This document shows, one piece after another, positions 1 through 64,000 of a stretch of 64,000 bases of DNA. The translations under genes and the position numbers were made by a program. Position 1 is the stretch's first letter, and every line of letters starts with the position of its first letter. The stretch is from Candidatus Bipolaricaulis anaerobius (GTDB lineage: Bacteria > Bipolaricaulota > Bipolaricaulia > Bipolaricaulales > Bipolaricaulaceae), in contig NZ_LS483254.1 of NCBI RefSeq assembly GCF_900465355.1, positions 558,001 to 622,000 of the forward strand. The letters are read 5' to 3'. The notes below the pieces were generated by a model. That model was not told where the DNA came from. It did not search any database and saw only the letters and a list, made by a program, of their open reading frames with translations.

Positions 1-769
1 GCGTCTCGAAGTTCCGATCGTTGAGCCAGTCCGTGGGGTGCTCGACGAGGGGCCAGAAGTAGTCATCGAGGTTGAGCATCAGGAATTCGAGGCCTTCCTT
101 CCTCAGCCGCTGGAGGAGCTTGACCGTGGTCGTCGTCTTCCCCGACGAGGATGGCCCGGAGACCCAGATCACCCGCAGGTCCCCAGTTGCGGCGCGGGCG
201 AGGACGGCCGTGGCGGCCTCGTCCACCGAGCGCTCGTACCGCTCCGTGGCGGCGGCGACAAGCTCGGGGAGGTGGCCCAACCGGACGATCTCGTTCAGCC
301 CGGCCACGGTGTCACAGCCGTGCTCGCGGTTCCAGGCGAGCGTCTCGTGGTGGAGGGGGACCGGATACCCGTTCCCCACGAACTCGTCCATCGTGATCGC
401 CCCCGCCCGCACCCAATACTTCCCCCACCGCCAGCACTCGTAGGCATCGGCCACGGTGACGAACCCAAAGCTCCGCAGGACATGGACCACCGTGTCCTGG
501 ATCTCCTCGACGGTGGGGGGAAAGTTGGCGATCCAATGCCGCTGATCACGGTTGAGCGTTGCCACCACGACATCGGATAGGAACTCCGCGATGTGCTCGT
601 CGTCCCCGTACGAGAAGAGGCGCTCGTTCACCCCCGGCACGTGGTCGAGGGAGAACCCGCCCACCGACTGCACCGCCCGGAGGATGGCGTGGATGATCCG
701 TCCCTGGTCGAACGCGACGAGCGACCGGTCGCGTTTCCTGACCTTGCGGATCCTGTTTTGCACAGCCAC
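1..769 (-). CDS. ATP-cone / P-loop kinase of the uridine kinase-phosphoribulokinase class (C-terminus outside window)
   Basis: Reading down from a GTG at 769, the first ~90 residues look like an ATP-cone (VRKRDRSLVAFDQGRII, as in NrdD/NrdR). A bacterial insert follows, then a Walker A (VSGPSSSGKTTTT) and an LNLDDYFWP segment typical of uridine kinase/PRK-type kinases, where the Asp pair binds Mg and substrate. The frame is open to base 1, so the C-terminus is missing. An ATP-cone also occurs in archaeal 2-phosphoglycerate kinase, and a cyclic diphosphoglycerate synthetase relative lies 1.4 kb away, but this kinase core looks nucleoside-kinase-like. The substrate is therefore open. A perfect TATAAT ends 6 nt before the GTG, so the mRNA is probably leaderless. 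Confidence 0.8.
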   Translation of the reverse strand, partial: MAVQNRIRKVRKRDRSLVAFDQGRIIHAILRAVQSVGGFSLDHVPGVNERLFSYGDDEHIAEFLSDVVVATLNRDQRHWIANFPPTVEEIQDTVVHVLRSFGFVTVADAYECWRWGKYWVRAGAITMDEFVGNGYPVPLHHETLAWNREHGCDTVAGLNEIVRLGHLPELVAAATERYERSVDEAATAVLARAATGDLRVIWVSGPSSSGKTTTTVKLLQRLRKEGLEFLMLNLDDYFWPLVEHPTDWLNDRNFET

Positions 770-775
770 GCAAGG

Positions 776-781
776 ATTATA
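776..781 (-). promoter_or_regulatory. -10 box TATAAT of the ATP-cone kinase gene
   Basis: A consensus -10 hexamer reads TATAAT on the minus strand and is separated from the GTG start by exactly 6 nt, so transcription would begin at the start codon. No convincing -35 is seen. Confidence 0.65.
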
Positions 782-840
782 CCGTTCGCCGCTCCGGGCG
801 ATCCCTGTTTCGGGAACGGCAGCGTTCGCCTCCCCACTGC

Positions 841-2004
841 TTACGGAATGGGCGTTTCGTAGATCCGCCACGTCTTGGCGAGGCGCCCGCCCATCGCCTC
901 GCAGGCGCGGAGGATGAGGTCGTTGTCCTCGAGGAGCATGGACGCCTCGCCGGCCCGGTACCCTTTCCCCCAGGCGATCGTGAGCACCTCGTGGAACAGG
1001 ACCGCGTCCACCCCCATCTTCCGGTACGGAGGGCAGATCCCGAAGAACATCACCCGCGCCGTGCGGATCCGGCGCCGCCGGGCCAGCAGGCGCAGCGCCC
1101 GCATGAGGTCGAGATCGAGCACGGGGTTCCAGGTCGGCCGGAGGGCCACGTTCGGGTCCGGGATCGCCCCGATCATCGCCGCGAGTTCCCCGTCTACGTA
1201 GGCGAACCGGATCAACTCCGGGTCGGCGATCGCCTTCAAGCTCTTCGCGAGCGCCTTCGCCTCCCCGTCCGTGATCGGGAGGAACCCCCAGTTGGCGGCC
1301 CACGCCTCGTTGTAGACCCACGCGAGACGCTCCACATCTTCCAGGAGGTGTCCCAGGTCGAACGGGCGGGTCTCGATCTCCCGGCGGGCCCGGGCGGCCG
1401 CGACGAGGCGCTCCAGGCGGGGGTCCCCGGGCTGGGACGGAGCAATCCAGTACGCATGGTAGTCCTTGACCTTCCGCAGGCCGTACCGCTCGAGGTGCTC
1501 CCCGTAGTAGGGCGGGTTGTGGGTGAGCTCCACCGTGGGCGGGGTATCGAACCCGCGGACGAGCACCGCCTGGTGGGACTCGTGGGTCGCGTTGGAGTAC
1601 CCGCCCGGTCCGCGCATCGCATCTACCCCCCGCTTGGCGAGCCAGGCCCGGGCGCTATCGAGGAGGGCCTCGGTGACCGCGTAGTCCGGGACCGCTTCGT
1701 AGAACCCGAAGGATCCGAGGTTTGCGTTGTGGTAGTCGTTGAACCGGTGGTTGACCGCGGCCGACACCCGGCCCATGAGGCGGGGGCCGGAGCGGGCGAG
1801 GAAGTGCGTGACCTCGGCCGTCTCGTGGTAGGGATGGGCGGGGGTGAGGAGGCCAGTCAAGCCAAGGAGCCGGCTCCCGAGGAGGTCGGCGGTGAGGGGA
1901 GGGGTCCAATTCGGGTCCCCGCGGTGGATGTGCCACGGGACCGCAACGAACTGCCGCAACCGGCGATCCCCAAGCGGGATCTCCTCGATCGTAAGCCGGG
2001 CCAT
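841..2004 (-). CDS. GNAT-superfamily-like conserved protein
   Basis: This 387-residue protein belongs to a widespread uncharacterised family with a C-terminal GNAT acetyltransferase-like fold. The N-terminal third has the family pattern FVAVPWHIHRGDPNWTPPL followed by HP-rich segments. The middle holds GSFGFYEAVPDY and RGPGGYSNATHESH. The C-terminal part (about 215-380) carries the fold with the FFGICPPYRKMGVDAVL stretch at the usual acetyl-CoA site. Substrate is unknown. A GATAAT lies 8 nt upstream of the ATG, with no Shine-Dalgarno between. It is transcribed divergently from the cDPGS-like gene and runs toward the ATP-cone kinase in the same direction. Confidence 0.8.
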   Translation of the reverse strand: MARLTIEEIPLGDRRLRQFVAVPWHIHRGDPNWTPPLTADLLGSRLLGLTGLLTPAHPYHETAEVTHFLARSGPRLMGRVSAAVNHRFNDYHNANLGSFGFYEAVPDYAVTEALLDSARAWLAKRGVDAMRGPGGYSNATHESHQAVLVRGFDTPPTVELTHNPPYYGEHLERYGLRKVKDYHAYWIAPSQPGDPRLERLVAAARARREIETRPFDLGHLLEDVERLAWVYNEAWAANWGFLPITDGEAKALAKSLKAIADPELIRFAYVDGELAAMIGAIPDPNVALRPTWNPVLDLDLMRALRLLARRRRIRTARVMFFGICPPYRKMGVDAVLFHEVLTIAWGKGYRAGEASMLLEDNDLILRACEAMGGRLAKTWRIYETPIP

Positions 2005-2131
2005 GAGCCCCCATTATCCCCGGTCTGGGCCGGGGATGCCGGTTCGCCGCCGGGGCGCATCGTAAAACCTCACCCCGCAGGGATCGGGTATAATCCCGCC
2101 GTTGCGACACCATCCAACTTGAGGTGAATCC

Positions 2132-3439
2132 ATGAGCAAGACCAAGGTCATCATCATGGGCGCTGCCGGCCGCGACTTCCACAACTTCAACGTTGTGTTC
2201 AGGGATAACGACGCCTACGAGGTGGTTGCGTTCACCGCCACCCAGATCCCGGGGATCGTGGGGCGCCGTTACCCCGCGGAGCTCGCCGGGCGGCTCTACC
2301 CGAACGGGATCCCGATCGAGCCGGAGGAGCGCCTCCCCCACCTCGTGCGCGAGAAGAATGTGGACCGGGTGGTGTTCGCCTATTCCGACGTCTCGCACCA
2401 GCACGTGATGGAACGGGCGGCACTCGCTGCTGCGGCGGGGGCGGACTTCTGGCTCCTGAGCCCCCGCTCGACCCAGCTGGTGGCCAAGAAGCCGGTCGTC
2501 GCCGTGTGTGCGGTGCGCACGGGTGCCGGCAAGTCCCAAACCACCCGCCGCGTGGCCCAGATCCTCCACGAGCAGGGGAAGAGGGTCGCCGTGGTCCGCC
2601 ACCCCATGCCCTACGGGGACCTCGTCCGCCAGAAGGTGCAACGGTTCGCGTCGTTTGAGGACCTGGACCGGGCGGAGTGCACGATCGAGGAGCGCGAGGA
2701 GTACGAGCCCCACATTCAGGAAGGGTTCGTGGTCTATGCGGGGGTGGACTACGGGGCGATCCTCCGTCAGGCGGAGGCGGAAGCCGACGTGATCCTGTGG
2801 GACGGGGGGAACAACGACTTCCCCTTCTTCCGGCCCGACTTCCTGATCGTCGTCGCCGACCCGCTGCGGGTTGGGCATGAGAACACGTACTGGCCTGGAT
2901 CCGTGCTCGTCCGCCAAGCCGCTGTGATCGTGATCAACAAGGTGGATACGGCGGGGATCGAACCGGTGGAACGGCTGCGGGCCTCCCTTTCCTCCCTCAA
3001 CCCGCGGGCGAAGGTCGTGGAAGCGGCGTCCCCGATCACCCTCGACGCGCCGGAGCTCGTGGCGGGGCGGAGGGTGCTCGTGATCGAGGATGGGCCCACC
3101 GTCACCCACGGGGAGATGCCGTTCGGGGCGGGGGCGGTGGCGGCACGGAAGCTCGGGGCGACCTTCGCCGACCCGCGTCCCCATGCGCAGGGGTCGCTCG
3201 GCGACGTGTACAAGGCCTATCCCCACCTCGGCCCGGTGCTGCCCGCGATGGGGTACGGGAAGAAGCAGATCGAGGAGCTCGCCCAGACGATCGCCCGCGT
3301 CCCCTGCGATGCCGTCGTCATCGCGACGCCGGTGGACCTGCGCCGCCTGATCGCGATCGAGAAGCCGTCAACCCGGGTCCGGTACGATCTTCAGGAGATC
3401 GGCCATCCCACGGTGGCCGACCTCCTCCCCCGGTTCTGA
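2132..3439 (+). CDS. cyclic 2,3-diphosphoglycerate synthetase family protein (COG2403)
   Basis: The 435-residue protein has the architecture of the archaeal cDPG synthetase / COG2403 P-loop family. A Rossmann-like N-terminal domain starts at MGAAGRDFHNFNV (9-21). A Walker A, RTGAGKSQTTRR, sits at 129-140. A DGGNNDFPFF segment and VVINKVD (a G4-like NKxD) follow. In Methanothermus the enzyme closes 2,3-bisphosphoglycerate to the cyclic thermoprotectant using ATP. Most bacterial members are untested and some are labelled GTPases, so the reaction is inferred by family only. The start is set by GAGGTGA 5 nt upstream; TATAAT at 2091-2096 gives a ~28-nt leader. A strong hairpin follows the stop. 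Confidence 0.85.
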   Translation: MSKTKVIIMGAAGRDFHNFNVVFRDNDAYEVVAFTATQIPGIVGRRYPAELAGRLYPNGIPIEPEERLPHLVREKNVDRVVFAYSDVSHQHVMERAALAAAAGADFWLLSPRSTQLVAKKPVVAVCAVRTGAGKSQTTRRVAQILHEQGKRVAVVRHPMPYGDLVRQKVQRFASFEDLDRAECTIEEREEYEPHIQEGFVVYAGVDYGAILRQAEAEADVILWDGGNNDFPFFRPDFLIVVADPLRVGHENTYWPGSVLVRQAAVIVINKVDTAGIEPVERLRASLSSLNPRAKVVEAASPITLDAPELVAGRRVLVIEDGPTVTHGEMPFGAGAVAARKLGATFADPRPHAQGSLGDVYKAYPHLGPVLPAMGYGKKQIEELAQTIARVPCDAVVIATPVDLRRLIAIEKPSTRVRYDLQEIGHPTVADLLPRF

Positions 3440-3451
3440 GACAGGGGTCCA

Positions 3452-3483
3452 GGGCCGCCCGGACAAATGGGGCCGGGCGGCCC
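3452..3483 (+). terminator. hairpin after the cDPGS-like gene
   Basis: A perfect 11-bp GC stem (GGGCCGCCCGG with CCGGGCGGCCC) and a 10-nt loop begin 12 nt after the stop codon. There is no U-tract, so intrinsic termination is inferred from stem strength and position. Confidence 0.55.
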
Positions 3484-3544
3484 GTCCAGTGTGCCCCGCT
3501 GGGCCCGGTCATCTCCGTACCCTCGTCCCATGAGGTGGTCTGAG

Positions 3545-4453
3545 ATGAGAAAGCGTCTCCTGGGTGTGCTCGTCGTGACCCTGGTGTGGGGTGCCACATC
3601 CTGGTCCCAATCCCCGACCTTCTCCGGCTCACTCGGGATCGAGGTCGCCTTCACGCCGTCGTCCTCTTCGCTCGACCTCGCGTCCGCAGTCACCCTCGCC
3701 CTCGCATGCGACCGGGCGGAGGTCATCAGCCGAACGGAGCTCTCCCTCACTGGGCTTGAGGCCGAGCACCTCATGATGGGGGTCGATCTCGATGGGATCG
3801 GCCTCCGGAGTGGGATGAGGTTCGATCCGTGCTTCTCCAAGTACTGGTTCGAGGTCCGGGGTGGGTGTTGCCCATGGGAGCTCGGGGGGCTGTTCCTCGT
3901 GGAGAACCTCGCGGAGGCATGTGCGACGCCAGCCTACACGGTCGGGCTCGTCCTCGACCTCGGCGTCGCCTGGCACCCGGGGTTCTTCGCCCGCAGCCTC
4001 ACTGGGTTCGGCGTGACGGGCCTCGATCACCTGCTCGACGACGACCCCACCACCGACCTCACTGCGGTGTCCGGGGTGTGGTTCGAGGAGGAGCTCCTCC
4101 ACCTCGGCTTCACGAGCGCCTGTTTCCGCGCCGACTCCCGGGTCCTCCTCAACCCGTACGGCCTCGCGTGGAGCGAGCTCGGCGCGAGCTACATCTACCC
4201 GGATCCGGAGGCCGAGCTCGGGGCGCGGATCCGCCTCAATGGGAGCTTCGGCCTGAGTTGGGCCAAGCTATTCCTCGGGGTGCGGGTGCCGCCGGTCGGG
4301 ATCCGGCTCGTGACCGCGTTCAACCTCGGAGGGTTCGTGTCCCAGGAGGTGTGGGTGGAGGTGGTGTTCTCCTGGGTCCGCATCCACTCCCGGACGCAGT
4401 TCGATTTCGGCGGCCTCATTCAGAGCACGGTCGGGATCGAGCTCGACTTCTGA
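3545..4453 (+). CDS. secreted beta-rich protein, candidate outer-membrane beta-barrel
   Basis: This 302-residue protein is of no recognised family. The start at 3545 is chosen because GAGGTGG lies 7 nt upstream and it begins a clean signal peptide (MRKRLLGVLVVTLVWGATSWSQ). The rest shows alternating polar/hydrophobic strands (LHLGFTSACFRADSRVLL, VWVEVVFSWVRIHSRTQ) and ends in VGIELDF. A terminal Phe is the classic signal recognised by the BAM machinery, which suggests a small outer-membrane barrel. Several Cys sit in the middle (CFSKYWFEVRGGCC). The gene stands alone after the terminator of the cDPGS-like gene. Function is unknown. Confidence 0.75.
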   Translation: MRKRLLGVLVVTLVWGATSWSQSPTFSGSLGIEVAFTPSSSSLDLASAVTLALACDRAEVISRTELSLTGLEAEHLMMGVDLDGIGLRSGMRFDPCFSKYWFEVRGGCCPWELGGLFLVENLAEACATPAYTVGLVLDLGVAWHPGFFARSLTGFGVTGLDHLLDDDPTTDLTAVSGVWFEEELLHLGFTSACFRADSRVLLNPYGLAWSELGASYIYPDPEAELGARIRLNGSFGLSWAKLFLGVRVPPVGIRLVTAFNLGGFVSQEVWVEVVFSWVRIHSRTQFDFGGLIQSTVGIELDF

Positions 4454-4463
4454 CGCCTGCGGG

Positions 4464-4491
4464 TTGCCGGCTCGGGAGGGGGGGCTATCAT
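4464..4491 (+). promoter_or_regulatory. promoter of the peroxiredoxin-nitroreductase operon
   Basis: A -35-like TTGCCG (4464-4469), a 16-nt spacer and a -10 TATCAT (4486-4491) end 7 nt before the ATG at 4499. The predicted transcript starts at or next to the start codon. Confidence 0.55.
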
Positions 4492-4498
4492 CCCTTCC

Positions 4499-5527
4499 AT
4501 GGACGAGGAGCGGATGAACCCGTTTGGACCTGCCCCCGAGTTCACGCTGCCGTCGGCGGCGGGCGGGGCGGTGTCGCTCCCCGATCTAGCGGGCTCGTAC
4601 GTCGTCCTGCACTTCTTCCCCCGCACCGGGACGCCCGCCTGGGCCGAGGACGTCCGTGCCTTCCAGGCCCTCCTCCCCGAGTTCACCTCCCTTGAGGCGC
4701 GGGTGGTGGGGATCGCGCCCGATTCCCTTTCCACCCTGGCCCGGTTCGCGGCGAATGGTGGCCTCACCCTGCTCTCCGATCCCGATTGCGCTGTGGCGAG
4801 GGCCTATCGCGCCGTCACGCCCGAGGGCCGGGTCCAGCGGGCGACGTTCCTCGTCGACCGGGCGGGGTCCATGCGCTGGGCGTGGTGGCGGGGGAAGGTG
4901 GCCGGCCACGCGGAGGAGGTCCTCGCCACGTTGCGGGCGCTGCAGGCCGCGGACGAGGCTGTCAACCCACTCATCCATAGCCGGCGGGCGTACCGGGCCC
5001 TGTCCGGAGAGCCCGTGGCCCGGGAGGCCCTCCAGCGGCTGGTCGAGGCGGCCCACCTCGCCCCCTCCTGCTTCAACAACCAGCCGTGGCGGTTCGTGAT
5101 CGCCCAAGGGGAAACGTTGGACAGGGTGAAGGGGGCCCTGTCCGGGGGGAACTACTGGGCGAAGCGCGCCCCGGCGATCCTCGCCCTCGCCAGCCACCGC
5201 GACCTCGACTGCAAGCTCTCCGATGGGCGCGACTACTTCCTATTCGGATGCGGAATGGCCACCGGCCTGCTCATGATCCAGGCGACCCAGATGGGGCTCG
5301 TTGCCCACCCCATCGCCGGCTACGATCCCCACGCAGTCAAGGAGGCGCTGGGGATCCCGGAGGAGTACGTCCTCATCACGCTCATCGTGATCGGGAAGCG
5401 GGGAGAGGCGAGCACGCTCAGCGACAAGCACCGCGCGATCGAGCTCGGGCCGCGGGAGCGGAAGCCCTTGTCGGCCGTGGTGGCATGGAATAAGTTCGGT
5501 GACCTGTACCAGACGGAGGGCATATGA
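4499..5527 (+). CDS. peroxiredoxin-like / nitroreductase fusion protein
   Basis: The 342-residue protein joins two domains. Residues 8-150 are an AhpC/TSA (BCP-like) thioredoxin fold (FGPAPEFTLPS, then VVLHFFPRTGTPAWAED). Residues 155-340 are an FMN nitroreductase (HSRRAYRALSGEPV, APSCFNNQPWRFVI). In BCP proteins the peroxidatic Cys follows TPG. Here the motif reads TPAWAED with Trp48, and the only nearby Cys is Cys97 in DPDCAVARAY, which is not the catalytic site. The N-terminal domain is thus probably inactive as a classical peroxidase and may act as a docking or regulatory module. It overlaps the next nitroreductase gene by 4 nt, so the two are probably made together. Confidence 0.88.
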   Translation: MDEERMNPFGPAPEFTLPSAAGGAVSLPDLAGSYVVLHFFPRTGTPAWAEDVRAFQALLPEFTSLEARVVGIAPDSLSTLARFAANGGLTLLSDPDCAVARAYRAVTPEGRVQRATFLVDRAGSMRWAWWRGKVAGHAEEVLATLRALQAADEAVNPLIHSRRAYRALSGEPVAREALQRLVEAAHLAPSCFNNQPWRFVIAQGETLDRVKGALSGGNYWAKRAPAILALASHRDLDCKLSDGRDYFLFGCGMATGLLMIQATQMGLVAHPIAGYDPHAVKEALGIPEEYVLITLIVIGKRGEASTLSDKHRAIELGPRERKPLSAVVAWNKFGDLYQTEGI

Positions 5528-6075
5528 CGAAGAACGATGTACTGAACGCGATCCGCGGCCGGAGGAGCGTGCTCCGGTTCGAGCCGAAGCCGGTGAGCGA
5601 GGACGAGGTGGAGGCGATCCTCGAGGCGGGGAGGTGGGCCCCGTCGTTCGCCAACTCCCAGCCGTGGACGTTCGTTGTGGTGCGGGACGAGGAGACGAAG
5701 GCCAAGTTGGGGGCCCTCGTGGAGCGGCTCGCCTTCGCGCGCCGCGGCCAGGTCGCCCTCACCGGGAAAGGGGTCGGCGACGCGCCGGTGCTGATCGCGG
5801 TCGTCGTTGACCCGGTGAAGGATCCGGGGCACTGGATCGAGGCGGGGGCGGTGGCGACCCAGAACATGGCCCTCATGGCCCACAGCCTGGGGCTGGCCTC
5901 GTACTGGGCGGGACTACGGGGTCGGGCGGAAGCGGAAGTGAAGCGGATCCTCGGCATCCCCCGCGGGATGAGGGTTGTGGCCCTCCTCCCCATCGGCCGG
6001 CCCGCGTACACACCGCGGGAGGTGGAGCGGGTGCCTCTCTCGGAGATCGTGCGCCGCGATCGGTTCGGAGGTTAG
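5524..6075 (+). CDS. FMN-dependent nitroreductase family protein
   Basis: The 183-residue single-domain nitroreductase has the family N-terminus IRGRRSVLRFEPKPV (FMN phosphate-binding Arg cluster), APSFANSQPWTFVVV, and the C-terminal LGLASYWAGLRGRAEAEVKRILGIP followed by ALLPIGRP. Such enzymes reduce nitroaromatics, quinones or enones with NAD(P)H through FMN, usually as dimers. The native substrate cannot be read from sequence. Its ATG overlaps the TGA of the upstream fusion gene (ATGA), which suggests translational coupling and possibly a heterodimer with the nitroreductase domain of its neighbour. Confidence 0.92.
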   Translation: MTKNDVLNAIRGRRSVLRFEPKPVSEDEVEAILEAGRWAPSFANSQPWTFVVVRDEETKAKLGALVERLAFARRGQVALTGKGVGDAPVLIAVVVDPVKDPGHWIEAGAVATQNMALMAHSLGLASYWAGLRGRAEAEVKRILGIPRGMRVVALLPIGRPAYTPREVERVPLSEIVRRDRFGG

Positions 6076-6109
6076 CCGAAGCCGCCCCCGCGCGGGTCGG
6101 AGACGACGG

Positions 6110-7228
6110 TCAGCACGGGTTCACCGCCTTGAGCCCGTGCCCGGTGAGGGGGAGCACGACCTCCTCCCCAGGGCCGATCGTGCCTCGCGCGATGAGGGCG
6201 GGGAGGGCAGCCACGGCGAGGGCCGCCGTCGGCTCAACCCAGATCCCTTCCTCGCGGGCGAGCTCCGCCTGCCCCCGGAGGATCTCCTCTTCCCCCACCA
6301 TAACGGCATCCCCATCCACCGCCCCGAGCGCGGCCAGGACCTCCCGGCCCCGCTTGGGGCGGGGGATTCGTGCCCCCTCGGCCACCGTGGCCCGGGGGTC
6401 CGGCTCGACCGGGTCCCCCCCGCCACCGGCGCGGACGAGAGGGGCACAGGCCTCAGGCTGGACGATGTGGAGGCGCGGCACCCGTCCGATCCACCCCCGG
6501 TCGCGCAGCTGGGCGAACCCCTGGACGAGCCCGAGGAACAGTCCGCCTCCTCCCACCGGGACGACGACGTGGTCAGGGATCCGACCCTCCTCGCCTAGCT
6601 CGTAGGCGAGTGTCGTCAGGCCGGCGACGAAGTACGGCGAGGCGTTGTGCGAGGCGTAGAGGAGGTCAGGGTCCTTAGCGCATGCCTCCCGGACCACGTC
6701 CGTGGCCCGCTCCCGTGGGCCGGGCACGCGCACCAGCTCCGCCCCGAGGGCTTCGATCTGGGCGAGCTTGGGCCCCGAGGCATGGGCCGGCACGTAGAGG
6801 ACGGCGCGGATCCCCGCCCGGGCAGCGTAGGCGGCGAGGGCCGCCCCGGCGTTCCCCGACGAGTCATCGGCCACCGCCCTCGCCCCGAACGACCGCAGGA
6901 CGGCGACGAGCACCGCTGCCCCCCGGTCCTTGAACGAGCCGGTGGGGTTCGTCCCCTCGACCTTGAAGAGGAGGTTCACCCCCAGACGGGGGCCGATGCG
7001 GAGGGAAGGGATGAGGGGGGTCCCCCCCTCGCCCAGGGTGATGGGATCCACGGTGGGGAGGAACGGGGCGTACCGCCACACCCCGCGCCCGGTCAAGCCC
7101 GCGGCAGTGGAGCCTGCCGGCGGGTCCGGCCGGTAGTCGAGCGGGACCCGGCACGTCGGGCACGGCAGCGGCACCGCACTCGGCACGGTGCGGAAGCCGC
7201 ACAGGGGGCACCGCAGTTCGCCTCTCAT
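6110..7228 (-). CDS. thrC: threonine synthase
   Basis: The 372-residue PLP enzyme converts O-phosphohomoserine to threonine. It opens with a zinc-ribbon (CPLC at 7-10, CPTC at 23-26), as in class II bacterial/archaeal ThrC. The PLP Lys is Lys100 in NPTGSFKDRG, the SSGNAGAALAAYAARAG loop follows, and a VPVGGGGLFLG loop binds the PLP phosphate. The reading frame stays open far upstream. The start at 7228 is chosen because its ATGA overlaps the stop of the DUF72 gene and it begins directly before the zinc ribbon. It is the last gene of a surE-DUF72-thrC run. A related serine/threonine dehydratase-like role is less likely given the ribbon. Confidence 0.9.
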   Translation of the reverse strand: MRGELRCPLCGFRTVPSAVPLPCPTCRVPLDYRPDPPAGSTAAGLTGRGVWRYAPFLPTVDPITLGEGGTPLIPSLRIGPRLGVNLLFKVEGTNPTGSFKDRGAAVLVAVLRSFGARAVADDSSGNAGAALAAYAARAGIRAVLYVPAHASGPKLAQIEALGAELVRVPGPRERATDVVREACAKDPDLLYASHNASPYFVAGLTTLAYELGEEGRIPDHVVVPVGGGGLFLGLVQGFAQLRDRGWIGRVPRLHIVQPEACAPLVRAGGGGDPVEPDPRATVAEGARIPRPKRGREVLAALGAVDGDAVMVGEEEILRGQAELAREEGIWVEPTAALAVAALPALIARGTIGPGEEVVLPLTGHGLKAVNPC

Positions 7229-7941
7229 CCCGTGGCCCACATCCCCGCGAACCTTCGGGCATCGGAGACCATCGTGTCGTTGTTGAAGAGCACATACACG
7301 CGTTCGGCCTCCAGTCCCCGAACAGTGTCCCGCAGGCGCTCCAGGTCGTGGTCGCTGTAGGTGTAGCGGTACATCCGCGCCCCCGGCGGGGACCCATGGA
7401 GCCGCAGGTACGCGATCTCCCCCCCCGTGACGGGGAGGGTTCGGAACGGGTCGGTGCCGTGGACGAGGGAGTGCTTCCGGCACAGGGCGGCCACCCGCTC
7501 CGGCTCCTCGTCCCACTGCCCGCGAGGCTCCCACACGAGGGTGAGCCCCCCCCGGTCGACCGTGGAGAGGAACTGGGCCAGAGCCTCCTCGTGGTCCGGC
7601 TTGGGGGAGAATGCAGGCGGGCACTGGAGGAGGAGCACCCTCGCCCGCAGGGCGCGGGCCACCTCGACCGAGCGCGCGAACCCGGCGCGGGCTTGTGGGC
7701 CCTGGAACCGCGCGTAGTGGGTGATCCCGCGGTGGGCCTTGACCGTGAACTCGAACTGTGGGTTCACTCGATCGGCGAGATCCCGCCACCGGCGGACGGT
7801 CGCGAGCGGGGGGAGGCGGTAGAACGTGGAGTTGACCTCGACGAGCGAGAACTGGGCAGCATAGAGTTGGAGCCGATGCCGGCCCTGTTCCCCCCCGGGC
7901 GGCAGCGCCGACCAGCCGCAACAGCCGATGCGGACCTCCAC
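7225..7941 (-). CDS. DUF72 family protein (YecE-like)
   Basis: The 238-residue DUF72 TIM-barrel protein has the diagnostic start VRIGCCGW, EVNSTFYRLPP, FEFTVKAHRGITH and, at the end, YVLFNNDTMVSDARRFAGM. Function is unknown for the whole family. A perfect TATAAT (7948-7953, minus strand) sits exactly 6 nt before the GTG start, so it has its own probable leaderless promoter although surE ends only 24 nt upstream. It shares a 4-nt overlap with thrC. Confidence 0.9.
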   Translation of the reverse strand: MEVRIGCCGWSALPPGGEQGRHRLQLYAAQFSLVEVNSTFYRLPPLATVRRWRDLADRVNPQFEFTVKAHRGITHYARFQGPQARAGFARSVEVARALRARVLLLQCPPAFSPKPDHEEALAQFLSTVDRGGLTLVWEPRGQWDEEPERVAALCRKHSLVHGTDPFRTLPVTGGEIAYLRLHGSPPGARMYRYTYSDHDLERLRDTVRGLEAERVYVLFNNDTMVSDARRFAGMWATG

Positions 7942-7965
7942 CTCGGGATTATAGGGCCCCTCTGG

Positions 7966-8769
7966 CTACGCCGCGTCCCCGACGCGGATCTCCTCCTCCC
8001 ACCGGCGCAGCTTGTTGAGCACGGCGTAGGCAGTGAGGTCGAGGTGGAGGGGGGTGATCGAGACGTACCCGGACAGGACCGCCCACACATCGGTATCCTC
8101 CTCGCCTGCGGGTGGGGAGGAGAGCATCTCGCCCGCCAGCCAGTAGTAGGAACGGCCGCGGGGGTCCTCGCCCCGCACGAGGTCGTCGGTCCAGATCTTG
8201 CCGCCGAGGCGGGTGACCCGGACCCCTTTGGGCACGCCGCGCGGCACGTTCACGTTGATGAGGGTGCGGACGAGCGCGTCCCGCTCCGCCAACGCCAGCC
8301 TCGCCACCCGCGCCGTGAGCGCCGCTGCTCTCTCGTAGTCTGGGTTCCCTTCCCGCCCCTCGTCGGGCCCGAGGTCGAGGGACACGGCGATCGCCGGGAT
8401 CCCCGCCGATGCCCCCTCCATCGCCGCGGCGACCGTGCCCGAGTAGGTCACGTCGTGCCCGATGTTCGCCCCCATGTTGATCCCCGCCACGACGAGGTCG
8501 GGCCGGCGCGGGGCGAGGCCGAGGAGGGCGAGGAGCACGCAGTCGGACGGGGATCCGTTCGTGACGTGCACCTCCTCCCCGTCCGGGAGGTGGGCGCTCG
8601 AGAACCGCAGCGGCTTATGGAAGATGCGGGTCCGCGATGCCGCGGACCAGTTCCGGTCTGGGGCGAGCACCCATGGCTCCCCGACCGTGGCGAGGGCCCT
8701 CCGCAGGGCGAGGAGCCCCGGCGAGAGGTACCCGTCGTCGTTCGTAACCAGGATGAACGGCCGTTCCAT
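7966..8769 (-). CDS. surE: 5'/3'-nucleotidase SurE
   Basis: The 267-residue protein carries the SurE metal site: TNDDGY (Asn10-Asp11-Asp12), NGSPSDCVLLAL and AGINMGANIGHDVTYSGTVAAAMEG. The enzyme dephosphorylates nucleoside 5'- and 3'-monophosphates with Mn or Mg and acts in stationary-phase housekeeping. A Shine-Dalgarno GGAGGGG precedes the ATG and a TAGACT -10 lies 18 nt upstream, so unlike the next gene it has a short leader. Confidence 0.95.
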   Translation of the reverse strand: MERPFILVTNDDGYLSPGLLALRRALATVGEPWVLAPDRNWSAASRTRIFHKPLRFSSAHLPDGEEVHVTNGSPSDCVLLALLGLAPRRPDLVVAGINMGANIGHDVTYSGTVAAAMEGASAGIPAIAVSLDLGPDEGREGNPDYERAAALTARVARLALAERDALVRTLINVNVPRGVPKGVRVTRLGGKIWTDDLVRGEDPRGRSYYWLAGEMLSSPPAGEEDTDVWAVLSGYVSITPLHLDLTAYAVLNKLRRWEEEIRVGDAA

Positions 8770-8790
8770 CGTCCCCTCCGGGCGTTCAGT

Positions 8791-9360
8791 CTAGCTTCCC
8801 CCGCCCTCAGGCACAAACCGGTACAGGGAGAGCACCGTCTCCCCGTAGGCCCGCCGTATCTCCAGGACGAGGGGGCCGTACCGATCCGCCAGCGGCTCCT
8901 TGTGGAACGACTCCGCCACCACCACTGCCCCAGGGAGGAGGGGGCGGAGCTCGGCCAGCGCCGCGACCGTCCGGGCGGCGAGCCCGCTTCCATACGGGGC
9001 GCCGACGAACACGAGGTCGAACGCCTTCCCCTTTCGCGCGAGCGACCGCAGCGCCGTGAAGACATCGGCCTCCACTACCTCCGCCCGTGTGGCGCACCCC
9101 AGCCGCCGGATGTTCTCGCGGATGAGCCGCACCGCCTGATCCGAGCCGTCCACGAACACGGCGCGGGCCGCGCCGCGGGAGAGGGCCTCCAGCCCCACCG
9201 CCCCCGTCCCGGCAAAGAGGTCGAGGAACTGCGCCCCGGGCACGAGCTCGCGTACGGTGTCGAACAGGGCGAGGCGGACCCGGTCCCGCAGCGGCCGGAT
9301 CCCCGCGCCCCGCGGTCCCACGAGCTTCTGCCCCCGGTACTCCCCCGCGTCGATCCGCAC
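8791..9360 (-). CDS. rsmD: RsmD-like 16S rRNA (guanine-966 N2) methyltransferase
   Basis: The Rossmann methyltransferase begins MRIDAGEYRGQKL in perfect register with RsmD, which is why GTG 9360 (with GGAGG 6 nt upstream) is preferred over the in-frame GTG at 9378. The SAM motif is FLDLFAGTGAVGLEALSRGA, and VFVDGSDQAVRLIREN follows. The catalytic motif that should read (N/D)PP(Y/F) is GAPY here (DLVFVGAPYGSG), so both the acidic/Asn residue and the first Pro are changed. Activity on G966 may be altered or lost. It is 189 residues, the usual size. Confidence 0.85.
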   Translation of the reverse strand: MRIDAGEYRGQKLVGPRGAGIRPLRDRVRLALFDTVRELVPGAQFLDLFAGTGAVGLEALSRGAARAVFVDGSDQAVRLIRENIRRLGCATRAEVVEADVFTALRSLARKGKAFDLVFVGAPYGSGLAARTVAALAELRPLLPGAVVVAESFHKEPLADRYGPLVLEIRRAYGETVLSLYRFVPEGGGS

Positions 9361-9425
9361 TTGCACCCTCCTCCCCACGGGCTACGATGCGTGGGTCCCC
9401 GGAGGATACCCCAAGGAGCGAGAGC

Positions 9426-10757
9426 GTGCGGTACGACGTCGTGGTGGTGGGAGCTGGGCCGGCTGGGCTGTTCGCGGCCCTCGAGCTCGCGGGATCGGGC
9501 CTGTCCACGGTCATCGTGGACAAGGGCCTCGCCCCGCGCGAGCGGACGAGCAACACCTGTGGGGTGGGCGGAGCCGGCGCGTTCTCCGATGGGAAGCTCA
9601 ACCTCACCCCCCGCATCGGCGGCGATCCGGAGGCGATCGGGTGCTCGGTCGGCGAGCTGGAGGACCTCATCGCCTACGTGGATGACACGTTCACCCGTTA
9701 TGGGGCGCCCGCCCAGTACTCGGGGGAGGACCCCGAAGCGCTCGCCGAGCTGAAGAAAGCAGCGGCGCAGGCAGGCGTGGAGTTCATCGCCGGCCGCCAG
9801 CGCCACATCGGCACGGGGCGGATCCGGGAGGTCATCGACGCCATCTACCGCGACCTCGCGGCGCGGGGGGTCGAGTTCCAGCTCGGGAGGGCGGCCGAGG
9901 AGATCCGCCACCGCGGCGGGCGGTTCACCGTCGTCGTGGAGGGGAAGGAGATCGAGGCCCGGTACGTCCTCGCTGCGCCAGGCCGGGTCGGCGCGTACTG
10001 GCTGCGGGAGGTGGCGCGGTCGCTCGGGGTCGGTCCCTCGTTTGGGCCGCTCGATGTCGGGGTGCGGGCGGAGTTCCCGGCCGAGCTCTACGACCCGATC
10101 GAGCGGGTGATGTACGACGCCAAGCTGCGCGTGCGCGCCCCGACCTACGACGACATGGTGCGCACCTTCTGCACCAACCCCCGCGGGTTCGTGGTCCAGG
10201 AGGACCACGGTGAGTTCGTGCTCGTGAACGGCCACGCCGAAAACGAACGCAAGAGCGGGAACACGAACTTCGCGCTCCTCGTGCACATCGAACTCACCGA
10301 CCCCGTGGAGGACACGACCGAGTACGGCCGCGCGATCGCGAAACTGGCGACGACGATCGGCGGGGGGAAGCCGATCGTGCAGCGGCTGAAGGACCTCTCC
10401 CAGGGGCGGCGGTCCACGCTGGACCGGATCCGGCGGGCCTCCGTCCGGCCGACCCTGGAGTCGTTCACTCCCGGGGATGTGTCGATGGCCCTCCCCCACC
10501 GCGTGGTGGTGGACATCGTGGAGGCGGTGGACGTCCTGAACCGACTCATCCCCGGCCTGTCCGCGGAGGGGACGCTCCTTTGTGCCCCGGAGATCAAGTT
10601 CTACGACACCCGCTATGCGGTCGGACCGGGGATGGAGACCGCCCTCCCCGGGTTCTACGTGGCCGGGGACGCGTCGGGGCACTCCCGGGGGATCGTGTTC
10701 GCCGCCGTGACCGGGGTGTTGGCCGCGCGGCGGATCCGGGAGAAGGCGTCGCGATGA
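9426..10757 (+). CDS. FAD-dependent dehydrogenase, COG2509 family
   Basis: The 443-residue flavoprotein starts at GTG 9426 (AAGGAG 8 nt upstream), which puts the dinucleotide-binding VVVVGAGPAGLFAALEL at the N-terminus. CGVGGAGAFSDGKL and the C-terminal GFYVAGDASGHSRGIVFAAVTGV complete the FAD site. The family is common in anaerobes and has no established substrate. A TACGAT at 9383-9388 is a plausible -10 with a ~30-nt leader. Its stop overlaps the pfkA start (ATGA), so the two are cotranscribed, which hints at a link to central carbon redox only by association. Confidence 0.88.
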   Translation: MRYDVVVVGAGPAGLFAALELAGSGLSTVIVDKGLAPRERTSNTCGVGGAGAFSDGKLNLTPRIGGDPEAIGCSVGELEDLIAYVDDTFTRYGAPAQYSGEDPEALAELKKAAAQAGVEFIAGRQRHIGTGRIREVIDAIYRDLAARGVEFQLGRAAEEIRHRGGRFTVVVEGKEIEARYVLAAPGRVGAYWLREVARSLGVGPSFGPLDVGVRAEFPAELYDPIERVMYDAKLRVRAPTYDDMVRTFCTNPRGFVVQEDHGEFVLVNGHAENERKSGNTNFALLVHIELTDPVEDTTEYGRAIAKLATTIGGGKPIVQRLKDLSQGRRSTLDRIRRASVRPTLESFTPGDVSMALPHRVVVDIVEAVDVLNRLIPGLSAEGTLLCAPEIKFYDTRYAVGPGMETALPGFYVAGDASGHSRGIVFAAVTGVLAARRIREKASR

Positions 10758-11725
10758 AGCGGATCGCCGTTCTCACGAGCGGGGGCGACGCGCCGGGGAT
10801 GAACGCCGCGATCCGCGCCGTGGTCCGCACGGGGGTCGCGCGGGGCTGGGAAGTTCGGGGGGTGCGGCGGGGCTATGCCGGCCTCGTCGGGGGGGAGATC
10901 GTGCCCCTCGGGGCGCGGGACGTGGGGGGGATCCTCCAGCTCGGGGGGACGATCCTCGGGAGCGCCCGCTGCCCGGAGTTCCGCACCGAGGAGGGCCGGC
11001 GGAGGGCACTGCGCGCCCTCGTCGGGCAGGGGATCGAGGCCCTGGTCGTGATCGGAGGGAACGGCTCCCAAGCCGGCGCCTACGAGCTCTCCCGGATGGG
11101 GTTCCCCGTCGTCGGCGTGGCGTCCACGATCGACAACGACCTCGCCGGCTCGGAGGTTACGATTGGGGTGGACACTGCCCTCAACGTGGCCCTGGAGTCC
11201 ATCGACCGCCTCAAGACCACCGCCTCCTCCCACGGCCGGGCGTTCCTCGTTGAGGTGATGGGCCGCCACTGCGGCTACCTCGCCCTCATGGCGGGGATCG
11301 CCGGCGGGGCAGAGGCCGTGGCCATCCCCGAGGTGGAGACGGATCCCGAGGCGCTCGCCCGCGAGCTGCGCGGGGCCTACGAGCGGGGGAAGAGCCACGC
11401 CCTCGTCGTGGTGGCGGAGGGAGCGCAGCTCAACGCGACCCGGCTCGCCGAGTACTTCCACGAGAACGAGAAGCGGCTCGGGTTCGAGCTAAGGGTGACG
11501 ATCCTCGGCCACGTGCAGCGGGGAGGGGCGCCGGGGGCGTACGACCGGCTGCTCGCCACGCGCCTCGGCGCGGCAGCGGTGGCCGCCCTCGCCCGCGGAG
11601 AGAACGGGGTCCTCGTGGGGTGGGTCCGAGGAGGGGTGACGACGACCCCCCTTGCCGAGGTCGCGGGGCGGCAAAAGGCGCTCGACCCGGAGCTCTTCGA
11701 GCTGGCCCAGGTGTTGGCCCGGTAG
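10754..11725 (+). CDS. pfkA: 6-phosphofructokinase
   Basis: The 323-residue enzyme phosphorylates fructose 6-phosphate to the 1,6-bisphosphate in glycolysis. It has TSGGDAPGMNAAIR, the catalytic STIDNDLAGSE and MGRHCGYLA, and ILGHVQRGGAP at the F6P site. The Mg/phosphoryl motif GGDGS reads GGNGSQAG here, so the Asp is replaced by Asn. The following Gly is kept, and Gly at that place is the mark of ATP rather than PPi use. The start overlaps the preceding stop (ATGA). Confidence 0.93.
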   Translation: MKRIAVLTSGGDAPGMNAAIRAVVRTGVARGWEVRGVRRGYAGLVGGEIVPLGARDVGGILQLGGTILGSARCPEFRTEEGRRRALRALVGQGIEALVVIGGNGSQAGAYELSRMGFPVVGVASTIDNDLAGSEVTIGVDTALNVALESIDRLKTTASSHGRAFLVEVMGRHCGYLALMAGIAGGAEAVAIPEVETDPEALARELRGAYERGKSHALVVVAEGAQLNATRLAEYFHENEKRLGFELRVTILGHVQRGGAPGAYDRLLATRLGAAAVAALARGENGVLVGWVRGGVTTTPLAEVAGRQKALDPELFELAQVLAR

Positions 11726-11754
11726 ATGGACCCGGCCAGGGCCGCCAGCGCGGG

Positions 11755-11779
11755 TTGTGCCCGGCCACGGTCGGCACAA
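11755..11779. terminator. hairpin between convergent pfkA and the TlpA-like gene
   Basis: TTGTGCC and GGCACAA form a 7-bp stem with an 11-nt loop in the 60-nt gap between two convergent genes. It could serve both strands; no U-run is present. Confidence 0.4.
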
Positions 11780-11786
11780 GCGCCTC

Positions 11787-12347
11787 TCACAGCCAGGGGG
11801 AGAGGAGAGCGTCGGTCAGGTCCTGGGGAGGGCCGATGAAACGGATGATGCCCTGCCGGTCGAGGAGCACGGTGCGGGGGATCGCCTGGATCCCGAAGAG
11901 GTAGGCCACGGCGCGCGCCTCAGTGAAGGGAGCCCACAGGGCGATGAACCCGCGGTACCCGTAGGCCTCTAGGAACCGGGTCGCGTCTTCCTTGCGGTAG
12001 TCCAGGCTCACCGCGATCACCTTCAGCCCCCGCGGGGCGTACCTCTCGCGGAGGGACTCTAGAAGCGGGACCGAGACCTGACATGGCTTGCACCAGCTGG
12101 CCCAGAAGTCGAGGAGGACCGGGCAGCCGCGGAACGAGGACAGGTACACGGGGTTCCCGGAGAAGTCGGGAAGGGAGAAGTCCGGCGCCCGTTGCCCGAC
12201 GTGGTTCCCCACCTCGATCCCTGCCACGAGGACCGGGGAGGCCGGGCACGGGGGGTCGGCGGCGTGGGCCACCGTCGCCCCGGCCAGGACGGCGAGGGTG
12301 CCCACCGCGAGGCCGAGCCAAGATGTCCAGGTTCGCATCACCGGCAT
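11787..12347 (-). CDS. TlpA/ResA-like exported thioredoxin
   Basis: The 186-residue protein has a signal peptide or anchor (WLGLAVGTLAVLAGATVAHAA), then a TlpA-type domain: GQRAPDFSLPDFSG, LLDFWASWCKPC with the redox pair Cys86/Cys89, and the cis-Pro loop GIQAIPRTVLLDRQG. Such proteins reduce periplasmic disulfides, often for cytochrome c maturation. No partner gene is nearby. An extra Cys34 lies after the signal sequence. A TAGCGT lies exactly 6 nt before the ATG. A second ATG four codons in is possible. Confidence 0.88.
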   Translation of the reverse strand: MPVMRTWTSWLGLAVGTLAVLAGATVAHAADPPCPASPVLVAGIEVGNHVGQRAPDFSLPDFSGNPVYLSSFRGCPVLLDFWASWCKPCQVSVPLLESLRERYAPRGLKVIAVSLDYRKEDATRFLEAYGYRGFIALWAPFTEARAVAYLFGIQAIPRTVLLDRQGIIRFIGPPQDLTDALLSPWL

Positions 12348-12428
12348 GACGGAACGCTACCTATTGCCCTGTGGAGGCGCCGTGGATCGCCGGCGGAGGC
12401 CCGGTGAAGACGGTTCTCCCGCGGTCGG

Positions 12429-12457
12429 TTGCGGGCTCCACCGGACGTGGCGAGAAT
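12429..12457 (+). promoter_or_regulatory. promoter of tRNA-Ser
   Basis: TTGCGG (12429-12434), a 17-nt spacer and GAGAAT (12452-12457) lie 19 nt upstream of the mature tRNA 5' end, a normal distance for a tRNA promoter. Confidence 0.5.
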
Positions 12458-12476
12458 TCACGGCGCCCTCTACCAG

Positions 12477-12562
12477 GGAGGGATGGGTGAGCGGACGAAA
12501 CCGCCGGTCTTGAAAACCGGTGAGCGAAAGCTCCGTGGGTTCGAATCCCACTCCCTCCGCCA
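12477..12562 (+). tRNA. tRNA-Ser (anticodon UGA)
   Basis: The acceptor GGAGGGA (12477-12483) pairs with TCCCTCC (12552-12558), followed by discriminator G and an encoded CCA. The anticodon stem encloses loop CTTGAAA, so the anticodon is TGA. The long variable arm (TGAGCGAAAGCTCC) and the GGTTCGAATCC T-arm are typical of class II serine tRNA. Confidence 0.96.
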
Positions 12563-12654
12563 GGATCGCCCCGGCGTTGGGCCGCGCTCCTCCGAGCCGC
12601 TCCGACCGCCTCCGTAGGTCCAACGTCCCTCCCCGAGCGGGTACCATCGGGCCC

Positions 12655-13260
12655 ATGCCCCTGCGTGCAGCGCTCATCGACATGGACGGCACGATCTGGG
12701 AGACCCCGGTCCGGATGACGGCCGTGCGGGAGGAACTCGGGCTCCCCCTGGACGGCCGCACGATCCTCGATGGGATCGCGGACCTGCCTCCGTCCCGGCG
12801 GGCCGAGGCGGTGGAGGTCCTGCGGGCCCGGGAACGGGAGGGGGTCGAGCGGGGCTGCCTCCGAGCGGGGACGCGCGAGCTCCTCGACCTCCTGCGGTTC
12901 AGCGGCGTGAAGACCGTTCTCGTCACGAACAACTCCCGGGAGAGCACGGACGCCGTCCTCGCCCGCCACGGGCTCCCGTTCGACCTCGTGGTCACGCGCG
13001 ATGATGGACCTCTCAAGCCCGATCCTGGGGCGTTCCTCGGTCCGCTCGCCCGGCTGGGGCTGAGCCCCGGGGAAGCCCTCGTCCTCGGGGATTCCCACTT
13101 CGACCTCCAGGCCGCGGTGGCGGCCGGGATCCACGCGGTGGTCCTCGTTGCGCCGCGGGAGTGGATGCGGGCCTACTTTCCCCCCGGCGCAGCGTACCAC
13201 GAAGTCCCCGACCTTGACGCGGCGCGAGAGGTCGTCCGCCGTCTCCTCGCCGCAAAATGA
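12655..13260 (+). CDS. HAD-superfamily phosphatase
   Basis: The 201-residue HAD hydrolase shows motif I DMDGT (9-13), motif II VTNNSRE, motif III Lys in PLKPDPG and motif IV VLGDSHFDL, in the order of phosphoglycolate phosphatase/pyrophosphatase-like members. The substrate is not predictable. The start is set by the position of motif I and a TACCAT -10 located 7 nt before the ATG. It ends at a strong hairpin shared with the convergent gdh. Confidence 0.88.
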   Translation: MPLRAALIDMDGTIWETPVRMTAVREELGLPLDGRTILDGIADLPPSRRAEAVEVLRAREREGVERGCLRAGTRELLDLLRFSGVKTVLVTNNSRESTDAVLARHGLPFDLVVTRDDGPLKPDPGAFLGPLARLGLSPGEALVLGDSHFDLQAAVAAGIHAVVLVAPREWMRAYFPPGAAYHEVPDLDAAREVVRRLLAAK

Positions 13261-13261
13261 C

Positions 13262-13284
13262 GGGGGTGCCACCAGGGCACCCCC
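13262..13284. terminator. bidirectional hairpin between the HAD gene and gdh
   Basis: GGGGGTGCC and GGCACCCCC form a perfect 9-bp stem with a 5-nt loop, starting right after the HAD stop codon and ending 20 nt from the gdh stop. The genes are convergent, so it can serve both. Confidence 0.6.
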
Positions 13285-13303
13285 CGCAACCCCAGAGCTT
13301 CCC

Positions 13304-14602
13304 CTACGCCCAGCCACGCAGCTTGACCGCCTCGGCCACGCGCTCCACCGCGACGAGGTACGCGCCGACGCGGTTGGGGACCTTGTGTTCCTTCGCCGCG
13401 TCGTGCACGGCGTGGAAGGCCTTTGTCATCTTCTCATCCAAACGTCGGTTGATCTCGGCCACGTCCCAGTGGAAGTTGTACGCATTCTGCACCTGCTCGA
13501 AGTAGGAGACGGTCACCCCGCCCGCGTTACAGAGGAAGTCGGGGATCACGTAGATCCCCTTCTTCTGCAGGACCTGATCGGCCTCGGGGGTGGTCGGACC
13601 GTTGGCCGCCTCGGCGAGGATCTTCACCCGACCGGAGATCCGCCCCACCGTATCCGCCGTGATCACGTTCTCCATCGCGGCGGGGATGAGGACATCCACG
13701 TCCAGCCCCAGCCAGGCGTCGCCGGCGAGGGCCTCGTACCCAGCCTGTTCCGCCTTCGCGCGGTCCACGGTGCCGAAGGTGTCCGTGATCGTCTGCAGGA
13801 AGCGCGGATCGATCCCGCCCTTCTTCGTGTACGTGTAGGCCCGCCGGTCCTTGTGGTCCCAGCAGGAGACGGCGAGCACCCGCCCCCCCAGCACCTCCCG
13901 GTAATGGATCGCGGCGTACTGGGCAACGTTCCCAAACCCCTGGATCGAGGCGGTGGTGGACGCCGGGTCCATCCCCAGGGCGGCGAGCGCCTCGCGGATC
14001 GCGATCACGACCCCCAGCCCAGTCGCGCCCGTCCTCCCCGCGGATCCGCCGAGGGGGATGGGCTTCCCCGTGATCACCCCCGGCGCGGCGTGGCCGACGA
14101 TCGTCTCGTACTCGTCGAGCATCCACGCCATGATCTGGGGGTTCGTGCCGACATCGGGGGCGGGGACGTCGCGATCGGCCCCGATCGCAGGGGCGAGGGC
14201 ACGGATGTACCCGCGCGACAAGCGCTCGAGCTCCCCCGGGCTCAGCTCTTTGGGGTTGCACACGATTCCGCCCTTCCCTCCCCCCAGCGGCAGGTCCACG
14301 ACCGCTGTCTTCCACGTCATCCACGCCGCGAGGGCCCGTACCGTATCCACCGTCTCATCGGCGGCGAACCGGATCCCGCCCTTGCACGGGCCACGGGCGT
14401 TGTTGTACTGGACCCGGAACCCCTCGAACACCCGCACCGACCCGTTGTCCATCCGCACCGGGATCCGGACGTGGAATTCCCGGAGCGGCCAGCGTAGGAG
14501 CTCGTGTAGGCCGCGGTCCAGCTTGAGCACCCCCGCCGCCTCATCGAGCTGACGCTGGGCGATCAGAAACGGGTTCAAGCTGGCTACTTCGCCGGTCACC
14601 AT
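13304..14602 (-). CDS. gdhA: glutamate dehydrogenase
   Basis: The 432-residue enzyme interconverts glutamate and 2-oxoglutarate plus ammonia. The substrate site [19 protein letters not shown] and catalytic Lys110 in LPLGGGKGG are present, followed by [15 protein letters not shown]. The NAD(P) domain includes [12 protein letters not shown]. Size and motifs match the hexameric GDH of thermophiles and archaea rather than the longer enteric form. AAGGGAGGG precedes the ATG and TAACAT lies ~50 nt upstream. In this neighbourhood it fits with the histidine-degrading hut genes, which yield glutamate. Confidence 0.95.
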
Positions 14603-14691
14603 GCGTTCCCTCCCTTGGTGAGGTGGGGCGTTCGTGCCCTACCCCCGCGCGATGTTAGGGGATGCCAGCGGCTTTGCAAGGCGGGGAAGCC

Positions 14692-16422
14692 CTAGGTCGG
14701 CCACGCGCGCCGGGTGGCCCTTGGACGCTCCTCCAGCTTGCCCTGAAGCTTGGCCCAGGTATCGCGGAGGGTCACGATGCGGTTGAACACGGGGAGGCCG
14801 CGCCTGGTATCCTGGTCGACGCAGAAGTACCCCTTCCGCTCGAACTGGAACCGCTCCCCGGCCTGCGCCTCCCCCAGGCACGGCTCGAGCTTGCACCCCC
14901 TGAGGACGACGAGGGAGTCAGGGTTTAGGTTCCCGATCCAATCCTCTCCCTCCGGGACGTCGAGCGGATCGGGGACCGTGAACAGGCGGTCGTAGAGGCG
15001 GACCTCGGCGTCCACGGCGTGGGGCACGGAGGCCCAGTGCAGGGTCGCCTTCACCTTCCGCCCATCCGGGGCATCGCCGCCGCGTGTGGCCGGATCGTAG
15101 GTGCAGTGCACCTCGACCACCCGGCCGGAGGGATCCTTCACGACGCCCGTGCACCGGACGAGGTACGCGTACCGCAGCCGCACCTCCCGCCCCGGGGCGA
15201 GGCGGAAGAACCCGGGCGGCGGGTCCTCCCGGAAGTCCTCCTCCTCGATCCACAGCTCCCGCGAGAACGGGACCTTGCGCGTCCCGTACGAGGGGTCCTC
15301 GGGGTTGTTCACCGCGTCGAACCCCTCCACCTTCCCCTCCGGGTAGTTCGTGACGACGAGCCTCACGGGCTCCAAGACGGCCATCCGCCGCGGGGCGCGC
15401 TTGTTGAGGTCGTCCCGCAGGCAGTGCTCGAGGAGTTCGATCTCGCGGATGCTCTCCGCCTTGGAGACCCCGATCCGGCGGACGAAGTCCGCGATCGCCT
15501 CCCGGGTGTAGCCGCGGCGGCGGATCCCGGCGAGCGTGGGCATCCGCGGATCGTCCCACCCCCGCACGTGTCCCTCCTGGACGAGGCGGAGGAGGAGCCG
15601 CTTGCTCATCACGGTGTAGGTCAGGTTGAGGCGGGCGAACTCGATCTGGCGGGGATGGTGGACGCCGAGCTGGTCGAGGAACCAGTCGTAGAGCGGGCGG
15701 TGGTTCTCGAACTCCAGCGTGCAGATGGAGTGGGTGATCCCCTCGATCGAATCCGACTGGCCGTGCGCCCAATCGTAGCTTGGGTAGATGCACCACGTGT
15801 CCCCCGTTCGGTGGTGGCGGGCGTGAAGGATTCGGTACAGGACAGGATCGCGCATGTTGAGGTTCGGGTGGGCCATGTCGATCTTGGCGCGCAGGGTGCG
15901 GGACCCTTCCGGGAACTCCCCGGCCCTCATCCGGCGGAAGAGGTCGAGGTTCTCCTCCACGGATCGGTTGCGGTACGGGCTGTCCACGCCGGGAGGGGTG
16001 ATGATCCTCTCCCCATCCCGGATCGGCTGGCCGCGCGTCCGGCTCAGCTCCTCCGGGGATAGGTCGCACACGTAAGCCACCCCCTTACGGATCAGTTCCT
16101 CGGCCCATTGGTAGAGCTGCTCGAAGTAATCGGAGGCATAGAACTCGCGATCCTCCCAATCCGCGCCCAGCCAGCGGACATCCCGTTTGATCGCTGCCAC
16201 GTACTCCTCGCTCTCCTTCTCCGGGTTCGTGTCGTCGAAGCGGAGGTTGAACTTCCCCCCGAACTCCTGGGCGATCCCGTAGTTGAGGAGGATCGCCTGG
16301 GCGTGGCCGATGTGGAGGTAGGCGTTCGGCTCGGGGGGGAACCGGGTGTGAACCCGGTCGAACCGCCCCGCGGCGAGGTCGTCGCGGATGATCTCGCGGA
16401 TGAAGTCCACCGGTTCGGCCAT
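14692..16422 (-). CDS. glnS: glutaminyl-tRNA synthetase
   Basis: The 576-residue class I synthetase charges tRNA-Gln. It has the HIGH motif at 37-40 ([12 protein letters not shown]), [11 protein letters not shown], the KMSKS-like VMSKRLLL, and the C-terminal beta-barrel anticodon domain ending near [10 protein letters not shown] and [24 protein letters not shown] 16422 begins the canonical [12 protein letters not shown]; the frame extends 21 codons upstream without support. Bacteria with GlnRS can bypass the GatCAB route. A tRNA-Gln gene lies 10 kb away. It follows era by 34 nt. Confidence 0.95.
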
Positions 16423-16456
16423 ATCGCTGGGCACGGGGGCGATCTTACCCGAGGGG

Positions 16457-17344
16457 TCAGTCGCCGGTGAGGCGGGCCACCTCATCCTCGTCCTCCGTCC
16501 ACTTCGGCTTCACCTTGACGTGGAGGGAGAGGAACACCTGGTGGCCGAGGAGCTGCTCGAGGTCCACCCGGGCCTGGGTCCCGATCTCTTTCAGCTTCGC
16601 CCCCCGGCTCCCGATGACGATCGCCTTCTGTGACTCCTTGGCGACGATGATCGTGGCGTAGACGGAGGTCAGGGGCGGGGCCTCCCGCTCCGCGATCTCC
16701 TCCACGGCCACCGCGGTGGCGTAGGGGAGTTCCTGGTAGGTCTCCGCATACACCTTCTCCCGCACCACCTCCGCCGCCACGAACGCGAGCGGGCGGTCGG
16801 TGGTCGTGCCCTGCTCGTACGCCGGCGTTCCTTCCGGGAGGTGGCCGATGATCACGGCGAGGGCCCGGTCGAGGTTCGTGCCCTTCGTGGACGAGATGGG
16901 CACGATGTCGTTGAACATCTCCAGGCGATCGTAGGCGAGCAGGGTCTCGGGGAGGGTGTTGCCCCGTGCCTGGTCGCTCTTGTTGACGAGGAGGACCTTC
17001 GGGCAGGGGAGGGTTTGGATCTTGGGGAGCATGAGCTCGTCATAGGGATCCACCTTCCCGCTCGGCTCGACCATGTACGCGACCGCGTCGAGGCCTGCGA
17101 GCGAGCGCAGCGCCTCCCGCTGGAGGTGGGCGGAGAGCTTGTTCACCGGTGGGTGGAGCCCCGGCGTGTCCACGAACACGACCTGGGCCTCGGGGGTGGT
17201 GAGGATGCAGCGGATGCGGTTGCGCGTCGTCTGGGGCCGCGGGGAGACGATGACGACCTTCCGTCCGAGGGCGGCGTTGATGAACGTGGACTTCCCCACG
17301 TTCGTCCGGCCCACCACGGCCACGGTGCCGGTCCGGTAGCTCAT
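16457..17344 (-). CDS. era: GTPase Era
   Basis: The 295-residue ribosome-assembly GTPase has G1 [10 protein letters not shown]3 DTPGLH, G4 NKSD and the C-terminal KH domain ([26 protein letters not shown]) that binds the 3' end of 16S rRNA. The ATG overlaps the stop of hutH by 4 nt, an unusual operon partner for era. The longer open frame upstream lies in hutH and is not real. Confidence 0.96.
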
Positions 17345-18834
17345 GTTGGGTTCAACCTTCCTTCCTGGATCGCGTGACGGACCCGCCCGATCGCGTCGCC
17401 CACGTAGCGGTCCTCGCCCGGCGGGGGGACGAGCTCGGCCAGAACGGCGTAGAGGGGCCGGCTCGCTGGCGAGAGGTCCTCCTCCCCGGCGAGGGCCACC
17501 GCCCACCGCGCGGCCACGCCCTCCAGCGCGACCTGGGAGAGCACGTTCTCCGCGATGCGGCCGGTCTTCCAGGCCGACGTCGCCCCCATCGCGTTGTGGT
17601 CCTCCTTCCCCCCCGACGTGGGGATCGAGTCCACCGCGGCGGGGTGGGCGAGGACCTTGTTCTCCGCAGCGAGGGCGGCTGCAGTGTACTGGAGGAGCAT
17701 GAGCCCTGAGCTCGTCCCGGGTTCCGGGGAGAGGAACGGGGGGAGCCCCCTCCCCTCGGAGGTGAGGAGGACCGCCAGCCGCCGCTCGCACGATGCCCCG
17801 AGCTCCGCCAGTGCGATCCCCAGCCACTCCGCGGCGAAGGCGAGGATCTCCCCGTGGAAGTTCCCCCCGGCGAGGGCCGTGCCGCCCCCCTCGGGGAGGA
17901 GGAGCGGGTTATCCGTGGCCGCGTTCATCTCCACCCGCAGCCGCCCCTCCACCGCCCACAGGGTCTCCACCACCGGCCCGAGGAGCTGGGGCAGGCAGCG
18001 CAGGGAGTACGGGTCCTGCACGTCCTCGTTGGGGGAGTCGGTGAGGGCGCTCCCGGCGAGGAGCTCCCGCAGCCAGGAGGCGACCTGGACCTGCCCGGGG
18101 TGGGGCCGCGCCGCGTGGATCCGGGCATCGAGGGCCTCCGTCCTCCCGCGGAGGGCCTGGAAGGAGAGGGCGGCGCAGGAGAGCCCGGCCTGGAAAGCCC
18201 GCCAGCCCATAGTCCAGGAGAGGAAGAGGGAGGCGAGCATGTAGGACGTCCCATTGAGAAGGGCGAGGCCCTCCTTGGGGGCGAGCTCCGGGAGCGGGGC
18301 GAGGCCGGCCCGGCGCAGGGCCTCCGCCCCAGGGAGCTCCTCCCCGTGGAGGCGGGCCCGTCCCTCCCCGAGGAGGGGCAGGGCGAGGTGGGCGAGCGGC
18401 ACGAGGTCCCCCGACGAGCCAACCGAGCCCTGCTCGGGGACGATGGGGTGCACCCCCGCGTTGAGGAGCCCCACGAGGAGGTCCACGAGCTCCGGCCGCA
18501 CGCCCGACGCCCCCTGGAGGAACGAGTTCAGGCGGAAGAGGAGCATCCCCCGCACGAGCGGGTCGGGGAGGGGCGCGCCGACCCCCGTGGCGTGGGAGAG
18601 GACGATGTTCCTCTGGAGCCGGGCCAGGTCCGGTTCCGGGATCCGCACCGTGGACAAGGCGCCGAACCCCGTGTTGATCCCGTACACGGGCTCTCCGCGG
18701 CCGAGGATCGCGAGGAGCGCCCGGTGCGAAGCCCCAACCTTCGCCCGCACGGATGGGGCGAGGGCGATCGGGGTCCCCGCGAGGATGATCGCCTCCGCGT
18801 CCTGGGGCGTGAGATGGCCATCGAGCTCGATCAC
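17341..18834 (-). CDS. hutH: histidine ammonia-lyase
   Basis: The 497-residue lyase deaminates histidine to urocanate. It shows the N-terminal VYGINTGFGAL with catalytic Tyr51 and the cofactor loop GSVGSSGDLVPLAH. The MIO electrophile normally forms from Ala-Ser-Gly; here the triad is Ser140-Ser141-Gly142. The later YMLASLFLSWTM and the Gln/Glu-rich SIPTSGGKEDHN stretch are standard. The start is the GTG at 18834, 8 nt downstream of TATACT and divergent from hutI. No urocanase gene occurs in the window. Confidence 0.93.
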   Translation of the reverse strand: MIELDGHLTPQDAEAIILAGTPIALAPSVRAKVGASHRALLAILGRGEPVYGINTGFGALSTVRIPEPDLARLQRNIVLSHATGVGAPLPDPLVRGMLLFRLNSFLQGASGVRPELVDLLVGLLNAGVHPIVPEQGSVGSSGDLVPLAHLALPLLGEGRARLHGEELPGAEALRRAGLAPLPELAPKEGLALLNGTSYMLASLFLSWTMGWRAFQAGLSCAALSFQALRGRTEALDARIHAARPHPGQVQVASWLRELLAGSALTDSPNEDVQDPYSLRCLPQLLGPVVETLWAVEGRLRVEMNAATDNPLLLPEGGGTALAGGNFHGEILAFAAEWLGIALAELGASCERRLAVLLTSEGRGLPPFLSPEPGTSSGLMLLQYTAAALAAENKVLAHPAAVDSIPTSGGKEDHNAMGATSAWKTGRIAENVLSQVALEGVAARWAVALAGEEDLSPASRPLYAVLAELVPPPGEDRYVGDAIGRVRHAIQEGRLNPT

Positions 18835-18842
18835 GGTCGCCC

Positions 18843-18886
18843 AGTATAGCCGTTCCGTACGGGGGAGCGATGCCGGTGGGTATACT
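18843..18886. promoter_or_regulatory. divergent hutH/hutI promoter region
   Basis: The 58-nt gap holds back-to-back -10 boxes with the same sequence: TATACT on the minus strand (18843-18848), 8 nt from the hutH GTG, and TATACT on the plus strand (18881-18886), 6 nt from the hutI ATG. Neither has a clear -35, and both transcripts would be leaderless or nearly so. A shared activator could bind between them. Confidence 0.55.
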
Positions 18887-18892
18887 CCCCGC

Positions 18893-20122
18893 ATGGACCT
18901 CCTCGTGTACGGGATCGGCGAGCTCGCGACCCCGGTCGGCCGGGAGCCCAAGGGGGGGGCAGGGCAGGGGGAGCTGACTCTGGTCCGCGATGCCTACGTG
19001 CTCGTCCAGGACGGGCGGATCGCCGAGGTGGGGGAGGGACGGTGGCCCCGCTTCGCCGGCCCAACCCTCGATGCCGAGGGCCGGACGGTGACCCCGGGAC
19101 TGGTGGACCCCCACACCCACGCCGTGTTCGCCGGGAACAGGGTCCAGGAATTCTTGGCCCGTGCCAAGGGGGAGAGGTACACGGGCGGGGGGATCCTCAC
19201 CACCGTCCAGGCGGTGCGGGAGGCGCCGGAGGGGGAGCTCGTCCGGCTCGCCCGGCCGAGGCTCATGCGCGTGCTCGAGCTTGGGACGACGACGGTTGAG
19301 ATCAAGTCCGGCTACGGCCTGACCCTGGAAGCTGAGCTCAAGCTCCTGCGGGCGATCCGCCGCCTGGGGGAGGAGCTCCCCCTGACGGTCGTCCCCACGT
19401 TCCTGGGCGCCCACGCCTTCCCCCCAGAGATCCCCCGGGAGGAGTACATCCGCCGGGTGGTGGAGGAGATGATCCCCACCGTCGCGGGGGATGGGTTGGC
19501 CAGGTTCTGCGACGTGTTCTGTGACCAGGGGTTCTACACCGTGGTGGAGGCCCGAACGATCCTCCGCGCGGCGCGGGCCGCCGGCCTGGGGGTGAAGGTC
19601 CACGCCGATGAGCTTTCCGGGGTGGGGGCGGCCGAGCTCGCCGCTGAGCTCGCCGCCACTTCGGCCGAGCACCTCCTCCACGTCTCGGAGGAGGGGATCG
19701 CCAGCCTCGCCAGGTCGGGGACGATCGCGGTGCTCCTCCCGGCCACGGCCTTCCTCCTCGACGAACCCTATCCCCCGGCGAGGAAACTCATCGGAGCCGG
19801 GGTGCCCGTGGCCTTGGGCACGGACTTCAACCCCGGCTCGTCCCCCGTCGCGTCGCTCCCGCTCATCCTCTCGCTCGCCGTCCTCCGGATGGGGATGAGC
19901 CCCGCGGAGGCCCTTGTCGCGGCCACGCTCAACGCGGCGGCGGCGATCGGCCTCGCCAACGAGGTGGGATCGCTCGAGCCGGGGAAGCAGGCCGATCTCG
20001 TGGTGTGGGACGCCGCATCGTACGAGGAAATCCCGTACTGGATCGGGCAGAACCTGGGGCAGGCCGTCGTCGCGCGGGGGAGGGTGGTGTGGAGGTCCTC
20101 GCCTACGCCAAGCTCAACCTGA
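18893..20122 (+). CDS. hutI: imidazolonepropionase
   Basis: The 409-residue amidohydrolase opens the ring of imidazolonepropionate to formiminoglutamate in histidine breakdown. The metal-binding DPHTHAVFAGNR (His74, His76), EIKSGYGL, KVHADELS and the late metal ligand region LGTDFNPGSSP match HutI. The start lies 6 nt after TATACT. It is divergent from hutH, and its 3' end overlaps ispE by 34 nt. Confidence 0.95.
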   Translation: MDLLVYGIGELATPVGREPKGGAGQGELTLVRDAYVLVQDGRIAEVGEGRWPRFAGPTLDAEGRTVTPGLVDPHTHAVFAGNRVQEFLARAKGERYTGGGILTTVQAVREAPEGELVRLARPRLMRVLELGTTTVEIKSGYGLTLEAELKLLRAIRRLGEELPLTVVPTFLGAHAFPPEIPREEYIRRVVEEMIPTVAGDGLARFCDVFCDQGFYTVVEARTILRAARAAGLGVKVHADELSGVGAAELAAELAATSAEHLLHVSEEGIASLARSGTIAVLLPATAFLLDEPYPPARKLIGAGVPVALGTDFNPGSSPVASLPLILSLAVLRMGMSPAEALVAATLNAAAAIGLANEVGSLEPGKQADLVVWDAASYEEIPYWIGQNLGQAVVARGRVVWRSSPTPSST

Positions 20123-20916
20123 CCCTGAGGGTGGTCGGCCGGCGGGCCGATGGCTACCACGAGCTCCAGTCCTTGGTCACGGCGGTGGACCTCGCGGACC
20201 GGATCACCCTGACCCGCGCCGCCGAGGGGGTGACCCTCCGCGCCCCGCCCGAGCTCGGTCCCCCGGAACGGAACCTCGCCCTCCGCGCGGCGCACGCCCT
20301 CCTTCCTGCGGGGGAACCGGGGGTGAGGATCGAGATCGAGAAGGGGATCCCCGCGGGGGCGGGCCTTGGCGGGGGGAGCGCGGATGCGGCGGCGGTCCTG
20401 GCAGGGGTGAACGAGCTCCTCTCCCTCGGGAGGACGTGGGAGGAGCTTGCGGCGATCGGGATCACGCTCGGGGCGGACGTCCCGTTCTTCCTCGGGCCGG
20501 GCCCAGCGTGGCTGGAGGGGATCGGGGAGAGGGTGAAGCCCGTCGCGATCCCCATTCCGGCTGCGTTCCTGATCCTCGTCCCCCCCTTCCGCTCTCCGAC
20601 CCCGGACGTGTACCGGGCGTTCGACGAGCTGGATCTCCCCCTGTCCCCGCGGACGGAGCCCGTGCCGGGGCCGGGGTTCCCGAACGACCTCTGGCCGGCT
20701 GCGGTCCATCTCTTCCCCGAGCTCCGACGGTGGCGGGACCTCCTTGCCCGGGTCGCCCCGGGCGGGGTGGGGATGACGGGGTCCGGTTCGGCCCTGTTCG
20801 CCCCCTTTCCCAGCCGGTCGGCCGCCGCGGCGGGGCGGCGGAGGATCCGGCCCGACGTGGAGGGGGAACTGCTCGTTGCGTCCCCGATTCGGTCGGGGTA
20901 CCGTATCCGGGCATGA
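20089..20916 (+). CDS. ispE: 4-diphosphocytidyl-2-C-methyl-D-erythritol kinase
   Basis: The 275-residue GHMP kinase performs the ATP-dependent step of the MEP isoprenoid pathway. Evidence: AYAKLNLTLRVVGRRADGYHEL at the N-terminus, the ATP loop PAGAGLGGGSADAA, GADVPFF, and GMTGSGSALFAPF at the C-terminus. The start is GTG 20089, placed by GGGGGAGGG just upstream and by the family N-terminus (VLAYAKLNL). It overlaps hutI upstream and cmk downstream (ATGA). Confidence 0.95.
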   Translation: MEVLAYAKLNLTLRVVGRRADGYHELQSLVTAVDLADRITLTRAAEGVTLRAPPELGPPERNLALRAAHALLPAGEPGVRIEIEKGIPAGAGLGGGSADAAAVLAGVNELLSLGRTWEELAAIGITLGADVPFFLGPGPAWLEGIGERVKPVAIPIPAAFLILVPPFRSPTPDVYRAFDELDLPLSPRTEPVPGPGFPNDLWPAAVHLFPELRRWRDLLARVAPGGVGMTGSGSALFAPFPSRSAAAAGRRRIRPDVEGELLVASPIRSGYRIRA

Positions 20917-21530
20917 GGATCGCCATTGACGGGCCGGCGGCGGCGGGGAAGACAACCCTCGCCCGTTCCCTCGCCGAGGAGCTCGGGTACCTGTTCGTCC
21001 CCACCGGCGCGATGTACCGCGCGGCGGCCCTCGCCCACCAACGCGGGATTCCGGTCGAGCGCCTGGAGATCGCGGTGGGGGCGGGAGGCCGGATCTACCT
21101 TGACGGGGAGGATGTGACGGATCTCCTTACGCACCCCGACCTCGATGAGCTCTCCTCCCAGCTCGCCCTGAACGGGCGGGTCCGGCAGCGCCTCGTCGAG
21201 ATCCAGCGCCGGATCGCGGCGCACGGGGACGTGGTGATGGAGGGGCGGGACATCGGGACGGTGGTCCTCCCCGATGCTGAGCTGAAGATCTTCCTCTGGG
21301 CGACCGACGAGGAGCGGGCGCGGCGGCGCCTCGCCGAGCATGGGGGGGAGTTCGCGGACGTCCTCGCTGCGATCCGGCGGCGGGACGAGCGGGACTCGAC
21401 CCGGCCGGACTCCCCCCTCCGGGCGGCCCCCGATGCGGTGGTGGTGGACACCACGGGGAGGACCCCCGAGGAAGTGCTGGCCTCTGTCCTGCGGCTGGTC
21501 GAGGAGCGCCGTGCGCAGCTGGCTCGCTGA
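20913..21530 (+). CDS. cmk: (d)CMP kinase
   Basis: The 205-residue nucleotide kinase has the P-loop DGPAAAGKTT, PTGAMYRAAAL, the CMP-binding GRDIGTVVLPDAELKIFL and the lid RRRDERDSTRPDSPL. It makes CDP/dCDP for RNA, DNA and lipid synthesis. It lies in the conserved cmk-plsC-rpsA order and is joined by overlaps on both sides. Confidence 0.96.
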   Translation: MRIAIDGPAAAGKTTLARSLAEELGYLFVPTGAMYRAAALAHQRGIPVERLEIAVGAGGRIYLDGEDVTDLLTHPDLDELSSQLALNGRVRQRLVEIQRRIAAHGDVVMEGRDIGTVVLPDAELKIFLWATDEERARRRLAEHGGEFADVLAAIRRRDERDSTRPDSPLRAAPDAVVVDTTGRTPEEVLASVLRLVEERRAQLAR

Positions 21531-22149
21531 TCGGGTCCGCGATCTCGCCTACGGGTTCCTCGTCCTCCTCGTCGGGCCGATCGTGGCGGTGCTCTTCCGC
21601 CTGTCCGTCCGCGGGAGGGAAGCCCTCAGCGGACGGGGGATCCTCGTCGCCCCCCACCGTTCGTACTGGGACATCCTCCTCCTCTGCGTGGCCTGCGGCC
21701 CGTTCCGCCGCATTACGTTCCTCGCCCGGGAAGGGCTGTTGCATAATCCGTTGTTCGCCCCGTTTGTGTGGGGGTTCGCGGTGGCGATCGATCGGGAGTC
21801 GTTCGGGGTCGAGGATTACCGCCGCGCGCTCGCGGCGGCGAGCCGCGCCCGCCTTCTCGGGATCTTCCCCGAGGGGACGACCCGGCCCGGTGCAGAGCCG
21901 AAGGCGGGCGCCATCCGGTTCGCGGAGCGCCTGGGCCGCCCGTTGATCCCCGTGAACCTCGTGGCCCGGGGCCCGTACCCGCCGGCGCGGTTCCTCCGGG
22001 TCCCGGTGCGCTTCCCCCGGATCGAGGTGCGGATCGGCGCCCCGGTCACGGTGGGCGAGCTCGGCCGCGGCCTTCCCCCCGATCTTTCCCGTTCCGAGCG
22101 CTACCGCCTCCTCACGGAGCGGTTGATGGAACTCATCCGGGCGACGTGA
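21511..22149 (+). CDS. plsC: 1-acyl-sn-glycerol-3-phosphate acyltransferase
   Basis: The 212-residue membrane-associated enzyme forms phosphatidic acid. The HX4D catalytic motif is HRSYWD (His49, Asp54). The glycerol phosphate site is FPEGTTRPG and a hydrophobic N-terminal segment (GFLVLLVGPIVAVLF) anchors it. The start is GTG 21511, with GAGGAG 4 nt upstream, 20 nt inside the cmk 3' end. The order cmk-plsC-rpsA is common in bacteria. Confidence 0.93.
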   Translation: MRSWLADRVRDLAYGFLVLLVGPIVAVLFRLSVRGREALSGRGILVAPHRSYWDILLLCVACGPFRRITFLAREGLLHNPLFAPFVWGFAVAIDRESFGVEDYRRALAAASRARLLGIFPEGTTRPGAEPKAGAIRFAERLGRPLIPVNLVARGPYPPARFLRVPVRFPRIEVRIGAPVTVGELGRGLPPDLSRSERYRLLTERLMELIRAT

Positions 22150-22264
22150 TTTGAGCCCGCCCTAACGGGGCGATATGATCGACGTGTTTACCCAGCGGGG
22201 GTTCGCCGTGGAGTGCGGAGAAGTAGCGGGCCCGAACACGGGGAAACCAACGAGGTGGTGGCGG

Positions 22265-23944
22265 ATGGTGGAGTGGATCCAGATGGAGGAGGCGCTCGAC
22301 GAGAGCGACGTGCGGCTGTTCAGCCGCGGGGACACGGTGCGGGGCCGTGTGGTTCAGGAAGCGGGCCAGGACATCCTCGTGGACATCGGGTACAAGTCCG
22401 AGGCCATCCTCCCCAAGCGCGAACTGGCGCCCCACCACGAGGTGGCCCAACCGGGCGAGGAGATCGAGGTCCTCATCACCTACATCGATGAGGAAAACGG
22501 CACGGTGTACATCTCCGAGCGCCAGGCTTACCTCTCCAAGCGGTATGGCGAACTCGAACGGGCCTACAAGACGGGTGCCTCCGTCTCCGGCGTGATCCTC
22601 GATGAGGTGGGGGAGGCGGGGTACAACGTCAGCCTAGGGGGGATCCGCGCCTTCCTTCCTGCTTCCCACCTCGGCAAGGGCATCTCCACCAAGATCGAGC
22701 GCCTGAAGGGGAAGGACCTCGAGTTCCGCATCATCGAGTTCTCCCGCCGCAACCGGAACATCGTCGTTTCCCGCCGCGAGTTCCTCAAGGAGCTTGAGGA
22801 GAAGGAGCGGGACGCGCTGTTCGCCTCCCTCACCCCGGGGACGGTGGTCGAGGGGACGGTGAAGAGCGTGGTGGACTTCGGGGTGTTCGTGGACGTGGGG
22901 GGCCACGACGGCCTCGTTCACCGCACCGAGATCTGTTGGAAGGACGTGCCCGTACCACCTCCCGACAAGTTCGCGCCCGGCCAGAAGGTGCAGGTGATGG
23001 TCCTCGAGGCGGACCGGGAGGAGGGGAGGATCTCGCTCTCCATGAAGCGGCTGCGCCCCGATCCGTGGCAGGGGATCGCCGAGCGCTACCCCCCGAAGGC
23101 GCGCGTCAAGGGGAAGGTCGTGTCCGTGACCGACTTCGGGGCGTTCGTGGAGCTGGAGGAGGATGTGGAAGGCCTCGTCCACATCTCCGAGCTCTCCTGG
23201 ACCACCCCCAAGCACCCGAAAGACGTCGTGACCGAGGGCGATGAGGTGGAAGTGGTGGTCCTGGCCGTGGACGCGGACCGCAAAAGGATCAGCCTGTCCC
23301 TGCGCCGGGCGCTGCCCGATCCGTGGGACGACGTCGGCCACCGCTACCCGCGGGGCGCCCTCGTCGAGGGCAAGGTCACGAACGTCACCGACTTCGGGGC
23401 GTTCGTGGAGCTCGAGCAGGGGGTGGAGGGCCTCATCCACATCTCGGAGATCTCCTGGCAGCGGGTCGGGCATCCGAAGGAAGTCCTCGCGCCGGGGCAG
23501 ACCGTGCGGGCGATCGTGCTCAAGGTGGACGAGGAGGAGCGCCGGATCAGCCTGTCGTTGCGGGCGCTGCAGCAGGATCCGTGGGAGGAGTTCCTCGAAC
23601 AGTACTCGGTGGGATCCATCGTGTCGGGGCCGATCACCCAGATCAAGGATTTTGGGGCGTTCGTGCGCCTCACCCCGGCCGTGGAGGGGCTGATCCACGT
23701 GTCCGAGATCTCGCCGGACCGGATCGCCAGCCCATCGGAGGCCCTCCGCCTCGGGCAAGAGGTGTCGGCGAAGATCATCGGGATCAACGAGTCCAAGCGC
23801 CAGGTGCGGCTCTCGATCAAGAAGATCGCCGAGGAAGTGGAGGACGCGGAGAAGGATAGGTTCCTCACCCCCCAGGCCGGCCGCGAGACGTTCACGCTCC
23901 GGGAGAGGCTGAAGGGGCTGACGGAGGAGGAGGAGGGGGAGTAG
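22265..23944 (+). CDS. rpsA: 30S ribosomal protein S1
   Basis: The 559-residue protein contains six S1 RNA-binding repeats. The first two are degenerate (RGRVVQEAGQDILVDIGYKSE, VSGVILDEVGEAGYNVSLGG). Four canonical ones follow, each with a DFG(A/V)FV core and a GLVH/GLIH element. S1 brings structured mRNAs to the 30S subunit. ATG 22265 (GAGGTGG upstream) is preferred to an in-frame ATG at 22175, whose extra 30 residues are not family-like. The last 53 nt overlap the convergent acpS gene. Confidence 0.95.
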   Translation: MVEWIQMEEALDESDVRLFSRGDTVRGRVVQEAGQDILVDIGYKSEAILPKRELAPHHEVAQPGEEIEVLITYIDEENGTVYISERQAYLSKRYGELERAYKTGASVSGVILDEVGEAGYNVSLGGIRAFLPASHLGKGISTKIERLKGKDLEFRIIEFSRRNRNIVVSRREFLKELEEKERDALFASLTPGTVVEGTVKSVVDFGVFVDVGGHDGLVHRTEICWKDVPVPPPDKFAPGQKVQVMVLEADREEGRISLSMKRLRPDPWQGIAERYPPKARVKGKVVSVTDFGAFVELEEDVEGLVHISELSWTTPKHPKDVVTEGDEVEVVVLAVDADRKRISLSLRRALPDPWDDVGHRYPRGALVEGKVTNVTDFGAFVELEQGVEGLIHISEISWQRVGHPKEVLAPGQTVRAIVLKVDEEERRISLSLRALQQDPWEEFLEQYSVGSIVSGPITQIKDFGAFVRLTPAVEGLIHVSEISPDRIASPSEALRLGQEVSAKIIGINESKRQVRLSIKKIAEEVEDAEKDRFLTPQAGRETFTLRERLKGLTEEEEGE

Positions 23945-24269
23945 GCTCGATCACGACCACCGCCGCCGCGTAGCGGGCGGTGTGGGTGAGGGAGACGGGG
24001 TAGAAGCGGCCCTGCCAGGCGAGGCAGGGCCGTTCGCGGTCCACGACCACCTCGATCTCGTGGAACGGCACGGGCCGGCGGAGGGCCTTGCGGAACGCCT
24101 CCTTGGCCGCGAACCGCGCTGCCAGCCGCTGCGCGGTGAGCCGGGGGGAGGAGAGGGCGTAGGCGAGTTCAGCTTCGGTGAACAGGCGCCGCAGCCGGGG
24201 CGCCCCGCGCCGCTCGATGAGGGCGGAGATGCGGTCCACCTCCACGAGATCCACGCCTAGGGCGAGCAT
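23892..24269 (-). CDS. acpS: holo-[acyl-carrier-protein] synthase
   Basis: The 125-residue enzyme transfers phosphopantetheine from CoA to ACP. GVDLVEVDRI (Asp7) and FAAKEAFRKAL (Glu57) bind Mg; SLTHTARYAAAVVV closes the fold. An unusual tail (PTPPPPPPSAPSASPGA) is encoded entirely in the stretch antisense to rpsA, so it looks like accidental read-on rather than a conserved part. The start overlaps gmk by 13 nt. Confidence 0.93.
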   Translation of the reverse strand: MLALGVDLVEVDRISALIERRGAPRLRRLFTEAELAYALSSPRLTAQRLAARFAAKEAFRKALRRPVPFHEIEVVVDRERPCLAWQGRFYPVSLTHTARYAAAVVVIEPTPPPPPPSAPSASPGA

Positions 24270-24880
24270 CGTCGGATCCGGGATCGTTCCGCGACGAGGA
24301 TCGCCTCCACCCGTTCCACCGCTTCCTCCAGGCGGTCGTTCACCACCAGGTAATCGAACTCCGGGATGTGGCGGACCTCCTCTTCGGCGATCGCGAGCCG
24401 GGCGGCAAGCGCGTCGGCGGACTCCGTGCCGCGGCTGCGGATGCGCCGCACGAGCTCATCCCGGCTGGGGGGGACCATGAACACGAGGACCACCGGGTGG
24501 GGGAGCCCGGACCGGCGCAGGGCGAGCGCCCCCCTCACCTCGACGTTGATCACCACATCGCGCCCTGCCGCGAGCGGGCCCACCACCGCGGCCCGCGGGG
24601 TCCCGTACCGATGTCCCTGGTACGTGGTCCACTCGAGGAGCTCCCCGGCACGGATCATCCGGTCGAAGGCTGCGTCCGACACGAACGTGTAGTCGCGGCC
24701 GTCGGCCTCATCGGGACGGGGGGGGCGGGTCGTCGCGGACACGGAGAACACGAGGGACGGATCGCGGCGTAGGAGGGCAGCGATGACCGACGACTTCCCC
24801 GCCCCCGACGGGCCGGCGATCACGAGGGCGATCCCGTGCCCCCCCTGCACATCCCAGCCCGTGGGGAGGAAGTCCCTCAT
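24257..24880 (-). CDS. gmk: guanylate kinase
   Basis: The 207-residue enzyme phosphorylates GMP to GDP. The P-loop is AGPSGAGKSSV (22-32). SATTRPPRPDEADGRDYTFVS binds GMP, and ELLEWTTYQGHRYGTP and NVEVRGALALRR follow. The first ~14 residues (MRDFLPTGWDVQGG) are longer than usual, but the ATG overlaps the yicC stop (ATGA). The yicC-gmk order is conserved in many bacteria. Confidence 0.95.
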   Translation of the reverse strand: MRDFLPTGWDVQGGHGIALVIAGPSGAGKSSVIAALLRRDPSLVFSVSATTRPPRPDEADGRDYTFVSDAAFDRMIRAGELLEWTTYQGHRYGTPRAAVVGPLAAGRDVVINVEVRGALALRRSGLPHPVVLVFMVPPSRDELVRRIRSRGTESADALAARLAIAEEEVRHIPEFDYLVVNDRLEEAVERVEAILVAERSRIRRCSP

Positions 24881-25731
24881 TCCACGTTCCGGGCCTGTTC
24901 CCGGATCCGCTCCACCGCGAGGCGGATCTGGCCCGCCGCCTGAGCGAGGTCCACGGATCGGGCCTTGGCGGAAAGCGTGCCCGCCTCGCGCCCCATCTCC
25001 TGGGCGAGGAACTCGATCTCCCGCCCCAGCGGGAGGTCGGAGTCAAGGAGGTCCGCGAACCGGGCGAGGTGGCTCTGGAGCCTGTCCAGCTCCTCGCGCA
25101 CGTCGCTCCGCTCCGCCCACAGGACGAGCTCGGTCGCGATCCGTGCTGGGTCAGGGTCGAGCCCGAGCTCCTCGATCCGGGCCCTGATCCGTCCCTGGGC
25201 CTCGTCGAGGGCGTGGGGGGCGAGGCGCTCCGCGTCCGCGATCGCCGCCTGGAGGAGCTCCGCCTCGCGGGCGAGCGCCGCCCGGAGCGACTCCCCCTCG
25301 CTCTCCCGTGCCGCCACCACCGCCTCGATCGCCTGGCCCAAGGCCTCGTCCACGACGGGCCACATCTCCTCCTCCTCCGGCGCCGCCTCCGCGAACACGC
25401 CGAGGGAGAGGAGGTGGGCGAGGGTGGGCCGGTCCGCGAGGCCGAGCTCCTGTTGGAGTCGGGATAGGTCGTGGAGGTACTGGCGGGCCGCGTCGAGCCC
25501 GAGCTGCTTCGGGCGGCTCCCGCTCTCCCACCGCACGTGGAGTTCGAGTGAGCCCCGTACGAATGCGTCCCGCAGGCGCTCCTCGCACCTCTGGGCGAGG
25601 AGGGGCAACTCGGCGAGCCCGCGCACGCGGACCTCGAGGAAGCGGTGGTTGAGGCTGCGCAGGTCCACCTGCACGGCGTACTCGCCGCGCGTGGCCCGCG
25701 CCCGGCCGAACCCGGTCATGCTACGCAACAT
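24877..25731 (-). CDS. yicC: YicC family endoribonuclease
   Basis: The 284-residue protein has the diagnostic YicC N-terminus SMTGFGRA, followed by DLRSLNHRFLEV(R)VR, and the C-terminal DUF1732 segment LPLGREIEFLAQEMGREAGTLSAKA. YicC proteins are endoribonucleases linked to RNA turnover in stationary phase. ATG 25731 gives the canonical MLRSMTGFGR and lies 11 nt inside the end of the MEMO-like gene; the longer open frame is a shadow of that gene. Confidence 0.94.
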   Translation of the reverse strand: MLRSMTGFGRARATRGEYAVQVDLRSLNHRFLEVRVRGLAELPLLAQRCEERLRDAFVRGSLELHVRWESGSRPKQLGLDAARQYLHDLSRLQQELGLADRPTLAHLLSLGVFAEAAPEEEEMWPVVDEALGQAIEAVVAARESEGESLRAALAREAELLQAAIADAERLAPHALDEAQGRIRARIEELGLDPDPARIATELVLWAERSDVREELDRLQSHLARFADLLDSDLPLGREIEFLAQEMGREAGTLSAKARSVDLAQAAGQIRLAVERIREQARNVE

Positions 25732-26563
25732 CGTCCACCCGCTGGAAGAGCACCGCCGCGTACCCCACCACCTGGTCGAGGTGTCCCCCCACCTCGCCCG
25801 ACGTGCGGTAGTCGAGGAGCGCTGCCCCCAGCAGCCCCGCCTCCCGCGCCGCGACGAGGAGGAGGGCGATCGCCCCCACGCCGCAGATCGAGATCCGGTA
25901 GCGGAGCACCGCGTCGTAGAACCCGTCCACATCCAGGTTCAGGATCGGGACGAGGGCCCGGCGGTCCTTCTCCCGTGCCACCGGGTCCGGCTCGTAGTGG
26001 GTGAAGTCGCTCGACGCGATGAGGAGGAGCGGCCGGTGGGCGATGAGCCTTCCCAGTGCCGCGCCGGCTGCTTTGGACCTCGCCACGCTCAGGGGGTGGA
26101 CCACCACCGGGACGACGGGCAGTGCGGGGAACAGGTACCGGAGGAACGGGAGCTGGACCTCCACCGAGTGCTCATCGGTGAAAGGAACATCGTTCTGGTC
26201 AGCGCCGAGGGCCTCCGCAACCTCGCGGGAGAGGTGGGCAGGCACGGGCACCTCCCCGAGCGGGGTCTCCCAGGCCCCCGGTTCCGCGACCGTGATCGGC
26301 CCGCCGAGCCCGGTGTGGTTCGTGCCGAGGATGATCGCCGCCTCCGGCTGCCCGAGCCGCGCGAGCGCCCGGTATCCCGCTCCCGCCACCGCGCCCGAGT
26401 AACGGTACCCGGCGTGGGGGAGGATCGCCCCCACGGGATTCGTCAGCGCCTGGGTGGTCAAGGTCGAGGGGCCTCGCCCCACGGCGGCCTCGATCTCCTC
26501 GCGCAGCCGCCGCGGATCGGCGGGGTAGAACGTTCCAGCGGCACACGGCCCGCGCCGTCCCAT
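25721..26563 (-). CDS. MEMO-like protein (AmmeMemoRadiSam system protein B family)
   Basis: The 280-residue protein matches the MEMO1/dioxygenase-like family: PAAGTFYPADP-type start (CAAGTFYPADPRRLREEIE), VGAILPHAGYRYSGAVAGAGY, GTNHTGLG, FTDEHSVEVQLPFL and LIASSDFTHYE. The conserved His and Asp residues could bind a metal. In many genomes it goes with an AMMECR1 protein and a radical SAM enzyme, but neither is here. ATG 26563 sits exactly 6 nt after TACAAT, with TTGCGT 18 nt further up. It leads the yicC-gmk-acpS run. Confidence 0.9.
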   Translation of the reverse strand: MGRRGPCAAGTFYPADPRRLREEIEAAVGRGPSTLTTQALTNPVGAILPHAGYRYSGAVAGAGYRALARLGQPEAAIILGTNHTGLGGPITVAEPGAWETPLGEVPVPAHLSREVAEALGADQNDVPFTDEHSVEVQLPFLRYLFPALPVVPVVVHPLSVARSKAAGAALGRLIAHRPLLLIASSDFTHYEPDPVAREKDRRALVPILNLDVDGFYDAVLRYRISICGVGAIALLLVAAREAGLLGAALLDYRTSGEVGGHLDQVVGYAAVLFQRVDDVA

Positions 26564-26602
26564 CGGACCATTGTACCGAGGATCGAATCGGGAACGCAAC
26601 GG

Positions 26603-26631
26603 TTGCCCGTCGGGGGAGGGGGGGCTAGAAT
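26603..26631 (+). promoter_or_regulatory. promoter of tRNA-Gln
   Basis: TTGCCC (26603-26608), a 17-nt spacer and TAGAAT (26626-26631) lie 10 nt before the tRNA 5' end. Confidence 0.6.
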
Positions 26632-26641
26632 GCGCGGGCAC

Positions 26642-26715
26642 TGGGAGATCGGCTAACGGTAGGCCGACGGGCTCTGGACCCGTTAGTGGGGGTTCGAATC
26701 CCTCTCTCCCAGCCA
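26642..26715 (+). tRNA. tRNA-Gln (anticodon CUG)
   Basis: The acceptor TGGGAGA (26642-26648) pairs with TCTCCCA (26705-26711), then discriminator G and an encoded CCA. The anticodon stem ACGGG/CCCGT encloses CTCTGGA, so the anticodon is CTG. The weak first pair (U-A) is a known GlnRS identity feature, and glnS is present in the window. Confidence 0.96.
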
Positions 26716-26745
26716 GGGAGGCCCGTCACCGCGGAGCGCTGTCCC

Positions 26746-27570
26746 CTACGGCAGTTCCGTCCACCGTAGCCAGTCGGGATCGGTCCGGTTCGCAGTGGGG
26801 GTGCTGAGCTCGGCGGTCGCATGGCTCGCCGCCCCCAGCCGTAGGTCGTAGAAGAACCACTGACCCGAGAGGAACTCATCGCGGACCGCGGGAGGGAGGT
26901 ACCCCACCGGGAAGTACCCCGAGGTCTCCGGGTCTCCCGTCGTCTCGCAGAATACGTAGTACTTGCCGGCGTAGGTGTAGTAGCCGACTTCGTAGGGCGC
27001 GTTCTCGATGAACGAGGGGTGGACCTCCACGGCGGCCGCCGCATGGTGCGCGAGGAGGATCAAGTGGACCCCGTAGCCGAGCGGCCGCACCAGGGACGTG
27101 TAGAGGATCGCTGTGTCCTCGCAGTCCCCATGCCCCTCGACCAGGGTTTCGATGGGATACTTTGGCCATTCCGCCGGCTGATCCTTCGTGTAGGGGATGG
27201 CGGCCGTCACGAAGTCGAGCGTGAACTGGAGGGTTTGGTGGTAGAGTTGCCCGGCGGTGTAGCGCTCCCCCATCACCCGGGCCAACTCCGCAGCCAGAGC
27301 TTCGACATAGGCATCGTCGTTGGGATCAGTCACGTACCGATACCAATCGCAACTCTCATCGCTGCACCACGGCCGATGGGTCTGGCGACGGTAGAGCGCA
27401 TACAGGTCCGTGGGGATGCGGAACTCCCAGGTCCAGGACGTGCCATCCGACTCCCAGGCGAACGAGCGGACGTAGGCCTCGGGTTCGGCGTAGAAGCACC
27501 CGGAGACGGAGCACAGCGTCCCCGCCGCCACGAGCAGTGCCCATCCTCGCCGCCGGTTCACCCTCCGCAC
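26746..27570 (-). CDS. transglutaminase-like lipoprotein
   Basis: The predicted lipoprotein (~274 residues) has a lipobox SVSG-Cys25 after a basic start and hydrophobic core (WALLVAAGTLCSVSGC). The domain at ~130-240 resembles the transglutaminase-like Cys peptidase fold: VEGHGDCEDTAILYTSLVRPLGYGVHLI carries the candidate Cys, AAVEVHPSF the candidate His, and YYVFCETTG a downstream acidic site. Substrate is unknown. Start GTG 27570 lies 11 nt after the stop of the beta-helix/WD40 gene; GTG 27561 is an alternative. The longer frame upstream is a shadow. Confidence 0.78.
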   Translation of the reverse strand: MRRVNRRRGWALLVAAGTLCSVSGCFYAEPEAYVRSFAWESDGTSWTWEFRIPTDLYALYRRQTHRPWCSDESCDWYRYVTDPNDDAYVEALAAELARVMGERYTAGQLYHQTLQFTLDFVTAAIPYTKDQPAEWPKYPIETLVEGHGDCEDTAILYTSLVRPLGYGVHLILLAHHAAAAVEVHPSFIENAPYEVGYYTYAGKYYVFCETTGDPETSGYFPVGYLPPAVRDEFLSGQWFFYDLRLGAASHATAELSTPTANRTDPDWLRWTELP

Positions 27571-27581
27571 CGCGCTTCGCC

Positions 27582-29705
27582 CTACGGCTCGACCTGCCAC
27601 AACCGCACCACCTTGTCGGCTCCGCCCGAGGCGAGGGTGCGCCCATCGGCCGTGTAGGCCAGGGCATTGACCTGGGCCGTGTGCCCGGGGAGGGTATCCC
27701 GTTCCTTTCCCGTCGCCACATCCCACACGACGATTGTGCCGGTAGCGGAGGCGGTGGCGACCGATTTCCCGGCCGGGGCGAACGCCACGGCGCGCAGCTC
27801 GGGGCCGGCCGGGGCGAGCGTCCGGGCGAGCTTCCCCGTGGCCCCGTCCCACAGCAGGGCCTTCCCGTCCGCGCCCACGGACCCGAGGAGCTTCCCATCC
27901 GGCGAGAACGCGACGGAGCGCACCGCACCGCCGTGTTCGGTGAGGGTGTGCTTCAGCCGGCCGCTGCCCACTTCCCATACCCGCACCGTGCGGTCATCCG
28001 ACCCGGAGGCGAGGGCCTTCCCGTCCGGGGAGAACGCGACCGCCCGTACCGCGCCCGTGTGTCCGCTCAGGGTGCGCCACGCCCTCCCGGTGGAAACCGC
28101 CCACAGCCGGACCGTGGCATCCGATGACCCGGAGGCGAGGGTCTTCCCATCGGGGGAGAAGGCGACCGTCCACACCCCGCCCGTATGGCCGCGCAGGACG
28201 CGCACCTCCTTTCCGGTGGCGACGTCCCACAGGCGGACCGTGTTGTCGTTCGACCCGGAGGCGAGGGTCTTCCCATCGGGGGAGAAGGCGAGGGCGTACA
28301 CCCCGCCGGTGTGGCCGCGCAGGATGAGGGCCTCCTTCCCGGTCGTGGGGTCCACCACGCGGATCGTCCCGCTCGGCGCGCCGTGGGCGAGGCGGTTCCC
28401 CGCCACCGCCAGGCACAGGATCGGCTCCGACGAGGCGAGGCTCGGGACGAGGGTCAGCTCGGTCGTGATCCGGCTCGTGTTGCCCGCTCGATCCCTGAGC
28501 TCGATGACCACGGTCTTCGCTCCCGGCGCGGCCGACCCGCCGCTGCCCGCGAGGTCCCACGCCACGCTGGGCGCAAACGGCTGCCAGGGCCCCCACGTGC
28601 GGCCGTCGTTGGAGAGGCGCAGCGAGGCCACGCCGCTTCCGGGCTCGGTCCCCGCGAGGTCCGAGGCCTCGATCGTGAGCGTGACCTGGGGGGCGAACAC
28701 GTGCTGCGACCCGCTGTTCCCGGCGACCTCCCCGCTCGGGGGGGTGCGATCGGCGCGGAGGAGCGCCTCGGCGCAGGCCTTCTCGTTCCGGTTCCCCGCG
28801 TGGTCCTCCAGCCACACGTACACGACGTGCTCCCCCTCGGGAGGGGAGGCGACGAGGAACGGGTTCCCGACCGCGCGGGTCCCGTCCTCGGGGCCCTGCG
28901 GCGCGGATCCGATCGTGTACCAGGCCGCTGCGATCCCGGTCAGGTCCTCCGGGGGGGCCCAGGCGATGGAGATCTCCCCCGCGGTCCATTCCTCTGGGGA
29001 CACGGTCAGGCCCGTGGGGGCCGCCGGCGGATCGCGGTCGAGGGCCAATGCCGTTCCCCCGACCGTCCCGCGGGCGTTCCCGGAGAGGGAGGCGAGCGTC
29101 GCTTGGCCGGACACGGTCGCGTGGGCGTCGCCCCAGATACCGTAGCCACCGCTACCCTGGACCTCGTTGTCCCGCAGGTCGGCCAGGGAGGCGGCGATGT
29201 GGATCCCGTCCTTCCCCGCTCCGGAGACGGTGCAACCGGCGATGAGGGCTCGCGATCCGAGGGTGACGAGGATCCCGTGGTCCGCGGCGCCGGTGACGGC
29301 GGTGTCGCGGACGGTCACGGACGCGCTGCGGATGACGATCCCGCTCGGGCCCTCCACCGCGCAGTCGGAGATCAGGACGCCGGAGCTGTCCTCGAGGTGG
29401 ATCCCCCCGCTGTGGACGGTCAGGCCGTGGAGGGTGACCTGGCCCGTGCCGAGGACGTACACGTGGCCCTCGATGACGCTGGGTTCGTTCCCCGCGCTGC
29501 GGATGTCGAGCGGCTTCTTCAGCCACACATCGCCGGGGTAGGTTCCCGGCTGGACGAGGATCGTGTCGCCGGGCGCGGCGGCGGCGATCGCCTCCGCGAG
29601 GCTCGTATATGGGCACTCCGTGGGACAGACGATCCATGTCGTTCCCTGGGCCAGCCCTGCCCACAGAAGAAGGCCCACCACCACCCCTCCCGCCCTCGCC
29701 CTCAT
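27582..29705 (-). CDS. secreted multidomain protein: beta-helix, FN3/Ig-like, seven-bladed WD40
   Basis: The 707-residue protein starts with a signal peptide (1-21). Residues ~22-225 form a right-handed beta-helix of the NosD/pectin-lyase type (GDTILVQPGTYPG, GVLISDCAVEG, HGILVTLGSRALIAGCTVSG). FN3- and Ig-like segments follow (~226-425, DRDPPAAPTGLTVSPE, TPPSGEV...). Residues ~427-707 hold seven WD40 blades (GHTGGVYALAFSPDGKTLASGS and variants). WD40 propellers are usually cytoplasmic; here the signal peptide puts one outside. TATAAG and GAGGAGG precede the start. It is probably cotranscribed with the transglutaminase-like lipoprotein. Confidence 0.88.
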   Translation of the reverse strand: MRARAGGVVVGLLLWAGLAQGTTWIVCPTECPYTSLAEAIAAAAPGDTILVQPGTYPGDVWLKKPLDIRSAGNEPSVIEGHVYVLGTGQVTLHGLTVHSGGIHLEDSSGVLISDCAVEGPSGIVIRSASVTVRDTAVTGAADHGILVTLGSRALIAGCTVSGAGKDGIHIAASLADLRDNEVQGSGGYGIWGDAHATVSGQATLASLSGNARGTVGGTALALDRDPPAAPTGLTVSPEEWTAGEISIAWAPPEDLTGIAAAWYTIGSAPQGPEDGTRAVGNPFLVASPPEGEHVVYVWLEDHAGNRNEKACAEALLRADRTPPSGEVAGNSGSQHVFAPQVTLTIEASDLAGTEPGSGVASLRLSNDGRTWGPWQPFAPSVAWDLAGSGGSAAPGAKTVVIELRDRAGNTSRITTELTLVPSLASSEPILCLAVAGNRLAHGAPSGTIRVVDPTTGKEALILRGHTGGVYALAFSPDGKTLASGSNDNTVRLWDVATGKEVRVLRGHTGGVWTVAFSPDGKTLASGSSDATVRLWAVSTGRAWRTLSGHTGAVRAVAFSPDGKALASGSDDRTVRVWEVGSGRLKHTLTEHGGAVRSVAFSPDGKLLGSVGADGKALLWDGATGKLARTLAPAGPELRAVAFAPAGKSVATASATGTIVVWDVATGKERDTLPGHTAQVNALAYTADGRTLASGGADKVVRLWQVEP

Positions 29706-29772
29706 GCACCGCCTCCTCGGGGCTCCCGCCCCTGGGTAGCCGCCCGTCTTATAGCCGTGGCCGGGGACCGGG

Positions 29773-30429
29773 TCAAGGTGGATCGAGCCACGCCTGGAGG
29801 GCTACCTCGAGCGGGGCGAGGACGGCCTCCGCCTGAGCGCGCGCGGCGGTGGAAACCTCGGAGCGGGCGCGGGCGAGCTCGCGGCGGACCGGGGAGTCGT
29901 CGAGGGAGAGGGCGTTGGCGTCCACATTCGCCACGGCGGCCTCCGCCGCTGCTCGGGCGAGGTGGACCGCGGTCGCGAGGTCGCTCCGGGCGACCGGGGG
30001 GCAAAAGGGGGCCATCGCCGCGGCGAGGGTGAGGGCATCGGCGGCGAGCCGGGCCGTGGCCAGCGGGACCTCCGCCGCCCGGGCGAGGGCCTGATGGAGG
30101 GCGGCCGAGCGGTGGGCTTTCTCCTGGGGCGTGGAGCGGGGGAGGGTAAGGGCGCTCGTCACGCCGCGGTACGCGGCGATGTCGTCGGCGGCGAGGTCCA
30201 GGAACCGCTGCTCCTGCGCGCGGGCCTGCTCGCGGTGGGCCGTGAGGGACGCCACCAGCGCGGGATCCTTGGTCCGCCGGAGGGCAAGGGAGGCCACCAT
30301 GTGAAGGAGGGCGGCGGCTCCGGCGCCGGCGAGGGCGGCCACGGCCCCCCCGCCAGGGAGGGGGTCCTGGGACGCCACCGCGTCCAGGAACTGGCGAACG
30401 GTCCACTCCCCCATCGGGGCATCCGGCAC
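29773..30429 (-). CDS. cyclodeaminase/cyclohydrolase (FchA-type) family protein
   Basis: This ~218-residue helical protein matches the formiminotransferase-cyclodeaminase C-terminal family: TVRQFLDAVASQDPLPGGGAVAALAGAGAAALLHMVASLAL, then AADDIAAYRGV. Stand-alone members act as 5,10-methenyl-THF cyclohydrolase (FchA) or formimino-THF cyclodeaminase. The second role would suit the hut genes elsewhere in the window. GTG 30429 is chosen because GGGAGGG lies 8 nt upstream; ATG 30456 and 30414 are alternatives. A perfect 16-nt palindrome precedes it. Confidence 0.85.
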   Translation of the reverse strand: MPDAPMGEWTVRQFLDAVASQDPLPGGGAVAALAGAGAAALLHMVASLALRRTKDPALVASLTAHREQARAQEQRFLDLAADDIAAYRGVTSALTLPRSTPQEKAHRSAALHQALARAAEVPLATARLAADALTLAAAMAPFCPPVARSDLATAVHLARAAAEAAVANVDANALSLDDSPVRRELARARSEVSTAARAQAEAVLAPLEVALQAWLDPP

Positions 30430-30457
30430 CGCTTCTTCCCTCCCTCGGTTCGGCATC

Positions 30458-30473
30458 GCCCACGGACGTGGGC
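30458..30473. repeat. palindrome in the leader of the cyclodeaminase gene
   Basis: GCCCACGGACGTGGGC is a near-perfect inverted repeat (two 7-nt arms around GA) between a TAAGAT -10 (minus strand) and the start codon. It may be an operator or an RNA hairpin. Confidence 0.4.
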
Positions 30474-30539
30474 CTGCCTCCGAATCTTACCGTACCGGGC
30501 ACTGAGAGGCCCGAGCGGCGCGGCTCTCCGACCGAGCCG

Positions 30540-30568
30540 TGGACGGGACGGTGGGGGGCGGGTAGACT
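30540..30568 (+). promoter_or_regulatory. promoter of the PadR-transporter operon
   Basis: TGGACG (30540-30545), a 17-nt spacer and TAGACT (30563-30568). The operator palindrome begins 4 nt after the -10 and covers the expected start site. Confidence 0.5.
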
Positions 30569-30572
30569 GGTC

Positions 30573-30589
30573 TATTCCAAGTTGGAATA
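30573..30589. promoter_or_regulatory. PadR-type operator (17-bp perfect palindrome)
   Basis: TATTCCAA-G-TTGGAATA is a perfect inverted repeat in otherwise GC-rich sequence, placed over the predicted +1 and 16 nt before the PadR start codon. Dyads of this kind next to padR genes are normal autoregulatory sites. It probably represses the whole five-gene operon. Confidence 0.75.
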
Positions 30590-30604
30590 AGCGGGGGGAT
30601 GCGG

Positions 30605-31117
30605 ATGGAGGAGCTCGTCCTCGGGATGCTGAAGCTGGGCCCGGCCCACGGCTACGAGCTGCGGAGCCGGGTCCGCGAGGAGCTCGGGCCGGCGTGGCGT
30701 GTGGCCTCGAGCCAGCTCTACACCTGGCTCCGGCGGCTGGAGGAGGGTGGGTACGTTTCGAGCGCGCTTGCGGAACTGCCGGGAGGACCCCCGCGCCGGG
30801 TGTACTCCCTCACCCCGGCCGGGGAAGAGCGGTTCTGGCAGTGGCTCCTCAAAGGTTCGACCTCCCCCCGGCGGGCGCGCGGGTCGTACCTCATCCGGCT
30901 CTACTTCCTGATCCGGTTCGCCCCCCACCACCTCGCCACGTACGTGGCCGAGGAGCGGGCGGTCCTCGACAAGCGCCGGGCGCGGCTCCTCGCGCGGGAC
31001 ACGGGTGAAGACCCGTTTCGGGAGGCAGTGCGGCGGCTGCGGCTCTCTCAGGTGGAGGGCGGCCTGAGGTGGCTCGATGGCCTGGCGGATCTGGTTGCAG
31101 CAAAGGAGGAACCATGA
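30605..31117 (+). CDS. PadR-family transcriptional regulator
   Basis: The 170-residue repressor begins with the PadR winged helix (MEELVLGMLKLGPAHGYELRSRVREELG, SSQLYTWLRRLEEGGYV, RRVYSLTPAGEERF at the wing). A C-terminal helical domain (~85-170) would give dimerisation. ATG 30605 has GGGGGG at proper distance; ATG 30599 is the alternative. The operator palindrome overlaps its own promoter, and the stop overlaps the first transporter gene, so it probably controls uptake of the ligand it senses. Whether it senses a metal or an organic ligand cannot be seen. Confidence 0.92.
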   Translation: MEELVLGMLKLGPAHGYELRSRVREELGPAWRVASSQLYTWLRRLEEGGYVSSALAELPGGPPRRVYSLTPAGEERFWQWLLKGSTSPRRARGSYLIRLYFLIRFAPHHLATYVAEERAVLDKRRARLLARDTGEDPFREAVRRLRLSQVEGGLRWLDGLADLVAAKEEP

Positions 31118-32109
31118 AGGCATTCGGAGTCGGGTTCATGATCGTCGTCCTCGCGGTCGGGGGATGGGCACAGGGCCTCACCGTGGTGGACCAGGCCGGG
31201 CGTACGGTGGAGATCCCCGCCGTGCCCACGCGGGTGGCGAGCGCGTTCGCTGTGGCCACCGCGTACGTGTACTCGCTCGGAGCGGGCGACCTCGTCGTGG
31301 GGGCCCGCTACCTTGGGATCCCGGATTCCCCCATCGCCCGCGGGGTGATGGCGCGGATCGACCCGCAGTGGGAGGGGAAGGGGTTCCCCGGGGATGTCAC
31401 GGTGGAGACGATCGTGGCCTTGAAGGCGGACCTCGTCGTGGCGGGGGTGAGGCACCAGAAGCTCGCGGAGCTCCTCGGGGACGTGGGGATCCCGACCGTC
31501 CTCTACGCCGCGGAGACGTTCGATGCCGTGCGCGCGGCAACCGAGCTCACGGGGAAGATCCTCGGACGCGAAGAGGCCGCGGCGCGGCTCGTCGCCCTGT
31601 TCGATGAGGTGGTGGCCGAGGTGGCAAGCGCCGTCCCGGCCGACGAGGGGGGTCCGCGCGTCCTGTTCGTGGGCACCGAGCCCCTCCGCGTGGCGGCGGC
31701 GGGGATGTACCAGGCGCAGCAGATCGCCCTCGCCGGTGGCCGCACGGCGGCGGAGGACCTCGCGGGGACCTCGTGGCAGAACGTGAGCCCGGAGCAGTTC
31801 CTCCTCTGGAACCCCGATGTGATCGTCATCGCCTCGTACGGGACTGCTGTCCCCGCGGACTACCTCGGGGATCCCGTGTTCCAGGGGATCACCGCTGTCC
31901 AGACGGGTCGGGTGTACAAGATGCCCCAGCTCCTCTTCGCGTGGGACAACCCGATCCCGGAGTCGGTCCTCGGGATCGTGTGGCTCGCTGAGCTGCTGCA
32001 CCCGGGGACCCTTCCCCTGACGCTGGGCGAGTACGCCGCCCGTCTGTACCGCGACTTCTATGGGGTCGAGCTCACCGAAGAGGAGCTAGCGAGTATCATC
32101 GGGCCGTGA
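31114..32109 (+). CDS. ABC importer substrate-binding protein 1 (Fe-siderophore/cobalamin class)
   Basis: The 331-residue class III periplasmic binding protein has a signal peptide (MKAFGVGFMIVVLAVGGWAQG) without a lipobox Cys, so it is probably free in a periplasm. Typical features: TVVDQAGRTVEIPAVPTRV at the mature start, TVETIVALKADLVV, and LLWNPDVIVI in the second lobe, joined by a helix. The ligand cannot be assigned. The start overlaps padR (ATGA). Confidence 0.9.
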   Translation: MKAFGVGFMIVVLAVGGWAQGLTVVDQAGRTVEIPAVPTRVASAFAVATAYVYSLGAGDLVVGARYLGIPDSPIARGVMARIDPQWEGKGFPGDVTVETIVALKADLVVAGVRHQKLAELLGDVGIPTVLYAAETFDAVRAATELTGKILGREEAAARLVALFDEVVAEVASAVPADEGGPRVLFVGTEPLRVAAAGMYQAQQIALAGGRTAAEDLAGTSWQNVSPEQFLLWNPDVIVIASYGTAVPADYLGDPVFQGITAVQTGRVYKMPQLLFAWDNPIPESVLGIVWLAELLHPGTLPLTLGEYAARLYRDFYGVELTEEELASIIGP

Positions 32110-33113
32110 TCGCGTCGCTGATCCTGTTCCTGGGCCTCCTCTCGTTCCCTGCGGGAGGGCAGGGCATCGTGGTGGACCAAGCCGGCCGGGAGGTGGCCCT
32201 CCCCCCGGCGGTGGAACGGGTGGTGTGCCTCCACAGCGGGACGAGCTGGATCGTGTATGCGCTGGGTGGGGGGGAGGCCTTGGTGGGGGCGTACTACGCG
32301 AGCCTCCCCTCCCTCCCCCTCGCCCAGGAGGCGCTCGCCGGGCTCGACCCGGGTTACCGAGGGAAGGAGCTCCCTGTGCAGCCGACCGTGGAGGCGATCG
32401 TCGCCCTCCAGCCGGATGTCGTCCTCGCTAGCTCCGTCGTCCACGGGACGGGATTGGCGCCGCTTCTCGAGGAAGTGGGGATCCCCACCGTGCTCTACTA
32501 CCCGGAGACCCTGGGCGGGATCGAGGAGGCGATCCTCCTCACGGGGAGGGTCCTCGGCCGCATGGAGCGGGCCGAGGAGCTCGCCGCGCGGTTCAGGGAG
32601 ATCAGCGCCCGGGTCACGGCGGGGACCGCGGCGCGGGAGCCCCGCCCCCGCGTGTACTTCGCCGCCTACTACACCGTCCTGAACGTGTACGCCGGGGATG
32701 TGATCCAGAACGTCCTCATCGAGCTCGCGGGCGGGATTCCAGTTGGGCGCGCCCTTTCCCCCCGGCCGGGGCTCTTCTGGCAGCGGGTGGATGCGGAGAG
32801 GCTCCTTTTGTGGGACCCGGAGGTGGTCCTCGTCCCCGTCTACAACCAGGCCGACCTCGTGGCCCTCGCGTCCGACCCGATCTGGCAGGGGGTGACCGCG
32901 GTCCGGACGGGTCGGGTGTACCGGTTCCCCGAGTTCTTCGCGTCGTGGGACATCCCGGGGCCGGAGGTCGTCCTGGGGCTCCTATGGCTCGCGGAGACCC
33001 TTCACCCCGGGTCCACCGGGCTCGACCTGGTGACGGAGGTGATCCGGTTCTACGGGGACTTCTACGGGTGCCATCTCACCCCGGATGCGGTAGCGGCCCT
33101 GTTCGGCCGATGA
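32106..33113 (+). CDS. ABC importer substrate-binding protein 2
   Basis: The 335-residue paralogue of the preceding gene has a signal peptide (IASLILFLGLLSFPAGGQG), VVDQAGREVALPPAVERVV, TVEAIVALQPDVVL, LLWDPEVVLV and a similar C-terminus (FYGDFYGCHLTPDAVAALFG). The repeated VDQAGR start and common ending show a tandem duplication followed by divergence, so the importer may accept two related ligands. It starts at GTG overlapping the previous stop (GTGA). Confidence 0.9.
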   Translation: MIASLILFLGLLSFPAGGQGIVVDQAGREVALPPAVERVVCLHSGTSWIVYALGGGEALVGAYYASLPSLPLAQEALAGLDPGYRGKELPVQPTVEAIVALQPDVVLASSVVHGTGLAPLLEEVGIPTVLYYPETLGGIEEAILLTGRVLGRMERAEELAARFREISARVTAGTAAREPRPRVYFAAYYTVLNVYAGDVIQNVLIELAGGIPVGRALSPRPGLFWQRVDAERLLLWDPEVVLVPVYNQADLVALASDPIWQGVTAVRTGRVYRFPEFFASWDIPGPEVVLGLLWLAETLHPGSTGLDLVTEVIRFYGDFYGCHLTPDAVAALFGR

Positions 33114-34240
33114 AGCGGTCTGTGCTGGTCGGGGGGCTTCTCCTCCTCCCCCTGCCGGTGATGTTCTTCGCCCTCATGGTCGGGCGGTATCCGATCGCGC
33201 CGGGGGAGGTATGGGCTGTGATCGGGCACGCCCTACTGGAGGGGGTGGCCCACGTTGGGGAGTGGGTCGTGGTTGGCCTCATCCGGGTTCCGGAGATCGT
33301 CAACCCGGCCTGGGCGTTCCCGGACCTTGTTGAGGAGGTGAGCCGGTTCTTTGTGGTGCCCCCCCTGGCGGGGGTGGAGCCGGTGGTCCAGGCGCTTGTC
33401 CTGCGGATCCGCCTCCCGCGGATCGGGGCCGCGGCGTTGGTGGGGGCGAACCTCGCCGTGGCGGGGGCGGTGTACCAGGGCGTGTTCCGCAACCCCCTGG
33501 TCGAGGGGCGGCTGCTGGGGGTGAGCTCGGGGGCGGGGCTGGGGGCAGCGCTGGCGTTCCTCCTCTTCCCCCAGCCGGCGGTGGTCCAGGCGTTCGCCTT
33601 CGCGGGGGGGGCGTTGGGGGTGGCCCTCACCGCGCTCCTCGGGTGGACGTTCGGAGGGGGGGTCCTCGTCCTCGTCATCGCGGGGGTGCTCGTGGATTCG
33701 TTCCTGTCCGCGGTCCTCGGGCTCGTGAAGTACGCGGCCGACCCGCTCGGGACCCTCCCCGCGATCACGTACTGGCTCCTCGGGGGGCTGAGCGGGGTCC
33801 GCGTCCCCGACCTCCTCCCCCTCGGCATCGCCTCCGGGATCGGCCTCTCCTTCTTCCTCCTCGCCCGATGGCGCCTCAACCTCCTCACCCTCGCCGACCA
33901 GGAGGCGGAGGCGCTCGGGGTGAGGGTCCGCCCGACGCGGTTCCTCGTGGTGGGGATGGGGACCCTCCTCGTCGCGTCCGCGGTCTCCGTAAGCGGGACC
34001 GTGAGCTGGGTTGGGCTGCTCGTGCCCCATGCCGCCCGGGCGGTGGTGGGGCCGGACTACGCGAAGCTCCTCCCCGCCGCGGCCGGGTTGGGGGCGGCCC
34101 TCGTGGTGGCCCTCGACACGCTCGCCCGCACCCTCCTCACCGCGGAGATCCCGTTGGGGATCCTCACCGGCCTCCTCGGGGCCCCGCTGTTCCTCGTCCT
34201 CTTCCTCAGGTTCCTCCGGGAGCGGGGGGGGTGGCGGTGA
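33110..34240 (+). CDS. FecCD-family ABC permease
   Basis: The 376-residue polytopic permease shows RIRLPRIGAAALVGANLAVAGAVYQGVFRNPLVEGRLLGVSSGAGLGA and the C-terminal SGTVSWVGLLVPHAARAVVGPDYAKLLPAAAG, both diagnostic for FecCD/BtuC permeases. Between the first membrane segment and RIRLPR there is an unusually long stretch (~35-95, including VPEIVNPAWAFPDLVEEVSRFFVVPPLAG), which family members largely lack. It should lie outside and could contact the two binding proteins. Confidence 0.93.
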   Translation: MKRSVLVGGLLLLPLPVMFFALMVGRYPIAPGEVWAVIGHALLEGVAHVGEWVVVGLIRVPEIVNPAWAFPDLVEEVSRFFVVPPLAGVEPVVQALVLRIRLPRIGAAALVGANLAVAGAVYQGVFRNPLVEGRLLGVSSGAGLGAALAFLLFPQPAVVQAFAFAGGALGVALTALLGWTFGGGVLVLVIAGVLVDSFLSAVLGLVKYAADPLGTLPAITYWLLGGLSGVRVPDLLPLGIASGIGLSFFLLARWRLNLLTLADQEAEALGVRVRPTRFLVVGMGTLLVASAVSVSGTVSWVGLLVPHAARAVVGPDYAKLLPAAAGLGAALVVALDTLARTLLTAEIPLGILTGLLGAPLFLVLFLRFLRERGGWR

Positions 34241-35040
34241 GGCTCCGGGCGGGAGGGCTCGTCTACGCCTACATCCCGGGCCGCCCGGTCCTGCGCGGGA
34301 TCACGCTCGAACTTCGCTCCGGGGAGACGGCGTTCCTCCTCGGCCCGAACGGGAGCGGGAAGACGACGTTCCTCGACTGCATCGGCGGCCTGCGGCCCCC
34401 CGCGGAGGGGGAGGTCCTCCTCGACGATCGGCCGCTCGGGTCGTTCTCCGCCCGGGAGCGGGCGCAGCAGGTCGGGTACGTGCCCCAGTTCCACGAGCCC
34501 CCGTTCAACTTCACGGCGTGGGAGGTGGTCCTCATGGGCCGCGCCCCCTACGTGCGTTGGCTCAGCCAGCCCAAGGAGCGGGACCGCCGCGCCGCCGATG
34601 AAGCGCTGGCCGCCCTCAACCTGGCAGGGTTCCGGGATCGCCCCTACTACACCCTGAGCGGAGGGGAGCGGAGGCTCGTCCTCGTGGCGCGGGGGCTCGC
34701 TCAGGGGGCGGCGTTCCTCCTCCTCGACGAGCCGGATGCTCACCTCGACCCGGCGAACCAGCACCGGGTCCTCCTCGCGGTGCAGGAGGTGGTGGGGGAG
34801 GGCCTCGGCGCGGCGATCACCTCCCACAGCCCGAACAACGCCCTCCTCTACGCGGACCGGGTGGCCCTCTTCTCCACCGGGGAAGTCCTCGCCCAGGGAG
34901 CGCCGGGCGAGGTCGTCACGCCTCCCCTCCTCGAACGGGCCTACGGGATCCCGTTCGTCTCCGTGGGCGATGGCCCCGGTCCGCGGGCCGTCCTCCCCTC
35001 CCTGGAGGATCAGCGCCCCACGAGGTCGAGGAACCCCTGA
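34237..35040 (+). CDS. FecE-type ABC ATPase
   Basis: The 267-residue ATP-binding subunit has Walker A GPNGSGKTT (36-44), Q-loop YVPQFHEPPFNFTAWEVVLMGR, signature LSGGERRLV, Walker B FLLLDEPDAHLDP and H-loop His in ITSHSPNNAL. It powers the importer. It begins at a GTGA overlap with the permease. Its last 31 nt overlap the convergent unknown gene. The in-frame region upstream of GTG 34237 is a shadow of the permease gene. Confidence 0.95.
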   Translation: MRLRAGGLVYAYIPGRPVLRGITLELRSGETAFLLGPNGSGKTTFLDCIGGLRPPAEGEVLLDDRPLGSFSARERAQQVGYVPQFHEPPFNFTAWEVVLMGRAPYVRWLSQPKERDRRAADEALAALNLAGFRDRPYYTLSGGERRLVLVARGLAQGAAFLLLDEPDAHLDPANQHRVLLAVQEVVGEGLGAAITSHSPNNALLYADRVALFSTGEVLAQGAPGEVVTPPLLERAYGIPFVSVGDGPGPRAVLPSLEDQRPTRSRNP

Positions 35041-36335
35041 ACGGGAAGGTGGAGAGGGCGAGCGAGCTCCCATTCCTTTTCCCGCCGGGCAAGCTCCGCC
35101 GCCGCGGCGAACGGGGCATAGGGATCGTCCGGCCAGTACCGCTCGTCCACGAGGACCGTCGTCCCCTCTCCCAGAACCTCCCTCCACCGGGCGAGCGGGA
35201 CCCAGTCCGGAGGACGGGCAAACGTGGGGTGGAGGAGGAGGAGCTTTTCCGCCACGGGGGCCGCGGCGAGGAACCGTTGAGCGAAGAGGAGGGCGTCCTC
35301 CGTCCCGAACGGGAGATGGAGGGGAGGGATGCCGGTCCGTTTGCAGAACCGGCTATCGAGGGAAGTGAAGCAGTCGAGGATCACCACATCGTCTCGCCCT
35401 CCCGCGGCGCGGTAGGCCCGGTAGGCGAGCTCGCTATAGTCCGTTGGGTGGGCCGCCGGGACCTCGACGAGCGTGATCCCCGCGCCGGCCGCGAACGCTT
35501 GCAGATCCTGAGCGAACGCGTTCGGGCACCCCCACTCCGACTCCCGCCGGGCGATCGTCGGCCCCGGCGAGGGGTAGTGGGCGAGGTAGTCCTCCGGCCC
35601 GATCCCGCCCAGGCCTCCGATCTGGAGCCAGATCCCGTCCCCGAGCTCCGCTTGGGGCCAGGGGTAGGTGCCCTCGGCGAGGATGAGCGTCCCCCCCGGG
35701 GCGAGGTGCTCGCCGATGAACTCCCGGTACGGCCGGGGCAGGGAGAGGAGCCGGACCCGGATGAGGCAGGCATGGGCGACGAGGTCTCGGTCGTGGATCG
35801 GGTCGTAGTGAACGATGAGCTCATACCGGCCGGGCGCGGCGAGCTCCCGCGCGGCGCGGGCGGTGGCGGCGTACGCCGCGAGGTCATCCGGCTGCACCTC
35901 GTGGCGGATCCCGATCAGGGCGCACACGGGGAGGAACGGGGCGTCGAGGAGGGCTGCGAGGTGTGCCACCCCCCCTCCTGGCGAGCCGAGGACGATCGCC
36001 GGGTACTCCCGGTTGGGGTAGCGCCGGACGTAGTCAGAGAAGAGCGAGTCGGGGTCGAATCCGGCGAGGGCCGTTGCCGGGTACCCCACGGAGAAGCGCA
36101 TCCCCCACCCGATCACGGCCTCCCGCACCGCCGGGGGGAGATGGCGCAGCACGGCCATCACCGGGCGGGACGCCTCCGGGTAGGGGTCCCGCAGCCCGCG
36201 CCCCGTCCCGCCGAGGGCCCGCGCCACCTCCCCCACCGCCCGCGCCGCGGAATCGAACGCGAGGGGGACCACCGGGGGTGGTTGGTTCACCGCGAGCACT
36301 GCCCCGATGAGGGCCACGAGGAGCACCCACGTCAT
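35010..36335 (-). CDS. exported protein of unknown function, partner of the TatT-like gene
   Basis: This 441-residue protein was not recognised. The start at 36335 gives a signal peptide or anchor (MTWVLLVALIGAVLAVNQ). Features include LGSPGGGVAHLAALL, a likely nucleophile or phosphate-binding turn, HYDPIHDRDLVAHACL, EFIGEHLAPGGTLILAEGTYPWPQ, a single EWGCPNAFAQDL Cys and ILDCFTSLDSRFCKRTG. The mix of alternating strands and helices suggests a globular alpha/beta domain. Its ATG overlaps the stop of the TatT-like gene (ATGA), so the two probably act together in the envelope. Confidence 0.75.
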   Translation of the reverse strand: MTWVLLVALIGAVLAVNQPPPVVPLAFDSAARAVGEVARALGGTGRGLRDPYPEASRPVMAVLRHLPPAVREAVIGWGMRFSVGYPATALAGFDPDSLFSDYVRRYPNREYPAIVLGSPGGGVAHLAALLDAPFLPVCALIGIRHEVQPDDLAAYAATARAARELAAPGRYELIVHYDPIHDRDLVAHACLIRVRLLSLPRPYREFIGEHLAPGGTLILAEGTYPWPQAELGDGIWLQIGGLGGIGPEDYLAHYPSPGPTIARRESEWGCPNAFAQDLQAFAAGAGITLVEVPAAHPTDYSELAYRAYRAAGGRDDVVILDCFTSLDSRFCKRTGIPPLHLPFGTEDALLFAQRFLAAAPVAEKLLLLHPTFARPPDWVPLARWREVLGEGTTVLVDERYWPDDPYAPFAAAAELARREKEWELARPLHLPVQGFLDLVGR

Positions 36336-37144
36336 CGGAAGTGCCGATCCACCTCGTGCAGGTACTCCGCCGCCTTCACCTTGGCGTGGCGGTTCCAGAA
36401 CGGCCAGTCCCCGATCGGGGCTTCCAGCACGTAGTGGAGGAGGTCCTCGAACAGGGCCCGGTCCTTGGCCCGTCGGGCGTACTCCCAGGCGTAGGCGATG
36501 TGGTTCTCGAGGTACGTCGGATCGAGGGTCAGTGCCCACTCGAAGTAGGTCTTCGCATCGGCGAGCTTGACCCCGAACAGGATCCCGTAGTCGGAGAGGT
36601 TGGCGAGGAGCGCGCCGTACGCCTGCGGTCCCGATCCTCCCCAGTACCCCGGGTCGAGCTCGATCACCCGCTCGTACATCGTACGGATCTTGCCGAGGCT
36701 CGCGAACGCCGCGAACGGGTTCATCCGTCCCAGGAGGAGGCCCCAGCTGTGCCCCGTCCACAGGATCGCGGCCGGGTCCGTGGTACGGGCGAGGAGGGCG
36801 CGGAGCTTCTCATCGGAGAGGCTGAGCCCTTCGTCGAGGCCCGAGAGACCGAGGGAGCGGAACCCGTAGTCGGCCGCGGTGCGGAGGATCGCTTCCTTTT
36901 CCTCCTCCGGTGCAAACACGGCCCGCTCGTACCAAACTTGGGCGAGCTGCGCGAGAACGGCCGCGTTCCCCGGTTCCGCGGCGAGGAGGGCCTCGTAGAC
37001 CCCGATCAGCCGTTCCATGTTCGCAAGCTCGTACCGCATCGGGAACAGGGCCTCCGCCTCCGCCGTGAGGTCGGCCACCGACTGCGCCCATCCGCTCCCC
37101 GCCATCGCCGCGATGGCTAGTATCGATAGGACTCTCCGTATCAT
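36332..37144 (-). CDS. TatT-like (TRAP transporter T-component) protein
   Basis: The 270-residue exported helical protein has a signal peptide (MIRRVLSILAIAAMAGSGWAQ) and cryptic TPR-like repeats (MERLIGVYEALLAAEPGNAAVLAQLAQVWYE, IRTMYERVIELDPGYW, AKTYFEWALTLDPTYLENHIAYAWEYA). This is the fold and pattern of Treponema Tp0956 (TatT), a trimeric periplasmic component tied to a TRAP transporter. No TRAP permease or DctP-type receptor is in the window. A TACGCT lies 8 nt before the ATG. It is divergent from the rmlA-like gene. Confidence 0.82.
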   Translation of the reverse strand: MIRRVLSILAIAAMAGSGWAQSVADLTAEAEALFPMRYELANMERLIGVYEALLAAEPGNAAVLAQLAQVWYERAVFAPEEEKEAILRTAADYGFRSLGLSGLDEGLSLSDEKLRALLARTTDPAAILWTGHSWGLLLGRMNPFAAFASLGKIRTMYERVIELDPGYWGGSGPQAYGALLANLSDYGILFGVKLADAKTYFEWALTLDPTYLENHIAYAWEYARRAKDRALFEDLLHYVLEAPIGDWPFWNRHAKVKAAEYLHEVDRHFR

Positions 37145-37210
37145 GGCCTTCGAGCGTAGCGTGCGGTCCCGGCACAGACGATCGGGGATTTGGCTAGAAT
37201 GGGTTCCGTC

Positions 37211-38266
37211 ATGAAGGCGGTCGTGCTGTGCGGGGGCGAGGGGACCCGGCTCCGCCCGTTCACGTTCACCCAGGCCAAGCACCTCCTCCCCGTCGCCGGC
37301 CGGCCGGTGGTCGAGCACGCCCTGGGGGCGGTACGGGAGGCGGGGATCCGCGAGGTGGCGATCGTCGTCAGCCCGAGCGTCGCGGGTCAGTTCCGGGAGC
37401 GGTTGGGGGACGGGGCCCGGCTCGGGCTCCACCTGTCCTACGTCCTCCAGCCCGAGCCGCGGGGCCTGGCCCACGCCGTCCTCTGCGCCGAGGAGTACGT
37501 GGGAAACGAGGCGTTCCTCGTCTACCTCGGGGACAACCTCCTTGAGAAGGGGGTGACGGGCGTGGTGGACCTGGTTCGGTCGCGAGAGCCGTCCGCCGTC
37601 GTCGCCCTGTGTCCGGTTGACGATCCCCGGCGGTTCGGGGTGGCGGTGATCGAGGGGGGGCGGCTCGTGCGGCTCGTCGAGAAGCCCAACGATCCCCCGA
37701 GCGACCTCGCCATCGTCGGCGCGTACGCGTTCACCCCGCTCCTCTTCCAGGCGGCGCGGGAGGTGAAGCCGTCGTTCCGTGGGGAGCTCGAGCTCACCGA
37801 TTGCCTTCAGTGGCTCGTCGATCGCGGGCACCTCGTTCTCCCCTACATGGTGGACGGGTGGTGGCAGGACGTGGGCCGGCCGGCGGACCTCCTCGTCGCG
37901 AACCGCCTCCTCCTGGCGCAGGTCGAGCCGCGGATCGAGGGGGAGGTGGACGGGGACTCGACGATCGAAGGGCCGGTGGTGATCGAGCGCGGGGCGCAGG
38001 TGATGGGGAGCCGGGTGAGCGGGCCTGCCTTCATCGGGGCACGGGCGGTGGTCGAGCGGTCCACCATCGGCCCCCACGTCGCGATCGGGCCGCGGGCGAC
38101 CGCCCGCGGGGCCGCGATCGCGGCGGCGATCGTCATGGACGAGGCGTTGGTCGAGGGCGTGGCCCTCCAGGGGTCCGTGATCGGCCGCCGGGCCGCCGTG
38201 CGGGGAGGCAGGGTAGCCGTGCAGACCTGGTTGGGAGACGACGGGGAAGTGCAGCTGGAGCCGTGA
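37211..38266 (+). CDS. nucleotidyltransferase, long-form glucose-1-phosphate thymidylyltransferase type
   Basis: The 351-residue protein joins a sugar nucleotidyltransferase (MKAVVLCGGEGTRLRPFTFTQAKHLLPVAGRP, LVYLGDNLLEKG, VEKPNDPPSDLAIVGAYAF) to a C-terminal left-handed beta-helix (~255-345, hexapeptide-like DSTIEGPVVIERGAQV...). This is the long RmlA/StrD form that makes dTDP-glucose or a similar activated hexose. ATG 37211 follows TAGAAT (37195-37200) by 10 nt. It opens the surface-polysaccharide locus. Confidence 0.9.
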   Translation: MKAVVLCGGEGTRLRPFTFTQAKHLLPVAGRPVVEHALGAVREAGIREVAIVVSPSVAGQFRERLGDGARLGLHLSYVLQPEPRGLAHAVLCAEEYVGNEAFLVYLGDNLLEKGVTGVVDLVRSREPSAVVALCPVDDPRRFGVAVIEGGRLVRLVEKPNDPPSDLAIVGAYAFTPLLFQAAREVKPSFRGELELTDCLQWLVDRGHLVLPYMVDGWWQDVGRPADLLVANRLLLAQVEPRIEGEVDGDSTIEGPVVIERGAQVMGSRVSGPAFIGARAVVERSTIGPHVAIGPRATARGAAIAAAIVMDEALVEGVALQGSVIGRRAAVRGGRVAVQTWLGDDGEVQLEP

Positions 38267-38271
38267 TCCTT

Positions 38272-38306
38272 CAATCCCTCTCCCCCTCTGCGCAATCCCT
38301 CTCCCC
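38272..38306 (+). repeat. two-copy 15-nt direct repeat
   Basis: CAATCCCTCTCCCCC occurs at 38272 and 38293 (period 21) in the 138-nt gap between the rmlA-like gene and galE. The second copy leads into a CTCCCCC/GGGGGAG hairpin that may end transcription. Confidence 0.5.
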
Positions 38307-38404
38307 CCGAGGTGGAGGGGGAGCACCCATGGAGAACGAACATCGTGGGGCAGGGGACTTACTTGGCATCAGCGGTTCGCCCCCGGGCAGCTAAAGGAGG
38401 GTGG

Positions 38405-39373
38405 ATGATCCTCGTCACGGGTGGGGCAGGGTACATCGGTAGCCACACGATCAAGGAACTTCTGCGCGACGGCCAGGAGGTGGTCGCGCTGGACAACCTG
38501 TCCGCCGGGCATCGGGAGCTCGTCCTGTGCCCGGAGTTCGTGGAGGGGGACCTCGCCGATGCCGCGCTCCTTGCGCGCACGTTCCGGCGGTACCCGATCG
38601 AGGCGGTGATCCACTTCGCCGCCCATACCTCCGTCCCCGAGTCGGTGGCGAACCCGCGGAAGTACTACCAGAACAACATCGTGAGCGGCCTCTCCCTTCT
38701 CGACGCGATGGTCGAGTGCGGCGTGAACGCGATCGTGTTCTCCTCGAGCGCTGCCGTGTACGGCGATCCGGTGCGCGTCCCGATCCCCGAGGACCACCCC
38801 TGCGCCCCGAAGAACCCCTACGGCCGGACGAAGCTCGCCTTCGAGGGGATCCTTCACGACTACGGGGTCACCTACGGGCTGCGGCACGTGTCGCTCCGGT
38901 ACTTCAACGCCGCTGGCTCTGATCCCGACGGGGAGATCGGCGAATGCCACGATCCCGAGACCCACCTCATCCCGATCGTCCTCGAGGTCGCCGCCGGGGT
39001 GCGGCGCGAGGTGCAGATCTTCGGCACCGACTACGAGACGAAGGACGGGACAGCTGTTCGGGACTACATTCACGTCTTCGACCTCGCGCGGGCGCACGTC
39101 CGTGCTCTGGGGGCGCTCGAGGGGGGAACGGCGGCGCCGGCCTACAACCTCGGGACGGGGCGGGGGTACACGGTGCGCGAGGTGGTGGAGTGTTGCCGGA
39201 GGATCACCGGCCGCGAGATCCGGGCCGTGGACGCACCGCGCCGGGCGGGGGACCCGGCGGCCCTCGTGGCCGATCCGTCCCGGGCGAAGAGGGACCTCGG
39301 CTGGGAGCCCCGGTTCACCACCCTCGACCCCATCGTCGCGACCGCCTGGAGGTGGATGCTCCGCCGCCGGTAA
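38405..39373 (+). CDS. galE: UDP-glucose 4-epimerase family protein
   Basis: The 322-residue extended SDR has the NAD motif GGAGYIGSH (5-13) followed by VVALDNLSAGHRE, VIHFAAHTSVPESV, the SSSAAVYG Ser and the YGRTK catalytic pair (NPYGRTKLAFE), then RYFNAAGSDPDGEIGE, all as in GalE. It interconverts UDP-glucose and UDP-galactose for glycans. AAAGGAGG 4 nt before ATG 38405 fixes the start. Confidence 0.93.
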   Translation: MILVTGGAGYIGSHTIKELLRDGQEVVALDNLSAGHRELVLCPEFVEGDLADAALLARTFRRYPIEAVIHFAAHTSVPESVANPRKYYQNNIVSGLSLLDAMVECGVNAIVFSSSAAVYGDPVRVPIPEDHPCAPKNPYGRTKLAFEGILHDYGVTYGLRHVSLRYFNAAGSDPDGEIGECHDPETHLIPIVLEVAAGVRREVQIFGTDYETKDGTAVRDYIHVFDLARAHVRALGALEGGTAAPAYNLGTGRGYTVREVVECCRRITGREIRAVDAPRRAGDPAALVADPSRAKRDLGWEPRFTTLDPIVATAWRWMLRRR

Positions 39374-39453
39374 CCGCGCGCCCTGTGGCCGACCGGATCC
39401 GGTTTCGGAGAACGGCGACGGCATGGGGTTCCCCGCTACCGAACGAGGCCATG

Positions 39454-39474
39454 CGTCGGGCTTCCTGCCCGACG
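39454..39474 (+). terminator. hairpin after galE
   Basis: CGTCGGGC and GCCCGACG form a perfect 8-bp stem with a 5-nt loop, 80 nt after galE and before the glmM promoter. The rest of this 192-nt gap holds a CCGGATCCGG palindrome and no gene. Confidence 0.45.
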
Positions 39475-39511
39475 GCAGTTCGGCCTAGGGTTATCCTGAA
39501 GTTAGCATTTC

Positions 39512-39540
39512 TTGTCCTGGCCCGATCGCCTGGCGACAAT
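39512..39540 (+). promoter_or_regulatory. promoter of glmM and downstream glycan genes
   Basis: TTGTCC (39512-39517), a 17-nt spacer and GACAAT (39535-39540) lie in a locally AT-richer patch, 25 nt before the GTG start. Confidence 0.6.
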
Positions 39541-39565
39541 AGGGGCTGGCAGAAGGGGGGTGGGC

Positions 39566-40897
39566 GTGCGGTACTTCGGGACGGACGGGGTGCGCGGGGT
39601 GGCGGGGGTGGACCTCACGGCCGACCTCGCGTACCGCCTGGGGCGGGCGGCGGGGCTCGCCTTCCGCCCAGGGAACGTCCTGGTGGCCCAGGACACGCGC
39701 CTCTCCGGGCCGGCCCTTGCGGCGGCCTGTGCGTCCGGGCTCGCCGCGGCCGGCTGCGATGTGGACCTCGCGGGGGTCCTCCCCTCCCCCGCCGTGTCCC
39801 ACCTCGTGGTCCAGTCCGGGTACGGGCTGGGCTGCGTCGTCTCGGCCTCCCACAATCCTCCCCCCGATAACGGGATCAAGTTCTACGGCCGCGATGGGCT
39901 GAAGCTATCGGTTGCCGACGAGGAACGGGTGGAGTCCCTCCTCGAAGCTAAGCCCCGCGCCGGCCCGGGGGGGAAGGTTGCCCCTTACCCGGCGGCCGAG
40001 GAGGGTTACCTCGCGTTCCTGCGGGAGAGGGGTGCTGGCCTGTCTCTTGCGGGCGTGAAGATCGTTCTCGACTGCGCCCATGGGGCGACGGCGCGGGTTG
40101 CGCCGATGCTCTTCGCTGACCTGGGGGCTGACCTCGTCCTCCTCAGCGCGGAGCCGGACGGGGCGCGGATCAACGCTACCGGTGCCGCGGCGATGGATGC
40201 CGTAGCCGCAGCCGTCCCCGCCCAGCGGGCCGACCTTGGCATCGCATTCGACGGCGACGGGGATCGGGCCTTGTTCGTGGACGGCCGGGGCGATGTCGTG
40301 GAGGGGGATCGCCTGATGGCGGCCCTCGCCCCGTACCTTCTCGGGTGGAACGAGCTCTCCTCCCCTCGGGTCGTGTTCACCGTGCTCGCCAACCTCGGGG
40401 CCGAGAGGTACCTCTCCGCACGGGGGTTCCGGGTGGAGAGAGTCCCGGTGGGGGACCGCAACGTGGCGTGGGCGATGCGGGAGGGGGGGAGCGACCTCGG
40501 GGGGGAGCCCTCCGGCCACATCATCTACCGCCCGTGGGCCGTGACCGGGGACGGGATCCTCACCGCCCTCCTTGTGCTGCGGGTCCTCATCCGGGTGGGG
40601 ACCGACCTTGGTTCGCTCGTGGCGCCCGTGCCCCTCTACCCCCAGGTACGGGCCGACGTCCTGGTGGCCGATCGGGAGGCGGCGCTCGCCGACCCCCGGG
40701 TTCAGGCCGCGATCCAGGCCGCCAAGGCCCAGCTCGACGGGACCGGCCGGCTGGTCGTGCGTCCGTCCGGGACCCAGCGCCTCATTCGGATCATGGCCGA
40801 GGGCCCCGACGAGACCGTCCTGCACGGGGCCGTTGATCCGATCGCGGACGCCCTCGCGTCCCAGAGGATTGACACCCAACGAACCCTCCAAACTTGA
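39566..40897 (+). CDS. glmM: phosphoglucosamine mutase
   Basis: The 443-residue alpha-D-phosphohexomutase starts VRYFGTDGVRGVAG, exactly like GlmM, which fixes GTG 39566 (AAGGGGGG upstream). The phosphoserine is Ser95 in VSASHNPPPDNG, the Mg loop is AFDGDGDRALF, the sugar loop GGEPSGHIIY, and RPSGTQRLIRIMAEGP binds phosphate. It makes glucosamine-1-phosphate for UDP-GlcNAc, and a phosphomannomutase side activity is possible. Confidence 0.93.
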   Translation: MRYFGTDGVRGVAGVDLTADLAYRLGRAAGLAFRPGNVLVAQDTRLSGPALAAACASGLAAAGCDVDLAGVLPSPAVSHLVVQSGYGLGCVVSASHNPPPDNGIKFYGRDGLKLSVADEERVESLLEAKPRAGPGGKVAPYPAAEEGYLAFLRERGAGLSLAGVKIVLDCAHGATARVAPMLFADLGADLVLLSAEPDGARINATGAAAMDAVAAAVPAQRADLGIAFDGDGDRALFVDGRGDVVEGDRLMAALAPYLLGWNELSSPRVVFTVLANLGAERYLSARGFRVERVPVGDRNVAWAMREGGSDLGGEPSGHIIYRPWAVTGDGILTALLVLRVLIRVGTDLGSLVAPVPLYPQVRADVLVADREAALADPRVQAAIQAAKAQLDGTGRLVVRPSGTQRLIRIMAEGPDETVLHGAVDPIADALASQRIDTQRTLQT

Positions 40898-40924
40898 GGC
40901 ACGAAACAAGATCTGAGTCGGCGA

Positions 40925-42421
40925 GTGTTCCCCGCCCGGCCGGTGGTGGCGATACGGTTGGATAGCGAACCGCTCTCCGCGGGGACTCGGATTGCCAAGA
41001 ACGCCACGTACCTCTTGGTGAGCGACGTTGGGGTGCGCATCATCACCGCGCTCGTTGGCATCCTCGTGGCGCGGTACCTCGGTCCCGAGCAGTATGGCGT
41101 GCTCTCTTTGGCCCTGGCCCTCCTCGGGATCGCGGCCTACCTGACCGACCTTGGCCTCACTCCGGTGATGATCCGCGAAGGCACCAAACCTGGGGCAAGC
41201 ATCCCGGAGCTCCTTTCGGGCACCCTCCGTCTCCGGCTCCTATTCGCCGTGGCTACGACGGTTGTGATGGTCCTCCTCGCTTGGTTCTACTACCCGTCGG
41301 CCACCGTGCGGACGGTGATCCTTGTCGTGGTCCTGCCCGGGATCTGGGCAGGAGTGTTCCGGGGGATCGGCACGGGCTACTTCCAGATGACTCAGGAGAT
41401 GCAGTACGTAGCCCTCATCAACGCGGTGGCCGCGCTGGCGGGGGCGGGGATGTTCCTCCTGGCCGTGCTCATGCGCTGGTCGTTCCCGGTTCTATCCATC
41501 GGTTACGGGCTTTCCGCGGTCGTGGGGGGAGTTCTCGGGTTTCTCCTGGTGCGGCGCCGGGTTGCGTTCGGCAGGGGCTGGCATCGCGGTCTGCTGACGG
41601 GCCTCCCCGCGTTCACCCTCGGGGGAGGGCTGGGCCTCCTCCTCCCCCAATTGGGCCCCCTGCTCCTCCCCCACGCCGCCGGCCTAGAGGAGACCGGCTT
41701 CTTTACCGCGGCGTACCGGATTCCAGCAGTGCTTCTGGCTGTGCCTGGCGTCGTGGCGACTGCCTTCTACCCACAGCTCTTCGCCTATGGGGCCAGCGAT
41801 CGGCAGGGGCATCGAGCCCTCAGTGCCCGGGAACTTCGCCTGATGGGCTCCCTTGGGCTCCTCCTTGCCATTCCCACCTCCCTCCACGCGCGATGGATCG
41901 CGAGCGTGGTGTTCGGGGCCGCATGGGTCGAACAGGGTGGACCGGCGCTAGCGCTCCTGGCGTGGACGGTGGCCTTGGCCAGCGTGAACTGGCCGCTCGC
42001 CGATGCCCTCACCACCCAGGGGCTCCAGGTGCGACGGGCAGAAGTTCAGGCGGTGGCCGTGGTGGTGGGGGCTGGTGCGTATTGGTTCCTGGGCCGGGGC
42101 TGGGGTGCACTGGGCGCGGCGGGGGCGGCGTTGGCCGTTGAGACAGTGCTGACGGTGGGCTTCCTCGTCCTCAACCCGGACGCACGGACGCTCGTCCGCA
42201 CAGGGCTCCTCTCCGTGGTCGTGAAGGCGTTGGTGTTGGTGGCGTTGGCTTGGGCCGTGACGTGGGTGGTAGGATCCGGCTGGCTCGGGTTTGGGCTCAC
42301 AGTGACAGCAGGGGGGATGGTTCTGGTGCTGGATCGAGAGATCAGGGGATACACAGTGCAAGGGATGAAGATGATCGTGCGCACGGCGCGCGCCGCGAGG
42401 GTAGGTCGGGGGGTACGATGA
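40925..42421 (+). CDS. polysaccharide flippase (Wzx/MATE-type)
   Basis: The 498-residue protein has about 12-14 membrane segments. It begins TRIAKNATYLLVSDVGVRIITALVGILVARYLGPEQYGVLSLALALLG, the signature of Wzx/RfbX flippases that move lipid-linked glycan across the inner membrane. The start is uncertain: GTG 40925 is used, and later GTG codons near 40946 are possible because no Shine-Dalgarno is clear. It overlaps the next gene by 4 nt. Confidence 0.88.
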   Translation: MFPARPVVAIRLDSEPLSAGTRIAKNATYLLVSDVGVRIITALVGILVARYLGPEQYGVLSLALALLGIAAYLTDLGLTPVMIREGTKPGASIPELLSGTLRLRLLFAVATTVVMVLLAWFYYPSATVRTVILVVVLPGIWAGVFRGIGTGYFQMTQEMQYVALINAVAALAGAGMFLLAVLMRWSFPVLSIGYGLSAVVGGVLGFLLVRRRVAFGRGWHRGLLTGLPAFTLGGGLGLLLPQLGPLLLPHAAGLEETGFFTAAYRIPAVLLAVPGVVATAFYPQLFAYGASDRQGHRALSARELRLMGSLGLLLAIPTSLHARWIASVVFGAAWVEQGGPALALLAWTVALASVNWPLADALTTQGLQVRRAEVQAVAVVVGAGAYWFLGRGWGALGAAGAALAVETVLTVGFLVLNPDARTLVRTGLLSVVVKALVLVALAWAVTWVVGSGWLGFGLTVTAGGMVLVLDREIRGYTVQGMKMIVRTARAARVGRGVR

Positions 42422-43365
42422 CCCCGCAGGTGTCGGTCATCATGCCCGCGTTCAACACGGGCCGATGGATCCGTCAGGCGATCCAGTCTGTCCTCGATCA
42501 GACCTTGACTGAGGTCGAGATCCTGGTCGTGGACGACGGTTCAACCGATGATACCGTCGCGGTTGTAGAAGGCATCCAGGACGAACGCGTTCGGCTTCTC
42601 CGCCAACCCGAGAACCGCGGCGTCAGCGCTGCGAGAAACGTTGCATTGGATCATGCGCAAGGGACGTGGGCGGCGATCCTCGATTCGGACGACTGGTTGG
42701 CCCGACGGGACCGACTTGCGACGCTCGTCGGTCTTGGGGCTGCGCACAAGGCGGACCTCGTGGCCGACGACCTCTACCTGGTGGAGGAGGGCAAGGACCA
42801 CGCCTGGGCGACGATGCTGGGCCAGAACGCGCTCCGATTGCGGGAGCCTACCTGGGTGGACCTTCCGATGTTTGTGAAACACGACCTAAGCCCGATCAAA
42901 CCTCTGGTGCGCGTGGCGTTCCTCCGCGAGCGTGGGATCCGGTACGATGAGACTTTGCGCATCACGGAGGACTGGCGGTTTTACATGGAGTGCCTTCTTG
43001 GTGGAGCCCGGTTGATCCTCTTTCCGGAGCCGGGCTATGCCTACCGCATGCGCCCTGGATCCCTTTCCCGAGGCGTGTTGCCTCTTCTGGGCCAGGTGGA
43101 GACGAACTTGTGCCAATACCTTGGCGACAAGCGGATGGCGGCATACCCAGAGGTGATCGCCCTTCTTCAGGAGAAGCTTGCCGCGGTCCGCAGCAATCTG
43201 CGGTATTACCGCGTGATGGCTCCGCTCAAGGAACGGAACCTGGCCCGGGCTCTCGCCGCGGCGATTCGCACCCCGGACTTCCCGTGGCTCTTTGCTTTGC
43301 GGGTTACGAATATCGTGGACTATCGGGTGCGGCGCCGGCGGGTGAAGTTGAGCTTGCCGGAGTGA
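42418..43365 (+). CDS. family 2 glycosyltransferase
   Basis: The 315-residue inverting GT-A enzyme shows VSVIMPAFNTGRWIRQAIQSVLDQTL, VVDDGSTDDT and the metal-binding ILDSDDW, followed by ITEDWRFYMECLL with the likely catalytic base. It probably adds one sugar to the cytoplasmic lipid-linked repeat unit. Acceptor and donor are unknown. The start is in an ATGA overlap with the flippase gene. Confidence 0.92.
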   Translation: MTPQVSVIMPAFNTGRWIRQAIQSVLDQTLTEVEILVVDDGSTDDTVAVVEGIQDERVRLLRQPENRGVSAARNVALDHAQGTWAAILDSDDWLARRDRLATLVGLGAAHKADLVADDLYLVEEGKDHAWATMLGQNALRLREPTWVDLPMFVKHDLSPIKPLVRVAFLRERGIRYDETLRITEDWRFYMECLLGGARLILFPEPGYAYRMRPGSLSRGVLPLLGQVETNLCQYLGDKRMAAYPEVIALLQEKLAAVRSNLRYYRVMAPLKERNLARALAAAIRTPDFPWLFALRVTNIVDYRVRRRRVKLSLPE

Positions 43366-43367
43366 GG

Positions 43368-44300
43368 ATGTCACCAAGTAACCAGAGTCCGCGAATTACG
43401 GTACTCACCCCAACATTCAACCGTGTCCAACTCCTTTCGCGCATTCACCAGAGCCTCGTTGCCCAGACGGGAAGAGACTTTGAATGGATCGTCGTGGACG
43501 ATGGTTCAACCGATGGTACGGGGGTGCTCGTGCAGGCGTGGGCGGCGGAGAGCCCTTTCCCCATCAGGTATGTATGGCAAGAGAACGCGGGGAAACACGT
43601 CGCCGTGAACCGTGGCGTGCAATTAGCCCGTGGCGAGCTCCTCCTCATTTTGGATTCCGACGACTGGTTGGTTCCCAATGCCCTGGCGCGCGTGGGTTAC
43701 TGGTGGGGTTCCATCCCCGAGGCACAGCGCGACGAGTTCGCTGGTGTCGCTGGGTTATGCGCGTTTCCCTCGGGCGAGGTCGTCGGCACGCGGTTTCCGA
43801 AGGACGTGCTCGATTCGAATTCCATCGAGGTCCGCGTGCGATACCGTGTCCAGGGCGACAAGTGCGAGGTGTGGCGCACGGACGTCCTTCGGCAGCATCC
43901 GTTCCCGGAGGATCTGGGTTCATTCGTGACCGAGGGCCTTGTGTGGAACCGAATCGCCCGACGCTATGGGTTGCGGTTTGTGAACGAAGTGTGGATGGTG
44001 AAGGAGTACCAGCCGCATGGGCTCTCTGCGAGGAGCCTGGAGCTCCGGGTGGGATCGCCGCAGGCGGCGAAGGTCTACTACAAGGAGTTTGCAGAGACGC
44101 CGGACATGGGCATCCCCTTCACCCGCCGGCTGCGGGAGTACGCAAACTTCACGCGCTTCTCCCTCCACGGTCAGATTCCCCTGGCTCAACAGGCCATTGA
44201 AGTTCGCTTCAAGGGGCTGTGGGCTGCTGCCACACCGATTGGGTTCCTTCTGTACCTGCGGGATCGCCTCAAGCTGGGCGGTCAGAGGAGGCGCCGATGA
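43368..44300 (+). CDS. family 2 glycosyltransferase
   Basis: The 310-residue GT-A enzyme shows ITVLTPTFNRVQLLSRIHQSLVAQT, VVDDGSTDGT and LILDSDDW, with FVTEGLVWNRIARRYGLRFV in the acceptor half. It lies 2 nt after the preceding glycosyltransferase, whose fold and motifs it shares without close identity. Specificity is unknown. The stop overlaps the next gene (ATGA). Confidence 0.92.
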   Translation: MSPSNQSPRITVLTPTFNRVQLLSRIHQSLVAQTGRDFEWIVVDDGSTDGTGVLVQAWAAESPFPIRYVWQENAGKHVAVNRGVQLARGELLLILDSDDWLVPNALARVGYWWGSIPEAQRDEFAGVAGLCAFPSGEVVGTRFPKDVLDSNSIEVRVRYRVQGDKCEVWRTDVLRQHPFPEDLGSFVTEGLVWNRIARRYGLRFVNEVWMVKEYQPHGLSARSLELRVGSPQAAKVYYKEFAETPDMGIPFTRRLREYANFTRFSLHGQIPLAQQAIEVRFKGLWAAATPIGFLLYLRDRLKLGGQRRRR

Positions 44301-45394
44301 GGGTTGCCCTTTTCTTCCCCGCCCTCCTTGGCGGCGGGGTCGAGCGGGTGATGGTGAACTTGGCCGCCGGGTTCGTGCGTAAGGGCCTTGACGTGGACAT
44401 GGTGATGGGGAAGGCCGAGGGCCCACTCCTTTCTGATGTGCCGTCGCAGGTGCGGATCGTGGACCTCGGCGTGGTGCGGATGCACCGGGCCCTTCCCGGT
44501 CTCGTGCGCTACCTGCGGGAGGAGCGGCCTCACGCCCTCCTCTCGGCCTTGGATCATTCCAACGTGGTTGCCCTTTGGGCGAGGGCCATCGCGCGGGTCC
44601 CGACGCGCGTCGCGGTGAGCATCCACTGCGATACGAGCCAAGTGGTAGAGCAGGCCCACTCTCTACGTGATCGCTTCGTGCGGACATGGACGCGCCCGTT
44701 CTACCGGCGGGCTGTGGCAGTGATCGCCGTCTCCCAAGGAGTGGCGGAGGATCTCGTGCGCCACACCGGCGTCCCGCGGGAGAAGGTGCGCGTGATCTAC
44801 AACCCGGTGGTGACTCCGGAGCTCTTCCTTCGTGCAGAACTCGATCCTGCCCATCCGTGGTTCTTCCCAGGGGCTCCACCGGTGATCCTCGGCGTGGGAC
44901 GCCTGGCCAAGCCAAAGGACTTCGCAACGCTGATCCGTGCGTTCGCCCGAGTGCGACAGGTCCTGCCAGCACGGCTTCTCATCCTCGGGGAAGGAGAGGA
45001 GCGGTCGAGCCTCGAGCGCCTGGTGCAGGAAATGGGATTGGATGGGGAGGTAGCCCTTCCGGGTTTCGTCGGAAACCCGTTTTCGTTCATGAAGCGCGCG
45101 GCCGTGTTCGCCCTCTCGTCGCGGTGGGAAGGTCTGGGTAATGTGCTGATCGAGGCCCTGGCCCTCGGCACGCCCGTGGTCGCCACGGATTGCCCGAGCG
45201 GGCCCGCGGAGATCCTGGAAGGCGGGAAGTGGGGTCGGCTTGTGCCCATGGGAGATGACGCCGCTCTCGCGGAGGCGATCGTTGCGACGCTTGCCGAACC
45301 ACGGCAGTTGCAGGCCGCTCAGGAACGGATGCGGGAAAGGTTCGGGCTGGACGCGGTTGTCGAGCAGTATCTCGATGTCCTGGGGCTGAGGTGA
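44297..45394 (+). CDS. family 4 glycosyltransferase
   Basis: The 365-residue retaining GT-B enzyme has the N-terminal MRVALFFPALLGGGVERVMVNLAAGF, the linker VIYNPVV and the donor domain ILGVGRLAKPKDFATLI, followed by SSRWEGLGNVLIEALALGTPVVATDCPSGPAEIL (EX7E motif). Start and stop overlap both neighbours (ATGA, GTGA), so it is part of one tight operon. Its opening GGGVERV resembles the WbnK/WsaF-like group, but the sugar is unknown. Confidence 0.93.
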   Translation: MRVALFFPALLGGGVERVMVNLAAGFVRKGLDVDMVMGKAEGPLLSDVPSQVRIVDLGVVRMHRALPGLVRYLREERPHALLSALDHSNVVALWARAIARVPTRVAVSIHCDTSQVVEQAHSLRDRFVRTWTRPFYRRAVAVIAVSQGVAEDLVRHTGVPREKVRVIYNPVVTPELFLRAELDPAHPWFFPGAPPVILGVGRLAKPKDFATLIRAFARVRQVLPARLLILGEGEERSSLERLVQEMGLDGEVALPGFVGNPFSFMKRAAVFALSSRWEGLGNVLIEALALGTPVVATDCPSGPAEILEGGKWGRLVPMGDDAALAEAIVATLAEPRQLQAAQERMRERFGLDAVVEQYLDVLGLR

Positions 45395-46560
45395 AGCGGG
45401 TCCTCTTCGTGATCACAGGCCTAGGCCTCGGCGGGGCCGAGACGCAGCTTGTGCACCTGGCTACCCGACTCAAGGCACGCGGTTGGGATGTACGAGTGGT
45501 CTCCCTTACGCCGCCCAGAGCTTACGTCCAGGAGCTGGAAGCAGCGGGAGTGCCCGTGATTTCGCTTGGGATCAAGGGAAAACTGCCTGATCCTCGACCT
45601 GTCTTTCGACTGGCGAAGATGATTCGCACCTGGCGGCCCGAGGTTGTCCACAGTCACATGGTGCACGCCAACCTCGTGGCACGGCTCGTCCGACTCCTGG
45701 CGCCGGTCCCGGTGCTCATTTGCACAGCTCACAACATTGATGAGAAGGGGCAGCGAGGGTCAGGGCGTCTGCGCGAAATGGCATACCGACTTACTGACCC
45801 ATTATGCGACCTCACTACTCAAGTGAGCCGAGCAGGGCTGGAACGCTATGTGCGTATAAGGGCAGTACCCCGGCACAAGATCCGTTATCTCCCGAATGGC
45901 ATAGACACAGAACGATTCCGCCCTGATCCTGAGCTTCGCGCGCGCCTGCGACAGGAGTTGGGATTGGAGACTGCCTTTGCTTGGCTGGCGGTGGGGCGGT
46001 TCGTCGTCTCGAAGGACTACGCTAACATGCTCCAGGCGTTCTCTCGAGTGGCCCCAGAGCGGAACGAGGGGTGCCTTGTGATAGCCGGCGATGGCCCCCT
46101 ACGCCCTTCTATGGAACAACTGGCTAGCGATCTAGGAGTAACAGAGCGGGTGAAGTTTCTCGGTACTCGTCGGGATATCCCGGCTTTGATGGACGCTGCG
46201 GACGCATACGTAATGTCCTCGGCTTGGGAGGGACTGCCCATGGTGCTTCTAGAAGCCGCGGCGAGCGGCCTTCCCATCGTGGCCACTGATGTGGGCGGAA
46301 ACTCTGAAGTCGTGATCGACGGCAAGACCGGGTTCCTCGTGCCGCCGAAAGACCCTGACGCCTTAGCTCAGGCGATGCTGCGTCTCATGGGTCTTCCCCC
46401 GGAGGAGCGCCGCCGGATGGGTGCAGTCGCCCGTCAGCATATTGAAGCCAACTACAGCCTGGACCGCGTCGTAGACCAATGGGAGGCTCTCTACACCGAA
46501 CTTCTCGAGCGCAATGGGATAAGGCCCCGTCGGATGGCATTCCGGGGGAGGAGGGAGTGA
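45391..46560 (+). CDS. family 4 glycosyltransferase
   Basis: The 389-residue GT-B enzyme has ITGLGLGGAETQLVHLATRL at its start, VVHSHMVHANLVARL, YLPNGIDTERFRP, and MSSAWEGLPMVLLEAAASGLPIVATDVGGNSEVV with the EX7E motif. Codon use is noticeably less GC-rich than in the core genes (for example, many TTA/ATA/ACT codons near 45,780-46,300), which suggests recent acquisition. It begins at a GTGA overlap and ends in one. Confidence 0.93.
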   Translation: MKRVLFVITGLGLGGAETQLVHLATRLKARGWDVRVVSLTPPRAYVQELEAAGVPVISLGIKGKLPDPRPVFRLAKMIRTWRPEVVHSHMVHANLVARLVRLLAPVPVLICTAHNIDEKGQRGSGRLREMAYRLTDPLCDLTTQVSRAGLERYVRIRAVPRHKIRYLPNGIDTERFRPDPELRARLRQELGLETAFAWLAVGRFVVSKDYANMLQAFSRVAPERNEGCLVIAGDGPLRPSMEQLASDLGVTERVKFLGTRRDIPALMDAADAYVMSSAWEGLPMVLLEAAASGLPIVATDVGGNSEVVIDGKTGFLVPPKDPDALAQAMLRLMGLPPEERRRMGAVARQHIEANYSLDRVVDQWEALYTELLERNGIRPRRMAFRGRRE

Positions 46561-47789
46561 ACCGTTTTCTCTGGGCGGGAGCGTTAGGAGCATCGCTCCT
46601 GGTAGCCGTGGTCCTGCGCCAGCCCATGGTCGGCCTCCTCTTGGCCAGCTCAGCCTGTGTGGCTGCAGCTCTGGGCAGGTCTCTTCGTGTTCTGCCCTGG
46701 GTAGTCTTGGCGCTGAAGCTTGTCTTGCTCGGCGCGGTTTCACTCCTTGTGCCGGTCCTCTGGCCGGAAGGCGGGGGGTTGATCCCAGTTAACCCAGACC
46801 AGCACCTGTATGTGGAGACTGCGAACCGCATTGCGGACGCGCTTCGCGTGTCTCCCCTGAGCGTGGATTACGCTGGGATCGTCGGCCTTCACAATCGCTC
46901 CTACAGTGTGACGCTGGGATGGCTCGCCTACCTCAATGGAGGGGGGAACCTGTTCCTCTACCGTTTGTTCAACGTGTTCATCTCGTTACTGCTTGCTGGG
47001 CTCGCATATGTTCTGGCCCGCCGGCTCTATCCCCGCTCGTTGCAGGCTGCGAGCCTCGTTTTCCTGGGGGTCGCGATTCTTCCAACCGTGAATGCCTATT
47101 CGATGTTCATCCTGCGGGATGTCCTGATCGCTGCGATCGTGATGTCGGTGGCGCTTGGCCTCTTTGATCGGCGGCACTGGCTTACGATCGTGGGACTGGT
47201 TATGGCCTACTTCACACGCATCCAGTTGTTCTTTCTGTTGGTGGGAGCGGTAGCGCTCTTTGCGGCCCTGAGGTTCGTGCGACGTTTTGGGCGATACGGC
47301 CCAGTGCTGCGGGGAGTCTTGCTTGCGGCGTTCGCGATCGGTGGTTTCTACGTGGCGCCTCTCGTCTTGCCGCCAGAGTACGACTACAGCCATGCTTCGA
47401 GCCTTCTCAGTTTCGGACGGTTCCTGGTCCATCTTGTCCCTTCGCTCCTTGGACTCGATTTCCTCTTGGTTGACCCGGGATCCCTCGAGCTCGGGCGGTC
47501 CACGTTGGTGGCGGCGCGGCTCCTTTTGGTGGACGCATGGCTTGTACCGCTCTTGTTCTTGGGGATTGTTGTTCATTACCGGCGGATGGAGAGCCAGTGG
47601 CGCGAGTTCTACTTATGGGTTTGGGCGGTCACCATCGGCTATATGGCCGGGTATTGGATTGCTTACGGAACCGTGTTCGTTCGCCTTCTGATGCCGTTGT
47701 ATCCACTCTTCCTCTTGGCAGTGCCAGCTGTGGTGCTGAAAGGGAAGTCCAGGGGACGAGGGAAGGCGCTAGAGAGCGTGCATGGTTGA
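46557..47789 (+). CDS. polytopic membrane protein, GT-C/polymerase-like
   Basis: The 410-residue protein has about 10-11 membrane segments. A hydrophilic loop after the second segment (LIPVNPDQHLYVETANRIADALRVSPLSVDY) recalls the acidic external loops of GT-C glycosyltransferases or O-antigen polymerases. FIL(R)DVLIAAIVMSVALGLFDRRHW follows. It may polymerise or extend the glycan on the outer face. No firm family is assigned. It has the same lower-GC composition as its neighbour. Confidence 0.7.
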   Translation: MNRFLWAGALGASLLVAVVLRQPMVGLLLASSACVAAALGRSLRVLPWVVLALKLVLLGAVSLLVPVLWPEGGGLIPVNPDQHLYVETANRIADALRVSPLSVDYAGIVGLHNRSYSVTLGWLAYLNGGGNLFLYRLFNVFISLLLAGLAYVLARRLYPRSLQAASLVFLGVAILPTVNAYSMFILRDVLIAAIVMSVALGLFDRRHWLTIVGLVMAYFTRIQLFFLLVGAVALFAALRFVRRFGRYGPVLRGVLLAAFAIGGFYVAPLVLPPEYDYSHASSLLSFGRFLVHLVPSLLGLDFLLVDPGSLELGRSTLVAARLLLVDAWLVPLLFLGIVVHYRRMESQWREFYLWVWAVTIGYMAGYWIAYGTVFVRLLMPLYPLFLLAVPAVVLKGKSRGRGKALESVHG

Positions 47790-48033
47790 GGAGAACCGAG
47801 CAGAGAGTAGAGGGCTGCCTCTAGCCCCGGTGTGGAACCACGTTGTGGCGTTCCGCATCCCGTTCATGAGGCTCCTCCAGAGTTGGGGCTACGAGGTCCA
47901 CGCCGCGGCTTGGCCAGCGGAGGGGCGTAGGGGCGAGCTCGAGGCGGCTGGGGTGCAGGGGTGGGACATTCCATTCGCCCACTCGGACACGGGTCTTCGG
48001 AGCTTGCGCGTCCGGGAGGAGGACACTGCATGA
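47782..48033 (+). pseudogene. truncated family 4 glycosyltransferase (N-terminal remnant)
   Basis: The 83-residue frame matches only the N-terminal start of a GT4 (NHVVAFRIPFMRLLQSWGYEVHAAAWPAEGRRGELEAAGVQGWDIPFAHS, as in CapM/WcaL-type enzymes). It then runs into an unrelated tail (DTGLRSLRVREEDTA) that ends in an ATGA overlap with a full-length GT4. The catalytic domain is absent. The downstream gene has its own complete N-terminus, so this is a deletion remnant, not a split gene. Confidence 0.7.
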
Positions 48034-49151
48034 GAATCCTGTATGTGATAACGGCCGCTGAGTGGGGTGGAGCGCCGCTCCATGTGCTTCAACTGATGGA
48101 GTACATGGTGAAGCAGGGCCATGAGGTGGGCCTGGTGGCCGCGCCGGAGCCGCGGCTCATGACAGGGGCGAAGGCGCTCGGCGTGAAGGTATTCCCCAAT
48201 CCCCACTTCGTCCGGCCCGTCAGGCCGTGGAAGGATTTCCGCGCTTTGTGGCCGATCTTCCGGGCGATGAGGGCCTTCAAACCCGATCTCGTGCATGCTC
48301 ACAGCACCAAGGCCGGCTATGCGGCCCGTCTGGCGTGCGCGGTCTTGCGCAAGCCCGTCATCTTCACCGCCCATGGCTGGGCGTTCACCGAGGGGCGGAG
48401 CCTTTGGAAGAGAAAACTCCTGGCCGGGGTAGAGCGCTTGGCCGCCAAGGTGACGGCCAAGATCATCTGTGTCTCGGAGCACGATCGGGAACTGGCCGTT
48501 CAATGGAACGTGGCCAAGCCGGGAAAGTTGGCCGTCGTCCATAACGGGATCGACCCTCGCCCTTTCCTGGAGGGGGGCGGCGCGCCCCTCCGCGAGGAGC
48601 TCGGGCTAGAAGGTTCAGTTGTGCTGACCTTTGTCGGGCGACTCGCTCCCCCAAAAGACCCGCTCACGCTGCTTGAGGCAGTGAAGACTTTGCCCAAAGG
48701 GGTGCTGCTGGTGGTGGGGGATGGGGAACTCAAGCCTCCAGTTGAGGAATACGTCCGGGAGCATGGCCTTGAGGAGAAGGTGCGTCTTTTGGGGGAGCGG
48801 AGTGATGTACTGCGCATTCTCGCAAGCTCCGATGTCTTTGTCCTATCCTCGCGTTGGGAAGGCCTCCCCTACACGATCATCGAGGCCATGATGGCTAAGC
48901 TTCCGGTGGTGAGCACCAGAGTGGGTGGGGTGCCGGAGCTTGTGGAAGATGGAGTTACCGGGTTCCTCGTTCCGGCCGAGGATCCCCCGGCCTTGGCCGA
49001 AGCCCTCCAGACGCTCCTCGACGATCCAGAGCTCCGCCGCCGCATGGGCGAGGCGGGCCGCGAGAAGGCCCTCAGGGAGTTCACCCTCGACCGTATGCTC
49101 CGCGAGACGGGGCGGACGTATGAGGAAGTGGTCGAGGGGAGAAGACCATGA
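48030..49151 (+). CDS. family 4 glycosyltransferase
   Basis: The 373-residue GT-B enzyme has ILYVITAAEWGGAPLHVLQLMEYM, LVHAHSTKAGYAARLAC, FTAHGWAFTEG, VVHNGIDPRPF, VGRLAPPKDPLTLLEA and SSRWEGLPYTIIEAMMAKLPVVSTRVGGVPELV (EX7E). It is typical of bacterial capsule/EPS transferases. It closes the glycosyltransferase run; the sequence after it is a graveyard of broken genes. Confidence 0.93.
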   Translation: MRILYVITAAEWGGAPLHVLQLMEYMVKQGHEVGLVAAPEPRLMTGAKALGVKVFPNPHFVRPVRPWKDFRALWPIFRAMRAFKPDLVHAHSTKAGYAARLACAVLRKPVIFTAHGWAFTEGRSLWKRKLLAGVERLAAKVTAKIICVSEHDRELAVQWNVAKPGKLAVVHNGIDPRPFLEGGGAPLREELGLEGSVVLTFVGRLAPPKDPLTLLEAVKTLPKGVLLVVGDGELKPPVEEYVREHGLEEKVRLLGERSDVLRILASSDVFVLSSRWEGLPYTIIEAMMAKLPVVSTRVGGVPELVEDGVTGFLVPAEDPPALAEALQTLLDDPELRRRMGEAGREKALREFTLDRMLRETGRTYEEVVEGRRP

Positions 49152-49213
49152 GGGCCACGTATTGGCCCCCTCACGACGGCCACGTTGCACCGGGGCAGCG
49201 ATCGCGTGCTGTT

Positions 49214-49242
49214 TTGACTTAGGCCATGGCTTAGCCTGCACT
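49214..49242 (+). promoter_or_regulatory. putative promoter and operator of the vapB-like antitoxin
   Basis: TTGACT (49214-49219) and a weak TGCACT at 17-nt spacing flank AGGCCATGGCTT (49221-49232), an almost perfect palindrome. Antitoxin genes usually carry such an autoregulatory site here. Confidence 0.35.
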
Positions 49243-49265
49243 GGCGGTGATAGAGGTGAATTTGG

Positions 49266-49502
49266 ATGGCCCTGCAGGTGAACATTCATGAGGCGAAGAC
49301 CCACCTTTCCCGGCTCTTGGCTCGGGTGAGGGAGGGCGAGGAGATCATCATCGCCAAGGCCGGTAAGCCCATCGCGCGGTTGGTGCCAGTGGGAGAACGG
49401 CCAGTCCAACGCCTCCCTGGGAGTGCCAAAGGCAAGGTGGCCATCGCCCCTGATTTTGATGCTCCACTCCCTGAATCTGCGCTTGCGGAGTTTGAGAGAT
49501 GA
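49266..49502 (+). CDS. Phd/YefM-family antitoxin (VapB-like)
   Basis: The 78-residue protein starts LQVNIHEAKTHLSRLLARVREGEEIIIAKAGKPIARLVPV, the classic Phd/YefM DNA-binding fold. Its C-terminal ~30 residues (FDAPLPESALAEFER) would wrap the toxin. It appears intact, with GAGGTG upstream. The toxin gene that overlaps its stop (ATGA) is broken, so this is an orphan antitoxin that may still repress its own promoter. Confidence 0.88.
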   Translation: MALQVNIHEAKTHLSRLLARVREGEEIIIAKAGKPIARLVPVGERPVQRLPGSAKGKVAIAPDFDAPLPESALAEFER

Positions 49503-49816
49503 GGCTCCCACTGGACACCCACACGTTTCTGTGGTGGATCACCGATGACCCCCGCTTGTCTGGAAAAGCTCGCGAGATCATCGGCGACGGGAAGAACTAG
49601 CTACTCCTCAGCGCAGCCAGCGGTTGGGAGATGGCCATCAACGCTATTGAGAGCCTGCCCATCCAGATGAGCCACACCCTGCATGTGTATACCCTCCCGG
49701 AATACCACCGGGATCCCTTCGATCGCCTGCTCATCGCCCAGGCTCGTTTGGAAGAGTTGCCCATTTTGACAGCCGATCCCCAGATCTCTCGCTATCCGGT
49801 GGAGGTCATCTGGTAA
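49499..49816 (+). pseudogene. vapC-like PIN-domain toxin, disrupted
   Basis: The gene starts MRLPLDTHTFLWWITDDPRLSGKAREII, a PIN-domain N-terminus with the first catalytic Asp, then hits TAG at 49598-49600. The same frame resumes at once with LLLSAASGWEMAI, the next block of such toxins, and later HRDPFDRLLIAQARLEELPILTADPQI, the last acidic block. Between AIN and AIESLPI about 25 residues normally present are missing. It therefore has a nonsense codon plus an in-frame deletion and should be inactive. Confidence 0.85.
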
Positions 49817-49884
49817 TCGGTGGGGAGTTGTCTCAGGTCAAGTTTGGTTTTTGACGTTTGCGCGGGAGCTCTCAACCCACCAGG

Positions 49885-50268
49885 CCGGCCGATCATGTCA
49901 TCCGCTACCCCGACCGGTTCCTGGCGATCCTGGATGCCGCGGTGAGGGTGGTCGCGGATGGGGAACACTTGGTGACTTTGGGGATCGTCCCGGATCGCCC
50001 AGCCACGGGCTACGGATACATCCGCCGCGGGGACCGCCTCGATCAGCTGGGCGAGGTCGGTGTCTACCGGGCCCGCGGGTTCACGGAGAAGCCGGATCGG
50101 AACCTAGCAGCCCAGTTCATCTCCGCGGGCGAATACCTGTGGAACAGCGGGATGTTCGTGTGGAGGGTGGACACGCTCCTCAACGCCATCGCGAGACACA
50201 TGCCTGATCTCCACGCCGCGCTGCGCGAGATCGAACCCCACCTCGGTCGGCCAGATTGGGCAGAGGCG
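49885..50268 (+). pseudogene. mannose-1-phosphate guanylyltransferase (manC) internal remnant
   Basis: The frame reads PADHVIRYPDRFLAILDAAVRVV, LVTLGIVPDRPATGYGYI, FTEKPDRNLAAQFI and YLWNSGMFVWRVDTLLNAI, all from the central part of ManC, which makes GDP-mannose. The N-terminal nucleotide-binding GGxGTRLWPLS part and everything after about residue 260 of a normal ManC are gone. It fuses directly to a hicA remnant. GDP-mannose may once have fed the adjacent glycan locus. Confidence 0.82.
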
Positions 50269-50393
50269 GTGGCGCGGCAGCGGGGTAGTCATGTGCAGTT
50301 CGTACACGCTGGCAAAACCATCAAACCAGGAACGTTCAGCGAAATGCTCAGGAAAGCGGGCTGACTGTTGAACAACTGCAGGAGCTGTTCTGA
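50269..50393 (+). pseudogene. hicA-like toxin C-terminal remnant
   Basis: Following the manC remnant in the same frame, RQRGSHVQF-VHAGKTIKPGTFSEMLRKAG matches the HicA double-stranded-RNA-binding-like fold with its GSH His. About ten residues are missing after VQF. The frame then ends at TGA (50362-50364), but a shift continues it as GLTVEQLQELF to the TGA at 50391, which is the normal HicA ending. No hicB follows. The 155 nt up to the VanZ gene hold nothing I recognise. Confidence 0.7.
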
Positions 50394-50548
50394 AACCTGG
50401 AGATGGACTATCAGCGACTTGGTTCGGCGGCAGGCGTTTGCTGTGGCGCACGGGCGAACACGTTTGGGTCACCTCGGACGTCGCCTGGGATAAACCCGGT
50501 GGACCTGCTCAGGCCCCTGAGGGGACAATGGGGCAAGGGGTTGACGCT

Positions 50549-50971
50549 GTGACGGCACGGGTGAAGGGAGAGGCGTGGAAGCGCATCGCGCGCCCGGTGA
50601 CGCTCGGCTACATGGGGTTCCTGGCGTACATGAGCCTGGGGAGAGCCTATCCCCCCATGCTCGACCGGGCCCTCGCCACGTGGGGGTCAACGGTGTTCCA
50701 TTTCGGAGGGTACGCGCTCCTCGCGATCCTCTTCGCCTGGACGCTATCGCGGAGAGGCCGGCACCGGCCCTGGCTCGCCATTGCGGCGGCGGTTGGCTAT
50801 GGTGGCCTCCTTGAGACCCTCCAGTTCCTCGTGCCGGGGAGGATGCCCTCCGGGCTGGATTTGGGGATCAACTTGGCGGGCGCGGTCGCCGGCGGAGTTT
50901 CCCTCTGGGGCGTGGCTTGCACCATGGCCCGGCGACGCAGACCGGGGCAGGAAGCGGTGGGTTCCCACTGA
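50549..50971 (+). CDS. VanZ-like family membrane protein
   Basis: The 140-residue protein has about four membrane segments (LGYMGFLAYMSLG, VFHFGGYALLAILFAWTLS, LAIAAAVGYGGLLETLQFLVPGR, LGINLAGAVAGGVSL). The HFGGYALLAILF and ETLQFLVPGRMPSGLDLGINLAGA blocks are diagnostic of VanZ/YoaI-like proteins. Function is unknown. GTG 50549 (AAGGGG 8 nt upstream, GACAAT at 50524) is preferred over in-frame starts at 50438 or 50528. Confidence 0.82.
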   Translation: MTARVKGEAWKRIARPVTLGYMGFLAYMSLGRAYPPMLDRALATWGSTVFHFGGYALLAILFAWTLSRRGRHRPWLAIAAAVGYGGLLETLQFLVPGRMPSGLDLGINLAGAVAGGVSLWGVACTMARRRRPGQEAVGSH

Positions 50972-51033
50972 GTTTGTCTCCCGGACATGTGGTGTGTAGC
51001 ATGGCGCTCGATGGGTGATTCGGAGAGGGTGCC

Positions 51034-52005
51034 GTGATCGGGATCCCGTTCGGGGTCGCCTTGGTAGCAACATTCCTCTCCACCATGGTTTTGATAAGGC
51101 TGTGTGCCCGGGCTGGGATCGTCGGGCGCGATGTCAATAAGCCCGGGCAGCCGGAGATCCCGGAGATGGGGGGGCTGGCGATCGTCGCGGGGTTCTGCGC
51201 CGGGATCCTCTTCGCGCTGGGGATGATGAGCTTTCTGCACCTCTTCCCCCAGGTGAACATGCTCCTCCTCCTGGCCGTGATCGCCACAGTCCTGATGCTC
51301 ACGTTGATCGGAGTGGTGGATGACCTCCTGGATATGCGCCAATGGGTCAAGGCTCTCCTGCCCCTTCTTGCGGCAGTGCCGTTGATGGCGGTGCGTGCGG
51401 GGCATAGCACTGTGTGGATACCGTTTGTGGGCAGGATCAACTTCTGGATCTACTACCCCTTGGTGCTGGTCCCGCTCGGGGTCACCGGCGCCGCTAACGC
51501 GGTCAACATGCTCGCCGGGTTCAACGGGCTTGAGGTCGGGATGGGGATCGTGGCCATGGGGAGCCTCTCGGTGATCGCCTGGCAGACGGGACAGGCCACG
51601 GCGCTGCTCCTCCTCTTGTGTGGACTGGGGGCGCTCCTGGGGATGCTCTACTTCAACTGGTACCCGGCCCGCATCTTCATCGGCGATGTGGGGACGCTCT
51701 CTATCGGGGCAATCCTCGCTTCCGCCTGCATCATCGGCAACTTCGAGGTGGCCGGGGTGATCGTGATCGTGCCCTATGCGGTTGATTTCCTGTTCAAGGC
51801 AGCCCACGGGTTCCCGAGCAAAGGGTGGTGGGGGGATTTGGGCGAGGACGGGAAGCTTCGTTGCCCCACCCGCAGGCTGGTGAGCCTCCCCCAGGCGATC
51901 CTGAAGGTCACCGGAGGGCTGCGCGAGCGGTCGCTCGTGCTCATCCTAATCGGGTTCGAGGCGTTGTGCGGCTTCGCTAGTGTGCTCTTCTACCTCCGGG
52001 CGTGA
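51034..52005 (+). CDS. Alg7/GPT-type UDP-GlcNAc:polyprenyl-P GlcNAc-1-P transferase
   Basis: The 323-residue polytopic enzyme shows DVNKPGQPEIPEMGGLAIV, LIGVVDDLLDMRQWVKALLP (DD Mg site), ANAVNMLAGFNGLEVGMG and YPARIFIGDVGTLSIG. These match the archaeal/eukaryotic GPT branch of the MraY superfamily rather than MraY or WecA. It would transfer GlcNAc-1-P to a polyprenyl phosphate and so start the glycan built by the genes upstream. GTG start; TAGCAT is a likely -10. Confidence 0.9.
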   Translation: MIGIPFGVALVATFLSTMVLIRLCARAGIVGRDVNKPGQPEIPEMGGLAIVAGFCAGILFALGMMSFLHLFPQVNMLLLLAVIATVLMLTLIGVVDDLLDMRQWVKALLPLLAAVPLMAVRAGHSTVWIPFVGRINFWIYYPLVLVPLGVTGAANAVNMLAGFNGLEVGMGIVAMGSLSVIAWQTGQATALLLLLCGLGALLGMLYFNWYPARIFIGDVGTLSIGAILASACIIGNFEVAGVIVIVPYAVDFLFKAAHGFPSKGWWGDLGEDGKLRCPTRRLVSLPQAILKVTGGLRERSLVLILIGFEALCGFASVLFYLRA

Positions 52006-52054
52006 CCCGGCCCCGACTATAATCGCCCCCGGTGAACCGGGAACGGGAGGGGAC

Positions 52055-52537
52055 ATGGAGCTAAGGACGGTGCGGATCGAGAAGCCGGATGACGTGAACC
52101 TGATCCTCGGGCAGGCCCACTTCATCAAGACGGTGGAGGACCTCCACGAGGCGCTGGTGACCGCCGTGCCGGGGGCGAAGTTCGGGCTCGCGTTCTGCGA
52201 GTCGTCGGGCCCGGCCCTCGTGCGCCTCTCGGGAACGGATCCCGAGCTCGTGGAGCTAGCTAAGCGGAACGCGCTCGCCCTCGCCTGTGGCCACGCATTC
52301 ATCCTCTTCCTGCGCGGGATGTACCCGATCAACGTCCTCACCGCGGTCAAGCTCGTCCCCGAGGTGTGCGGGATCTTCTGCGCCACGGCGAACCCGGTGG
52401 AGGTGATCGTCGCCGAGACGGACCAGGGGCGGGGGATCCTCGGGGTGGTGGACGGGGTGAGGACGAAGGGCGTGGAGGGGGAGGCGGACCGGGAGGAACG
52501 GAGGTCGTTCCTGCGCCGGATCGGGTACAAGCTGTGA
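52055..52537 (+). CDS. adenosine-specific kinase (COG1839/DUF355)
   Basis: The 160-residue protein matches the DUF355 family throughout: VRIEKPDDVNLILGQAHFIKTVEDLHEALV, GLAFCESSGPALVRLSGTD, FLRGMYPINVLTAVKLVPEVCGIFCATANPVEVIVAE and GRGILGVVDG. The Pyrobaculum member binds adenosine and ATP. It is common in archaea and thermophiles. TATAAT (52017-52022) and GGGAGGGG give it a ~25-nt leader. It overlaps the HAD gene (GTGA). Confidence 0.93.
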   Translation: MELRTVRIEKPDDVNLILGQAHFIKTVEDLHEALVTAVPGAKFGLAFCESSGPALVRLSGTDPELVELAKRNALALACGHAFILFLRGMYPINVLTAVKLVPEVCGIFCATANPVEVIVAETDQGRGILGVVDGVRTKGVEGEADREERRSFLRRIGYKL

Positions 52538-53226
52538 CCCTCCGCGCGGTGCTCCTCGACCTGGGTGGGCCGGTCCTGGACGAGGAGGCGGAGTATGAGG
52601 GCTGGGAAGCATCCGTCGTTTGCGCGCTCGCGGCGGAGGGGGTCACTGTCCCCCCAGCGGAGTTCGCGCGGGAGCTCGGGGCGGCGATCGCCCGCTGCGA
52701 CCCGGACGCCCACCTCTCCGCGGTGTGGAGCTTCGTGCGGCCGGATGTGGACCGGTTTCGCCGGATTCGCGGCGCGTTTCGCGACCAGAGGCGGGCGTTC
52801 GTTGAGAACCCGCGCGGCGTCGCAGTCCGCCCCGAGGCGCGGGAGGCGATTCCCACGCTCGCTGCCCGCTATCCCCTCGCCATCGCCGCAAACCAGCCGA
52901 AAACGGTGCTGTCCCAGCTTGAGGAGGCGGGGCTGCTCGGCCACTTCCGCTGGCGGCGCGTCTCGGAGGGGATGGGGATCGGGAAACCCTCCCCGCTCTT
53001 CTTCCGGATGATCCTCGACGGCCTCGGTGTCTCGGCGGAGGAGGCGGTGATGGTGGGGGACCGGCTCGACTTCGATGTCTTCCCGGCGAGGCTCGTCGGG
53101 ATGAGGGCGGTCCGCGTCCGCGTTGGGCTGTACGCGGGTCAGGAGCCGATCTCCCCCCTCCATGTCCCCGACCTCACCCTCGCCACGCTGGCCGAGCTCC
53201 CTGCCGCCCTGGCCTCGCTCGGGTAG
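52534..53226 (+). CDS. HAD-superfamily hydrolase
   Basis: The 230-residue HAD phosphatase-like protein has motif I LLDLGGPVLDE, in which the second Asp of DxD is replaced (DLGGP, as in the haloacid dehalogenase/YjjG-like set), motif II AIAANQPK, motif III Lys in MGIGKPSPLFF and motif IV VMVGDRLDFDVFPAR. Because the general acid Asp is missing, it may be a dehalogenase-type or weak phosphatase. GTG 52534 overlaps the upstream stop. A UUCG hairpin follows. Confidence 0.87.
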   Translation: MTLRAVLLDLGGPVLDEEAEYEGWEASVVCALAAEGVTVPPAEFARELGAAIARCDPDAHLSAVWSFVRPDVDRFRRIRGAFRDQRRAFVENPRGVAVRPEAREAIPTLAARYPLAIAANQPKTVLSQLEEAGLLGHFRWRRVSEGMGIGKPSPLFFRMILDGLGVSAEEAVMVGDRLDFDVFPARLVGMRAVRVRVGLYAGQEPISPLHVPDLTLATLAELPAALASLG

Positions 53227-53228
53227 CT

Positions 53229-53242
53229 CCCCCTTCGGGGGG
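53229..53242 (+). terminator. UUCG-loop hairpin after the HAD gene
   Basis: CCCCC-TTCG-GGGGG forms a 5-bp stem with a stable UUCG tetraloop 3 nt after the stop codon, with a short T-run (CTTTT) 16 nt on. Confidence 0.55.
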
Positions 53243-53279
53243 GCGTGCGCGGGGAGACTTTTCGCCGGAGAATCGAGCT

Positions 53280-54458
53280 GTGGAACACTACGACGTGGCT
53301 ATCGTCGGAGGGGGGCCGGCCGGTGCGGTGGCCGCCCGGGCCACGGCGCGGGCTGGAGCCCGGGTCCTCGTGGTCGAGCGGGCTCCCCGCCGCCCGCCGC
53401 GCTGCACCGGCCTCGTCGGGGCCCCGTTCCTCGACCTCGTGGCGGTGCCTCCGTGCCTCGTCCTCCGCGAGGTCCGGGCGGTGCGCGTCTGCGCTCCCGG
53501 CGGCGGGGTCCTCGGGTTCCGCGCTGCAGAGCCGAAGGGGTACGTGCTCGACCGAGGGGGGCTCGATCGGTGGCTCCTCGACCGGGCGGCCGAGGCCGGG
53601 GCCACCGTAGTGTGCCCGGCCGCGGCGGTGGGCGTGGCAGGCCAGGTCCTCCACACGACGGCGGGCCCCGTGGAGTTTGGGGTGCTCATCGCGGCGGATG
53701 GGGCGATGAGCGCGGTCCGCCGGTGGGCGGGCCTCTCCCCGTCCGCGGAGGTCGTGGTCGGGGTGCAGGCCATCGTCGCGGCGGCGTCTCCCGAGGGCGG
53801 GGACGAGGTCGAGGTTCACGTGGGGAACGAGCTCGCTCCCGGTGGGTTCGCGTGGGTTGTCCCGGCAGAGGAGGGGACGGTGCGGGCCGGGCTCCTCACT
53901 GCGGCTGGGCGCGGGGCGTACTCCCTCCTCGACCGGTTCCTCGCCCATCGGTTCCCCGGGGAGCGCGTCGTTCGCCGGGAGGGGGGGCTCATCCCGCTGG
54001 GCCCCGTACCGTGCGCGGCAGGGCCGAGGGTCCTCCTCGTCGGCGATGCCGCCGGCCAGGTGAAGCCCCTCTCCGGGGGTGGGCTCCTGTTCGGGGCGAT
54101 CGCGGCCCGGATCGCCGGGGAGGTCGCGGCGGAACGCCCCGATCACCTTGCGGAGTACGAGGCCCGCTGGCGGGCTCTACTGGGGGACGAGATCGCGTTC
54201 GGGCTCCGGGGCCGGGTGGCGTTCGTCTCCCTTCGGGATGGGGAGCTCGATCGGATCGTCGCGGCGCTCGATCGCCCTGAGCTCCACCGCCTCGTCGCCG
54301 CGGAGGGGGACATCGATCATCCGTCCCGTCTCGTTCAGGCGGTGGCGGCGCGGCCGGGCCTGTGGCCGGCTGTGATCCCGCTCGTGCGGGCACTCGGGGG
54401 CTGGGCTCGGGTGCGGGAGCTCGCCCGCGGTTTGCCCTCCGCCGCCGGGCCGGGATAG
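53280..54458 (+). CDS. geranylgeranyl-reductase-family flavoprotein
   Basis: The 392-residue FAD protein has the N-terminal VAIVGGGPAGAVAARATARAGARVLVVERA, the LDRGGLDRWLLDRAAEAGA segment, and VLLVGDAAGQVKPLSGGGLLFGAIAARIAG near the C-terminus, the GGR/digeranylgeranylglycerophospholipid reductase signature. Substrates are isoprenoids in archaea and plants; bacterial members are mostly untested. GAGAAT lies exactly 6 nt before the GTG start. Confidence 0.9.
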   Translation: MEHYDVAIVGGGPAGAVAARATARAGARVLVVERAPRRPPRCTGLVGAPFLDLVAVPPCLVLREVRAVRVCAPGGGVLGFRAAEPKGYVLDRGGLDRWLLDRAAEAGATVVCPAAAVGVAGQVLHTTAGPVEFGVLIAADGAMSAVRRWAGLSPSAEVVVGVQAIVAAASPEGGDEVEVHVGNELAPGGFAWVVPAEEGTVRAGLLTAAGRGAYSLLDRFLAHRFPGERVVRREGGLIPLGPVPCAAGPRVLLVGDAAGQVKPLSGGGLLFGAIAARIAGEVAAERPDHLAEYEARWRALLGDEIAFGLRGRVAFVSLRDGELDRIVAALDRPELHRLVAAEGDIDHPSRLVQAVAARPGLWPAVIPLVRALGGWARVRELARGLPSAAGPG

Positions 54459-54466
54459 ACTCCCGC

Positions 54467-56662
54467 GTGCCCACGGGGAAGGCCGGGAAAGGCAAGGGAC
54501 GCCGCGGCGGTCCCACGGTGCCGCCGGGCGGTTGGCTGTCCCGCCTGCGGTTCTGGGGGTTGGTGTTCTTCCTCCTCTCGATGCCCCTCTTCTTCTCGCC
54601 GTGGAACACGGAGTACGGGTACGCAAAGACGATCTACACCCTGGTCACCGTCTCGCTTCTCCTCATCCTGTGGGCAGTGGAGTCCTTCCCGCGGCGGGAG
54701 GTGAAGGTCGAGGTCTCGTGGCTCTTCCCGCTCCTCCCCGCGCTGCTCCTCGCGGCCCTCCTCTCCCTCTCCGGGGGGACGCCGGCGGGGGTGGTTCTCC
54801 AGTCGGCGACCGTCATCCTCTACTTCGGGTTCATCTTCCTCCTCGTGGTGAACGCCCCCCTCGGGGATCGGGAGGTCGTCCTCCTTCTCGGGGCCCTCCT
54901 CCTGGCGGGGTTCGGGAACGCCCTGTTCGGCCTCCTCCAGTACGTCGGGGTGGCCCCCGGGGCGGCGGGAGATCCCTTGATCGCCACGATGGGGAACCGC
55001 CAGTTCCTGGCCGGGTTCCTCTCCTACCTCGTCTTGCCGGCGGGGATCCTCCTCGTCCGGCTGCGGAAGGCGTGGGCGTGGGTCCCCGCGCTCGTCGCGA
55101 TCGGGTTCATCCTCGCGGTGATGCTCCTCACCCGTCAGGTGGGGGTGCGGCTGGGCCTGGTGGCGGGGCTCCTGTTCGTCGCGTTTGGGATCGGGTTCTG
55201 GCCAAGCCGGGCCGGGACGCGGTACCGCTGGCTGGCGGCGATCGCCATTGGCACCGCTGCCCTGGGCGGGGTGCTCGGGGTTCAGGGCCTCGTCTACGCC
55301 GTAGCGGTGGGGGGAGGGGCGGCCGCAGTGTGGGGACTGGGGAAGCTCCTCCGCCGGCTCCCCCTCCTGTGGATCCCCACCGTGGGCCTGCTGGTGGCGG
55401 CGGTCGTCCTCCTCCTCCCCCCGACCACGCCGCTCGCTCCGGTGAGGGAGCTCTGGGAGCGCCAGTCGGGGGCGATCCGGGCGTGGGACCTCTGGGTCGG
55501 GTACGAGATGTGGCGCGACCAGCCGCTGTTCGGGGTCGGCCTCGGGGGGTACAAGATCCAGTTCGTCCCGTACAAACCGGAGTTCCTCTCCTCCCCCCAG
55601 GGGGCGGACTACGCGTTTCCGTTCCCGCGCGCGGATCAGGCCCACAACGAGTACGTCCAGGTGGCCGCTGAGCTCGGCACGTGCGGGGTGATCGTGCTCC
55701 TCGCCGGGCTCGCCCTCGTGGGGTACTGGGGGTTGCGACGGGTGAGTGCGCAGAAGGATCCGGCGAAGCGGGTCGAGCTCCTCCTCCTCGGCGGGGGGCT
55801 GATCGCGGTGTTCGTCCACGCTGTTCCCACGTTCCCGTTCCACCTCCCCGCGTCGAGCCTGGCGTTCGTGACGATCCTCGGGCTCGCCTTCTCGCCGCGC
55901 TATGGGCCGGTGGGGGACCTCGCGGTGACGCTCCGGGGCTATCGGCTCAAGCTGACCGCCGTGGTCCTCTCCCTCCTCTCCGGTGTCGTGTCGGTGGTCG
56001 CGGTGCGGGACATGGTTGCCGATGCCTACCTCCTCGCCGGGCAGGTTTCGTTGGGGTACGGCGAGGTCGCGCTCGCCCAGGAGCAGCTCTCCCGCGCGGT
56101 GGAGCTCGACTTCTGCCCCCGGGTGAGCCTGTACTGGCTGGGGATGGCACACGCCCAAGCGGGGGACCTCGCGCAGGCCCAGGCTGCACTGCGGGCTTGC
56201 CTCAACCGGTACCGGCCTGAGGTGCTCTACCTCCAGCTCGCGTCGGTGGACCTCGCGGTGGGGGAGACGGAGGAGGCGCGGGCGCTCCTCGCAGAGCTCC
56301 TTGCCACGATCCCGCCCCGGGAGATGGAGCTCGAGGCCCGCTACCTCCTCGCGGTCGCTGACATGTCCGATGGGGACCTCCTTTCCGCCCAGCGCCGCCT
56401 GGAGGAGATCCTCGCCCAGGACCCGCACCACGAGCTCGCCCAGTTCCAGCTCGGGGAGGTGGCGCGGATGAGGTACCGGTGGGATGAGGCACGCACCCAC
56501 TACGAGCGGACGCTTGCGATCATCGCCGCGAAGGAAAAGGCCCTCCAGGCCGCGTACGGGACCCAGGTCTCGCTCGCCCAGCTCGGGGAGCTGCGGTCTC
56601 AGGCGGAGCGGCTCCGCGACCTCCGGGCGCGGGTCGAGGCGATGCTGCGCGAGATCCCGTAG
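54467..56662 (+). CDS. O-antigen ligase-like membrane protein with C-terminal TPR domain
   Basis: The 731-residue protein has about 12-13 membrane segments (residues ~25-530) and a periplasmic loop with RAWDLWVGYEMWRDQPLFGVGLGGYKIQF and QAHNEYVQVAAELG, both hallmarks of WaaL/Wzy_C ligases and O-linked oligosaccharyltransferases. Residues ~540-720 hold TPR repeats (GEVALAQEQLSRAVELDFCPRVSLYWLG, AQAALRACLNRY, RLEEILAQDPHHELAQFQLGEVA). TAGACT lies exactly 6 nt before the GTG start. Confidence 0.9.
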   Translation: MPTGKAGKGKGRRGGPTVPPGGWLSRLRFWGLVFFLLSMPLFFSPWNTEYGYAKTIYTLVTVSLLLILWAVESFPRREVKVEVSWLFPLLPALLLAALLSLSGGTPAGVVLQSATVILYFGFIFLLVVNAPLGDREVVLLLGALLLAGFGNALFGLLQYVGVAPGAAGDPLIATMGNRQFLAGFLSYLVLPAGILLVRLRKAWAWVPALVAIGFILAVMLLTRQVGVRLGLVAGLLFVAFGIGFWPSRAGTRYRWLAAIAIGTAALGGVLGVQGLVYAVAVGGGAAAVWGLGKLLRRLPLLWIPTVGLLVAAVVLLLPPTTPLAPVRELWERQSGAIRAWDLWVGYEMWRDQPLFGVGLGGYKIQFVPYKPEFLSSPQGADYAFPFPRADQAHNEYVQVAAELGTCGVIVLLAGLALVGYWGLRRVSAQKDPAKRVELLLLGGGLIAVFVHAVPTFPFHLPASSLAFVTILGLAFSPRYGPVGDLAVTLRGYRLKLTAVVLSLLSGVVSVVAVRDMVADAYLLAGQVSLGYGEVALAQEQLSRAVELDFCPRVSLYWLGMAHAQAGDLAQAQAALRACLNRYRPEVLYLQLASVDLAVGETEEARALLAELLATIPPREMELEARYLLAVADMSDGDLLSAQRRLEEILAQDPHHELAQFQLGEVARMRYRWDEARTHYERTLAIIAAKEKALQAAYGTQVSLAQLGELRSQAERLRDLRARVEAMLREIP

Positions 56663-56665
56663 CAG

Positions 56666-59600
56666 TCAGGCGCGGTCGGGACCGTAGCGGCGGTAGAGGA
56701 TCAGGGCCGCGGGCCCTGCCCCGAACCCGAGCTCGCGGAGGATCCCCTCGATCGCGCTCCCCCGCACCGGCTCTCCGTCCCACGTCCGCACGGTCAGTCG
56801 CCGCCTGGGGCCGGAGACGAGCGTGGTGAGGAGTTCGAGCGCGGGCCGGAGTTCATTCGGGGGAAGGCCGGCGAAGTTCGTGAGCCTCTCCCCCTCGATC
56901 GCGAGCACAGGGCAGCCATCGCGCAGGACGAGGTACGAGCCAGGTCCCGTGCGGAACCGTCGACCCGGGTCCGCAGGGTCGGTGAGGGGGAACGGCGCCC
57001 CCGCCCCATAGAGGAGAGCCGGGTCGGTGGACGGGAGGAGGGACCACCCCGATCCGGGGCCCTCCAGGCCGCGGAGCACGTCCTCACGGGCGAACTGGGC
57101 TCCCGCCAGGCCCTCCACGAGGAGGCCCCGCGCGAGTTCCCCCCGCCACTCGCGGCGGGTGAGGAACGGGTAGAGCTCCCCCCACGGCACGGCGCCCCCG
57201 TCCCAGGCGAGGATCCCCCGGGAGAGGATCCCGTACCGGGTGAGGAGGAGATCGAGGAGCGCCTCGCGCTCGTCCTCGACGAGCTCCCCCCCGCCGGGCG
57301 GGAGGAGGGACCACCGTCCGGTCCCCCCGCGCCAGATCCGGGTCTTCCCGGGCCGCAGCGGCGGCGGACCGGCGTGGAGGGGGGCCAGTCCGTCGTTCGT
57401 GACGATCCCCGCCCGGGCAAGCTCCCACAGTGCCACCGCGCACTGGGTGGCGGGGAGCCCGACGTCGCCGGCGAGCTCGACGAGGAACCGCGGGCCCCGC
57501 TCCCTCAGCCGGTCCACCAGCGCCGCTTCCACCGGGGCGAGCTCCTCCTTCCGCACGGGATACGCCTTGGCAAGCCACGGGGCGTTCGCGCGGTGGGCGA
57601 ACGCGACCGCGAGGTCCCGTCCTCCCCCCGGCCGGCCCAGCCACACGAACTCCCCGCTCCGCAGGAGGTCCTCGACCCACGCCGGCTGGTACCCGGTCAC
57701 CCGGCTCGGGAGGACCTCCCCGTCCCACGACCTCCACGGGAGGGCGATCCCCTGGAGCTGGGTCAGGACCTGGGCGAGCCCCTCCGCCTGACGCACCCGG
57801 CCCTCCGGCGTGCGGTGCTGGTGGCGGAGGAGGAACGCCTGGAGGGCCGCCGGGGGCTGGGGGTGCACCTCGCCCCGCCGCGCGGCGAGGGAAAGCCGCT
57901 GCAGCCGTTCGAGCGTCTCCTTCCGCGTCCACACCCGCTCCCCCTGCCAGGTCCCGACCACGAACGGCGGGACAGCTACCGCAGACTCGATCACACTTTC
58001 AGGGAATGGGTACCTCTCCCGGAGGGTCGAGCGGAAAGCGAGGGCGCGGCTCGCCACGTGGCGCCGGACGATCCCGACCTGGGCCTCCTCATCCCCGGCG
58101 AGGGCGGCCCGGTAGAGGGGGAGGTCCTCTCCCGTTACGAGCCGCACCGCGGGCTTCGACCCGGGGAACTCCACCCACGCGATGGAGCCGGCAGCGAGGA
58201 GTCCGGGCACGGCGCCCCGCGCGTCGGGGGATGCCACGGCGGCGAGCTCGTCCTCCCCCACGTCCCCCACCCGGCGGAGGAGGGCGAGGAGCTCGGCCCC
58301 GGTCCGTGCCCACCGGCCCTCGCCGCTCCCGCGGAGCTCGCCGTCCACGCGGTCCACGGCGCGCGGGTCCACAAACCCGGCGAGGTCGCGGCCGAGGAGG
58401 GGGAGGAGATCGCATGAAGCGATGCCCGTGGGGACCGGGCCCGGCTTGGGCTCGTCCCACTGGTAGAGGTACGCCGCCTGGAACTCCCAGAGGAGGCTCG
58501 CCGCGAACGGGGAGGGGGCCACCCCGTGGTGGACGGCGACCTCGACCTCGCCCCGCTCCAGCCTCCCGAGCCAGTCCCGGACGCCGTCCACGGGCAGGAT
58601 GTCCTGGAGGATCTCGCGGTAGGTCTCCGTGACGAGGGGGAACCCGGGCTGGGCCCGGACCGCTTCGAGGAGGTCGCGCGCCGAGAGCCGCCTCAGCCAG
58701 AACGAGCTCCGCCTCCCCGGGCGATCGCGGGGGAGGAGGAGGGCCCGGCCCGCGTTCTCGCGGAACCGAAGGCCGAACAGGGGCGAGCGGGCGAGCCCGG
58801 CGAGGAGGAGGCGTTCCACCTCGTCCCCGCGGAGCCCCTCGATGATCGCCACCGCCCGCTCGAACGGGACCTGGGTCAGCCGGAACAGGATCCCCGAGTC
58901 GCTGTGGAGGGAGGCCGGCTCGAGCCCCACCTCGTCCCGGAACCGGGCGAGGAGGGCCAAGCGCAACGCAAGGTGGAACCGCTTCCCGTACGGGGTGAGG
59001 ACGGCGAGGCGCACCCCTCCCCCCTCGTCGGGGAACCCCTCGATGACGAGGCGGCGGTCGGTGGGGACGATCCCCCGCTCCCGCTGGAGGGCGACGTAGC
59101 GAACGGTGTTCTCGGCCGCGGCGGAATCGAGGGCGCAGGCCTCCCCCAGCCACGGGACGAGGTCCGGGTCGCCGAGCCGGGCCTCGATCTCCCGGGAGAG
59201 GACCCCCACCGCCTGGCCGAGGTGGAGGTCCCGGCCGTAGGCCTCGCCACGCCAGAATGGGATCTTGGCCGGCCCGTCCCCCGCCGCAACCACGACCCGG
59301 TCGTGGGTGATGTCGAGGATCCGCCACCGGTTCAGGCCGAGGACGACCACCTCCCCGACCCGCGCCTCGTACACGAATTCCTCGTCGAGCTCCCCAATTC
59401 GGTCCCCCGCCTCGGTGTACACCCCGTATTGACCGGTATCGGGGATCGCCCCGCCCGAGGTCACGGCGAGGCGCTGGCTGCCGGGGAGGGGAAGCAGAAC
59501 ATCGTTGACCCGGTCCCAGGCGATCCGCGGCCGCACCGACCACGGCCCGGGCTCGGCGAGCATCGTCAGGACGGAGTGGAACGCGTCCCGGGGCAGGTCG

Positions 59601-60997
59601 GAGAACGGGGCCGCGCGGCGGACGATCCGGAACAGGTCGTCCACCGGGATCCCCCCTAAGGCGACGATGGCCACCACTTGCTGGGCGAGGAGGTCCAGCG
59701 GCCCATGGGGGATGTGGAGCGGGGCGAGGTCGCCCGCGCGCATGGCCCGGGCGAGGGCTGCCATCTCCAGTAGGTCGGCCCGCGTCTTGGGCAGGAGCCT
59801 TCCCCGCGACGGGGCGCGGTAGAGGTGGCCGGCCCGCCCCACCCGCTGCAGCCCTCGCGCCACGCTGTGGGGCGATTCCACCTGCACGACGAGGTCCACC
59901 ACCCCCATGTCGATCCCCAGCTCGAGGCTTGCTGTGGCCACGATGGCCGGGATCTCCCCCGCCTTCAGCCGCTCCTCGATCTCCCGCCGCCGCTCCTTAG
60001 CCACCGAGCCGTGGTGCACCTGGACGAGCTCGTACCCCGCCAGTTCGTTCACCTCGGCCGCGATCCGCTCCGCGGCGCGGCGGTTGTTGACGAACACGAT
60101 CGTCGCCCGGTGGGCGAGGATGAGCTCGTGCAGCCGGGCATAGATCGAGGGCCAGATCGAGCCCTCGGGGAGGGCCGTCAGGTCCGGGACCGGCGCCAGG
60201 ACCAGGAGGTCGAGCCCCTTCCGCAGGCCGGCGTCCACGATCTGGACCGGCCTCTTTTGGCCATCGTCCCCGAACCCGCCCAGGAACCGCGCCACTGCCT
60301 CGAGCGGCCGGATCGTCGCCGACAACCCAATCCGCTGGAACGACCGCCCGCCGGGTTCCGGTTCGCCCTTCGCATCCGCCGGGGAAGGGCTGCGGACGAG
60401 GGCCTCCAGCCGTTCGAGGAGGAGGGCGAGGAACGTCCCCCGCTTCGTCTCCGCCACGGCGTGGATCTCGTCCACGATCACGGTCCTCACCCCGGCGAGC
60501 GTCTCCCGGGCCCGGGGCGAGGTGAGCATGAGGTGGAGCGACTCCGGGGTCGTGATGAGGATGTGGGGCGGCCTCCGGACGAGGCGCTGTCGCTCGGAGG
60601 GCGGGGTGTCTCCGGTGCGGACCCCGACCCGGACCTCGGGGAGCGCGATCCCGCGCGCCCGGGCGAGGGCCTGGATCTCCGCGAGGGGCCCCTGGAGATT
60701 CCGCTCGATGTCGTAGCTGAGGGCCTTCAGGGGCGAGATGTACAGGGTGTGGACCCCGGGAACCGCGGGCGGCTGGGTGAGGAGGCGGTCGAGCGTCCAT
60801 AGGAACGCGGCGAGGGTCTTCCCCGACCCGGTCGGGGCGAGGAGGAGGGTGTGGGACCCGGCGGCGATGGGCGGCCAGCCGAGCTCCTGAGCCGGGGTCG
60901 GCGTCCCGAGCTCGGTCCGAAACCAGTCCCCGACGAGCGGGCTGAACCTCGACAGCGGATCGGGGGGAGGAGCCGCCGTCCTTTCGGTCGCGGTCAC
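56666..60997 (-). CDS. lhr: Lhr-family DEAD/DEAH helicase
   Basis: The 1443-residue helicase contains the Lhr core: Walker A APTGSGKT (54-61), DEIH (176-179), IGLSATIRP, the second RecA domain (IVFVNNRRAAERIA, LELGIDMGVVDLVVQVESPHSVARGLQRVGRAGH), then winged-helix and beta-barrel domains. The long C-terminal part (~870-1443) fits the full-length Lhr CTD found in many bacteria. Lhr unwinds RNA:DNA hybrids in DNA repair. TAGAAT lies exactly 6 nt before the GTG. Confidence 0.94.
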   Translation of the reverse strand: MTATERTAAPPPDPLSRFSPLVGDWFRTELGTPTPAQELGWPPIAAGSHTLLLAPTGSGKTLAAFLWTLDRLLTQPPAVPGVHTLYISPLKALSYDIERNLQGPLAEIQALARARGIALPEVRVGVRTGDTPPSERQRLVRRPPHILITTPESLHLMLTSPRARETLAGVRTVIVDEIHAVAETKRGTFLALLLERLEALVRSPSPADAKGEPEPGGRSFQRIGLSATIRPLEAVARFLGGFGDDGQKRPVQIVDAGLRKGLDLLVLAPVPDLTALPEGSIWPSIYARLHELILAHRATIVFVNNRRAAERIAAEVNELAGYELVQVHHGSVAKERRREIEERLKAGEIPAIVATASLELGIDMGVVDLVVQVESPHSVARGLQRVGRAGHLYRAPSRGRLLPKTRADLLEMAALARAMRAGDLAPLHIPHGPLDLLAQQVVAIVALGGIPVDDLFRIVRRAAPFSDLPRDAFHSVLTMLAEPGPWSVRPRIAWDRVNDVLLPLPGSQRLAVTSGGAIPDTGQYGVYTEAGDRIGELDEEFVYEARVGEVVVLGLNRWRILDITHDRVVVAAGDGPAKIPFWRGEAYGRDLHLGQAVGVLSREIEARLGDPDLVPWLGEACALDSAAAENTVRYVALQRERGIVPTDRRLVIEGFPDEGGGVRLAVLTPYGKRFHLALRLALLARFRDEVGLEPASLHSDSGILFRLTQVPFERAVAIIEGLRGDEVERLLLAGLARSPLFGLRFRENAGRALLLPRDRPGRRSSFWLRRLSARDLLEAVRAQPGFPLVTETYREILQDILPVDGVRDWLGRLERGEVEVAVHHGVAPSPFAASLLWEFQAAYLYQWDEPKPGPVPTGIASCDLLPLLGRDLAGFVDPRAVDRVDGELRGSGEGRWARTGAELLALLRRVGDVGEDELAAVASPDARGAVPGLLAAGSIAWVEFPGSKPAVRLVTGEDLPLYRAALAGDEEAQVGIVRRHVASRALAFRSTLRERYPFPESVIESAVAVPPFVVGTWQGERVWTRKETLERLQRLSLAARRGEVHPQPPAALQAFLLRHQHRTPEGRVRQAEGLAQVLTQLQGIALPWRSWDGEVLPSRVTGYQPAWVEDLLRSGEFVWLGRPGGGRDLAVAFAHRANAPWLAKAYPVRKEELAPVEAALVDRLRERGPRFLVELAGDVGLPATQCAVALWELARAGIVTNDGLAPLHAGPPPLRPGKTRIWRGGTGRWSLLPPGGGELVEDEREALLDLLLTRYGILSRGILAWDGGAVPWGELYPFLTRREWRGELARGLLVEGLAGAQFAREDVLRGLEGPGSGWSLLPSTDPALLYGAGAPFPLTDPADPGRRFRTGPGSYLVLRDGCPVLAIEGERLTNFAGLPPNELRPALELLTTLVSGPRRRLTVRTWDGEPVRGSAIEGILRELGFGAGPAALILYRRYGPDRA

Positions 60998-61079
60998 AGC
61001 TCGATTCTAAGCCGCCCGCCCCCGACGGGTGGCACCGCCCCCGAGCCTCCCCTACACTTTGGGCGCTCAAGGAGGATGG

Positions 61080-62705
61080 ATGCGCACGCTATCCCAAGTG
61101 CTCGACGAGACCGCCCACAGGTTCCCCGCTCGGCCGGCCCTGTTCTACGAGGGAAGAACGATCTCCTACCGTGACCTCGCCCGGGAGGTGGACCGCCTCG
61201 CCGCCGGGTTGGTGGCGTTGGGGATCGAGCCCGGCGATAAGGTCGGGATCTGGATGTCGAACATCCCGGAGTGGATCGCGGCCTATTTTGCGATCGCCAA
61301 GGCAGGGGCCGTGGTCGTGCCCATGAACACCCGCTACAAGACCCACGAAGTGGCCTACATCCTCGGGAACGCGGAGGCGAAGGCGGTGTTCATGTCCCAG
61401 GGGTTCCTCGGGATCGACTACGCGGCGATGCTCGCCGAGGTCCGGCCGAACCTCCCCCTCCTGCGGGAGGCGATCACCGTGGGCGGAGAGGCCCCCGGGC
61501 TGCGACCGTACGCCGACGTCCTCGCCCGCGGCGGGGACCGCGCCGCCCAGGCCGAGGTCGCGCGCCGCGGGGATGCAATTGACCCGAACGATTGCGTGTT
61601 CATCCTCTACACCTCGGGCACGACCGGCCACCCCAAGGGGGCGATGCTCTCCCACGTGAACATGGCCGAGAACGCCCGCCAGATCACGGAGGTGCTCCAC
61701 GCGACGGAGGAGGACATCTTCCTCCTCCCCGTCCCGTTCTTCCACTGTTTTGGGTGCGTGATGGGGATCCTCGGCGCGGTGACGTGGGGGGCGGGGATCG
61801 TCCCGGTGCCCGTGTTCAAGGCCGATGTGGCCCTCGATCTTGTTCAGAAGCACCGGGTGAGCGTCCTGTACGGGGTGCCGACGATGTTCGTCCTCGAACT
61901 CGAGGAGCAGCGCAAGGCGGCCGCCGCCGGTCGGCCCTACGACGTGGCGAGCCTGCGTACGGGGATCATGGCCGGCGCCCCGTGCCCGGCGGAGGTGATG
62001 CGGGGGACGATGGACGACCTCGGCTGCAACGTGTGCATCTGCTACGGGCTCACCGAGGCCTCGCCCGTGATCACGATGACCCGGTTCGACGATCCGTTGG
62101 ACAAGCGGGTGGAGACGGTGGGCAAGCCCCTCCCCGGGATCGAGGTGAAGGTCGTGGACGACGCGCGGCAGGAGGTCCCCGTCGGCGAAACGGGGGAGCT
62201 CGCGTGCCGCGGGTACAACGTGATGCTCGGCTACTGGAAGGACCCCGCGGCGACGCGCCAGGTGATCGACGACGAAGGCTGGCTCTACTCCGGCGACCTT
62301 GCGACCCTCGACGAGGAGGGGTACGTGCGGATCGTGGGCCGGAAGAAGGACATGTACATCGTGGGCGGGTTCAACGTGTACCCGGCGGAGGTGGAGGAGG
62401 TCCTGTTCACCCACCCTGACGTGCAGAACGTGTCCGTGGTCGGGGTCCCGGACCCCGTAATGGGGGAGGTGGGGATGGCGTTCCTCATCCCCCGTGAGGG
62501 TCACACCCCCGATCCCCAGGAGGTCGTGGACTTCTGCGCCCGGAGGATCGCGGCGTTCAAGGTGCCGCGGTACGTGGTCGTGGGCCACGAGTTCCCGATG
62601 ACCTCGTCGGGGAAGGTGCAGAAGTACAAGCTCGCCGAGCGCGGGAAGGAGCTCGTCGCCTCCGGCGCGGCGCGGAGGCTCGAGCCCCGCAAGCCCGGGC
62701 GGTAA
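61080..62705 (+). CDS. long-chain acyl-CoA synthetase family ligase
   Basis: The 541-residue adenylate-forming enzyme has the P-loop ILYTSGTTGHPKGAMLSH, the PVPFFHCFG helix, YGLTEASPVI, the A8 hinge YSGDLATLDEEGYVRIVGRKKDMYIVGGFNVYPAEVEEVL and the C-terminal catalytic Lys in MTSSGKVQKYKL. It activates a carboxylate, probably a fatty acid, to its CoA thioester. ATG 61080 follows AAGGAGG; TACACT at ~61051 is the likely -10. Confidence 0.93.
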   Translation: MRTLSQVLDETAHRFPARPALFYEGRTISYRDLAREVDRLAAGLVALGIEPGDKVGIWMSNIPEWIAAYFAIAKAGAVVVPMNTRYKTHEVAYILGNAEAKAVFMSQGFLGIDYAAMLAEVRPNLPLLREAITVGGEAPGLRPYADVLARGGDRAAQAEVARRGDAIDPNDCVFILYTSGTTGHPKGAMLSHVNMAENARQITEVLHATEEDIFLLPVPFFHCFGCVMGILGAVTWGAGIVPVPVFKADVALDLVQKHRVSVLYGVPTMFVLELEEQRKAAAAGRPYDVASLRTGIMAGAPCPAEVMRGTMDDLGCNVCICYGLTEASPVITMTRFDDPLDKRVETVGKPLPGIEVKVVDDARQEVPVGETGELACRGYNVMLGYWKDPAATRQVIDDEGWLYSGDLATLDEEGYVRIVGRKKDMYIVGGFNVYPAEVEEVLFTHPDVQNVSVVGVPDPVMGEVGMAFLIPREGHTPDPQEVVDFCARRIAAFKVPRYVVVGHEFPMTSSGKVQKYKLAERGKELVASGAARRLEPRKPGR

Positions 62706-62731
62706 CCGATCGGCGGTCGGGCAGCTCCTGC

Positions 62732-62747
62732 GGCTCCGGGGGGAGCC
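62732..62747 (+). terminator. hairpin after the acyl-CoA ligase gene
   Basis: GGCTCC-GGGG-GGAGCC forms a 6-bp stem, 27 nt after the stop. It is followed by a second possible stem (GGAC/GTCC). Confidence 0.35.
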
Positions 62748-62800
62748 CCGGCGGACGAAGGGATCCTCCGTCCCCCTCGTGACCCGTGTATGCTTGGGGC

Positions 62801-63727
62801 GTGGACTTCGCACGGTACCTGGTTCACCCCGAGCGGTGGGAGGAACTCCCCCCGGAATGGGACCTTCTCTTCGCCCGGCCGGCACAGCTCGCGGTGGAAA
62901 TCGGGTTCGGGAACGGGGAGTTCCTCTGTGAAGCCGCCCACGCGCATCCGGAGTTGAACTGGGTCGGGTTCGAGACGAGCCTCACCTGCATCGTCAAGGC
63001 GGGGCGGAAGCTTGCGCGGGCGGGAGCGGAGCACGTCCGCCTTGCACGGGTGGATGGCCGGTTCGCCCTGCGGGAGCTTTTCCCGGACGAGAGCGTGGAG
63101 CGGGTGGTCCTCCATTTTCCATGCCCGTGGCCGAAGCGGAGCCATGCTGAACGGCGGGTGATGGATGAGGGCTTCGCCCGGACCCTGGCCGCTATCCTCC
63201 GGCCCGCAGGGAGGTTCGAGCTGACCACGGACGTCCTTCGCTATGCCGAGGACGCGGCGGGGGACCTCGCCGCGATGGGGTTCCGCGTCGCGGGGCCCGA
63301 GGCCGTGGCCGCCGGCGGTCCGGGCACGCGCTACGAGGCCAAGTGGCGCCGGGAGGGCCGCCCGATCTGGCACCTCCGGGCGGAGCGGGGGAGGAAAGGG
63401 AGTACACTGCGCATCGCGGAGGGGATGATGCCCCATGTGCGGGTTCACCAGTCGGTTTCGGGGGACGCGGTCGCGCGTCTCGGTGGGCTGAAGGAGGCCT
63501 GGCCCGGGGGGGCGTTCGTGATCAAGGAGGCCTACCTCTCCCCCCGTGGCGCGGCCCTCCTCCGCGCGTTCTCCACCGACGAGGGGTTTGAGCAGCAGTA
63601 CTTCCTCGCCCTCGTGCCCGAGGACGGGGCAACGCTTGTCAAGCTCGACGGGGCGGCGGTGCCGTTCCGCACCCCGGCCGTGAAGCGATCCGTGGCCGCG
63701 GTCGCCGCGGCGTTGGAGGGACGATGA
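62801..63727 (+). CDS. trmB: tRNA (guanine-N7)-methyltransferase with C-terminal extension
   Basis: The 308-residue protein has the TrmB SAM motif VEIGFGNGEFLCEAAHAHPELNWVGFE, the catalytic HFPCPWPKRSHAERRVM stretch and the specific FELTTDVLRYAE block. It methylates G46 of tRNAs. Beyond residue ~200 there is a further ~100-residue domain absent from enteric TrmB; Aquifex TrmB also has a C-terminal extension. TATGCT lies exactly 6 nt before GTG 62801. Confidence 0.88.
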   Translation: MDFARYLVHPERWEELPPEWDLLFARPAQLAVEIGFGNGEFLCEAAHAHPELNWVGFETSLTCIVKAGRKLARAGAEHVRLARVDGRFALRELFPDESVERVVLHFPCPWPKRSHAERRVMDEGFARTLAAILRPAGRFELTTDVLRYAEDAAGDLAAMGFRVAGPEAVAAGGPGTRYEAKWRREGRPIWHLRAERGRKGSTLRIAEGMMPHVRVHQSVSGDAVARLGGLKEAWPGGAFVIKEAYLSPRGAALLRAFSTDEGFEQQYFLALVPEDGATLVKLDGAAVPFRTPAVKRSVAAVAAALEGR

Positions 63728-64000
63728 GGCATATCCTGCTCGTGGTGGCCGTGGTGGGCGCGGGAGCGCTCGCCTGGGGAGGAGAGGTGGGGGCCCAGTT
63801 TGAGGTGGGGGAGCGGGCAAGCGGGATCGGGTGGGTCCAGCTCTCGGGCGGTGGATCTCCGGTCCAGCTGTCGGGGCGCATCGAGGGGGACCTCCTCTGC
63901 GGCTGCCTCCGCCGGGCCCAGGTCGGGGCGTCCACGGTGTGGGGCGGATGGTCCTCTGGGGTTGAGGCGGGGGTGCTCGCGAGCGGCCGGGTGGATGCCT
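63724..64000 (+). CDS. exported protein, N-terminal part only (window edge)
   Basis: The ATG overlaps the trmB stop (ATGA). A signal peptide (MRHILLVVAVVGAGALAWGG) is followed by alternating-strand sequence (GIGWVQLSGGGSPVQLSGRIEGDLLCGCL, VGASTVWGGWSSGVEAGVLASGRVDA), reminiscent of the beta-rich secreted protein at 3545-4453. It could be an outer-membrane protein; the C-terminus lies outside the window. Confidence 0.6.
   Translation, partial: MRHILLVVAVVGAGALAWGGEVGAQFEVGERASGIGWVQLSGGGSPVQLSGRIEGDLLCGCLRRAQVGASTVWGGWSSGVEAGVLASGRVDA

Follow-up and report, generated by a model that had tools for sequence, protein, structure and literature searches.

What brings a TatT-type protein together with an exported protein of no named family when no TRAP permease lies nearby? 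This question is raised by a minus-strand gene pair at 35010-37144 of the window, by which we mean the whole 64,000-nucleotide stretch of Candidatus Bipolaricaulis anaerobius DNA analysed here. The window is part of one contig of 1,324,338 bases, and the completeness of the genome is estimated at 96.89%. An earlier note had described the two genes as coupled through an ATGA overlap. Both genes and the overlap are indeed present: positions 36335-36332 of the minus strand read ATGA and are common to the stop of TatT and the start of its neighbor, which we call P1. The pair and the genes that face it are the following.

30599..31117, plus strand: PadR-type regulator (PF03551), head of an importer cassette
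31114..32109, plus strand: first periplasmic binding protein (PF01497), best PDB match 4hn9
32106..33113, plus strand: second periplasmic binding protein (PF01497)
33110..34240, plus strand: FecCD-type permease (PF01032), best PDB match HI1471 (2nq2)
34231..35040, plus strand: ABC ATPase (PF00005) of the importer that converges on the pair; it overlaps P1 by 31 nt, 3' end to 3' end
35010..36335, minus strand: P1 (P0001), 441 aa, exported protein whose family has no name, its start overlapping the TatT stop by 4 nt
36332..37144, minus strand: TatT-type exported protein P0002, 270 aa (PF16811), with a signal-peptide-like N-terminus that lacks a cysteine

The gene calls give the same 4-nt overlap in all seven genomes of the window's family (f1) in which TatT and P1 are adjacent, the value for G038 being that of the gene call (the match-based figure is +8). 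Because the overlap recurs in 7/7 adjacent same-family cases, the pairing of TatT with P1 exceeds chance. A screen of the full window against Rfam with gathering cut-offs returned two tRNAs only, and we therefore rejected an RNA regulator of the importer.

P0002 matches PF16811 (TAtT) over residues 49-269 with 68.7 bits against a cut-off of 26.5 in the Pfam search. By eye its N-terminus is signal-like. The signal region of P0002 has no cysteine, and by eye none of the TatT signal regions of the listed relatives shows a convincing lipobox. The genome of the window encodes three PF16811 proteins. The two further TatT-type genes (L068:7888-8778 and L069:8712-9554) have no TRAP genes nearby; one lies beside HypC/D/E-like genes, as judged by eye, and the other beside patatin and phosphoglycerate mutase genes.

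The earlier note had seen no DctQM near the pair. We confirmed this and found that the absence extends to the genome: at E<=0.001 the whole single contig has 0 matches to DctM and 0 to DctP (a search that does not take in the TAXI receptor family), while the positive controls gave matches in 7 (DctM) and 6 (DctP) of 14 genomes. A TRAP operon elsewhere in the genome, which the note had named as the finding that would speak against its proposal, was not found, because the genome contains neither DctM nor DctP matches. That TatT here serves a TRAP transporter encoded at a distance, a reading drawn only from the family name and the Treponema precedent, is thus very improbable, and we rejected it unless the approximately 3% of the genome that is missing according to the completeness estimate hides such an operon.

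The same question can be asked of the phylum. TatT-type matches are found in 84 of 100 Bipolaricaulota genomes. For DctM, 39 of the 100 genomes have matches at E<=0.001 and 27 above cut-off; the E values fall at or below 1e-70 in 12 genomes and are followed by a tail from 5.9e-18 upward consisting mostly of partial matches. We counted as TRAP permease only strong DctM matches, defined by a threshold of our own choice (E<=1e-70) placed in the gap between 1.8e-76 and 5.9e-18. Strong DctM is present in 6 of the 84 genomes with TatT compared to 6 of the 16 without (Fisher p 0.003, uncorrected for kinship), and in the six genomes that have both, the best DctM match and the TatT matches listed are on different contigs. 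Hence 78 of 84 TatT-bearing genomes of the phylum have no strong DctM, although TatT-type proteins are named for TRAP transport. From these tallies over 100 genomes it follows that TatT in Bipolaricaulota is largely TRAP-independent.

The second protein of the pair, P1, has a hydrophobic signal-like stretch at its N-terminus, export again being judged by eye. The HMM search proposed in the earlier note was run and gave no significant family match: the best Pfam match has an E value of 0.046, NCBIfam has no match at E<=1, and the best match among PDB sequences is at 0.69. The description of P1 as an exported protein of no known family therefore holds for these three libraries. A search of phages with P0001 gave no match. 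PADLOC likewise had no match for P0001, P0002, P0003 or P0005, and a function in defence was rejected on this ground. We aligned 29 P1 sequences that cover three phyla, with 4 from outside Bipolaricaulota and 25, some of them partial, from within it, and found D178, D182, R183, R193, Y203, W226, Q238, E265, E267 and W268 to be invariant in 29/29. P1 is thus a family with invariant polar residues across three phyla that is named by no library searched. Two side observations concern individual members. The P1 protein of the f7 genome G064 (L063:1-1272) starts with RRAFLRALG, a sequence similar to a twin-arginine signal; none of the remaining signal regions looks like this. At L061:8481-9591 (G026) and L060:7663-9179 (G098) P1 is split into several frames, and sister genomes have intact copies.

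P1 homologues occur in 29 of the 100 phylum genomes, all of which also have a TatT-type match, and in 2 of the 12 genomes of the window's own genus. A contig scan, with a reach of close relatives only, located five P1 loci, all in Bipolaricaulota or Acetothermia. The gene context of P1, another check proposed earlier, places a TatT-type gene directly upstream on the same strand in 19 of the 29 P1 genomes, if the f9 cases, where a GDPD-family gene intervenes, are counted as directly upstream. These comprise seven f1 genomes (G000, G001, G011, G025, G026, G038, G039), one f7 genome (G064) and eleven f9 genomes (G067, G074, G083, G085, G086, G087, G088, G090, G097, G098, G099). Three P1 genomes (G002, G016, G035) are not judgeable, P1 reaching the contig end, and seven have no TatT upstream (G027, G033, G034, G036, G037, G089, G072). 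In G072 a fragment of P1 adjoins TatT and the remainder is elsewhere; in G027, G033, G034, G036 and G037 P1 stands by the importer and TatT is found elsewhere. The idea put forward in the note that P1 is a partner of TatT is borne out as far as recurrence goes (19/29). That the partnership is obligate or specific to TatT is not supported: sixteen relatives have TatT at the same position without P1, five genomes have P1 by the importer without TatT, and distant homologues accompany alpha/beta-hydrolases.

The most constant neighbor of TatT in family f1 is the importer cassette, on which the earlier note was silent. In the window, PadR, two PF01497 binding proteins, the FecCD permease and the ATPase converge on P1, and PF01497, PF01032 and PF00005 are together in one gene run (31114-35040), as in an importer of the FecCD/BtuCD type. 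NCBIfam models of heme, siderophore and B12 systems match the importer only with scores under their cut-offs. The two tandem PF01497 genes (31114-33113) are found in the window's genus, and the other f1 genera have one. Of the 15 f1 genomes with P1, 14 have the ATPase-permease end converging on P1 (the exception is G016); in 16 f1 genomes that do not have P1 (G004-G008, G010, G012-G014, G017-G023) this end converges directly on TatT. The other 9 f1 genomes, of 40 in all, show neither of these arrangements. At L073:1448-2189 (G006) two small genes, by eye a nucleotidyltransferase/HEPN-like pair, separate TatT from the ATPase. The genes that flank TatT on its far side differ between genera.

The position of P1 within this arrangement can be followed in the gene trees. 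In the P1 tree G038 groups with the g8/g12 P1 proteins (100/100). In the trees of the permease (100/100) and of TatT (99/99), by contrast, G038 pairs with G039. This discordance makes it appear, from the sequences, that P1 was exchanged at a fixed locus.

The presence of TatT beside an ABC importer and not a TRAP transporter suggests a different use for TatT-type proteins. We hypothesize that TatT, independent of TRAP, and the exported P1 translationally coupled to it form an envelope pair that acts on the same ligand and that would pass this ligand to the importer in f1, a reading to which we assign a probability of about 0.4. The linkage to the importer supports this role because the importer stays while the genes on the other flank change, and the ligand-handling pair probably serves the ABC importer. 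Alternatively the link to the importer may be neutral synteny held by overlapping 3' ends, TatT and P1 being a unit with a separate role, which we consider a rather unlikely explanation. The importer is convergent with the pair, the 3' ends of P1 and the ATPase overlap by 31-112 nt in 14/14 loci (31 nt in the window), and linkage can persist without shared function by virtue of such an overlap; the f9 and G064 loci, in addition, carry TatT and P1 without an importer. Neutral synteny does not account as easily for the P1-less relatives, where the junction between TatT and the ATPase ranges from -350 to +1083 nt and the two are yet still neighbors, nor for a linkage that survives replacement of the other flank.

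Homologues from outside the phylum bear on what P1 might do. Searching 72,556 plasmid records at the protein level, we identified four P1 homologues with 27-29% identity (E 6e-13 to 1e-15, 9e-13 at worst); the replicons belong to Caballeronia, Paraburkholderia, Rhizobium and Nonomuraea. All four begin immediately ahead of the FDS motif and lack a signal-like stretch, and the three that were scanned have no Pfam or NCBIfam matches. None of these loci has a TatT neighbor. In 3 of the 4 an upstream alpha/beta-hydrolase gene overlaps the P1 homologue; the Rhizobium locus has a P450 fragment.

It is conceivable, if somewhat doubtful, that P1 is an exported enzyme derived from this signal-less, alpha/beta-hydrolase-linked family, with TatT supplying or removing the substrate and the importer irrelevant. 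The polar residues invariant in 29/29 aligned sequences would suit an enzyme, as would the overlap of the signal-less homologues with a hydrolase gene in three loci, the P450 fragment in the fourth, and the position of P1 after a GDPD-family gene in f9. However, none of the fold or family matches identifies a catalytic site. The GSSNG of the proteobacterial proteins corresponds to GSPxG in Bipolaricaulota, so that no serine nucleophile is conserved in P1.

The f9 GDPD gene is itself an uncertain ally of the enzyme reading since it has lost several motif residues. It lies between TatT and P1 (loci L050-L057, L059, L060, L062 and L067), no importer being present beside TatT and P1 there, and the three proteins scanned match PF03009 with 113-142 bits. 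Passages of PMC4926365 give the GDPD active-site motif as HR...EN...EXD...HD plus metal ligands. In the 12 aligned f9 proteins the R of this motif is replaced by A in 12/12, EN by QN in 12/12 and EXD by GXD in 10/12, with HD retained. The GDPD encoded in the window's own genome, which adjoins a ugpB-like gene (by eye), keeps the R, the E of EN and the E of EXD. Given the motif residues lost, the f9 GDPD may be a pseudo-enzyme, perhaps a binding protein, and such a degenerate GDPD hints at a lipid-like or glycerophosphodiester-type ligand in f9.

Structure prediction of P1, also called for in the earlier note, points to a core of three modules resembling CWB2. A model of residues 95-441 based on six sequences has a pLDDT of 78.6 and a pTM of 0.82, and its best Foldseek match is Cwp6 (5j72) with an E value of 7.8e-4. 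In VIA-align the top seven entries are CWB2 triplets (Z 10.0-10.4, 200-208 residues at 3.4-4.0 A), the alignment spanning model residues 1-334 (P1 95-428), and the next fold has a Z of 6.7. The first full-length model had a mean pLDDT of 65.6; Foldseek alone found no match to it at E<=0.001, and CWB2 entries again came first in a second-look comparison. According to passages of PMC5842191, CWB2 modules are toprim-like and together form a trefoil, and parts of PMC4973711 describe their binding to PSII, a phosphate-containing polymer.

Searches by sequence gave a different picture. PF04122 has no match at E<=1 in 25 P1 members, and none of its 20 matches in the 100 phylum genomes is at a P1 locus. 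The alignment of P1 with one local CWB2 protein by hhalign has a probability of 0.2, PDB profile searches (A2, A4) gave no relevant match, and a search with the local CWB2 protein found none in the plasmids and only itself in the phylum. The internal repeat score of module 1 against module 3 is 15.25 compared to at most 13.9 in 20 column-shuffled controls, a difference too weak to claim. As a separate observation, the protein at L091:700-1893 (G001) reaches 25 bits with PF04122 and is the sole one above the cut-off in the 100 phylum genomes. CWB2 membership by sequence was rejected for want of PF04122, hhalign or PDB profile support. What P1 has in common with CWB2 is a predicted fold and not family membership, because no sequence test backs kinship.

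One could take the model further and regard P1 as an envelope glycan-binding protein of the CWB2 kind that anchors to or recognises an anionic polymer, as the wall-protein modules of C. difficile do. The rank of the CWB2 triplets well ahead of the next fold and the Foldseek match to Cwp6 favor this possibility, which we nevertheless hold to be improbable: PF04122 and hhalign offer no support, the internal repeat signal is weak, other phyla have signal-less homologues, and the invariant polar residues are many for a mere anchor.

We return to the envelope pair acting on a shared ligand. In this mechanism TatT and P1 would share one ligand and work on it beyond the cytoplasmic membrane. By analogy to Treponema TatT and BstC, TatT here would keep or hand on a ligand that is hydrophobic or bulky. 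Treponema TatT, in passages of PMC5812351, forms a trimer, has a hydrophobic pore, meets its binding protein and may carry lipids through the periplasm; BstC, according to parts of PMC10942540, is a member of the T-component superfamily used outside TRAP. P1, in which a set of residues does not vary among three phyla, would bind the same ligand or process it, and in f1 the ligand would then go to the PF01497 binding protein and on to the ABC importer. Support for the pair comes from the PF16811 match, the absence of TRAP, the recurrent linkage of TatT, P1 and importer, and the invariant residues. Sections of PMC6092417 on a closed Acetothermia genome report no lipopolysaccharide genes and an envelope that may be a simple diderm one; this agrees with a periplasmic role and is no proof of it.

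Several observations count against the proposed role. The importer is not in the same operon as TatT and P1, only 2 of 12 own-genus genomes have P1, and five genomes have P1 by the importer with no TatT upstream. The f9 pair has no importer beside it, the outside homologues have neither signal peptides nor TatT neighbors, and by eye none of the TatT signal regions has a convincing lipobox.

A more elaborate form of the proposal, unlikely as it stands, draws on the predicted fold. TatT would have been re-partnered with FecCD-type importers in a relay where TatT and P1, with its CWB2-like core, capture and prepare a large or lipid-like ligand, and a family that elsewhere is signal-less and sits beside alpha/beta-hydrolases would have in P1 its first known exported branch. 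If TatT does feed ABC importers here, the TatT family would be a module for relaying ligands in general rather than a part of TRAP systems.

We compared the locus to known systems; the one paper collection searched yielded no description of P1 or of a link between TatT and an ABC transporter. The Treponema TPAT (TPR-protein-associated TRAP) systems resemble it in having an exported PF16811 protein whose gene adjoins that of a periplasmic partner. They differ in that no TRAP permease or DctP was found here, P1 has no DctP match and the neighbor is an ABC importer. TPAT is defined by TRAP permease and receptor genes alongside, and this genome has 0 DctM and 0 DctP matches. Furthermore the Treponema TatT proteins are lipoproteins, whereas no lipobox was seen here by eye. 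The CWB2 modules (PF04122) of C. difficile Cwp6 and SlpA are similar to P1 95-428 in predicted fold (Z about 10) and differ from P1 in that no sequence similarity is detected, many polar residues are invariant and there are signal-less homologues.

The closest parallel for a use outside TRAP is BstC of methanotroph sterol transport, also a T-component-superfamily protein (PMC10942540, in part; PF16811 and the term TRAP transporter T-component both occur in its text). The BstC model NF045602 matched only the L069 paralogue, weakly (E 0.0014). BstC works with an RND-type protein. Its partners include a PF12974 binding protein, and here they would be P1 and the PF01497/FecCD importer. By Pfam the convergent cassette is an ordinary member of the FecCD/BtuCD-type importers with PF01497; unlike them, it is accompanied by TatT and P1.
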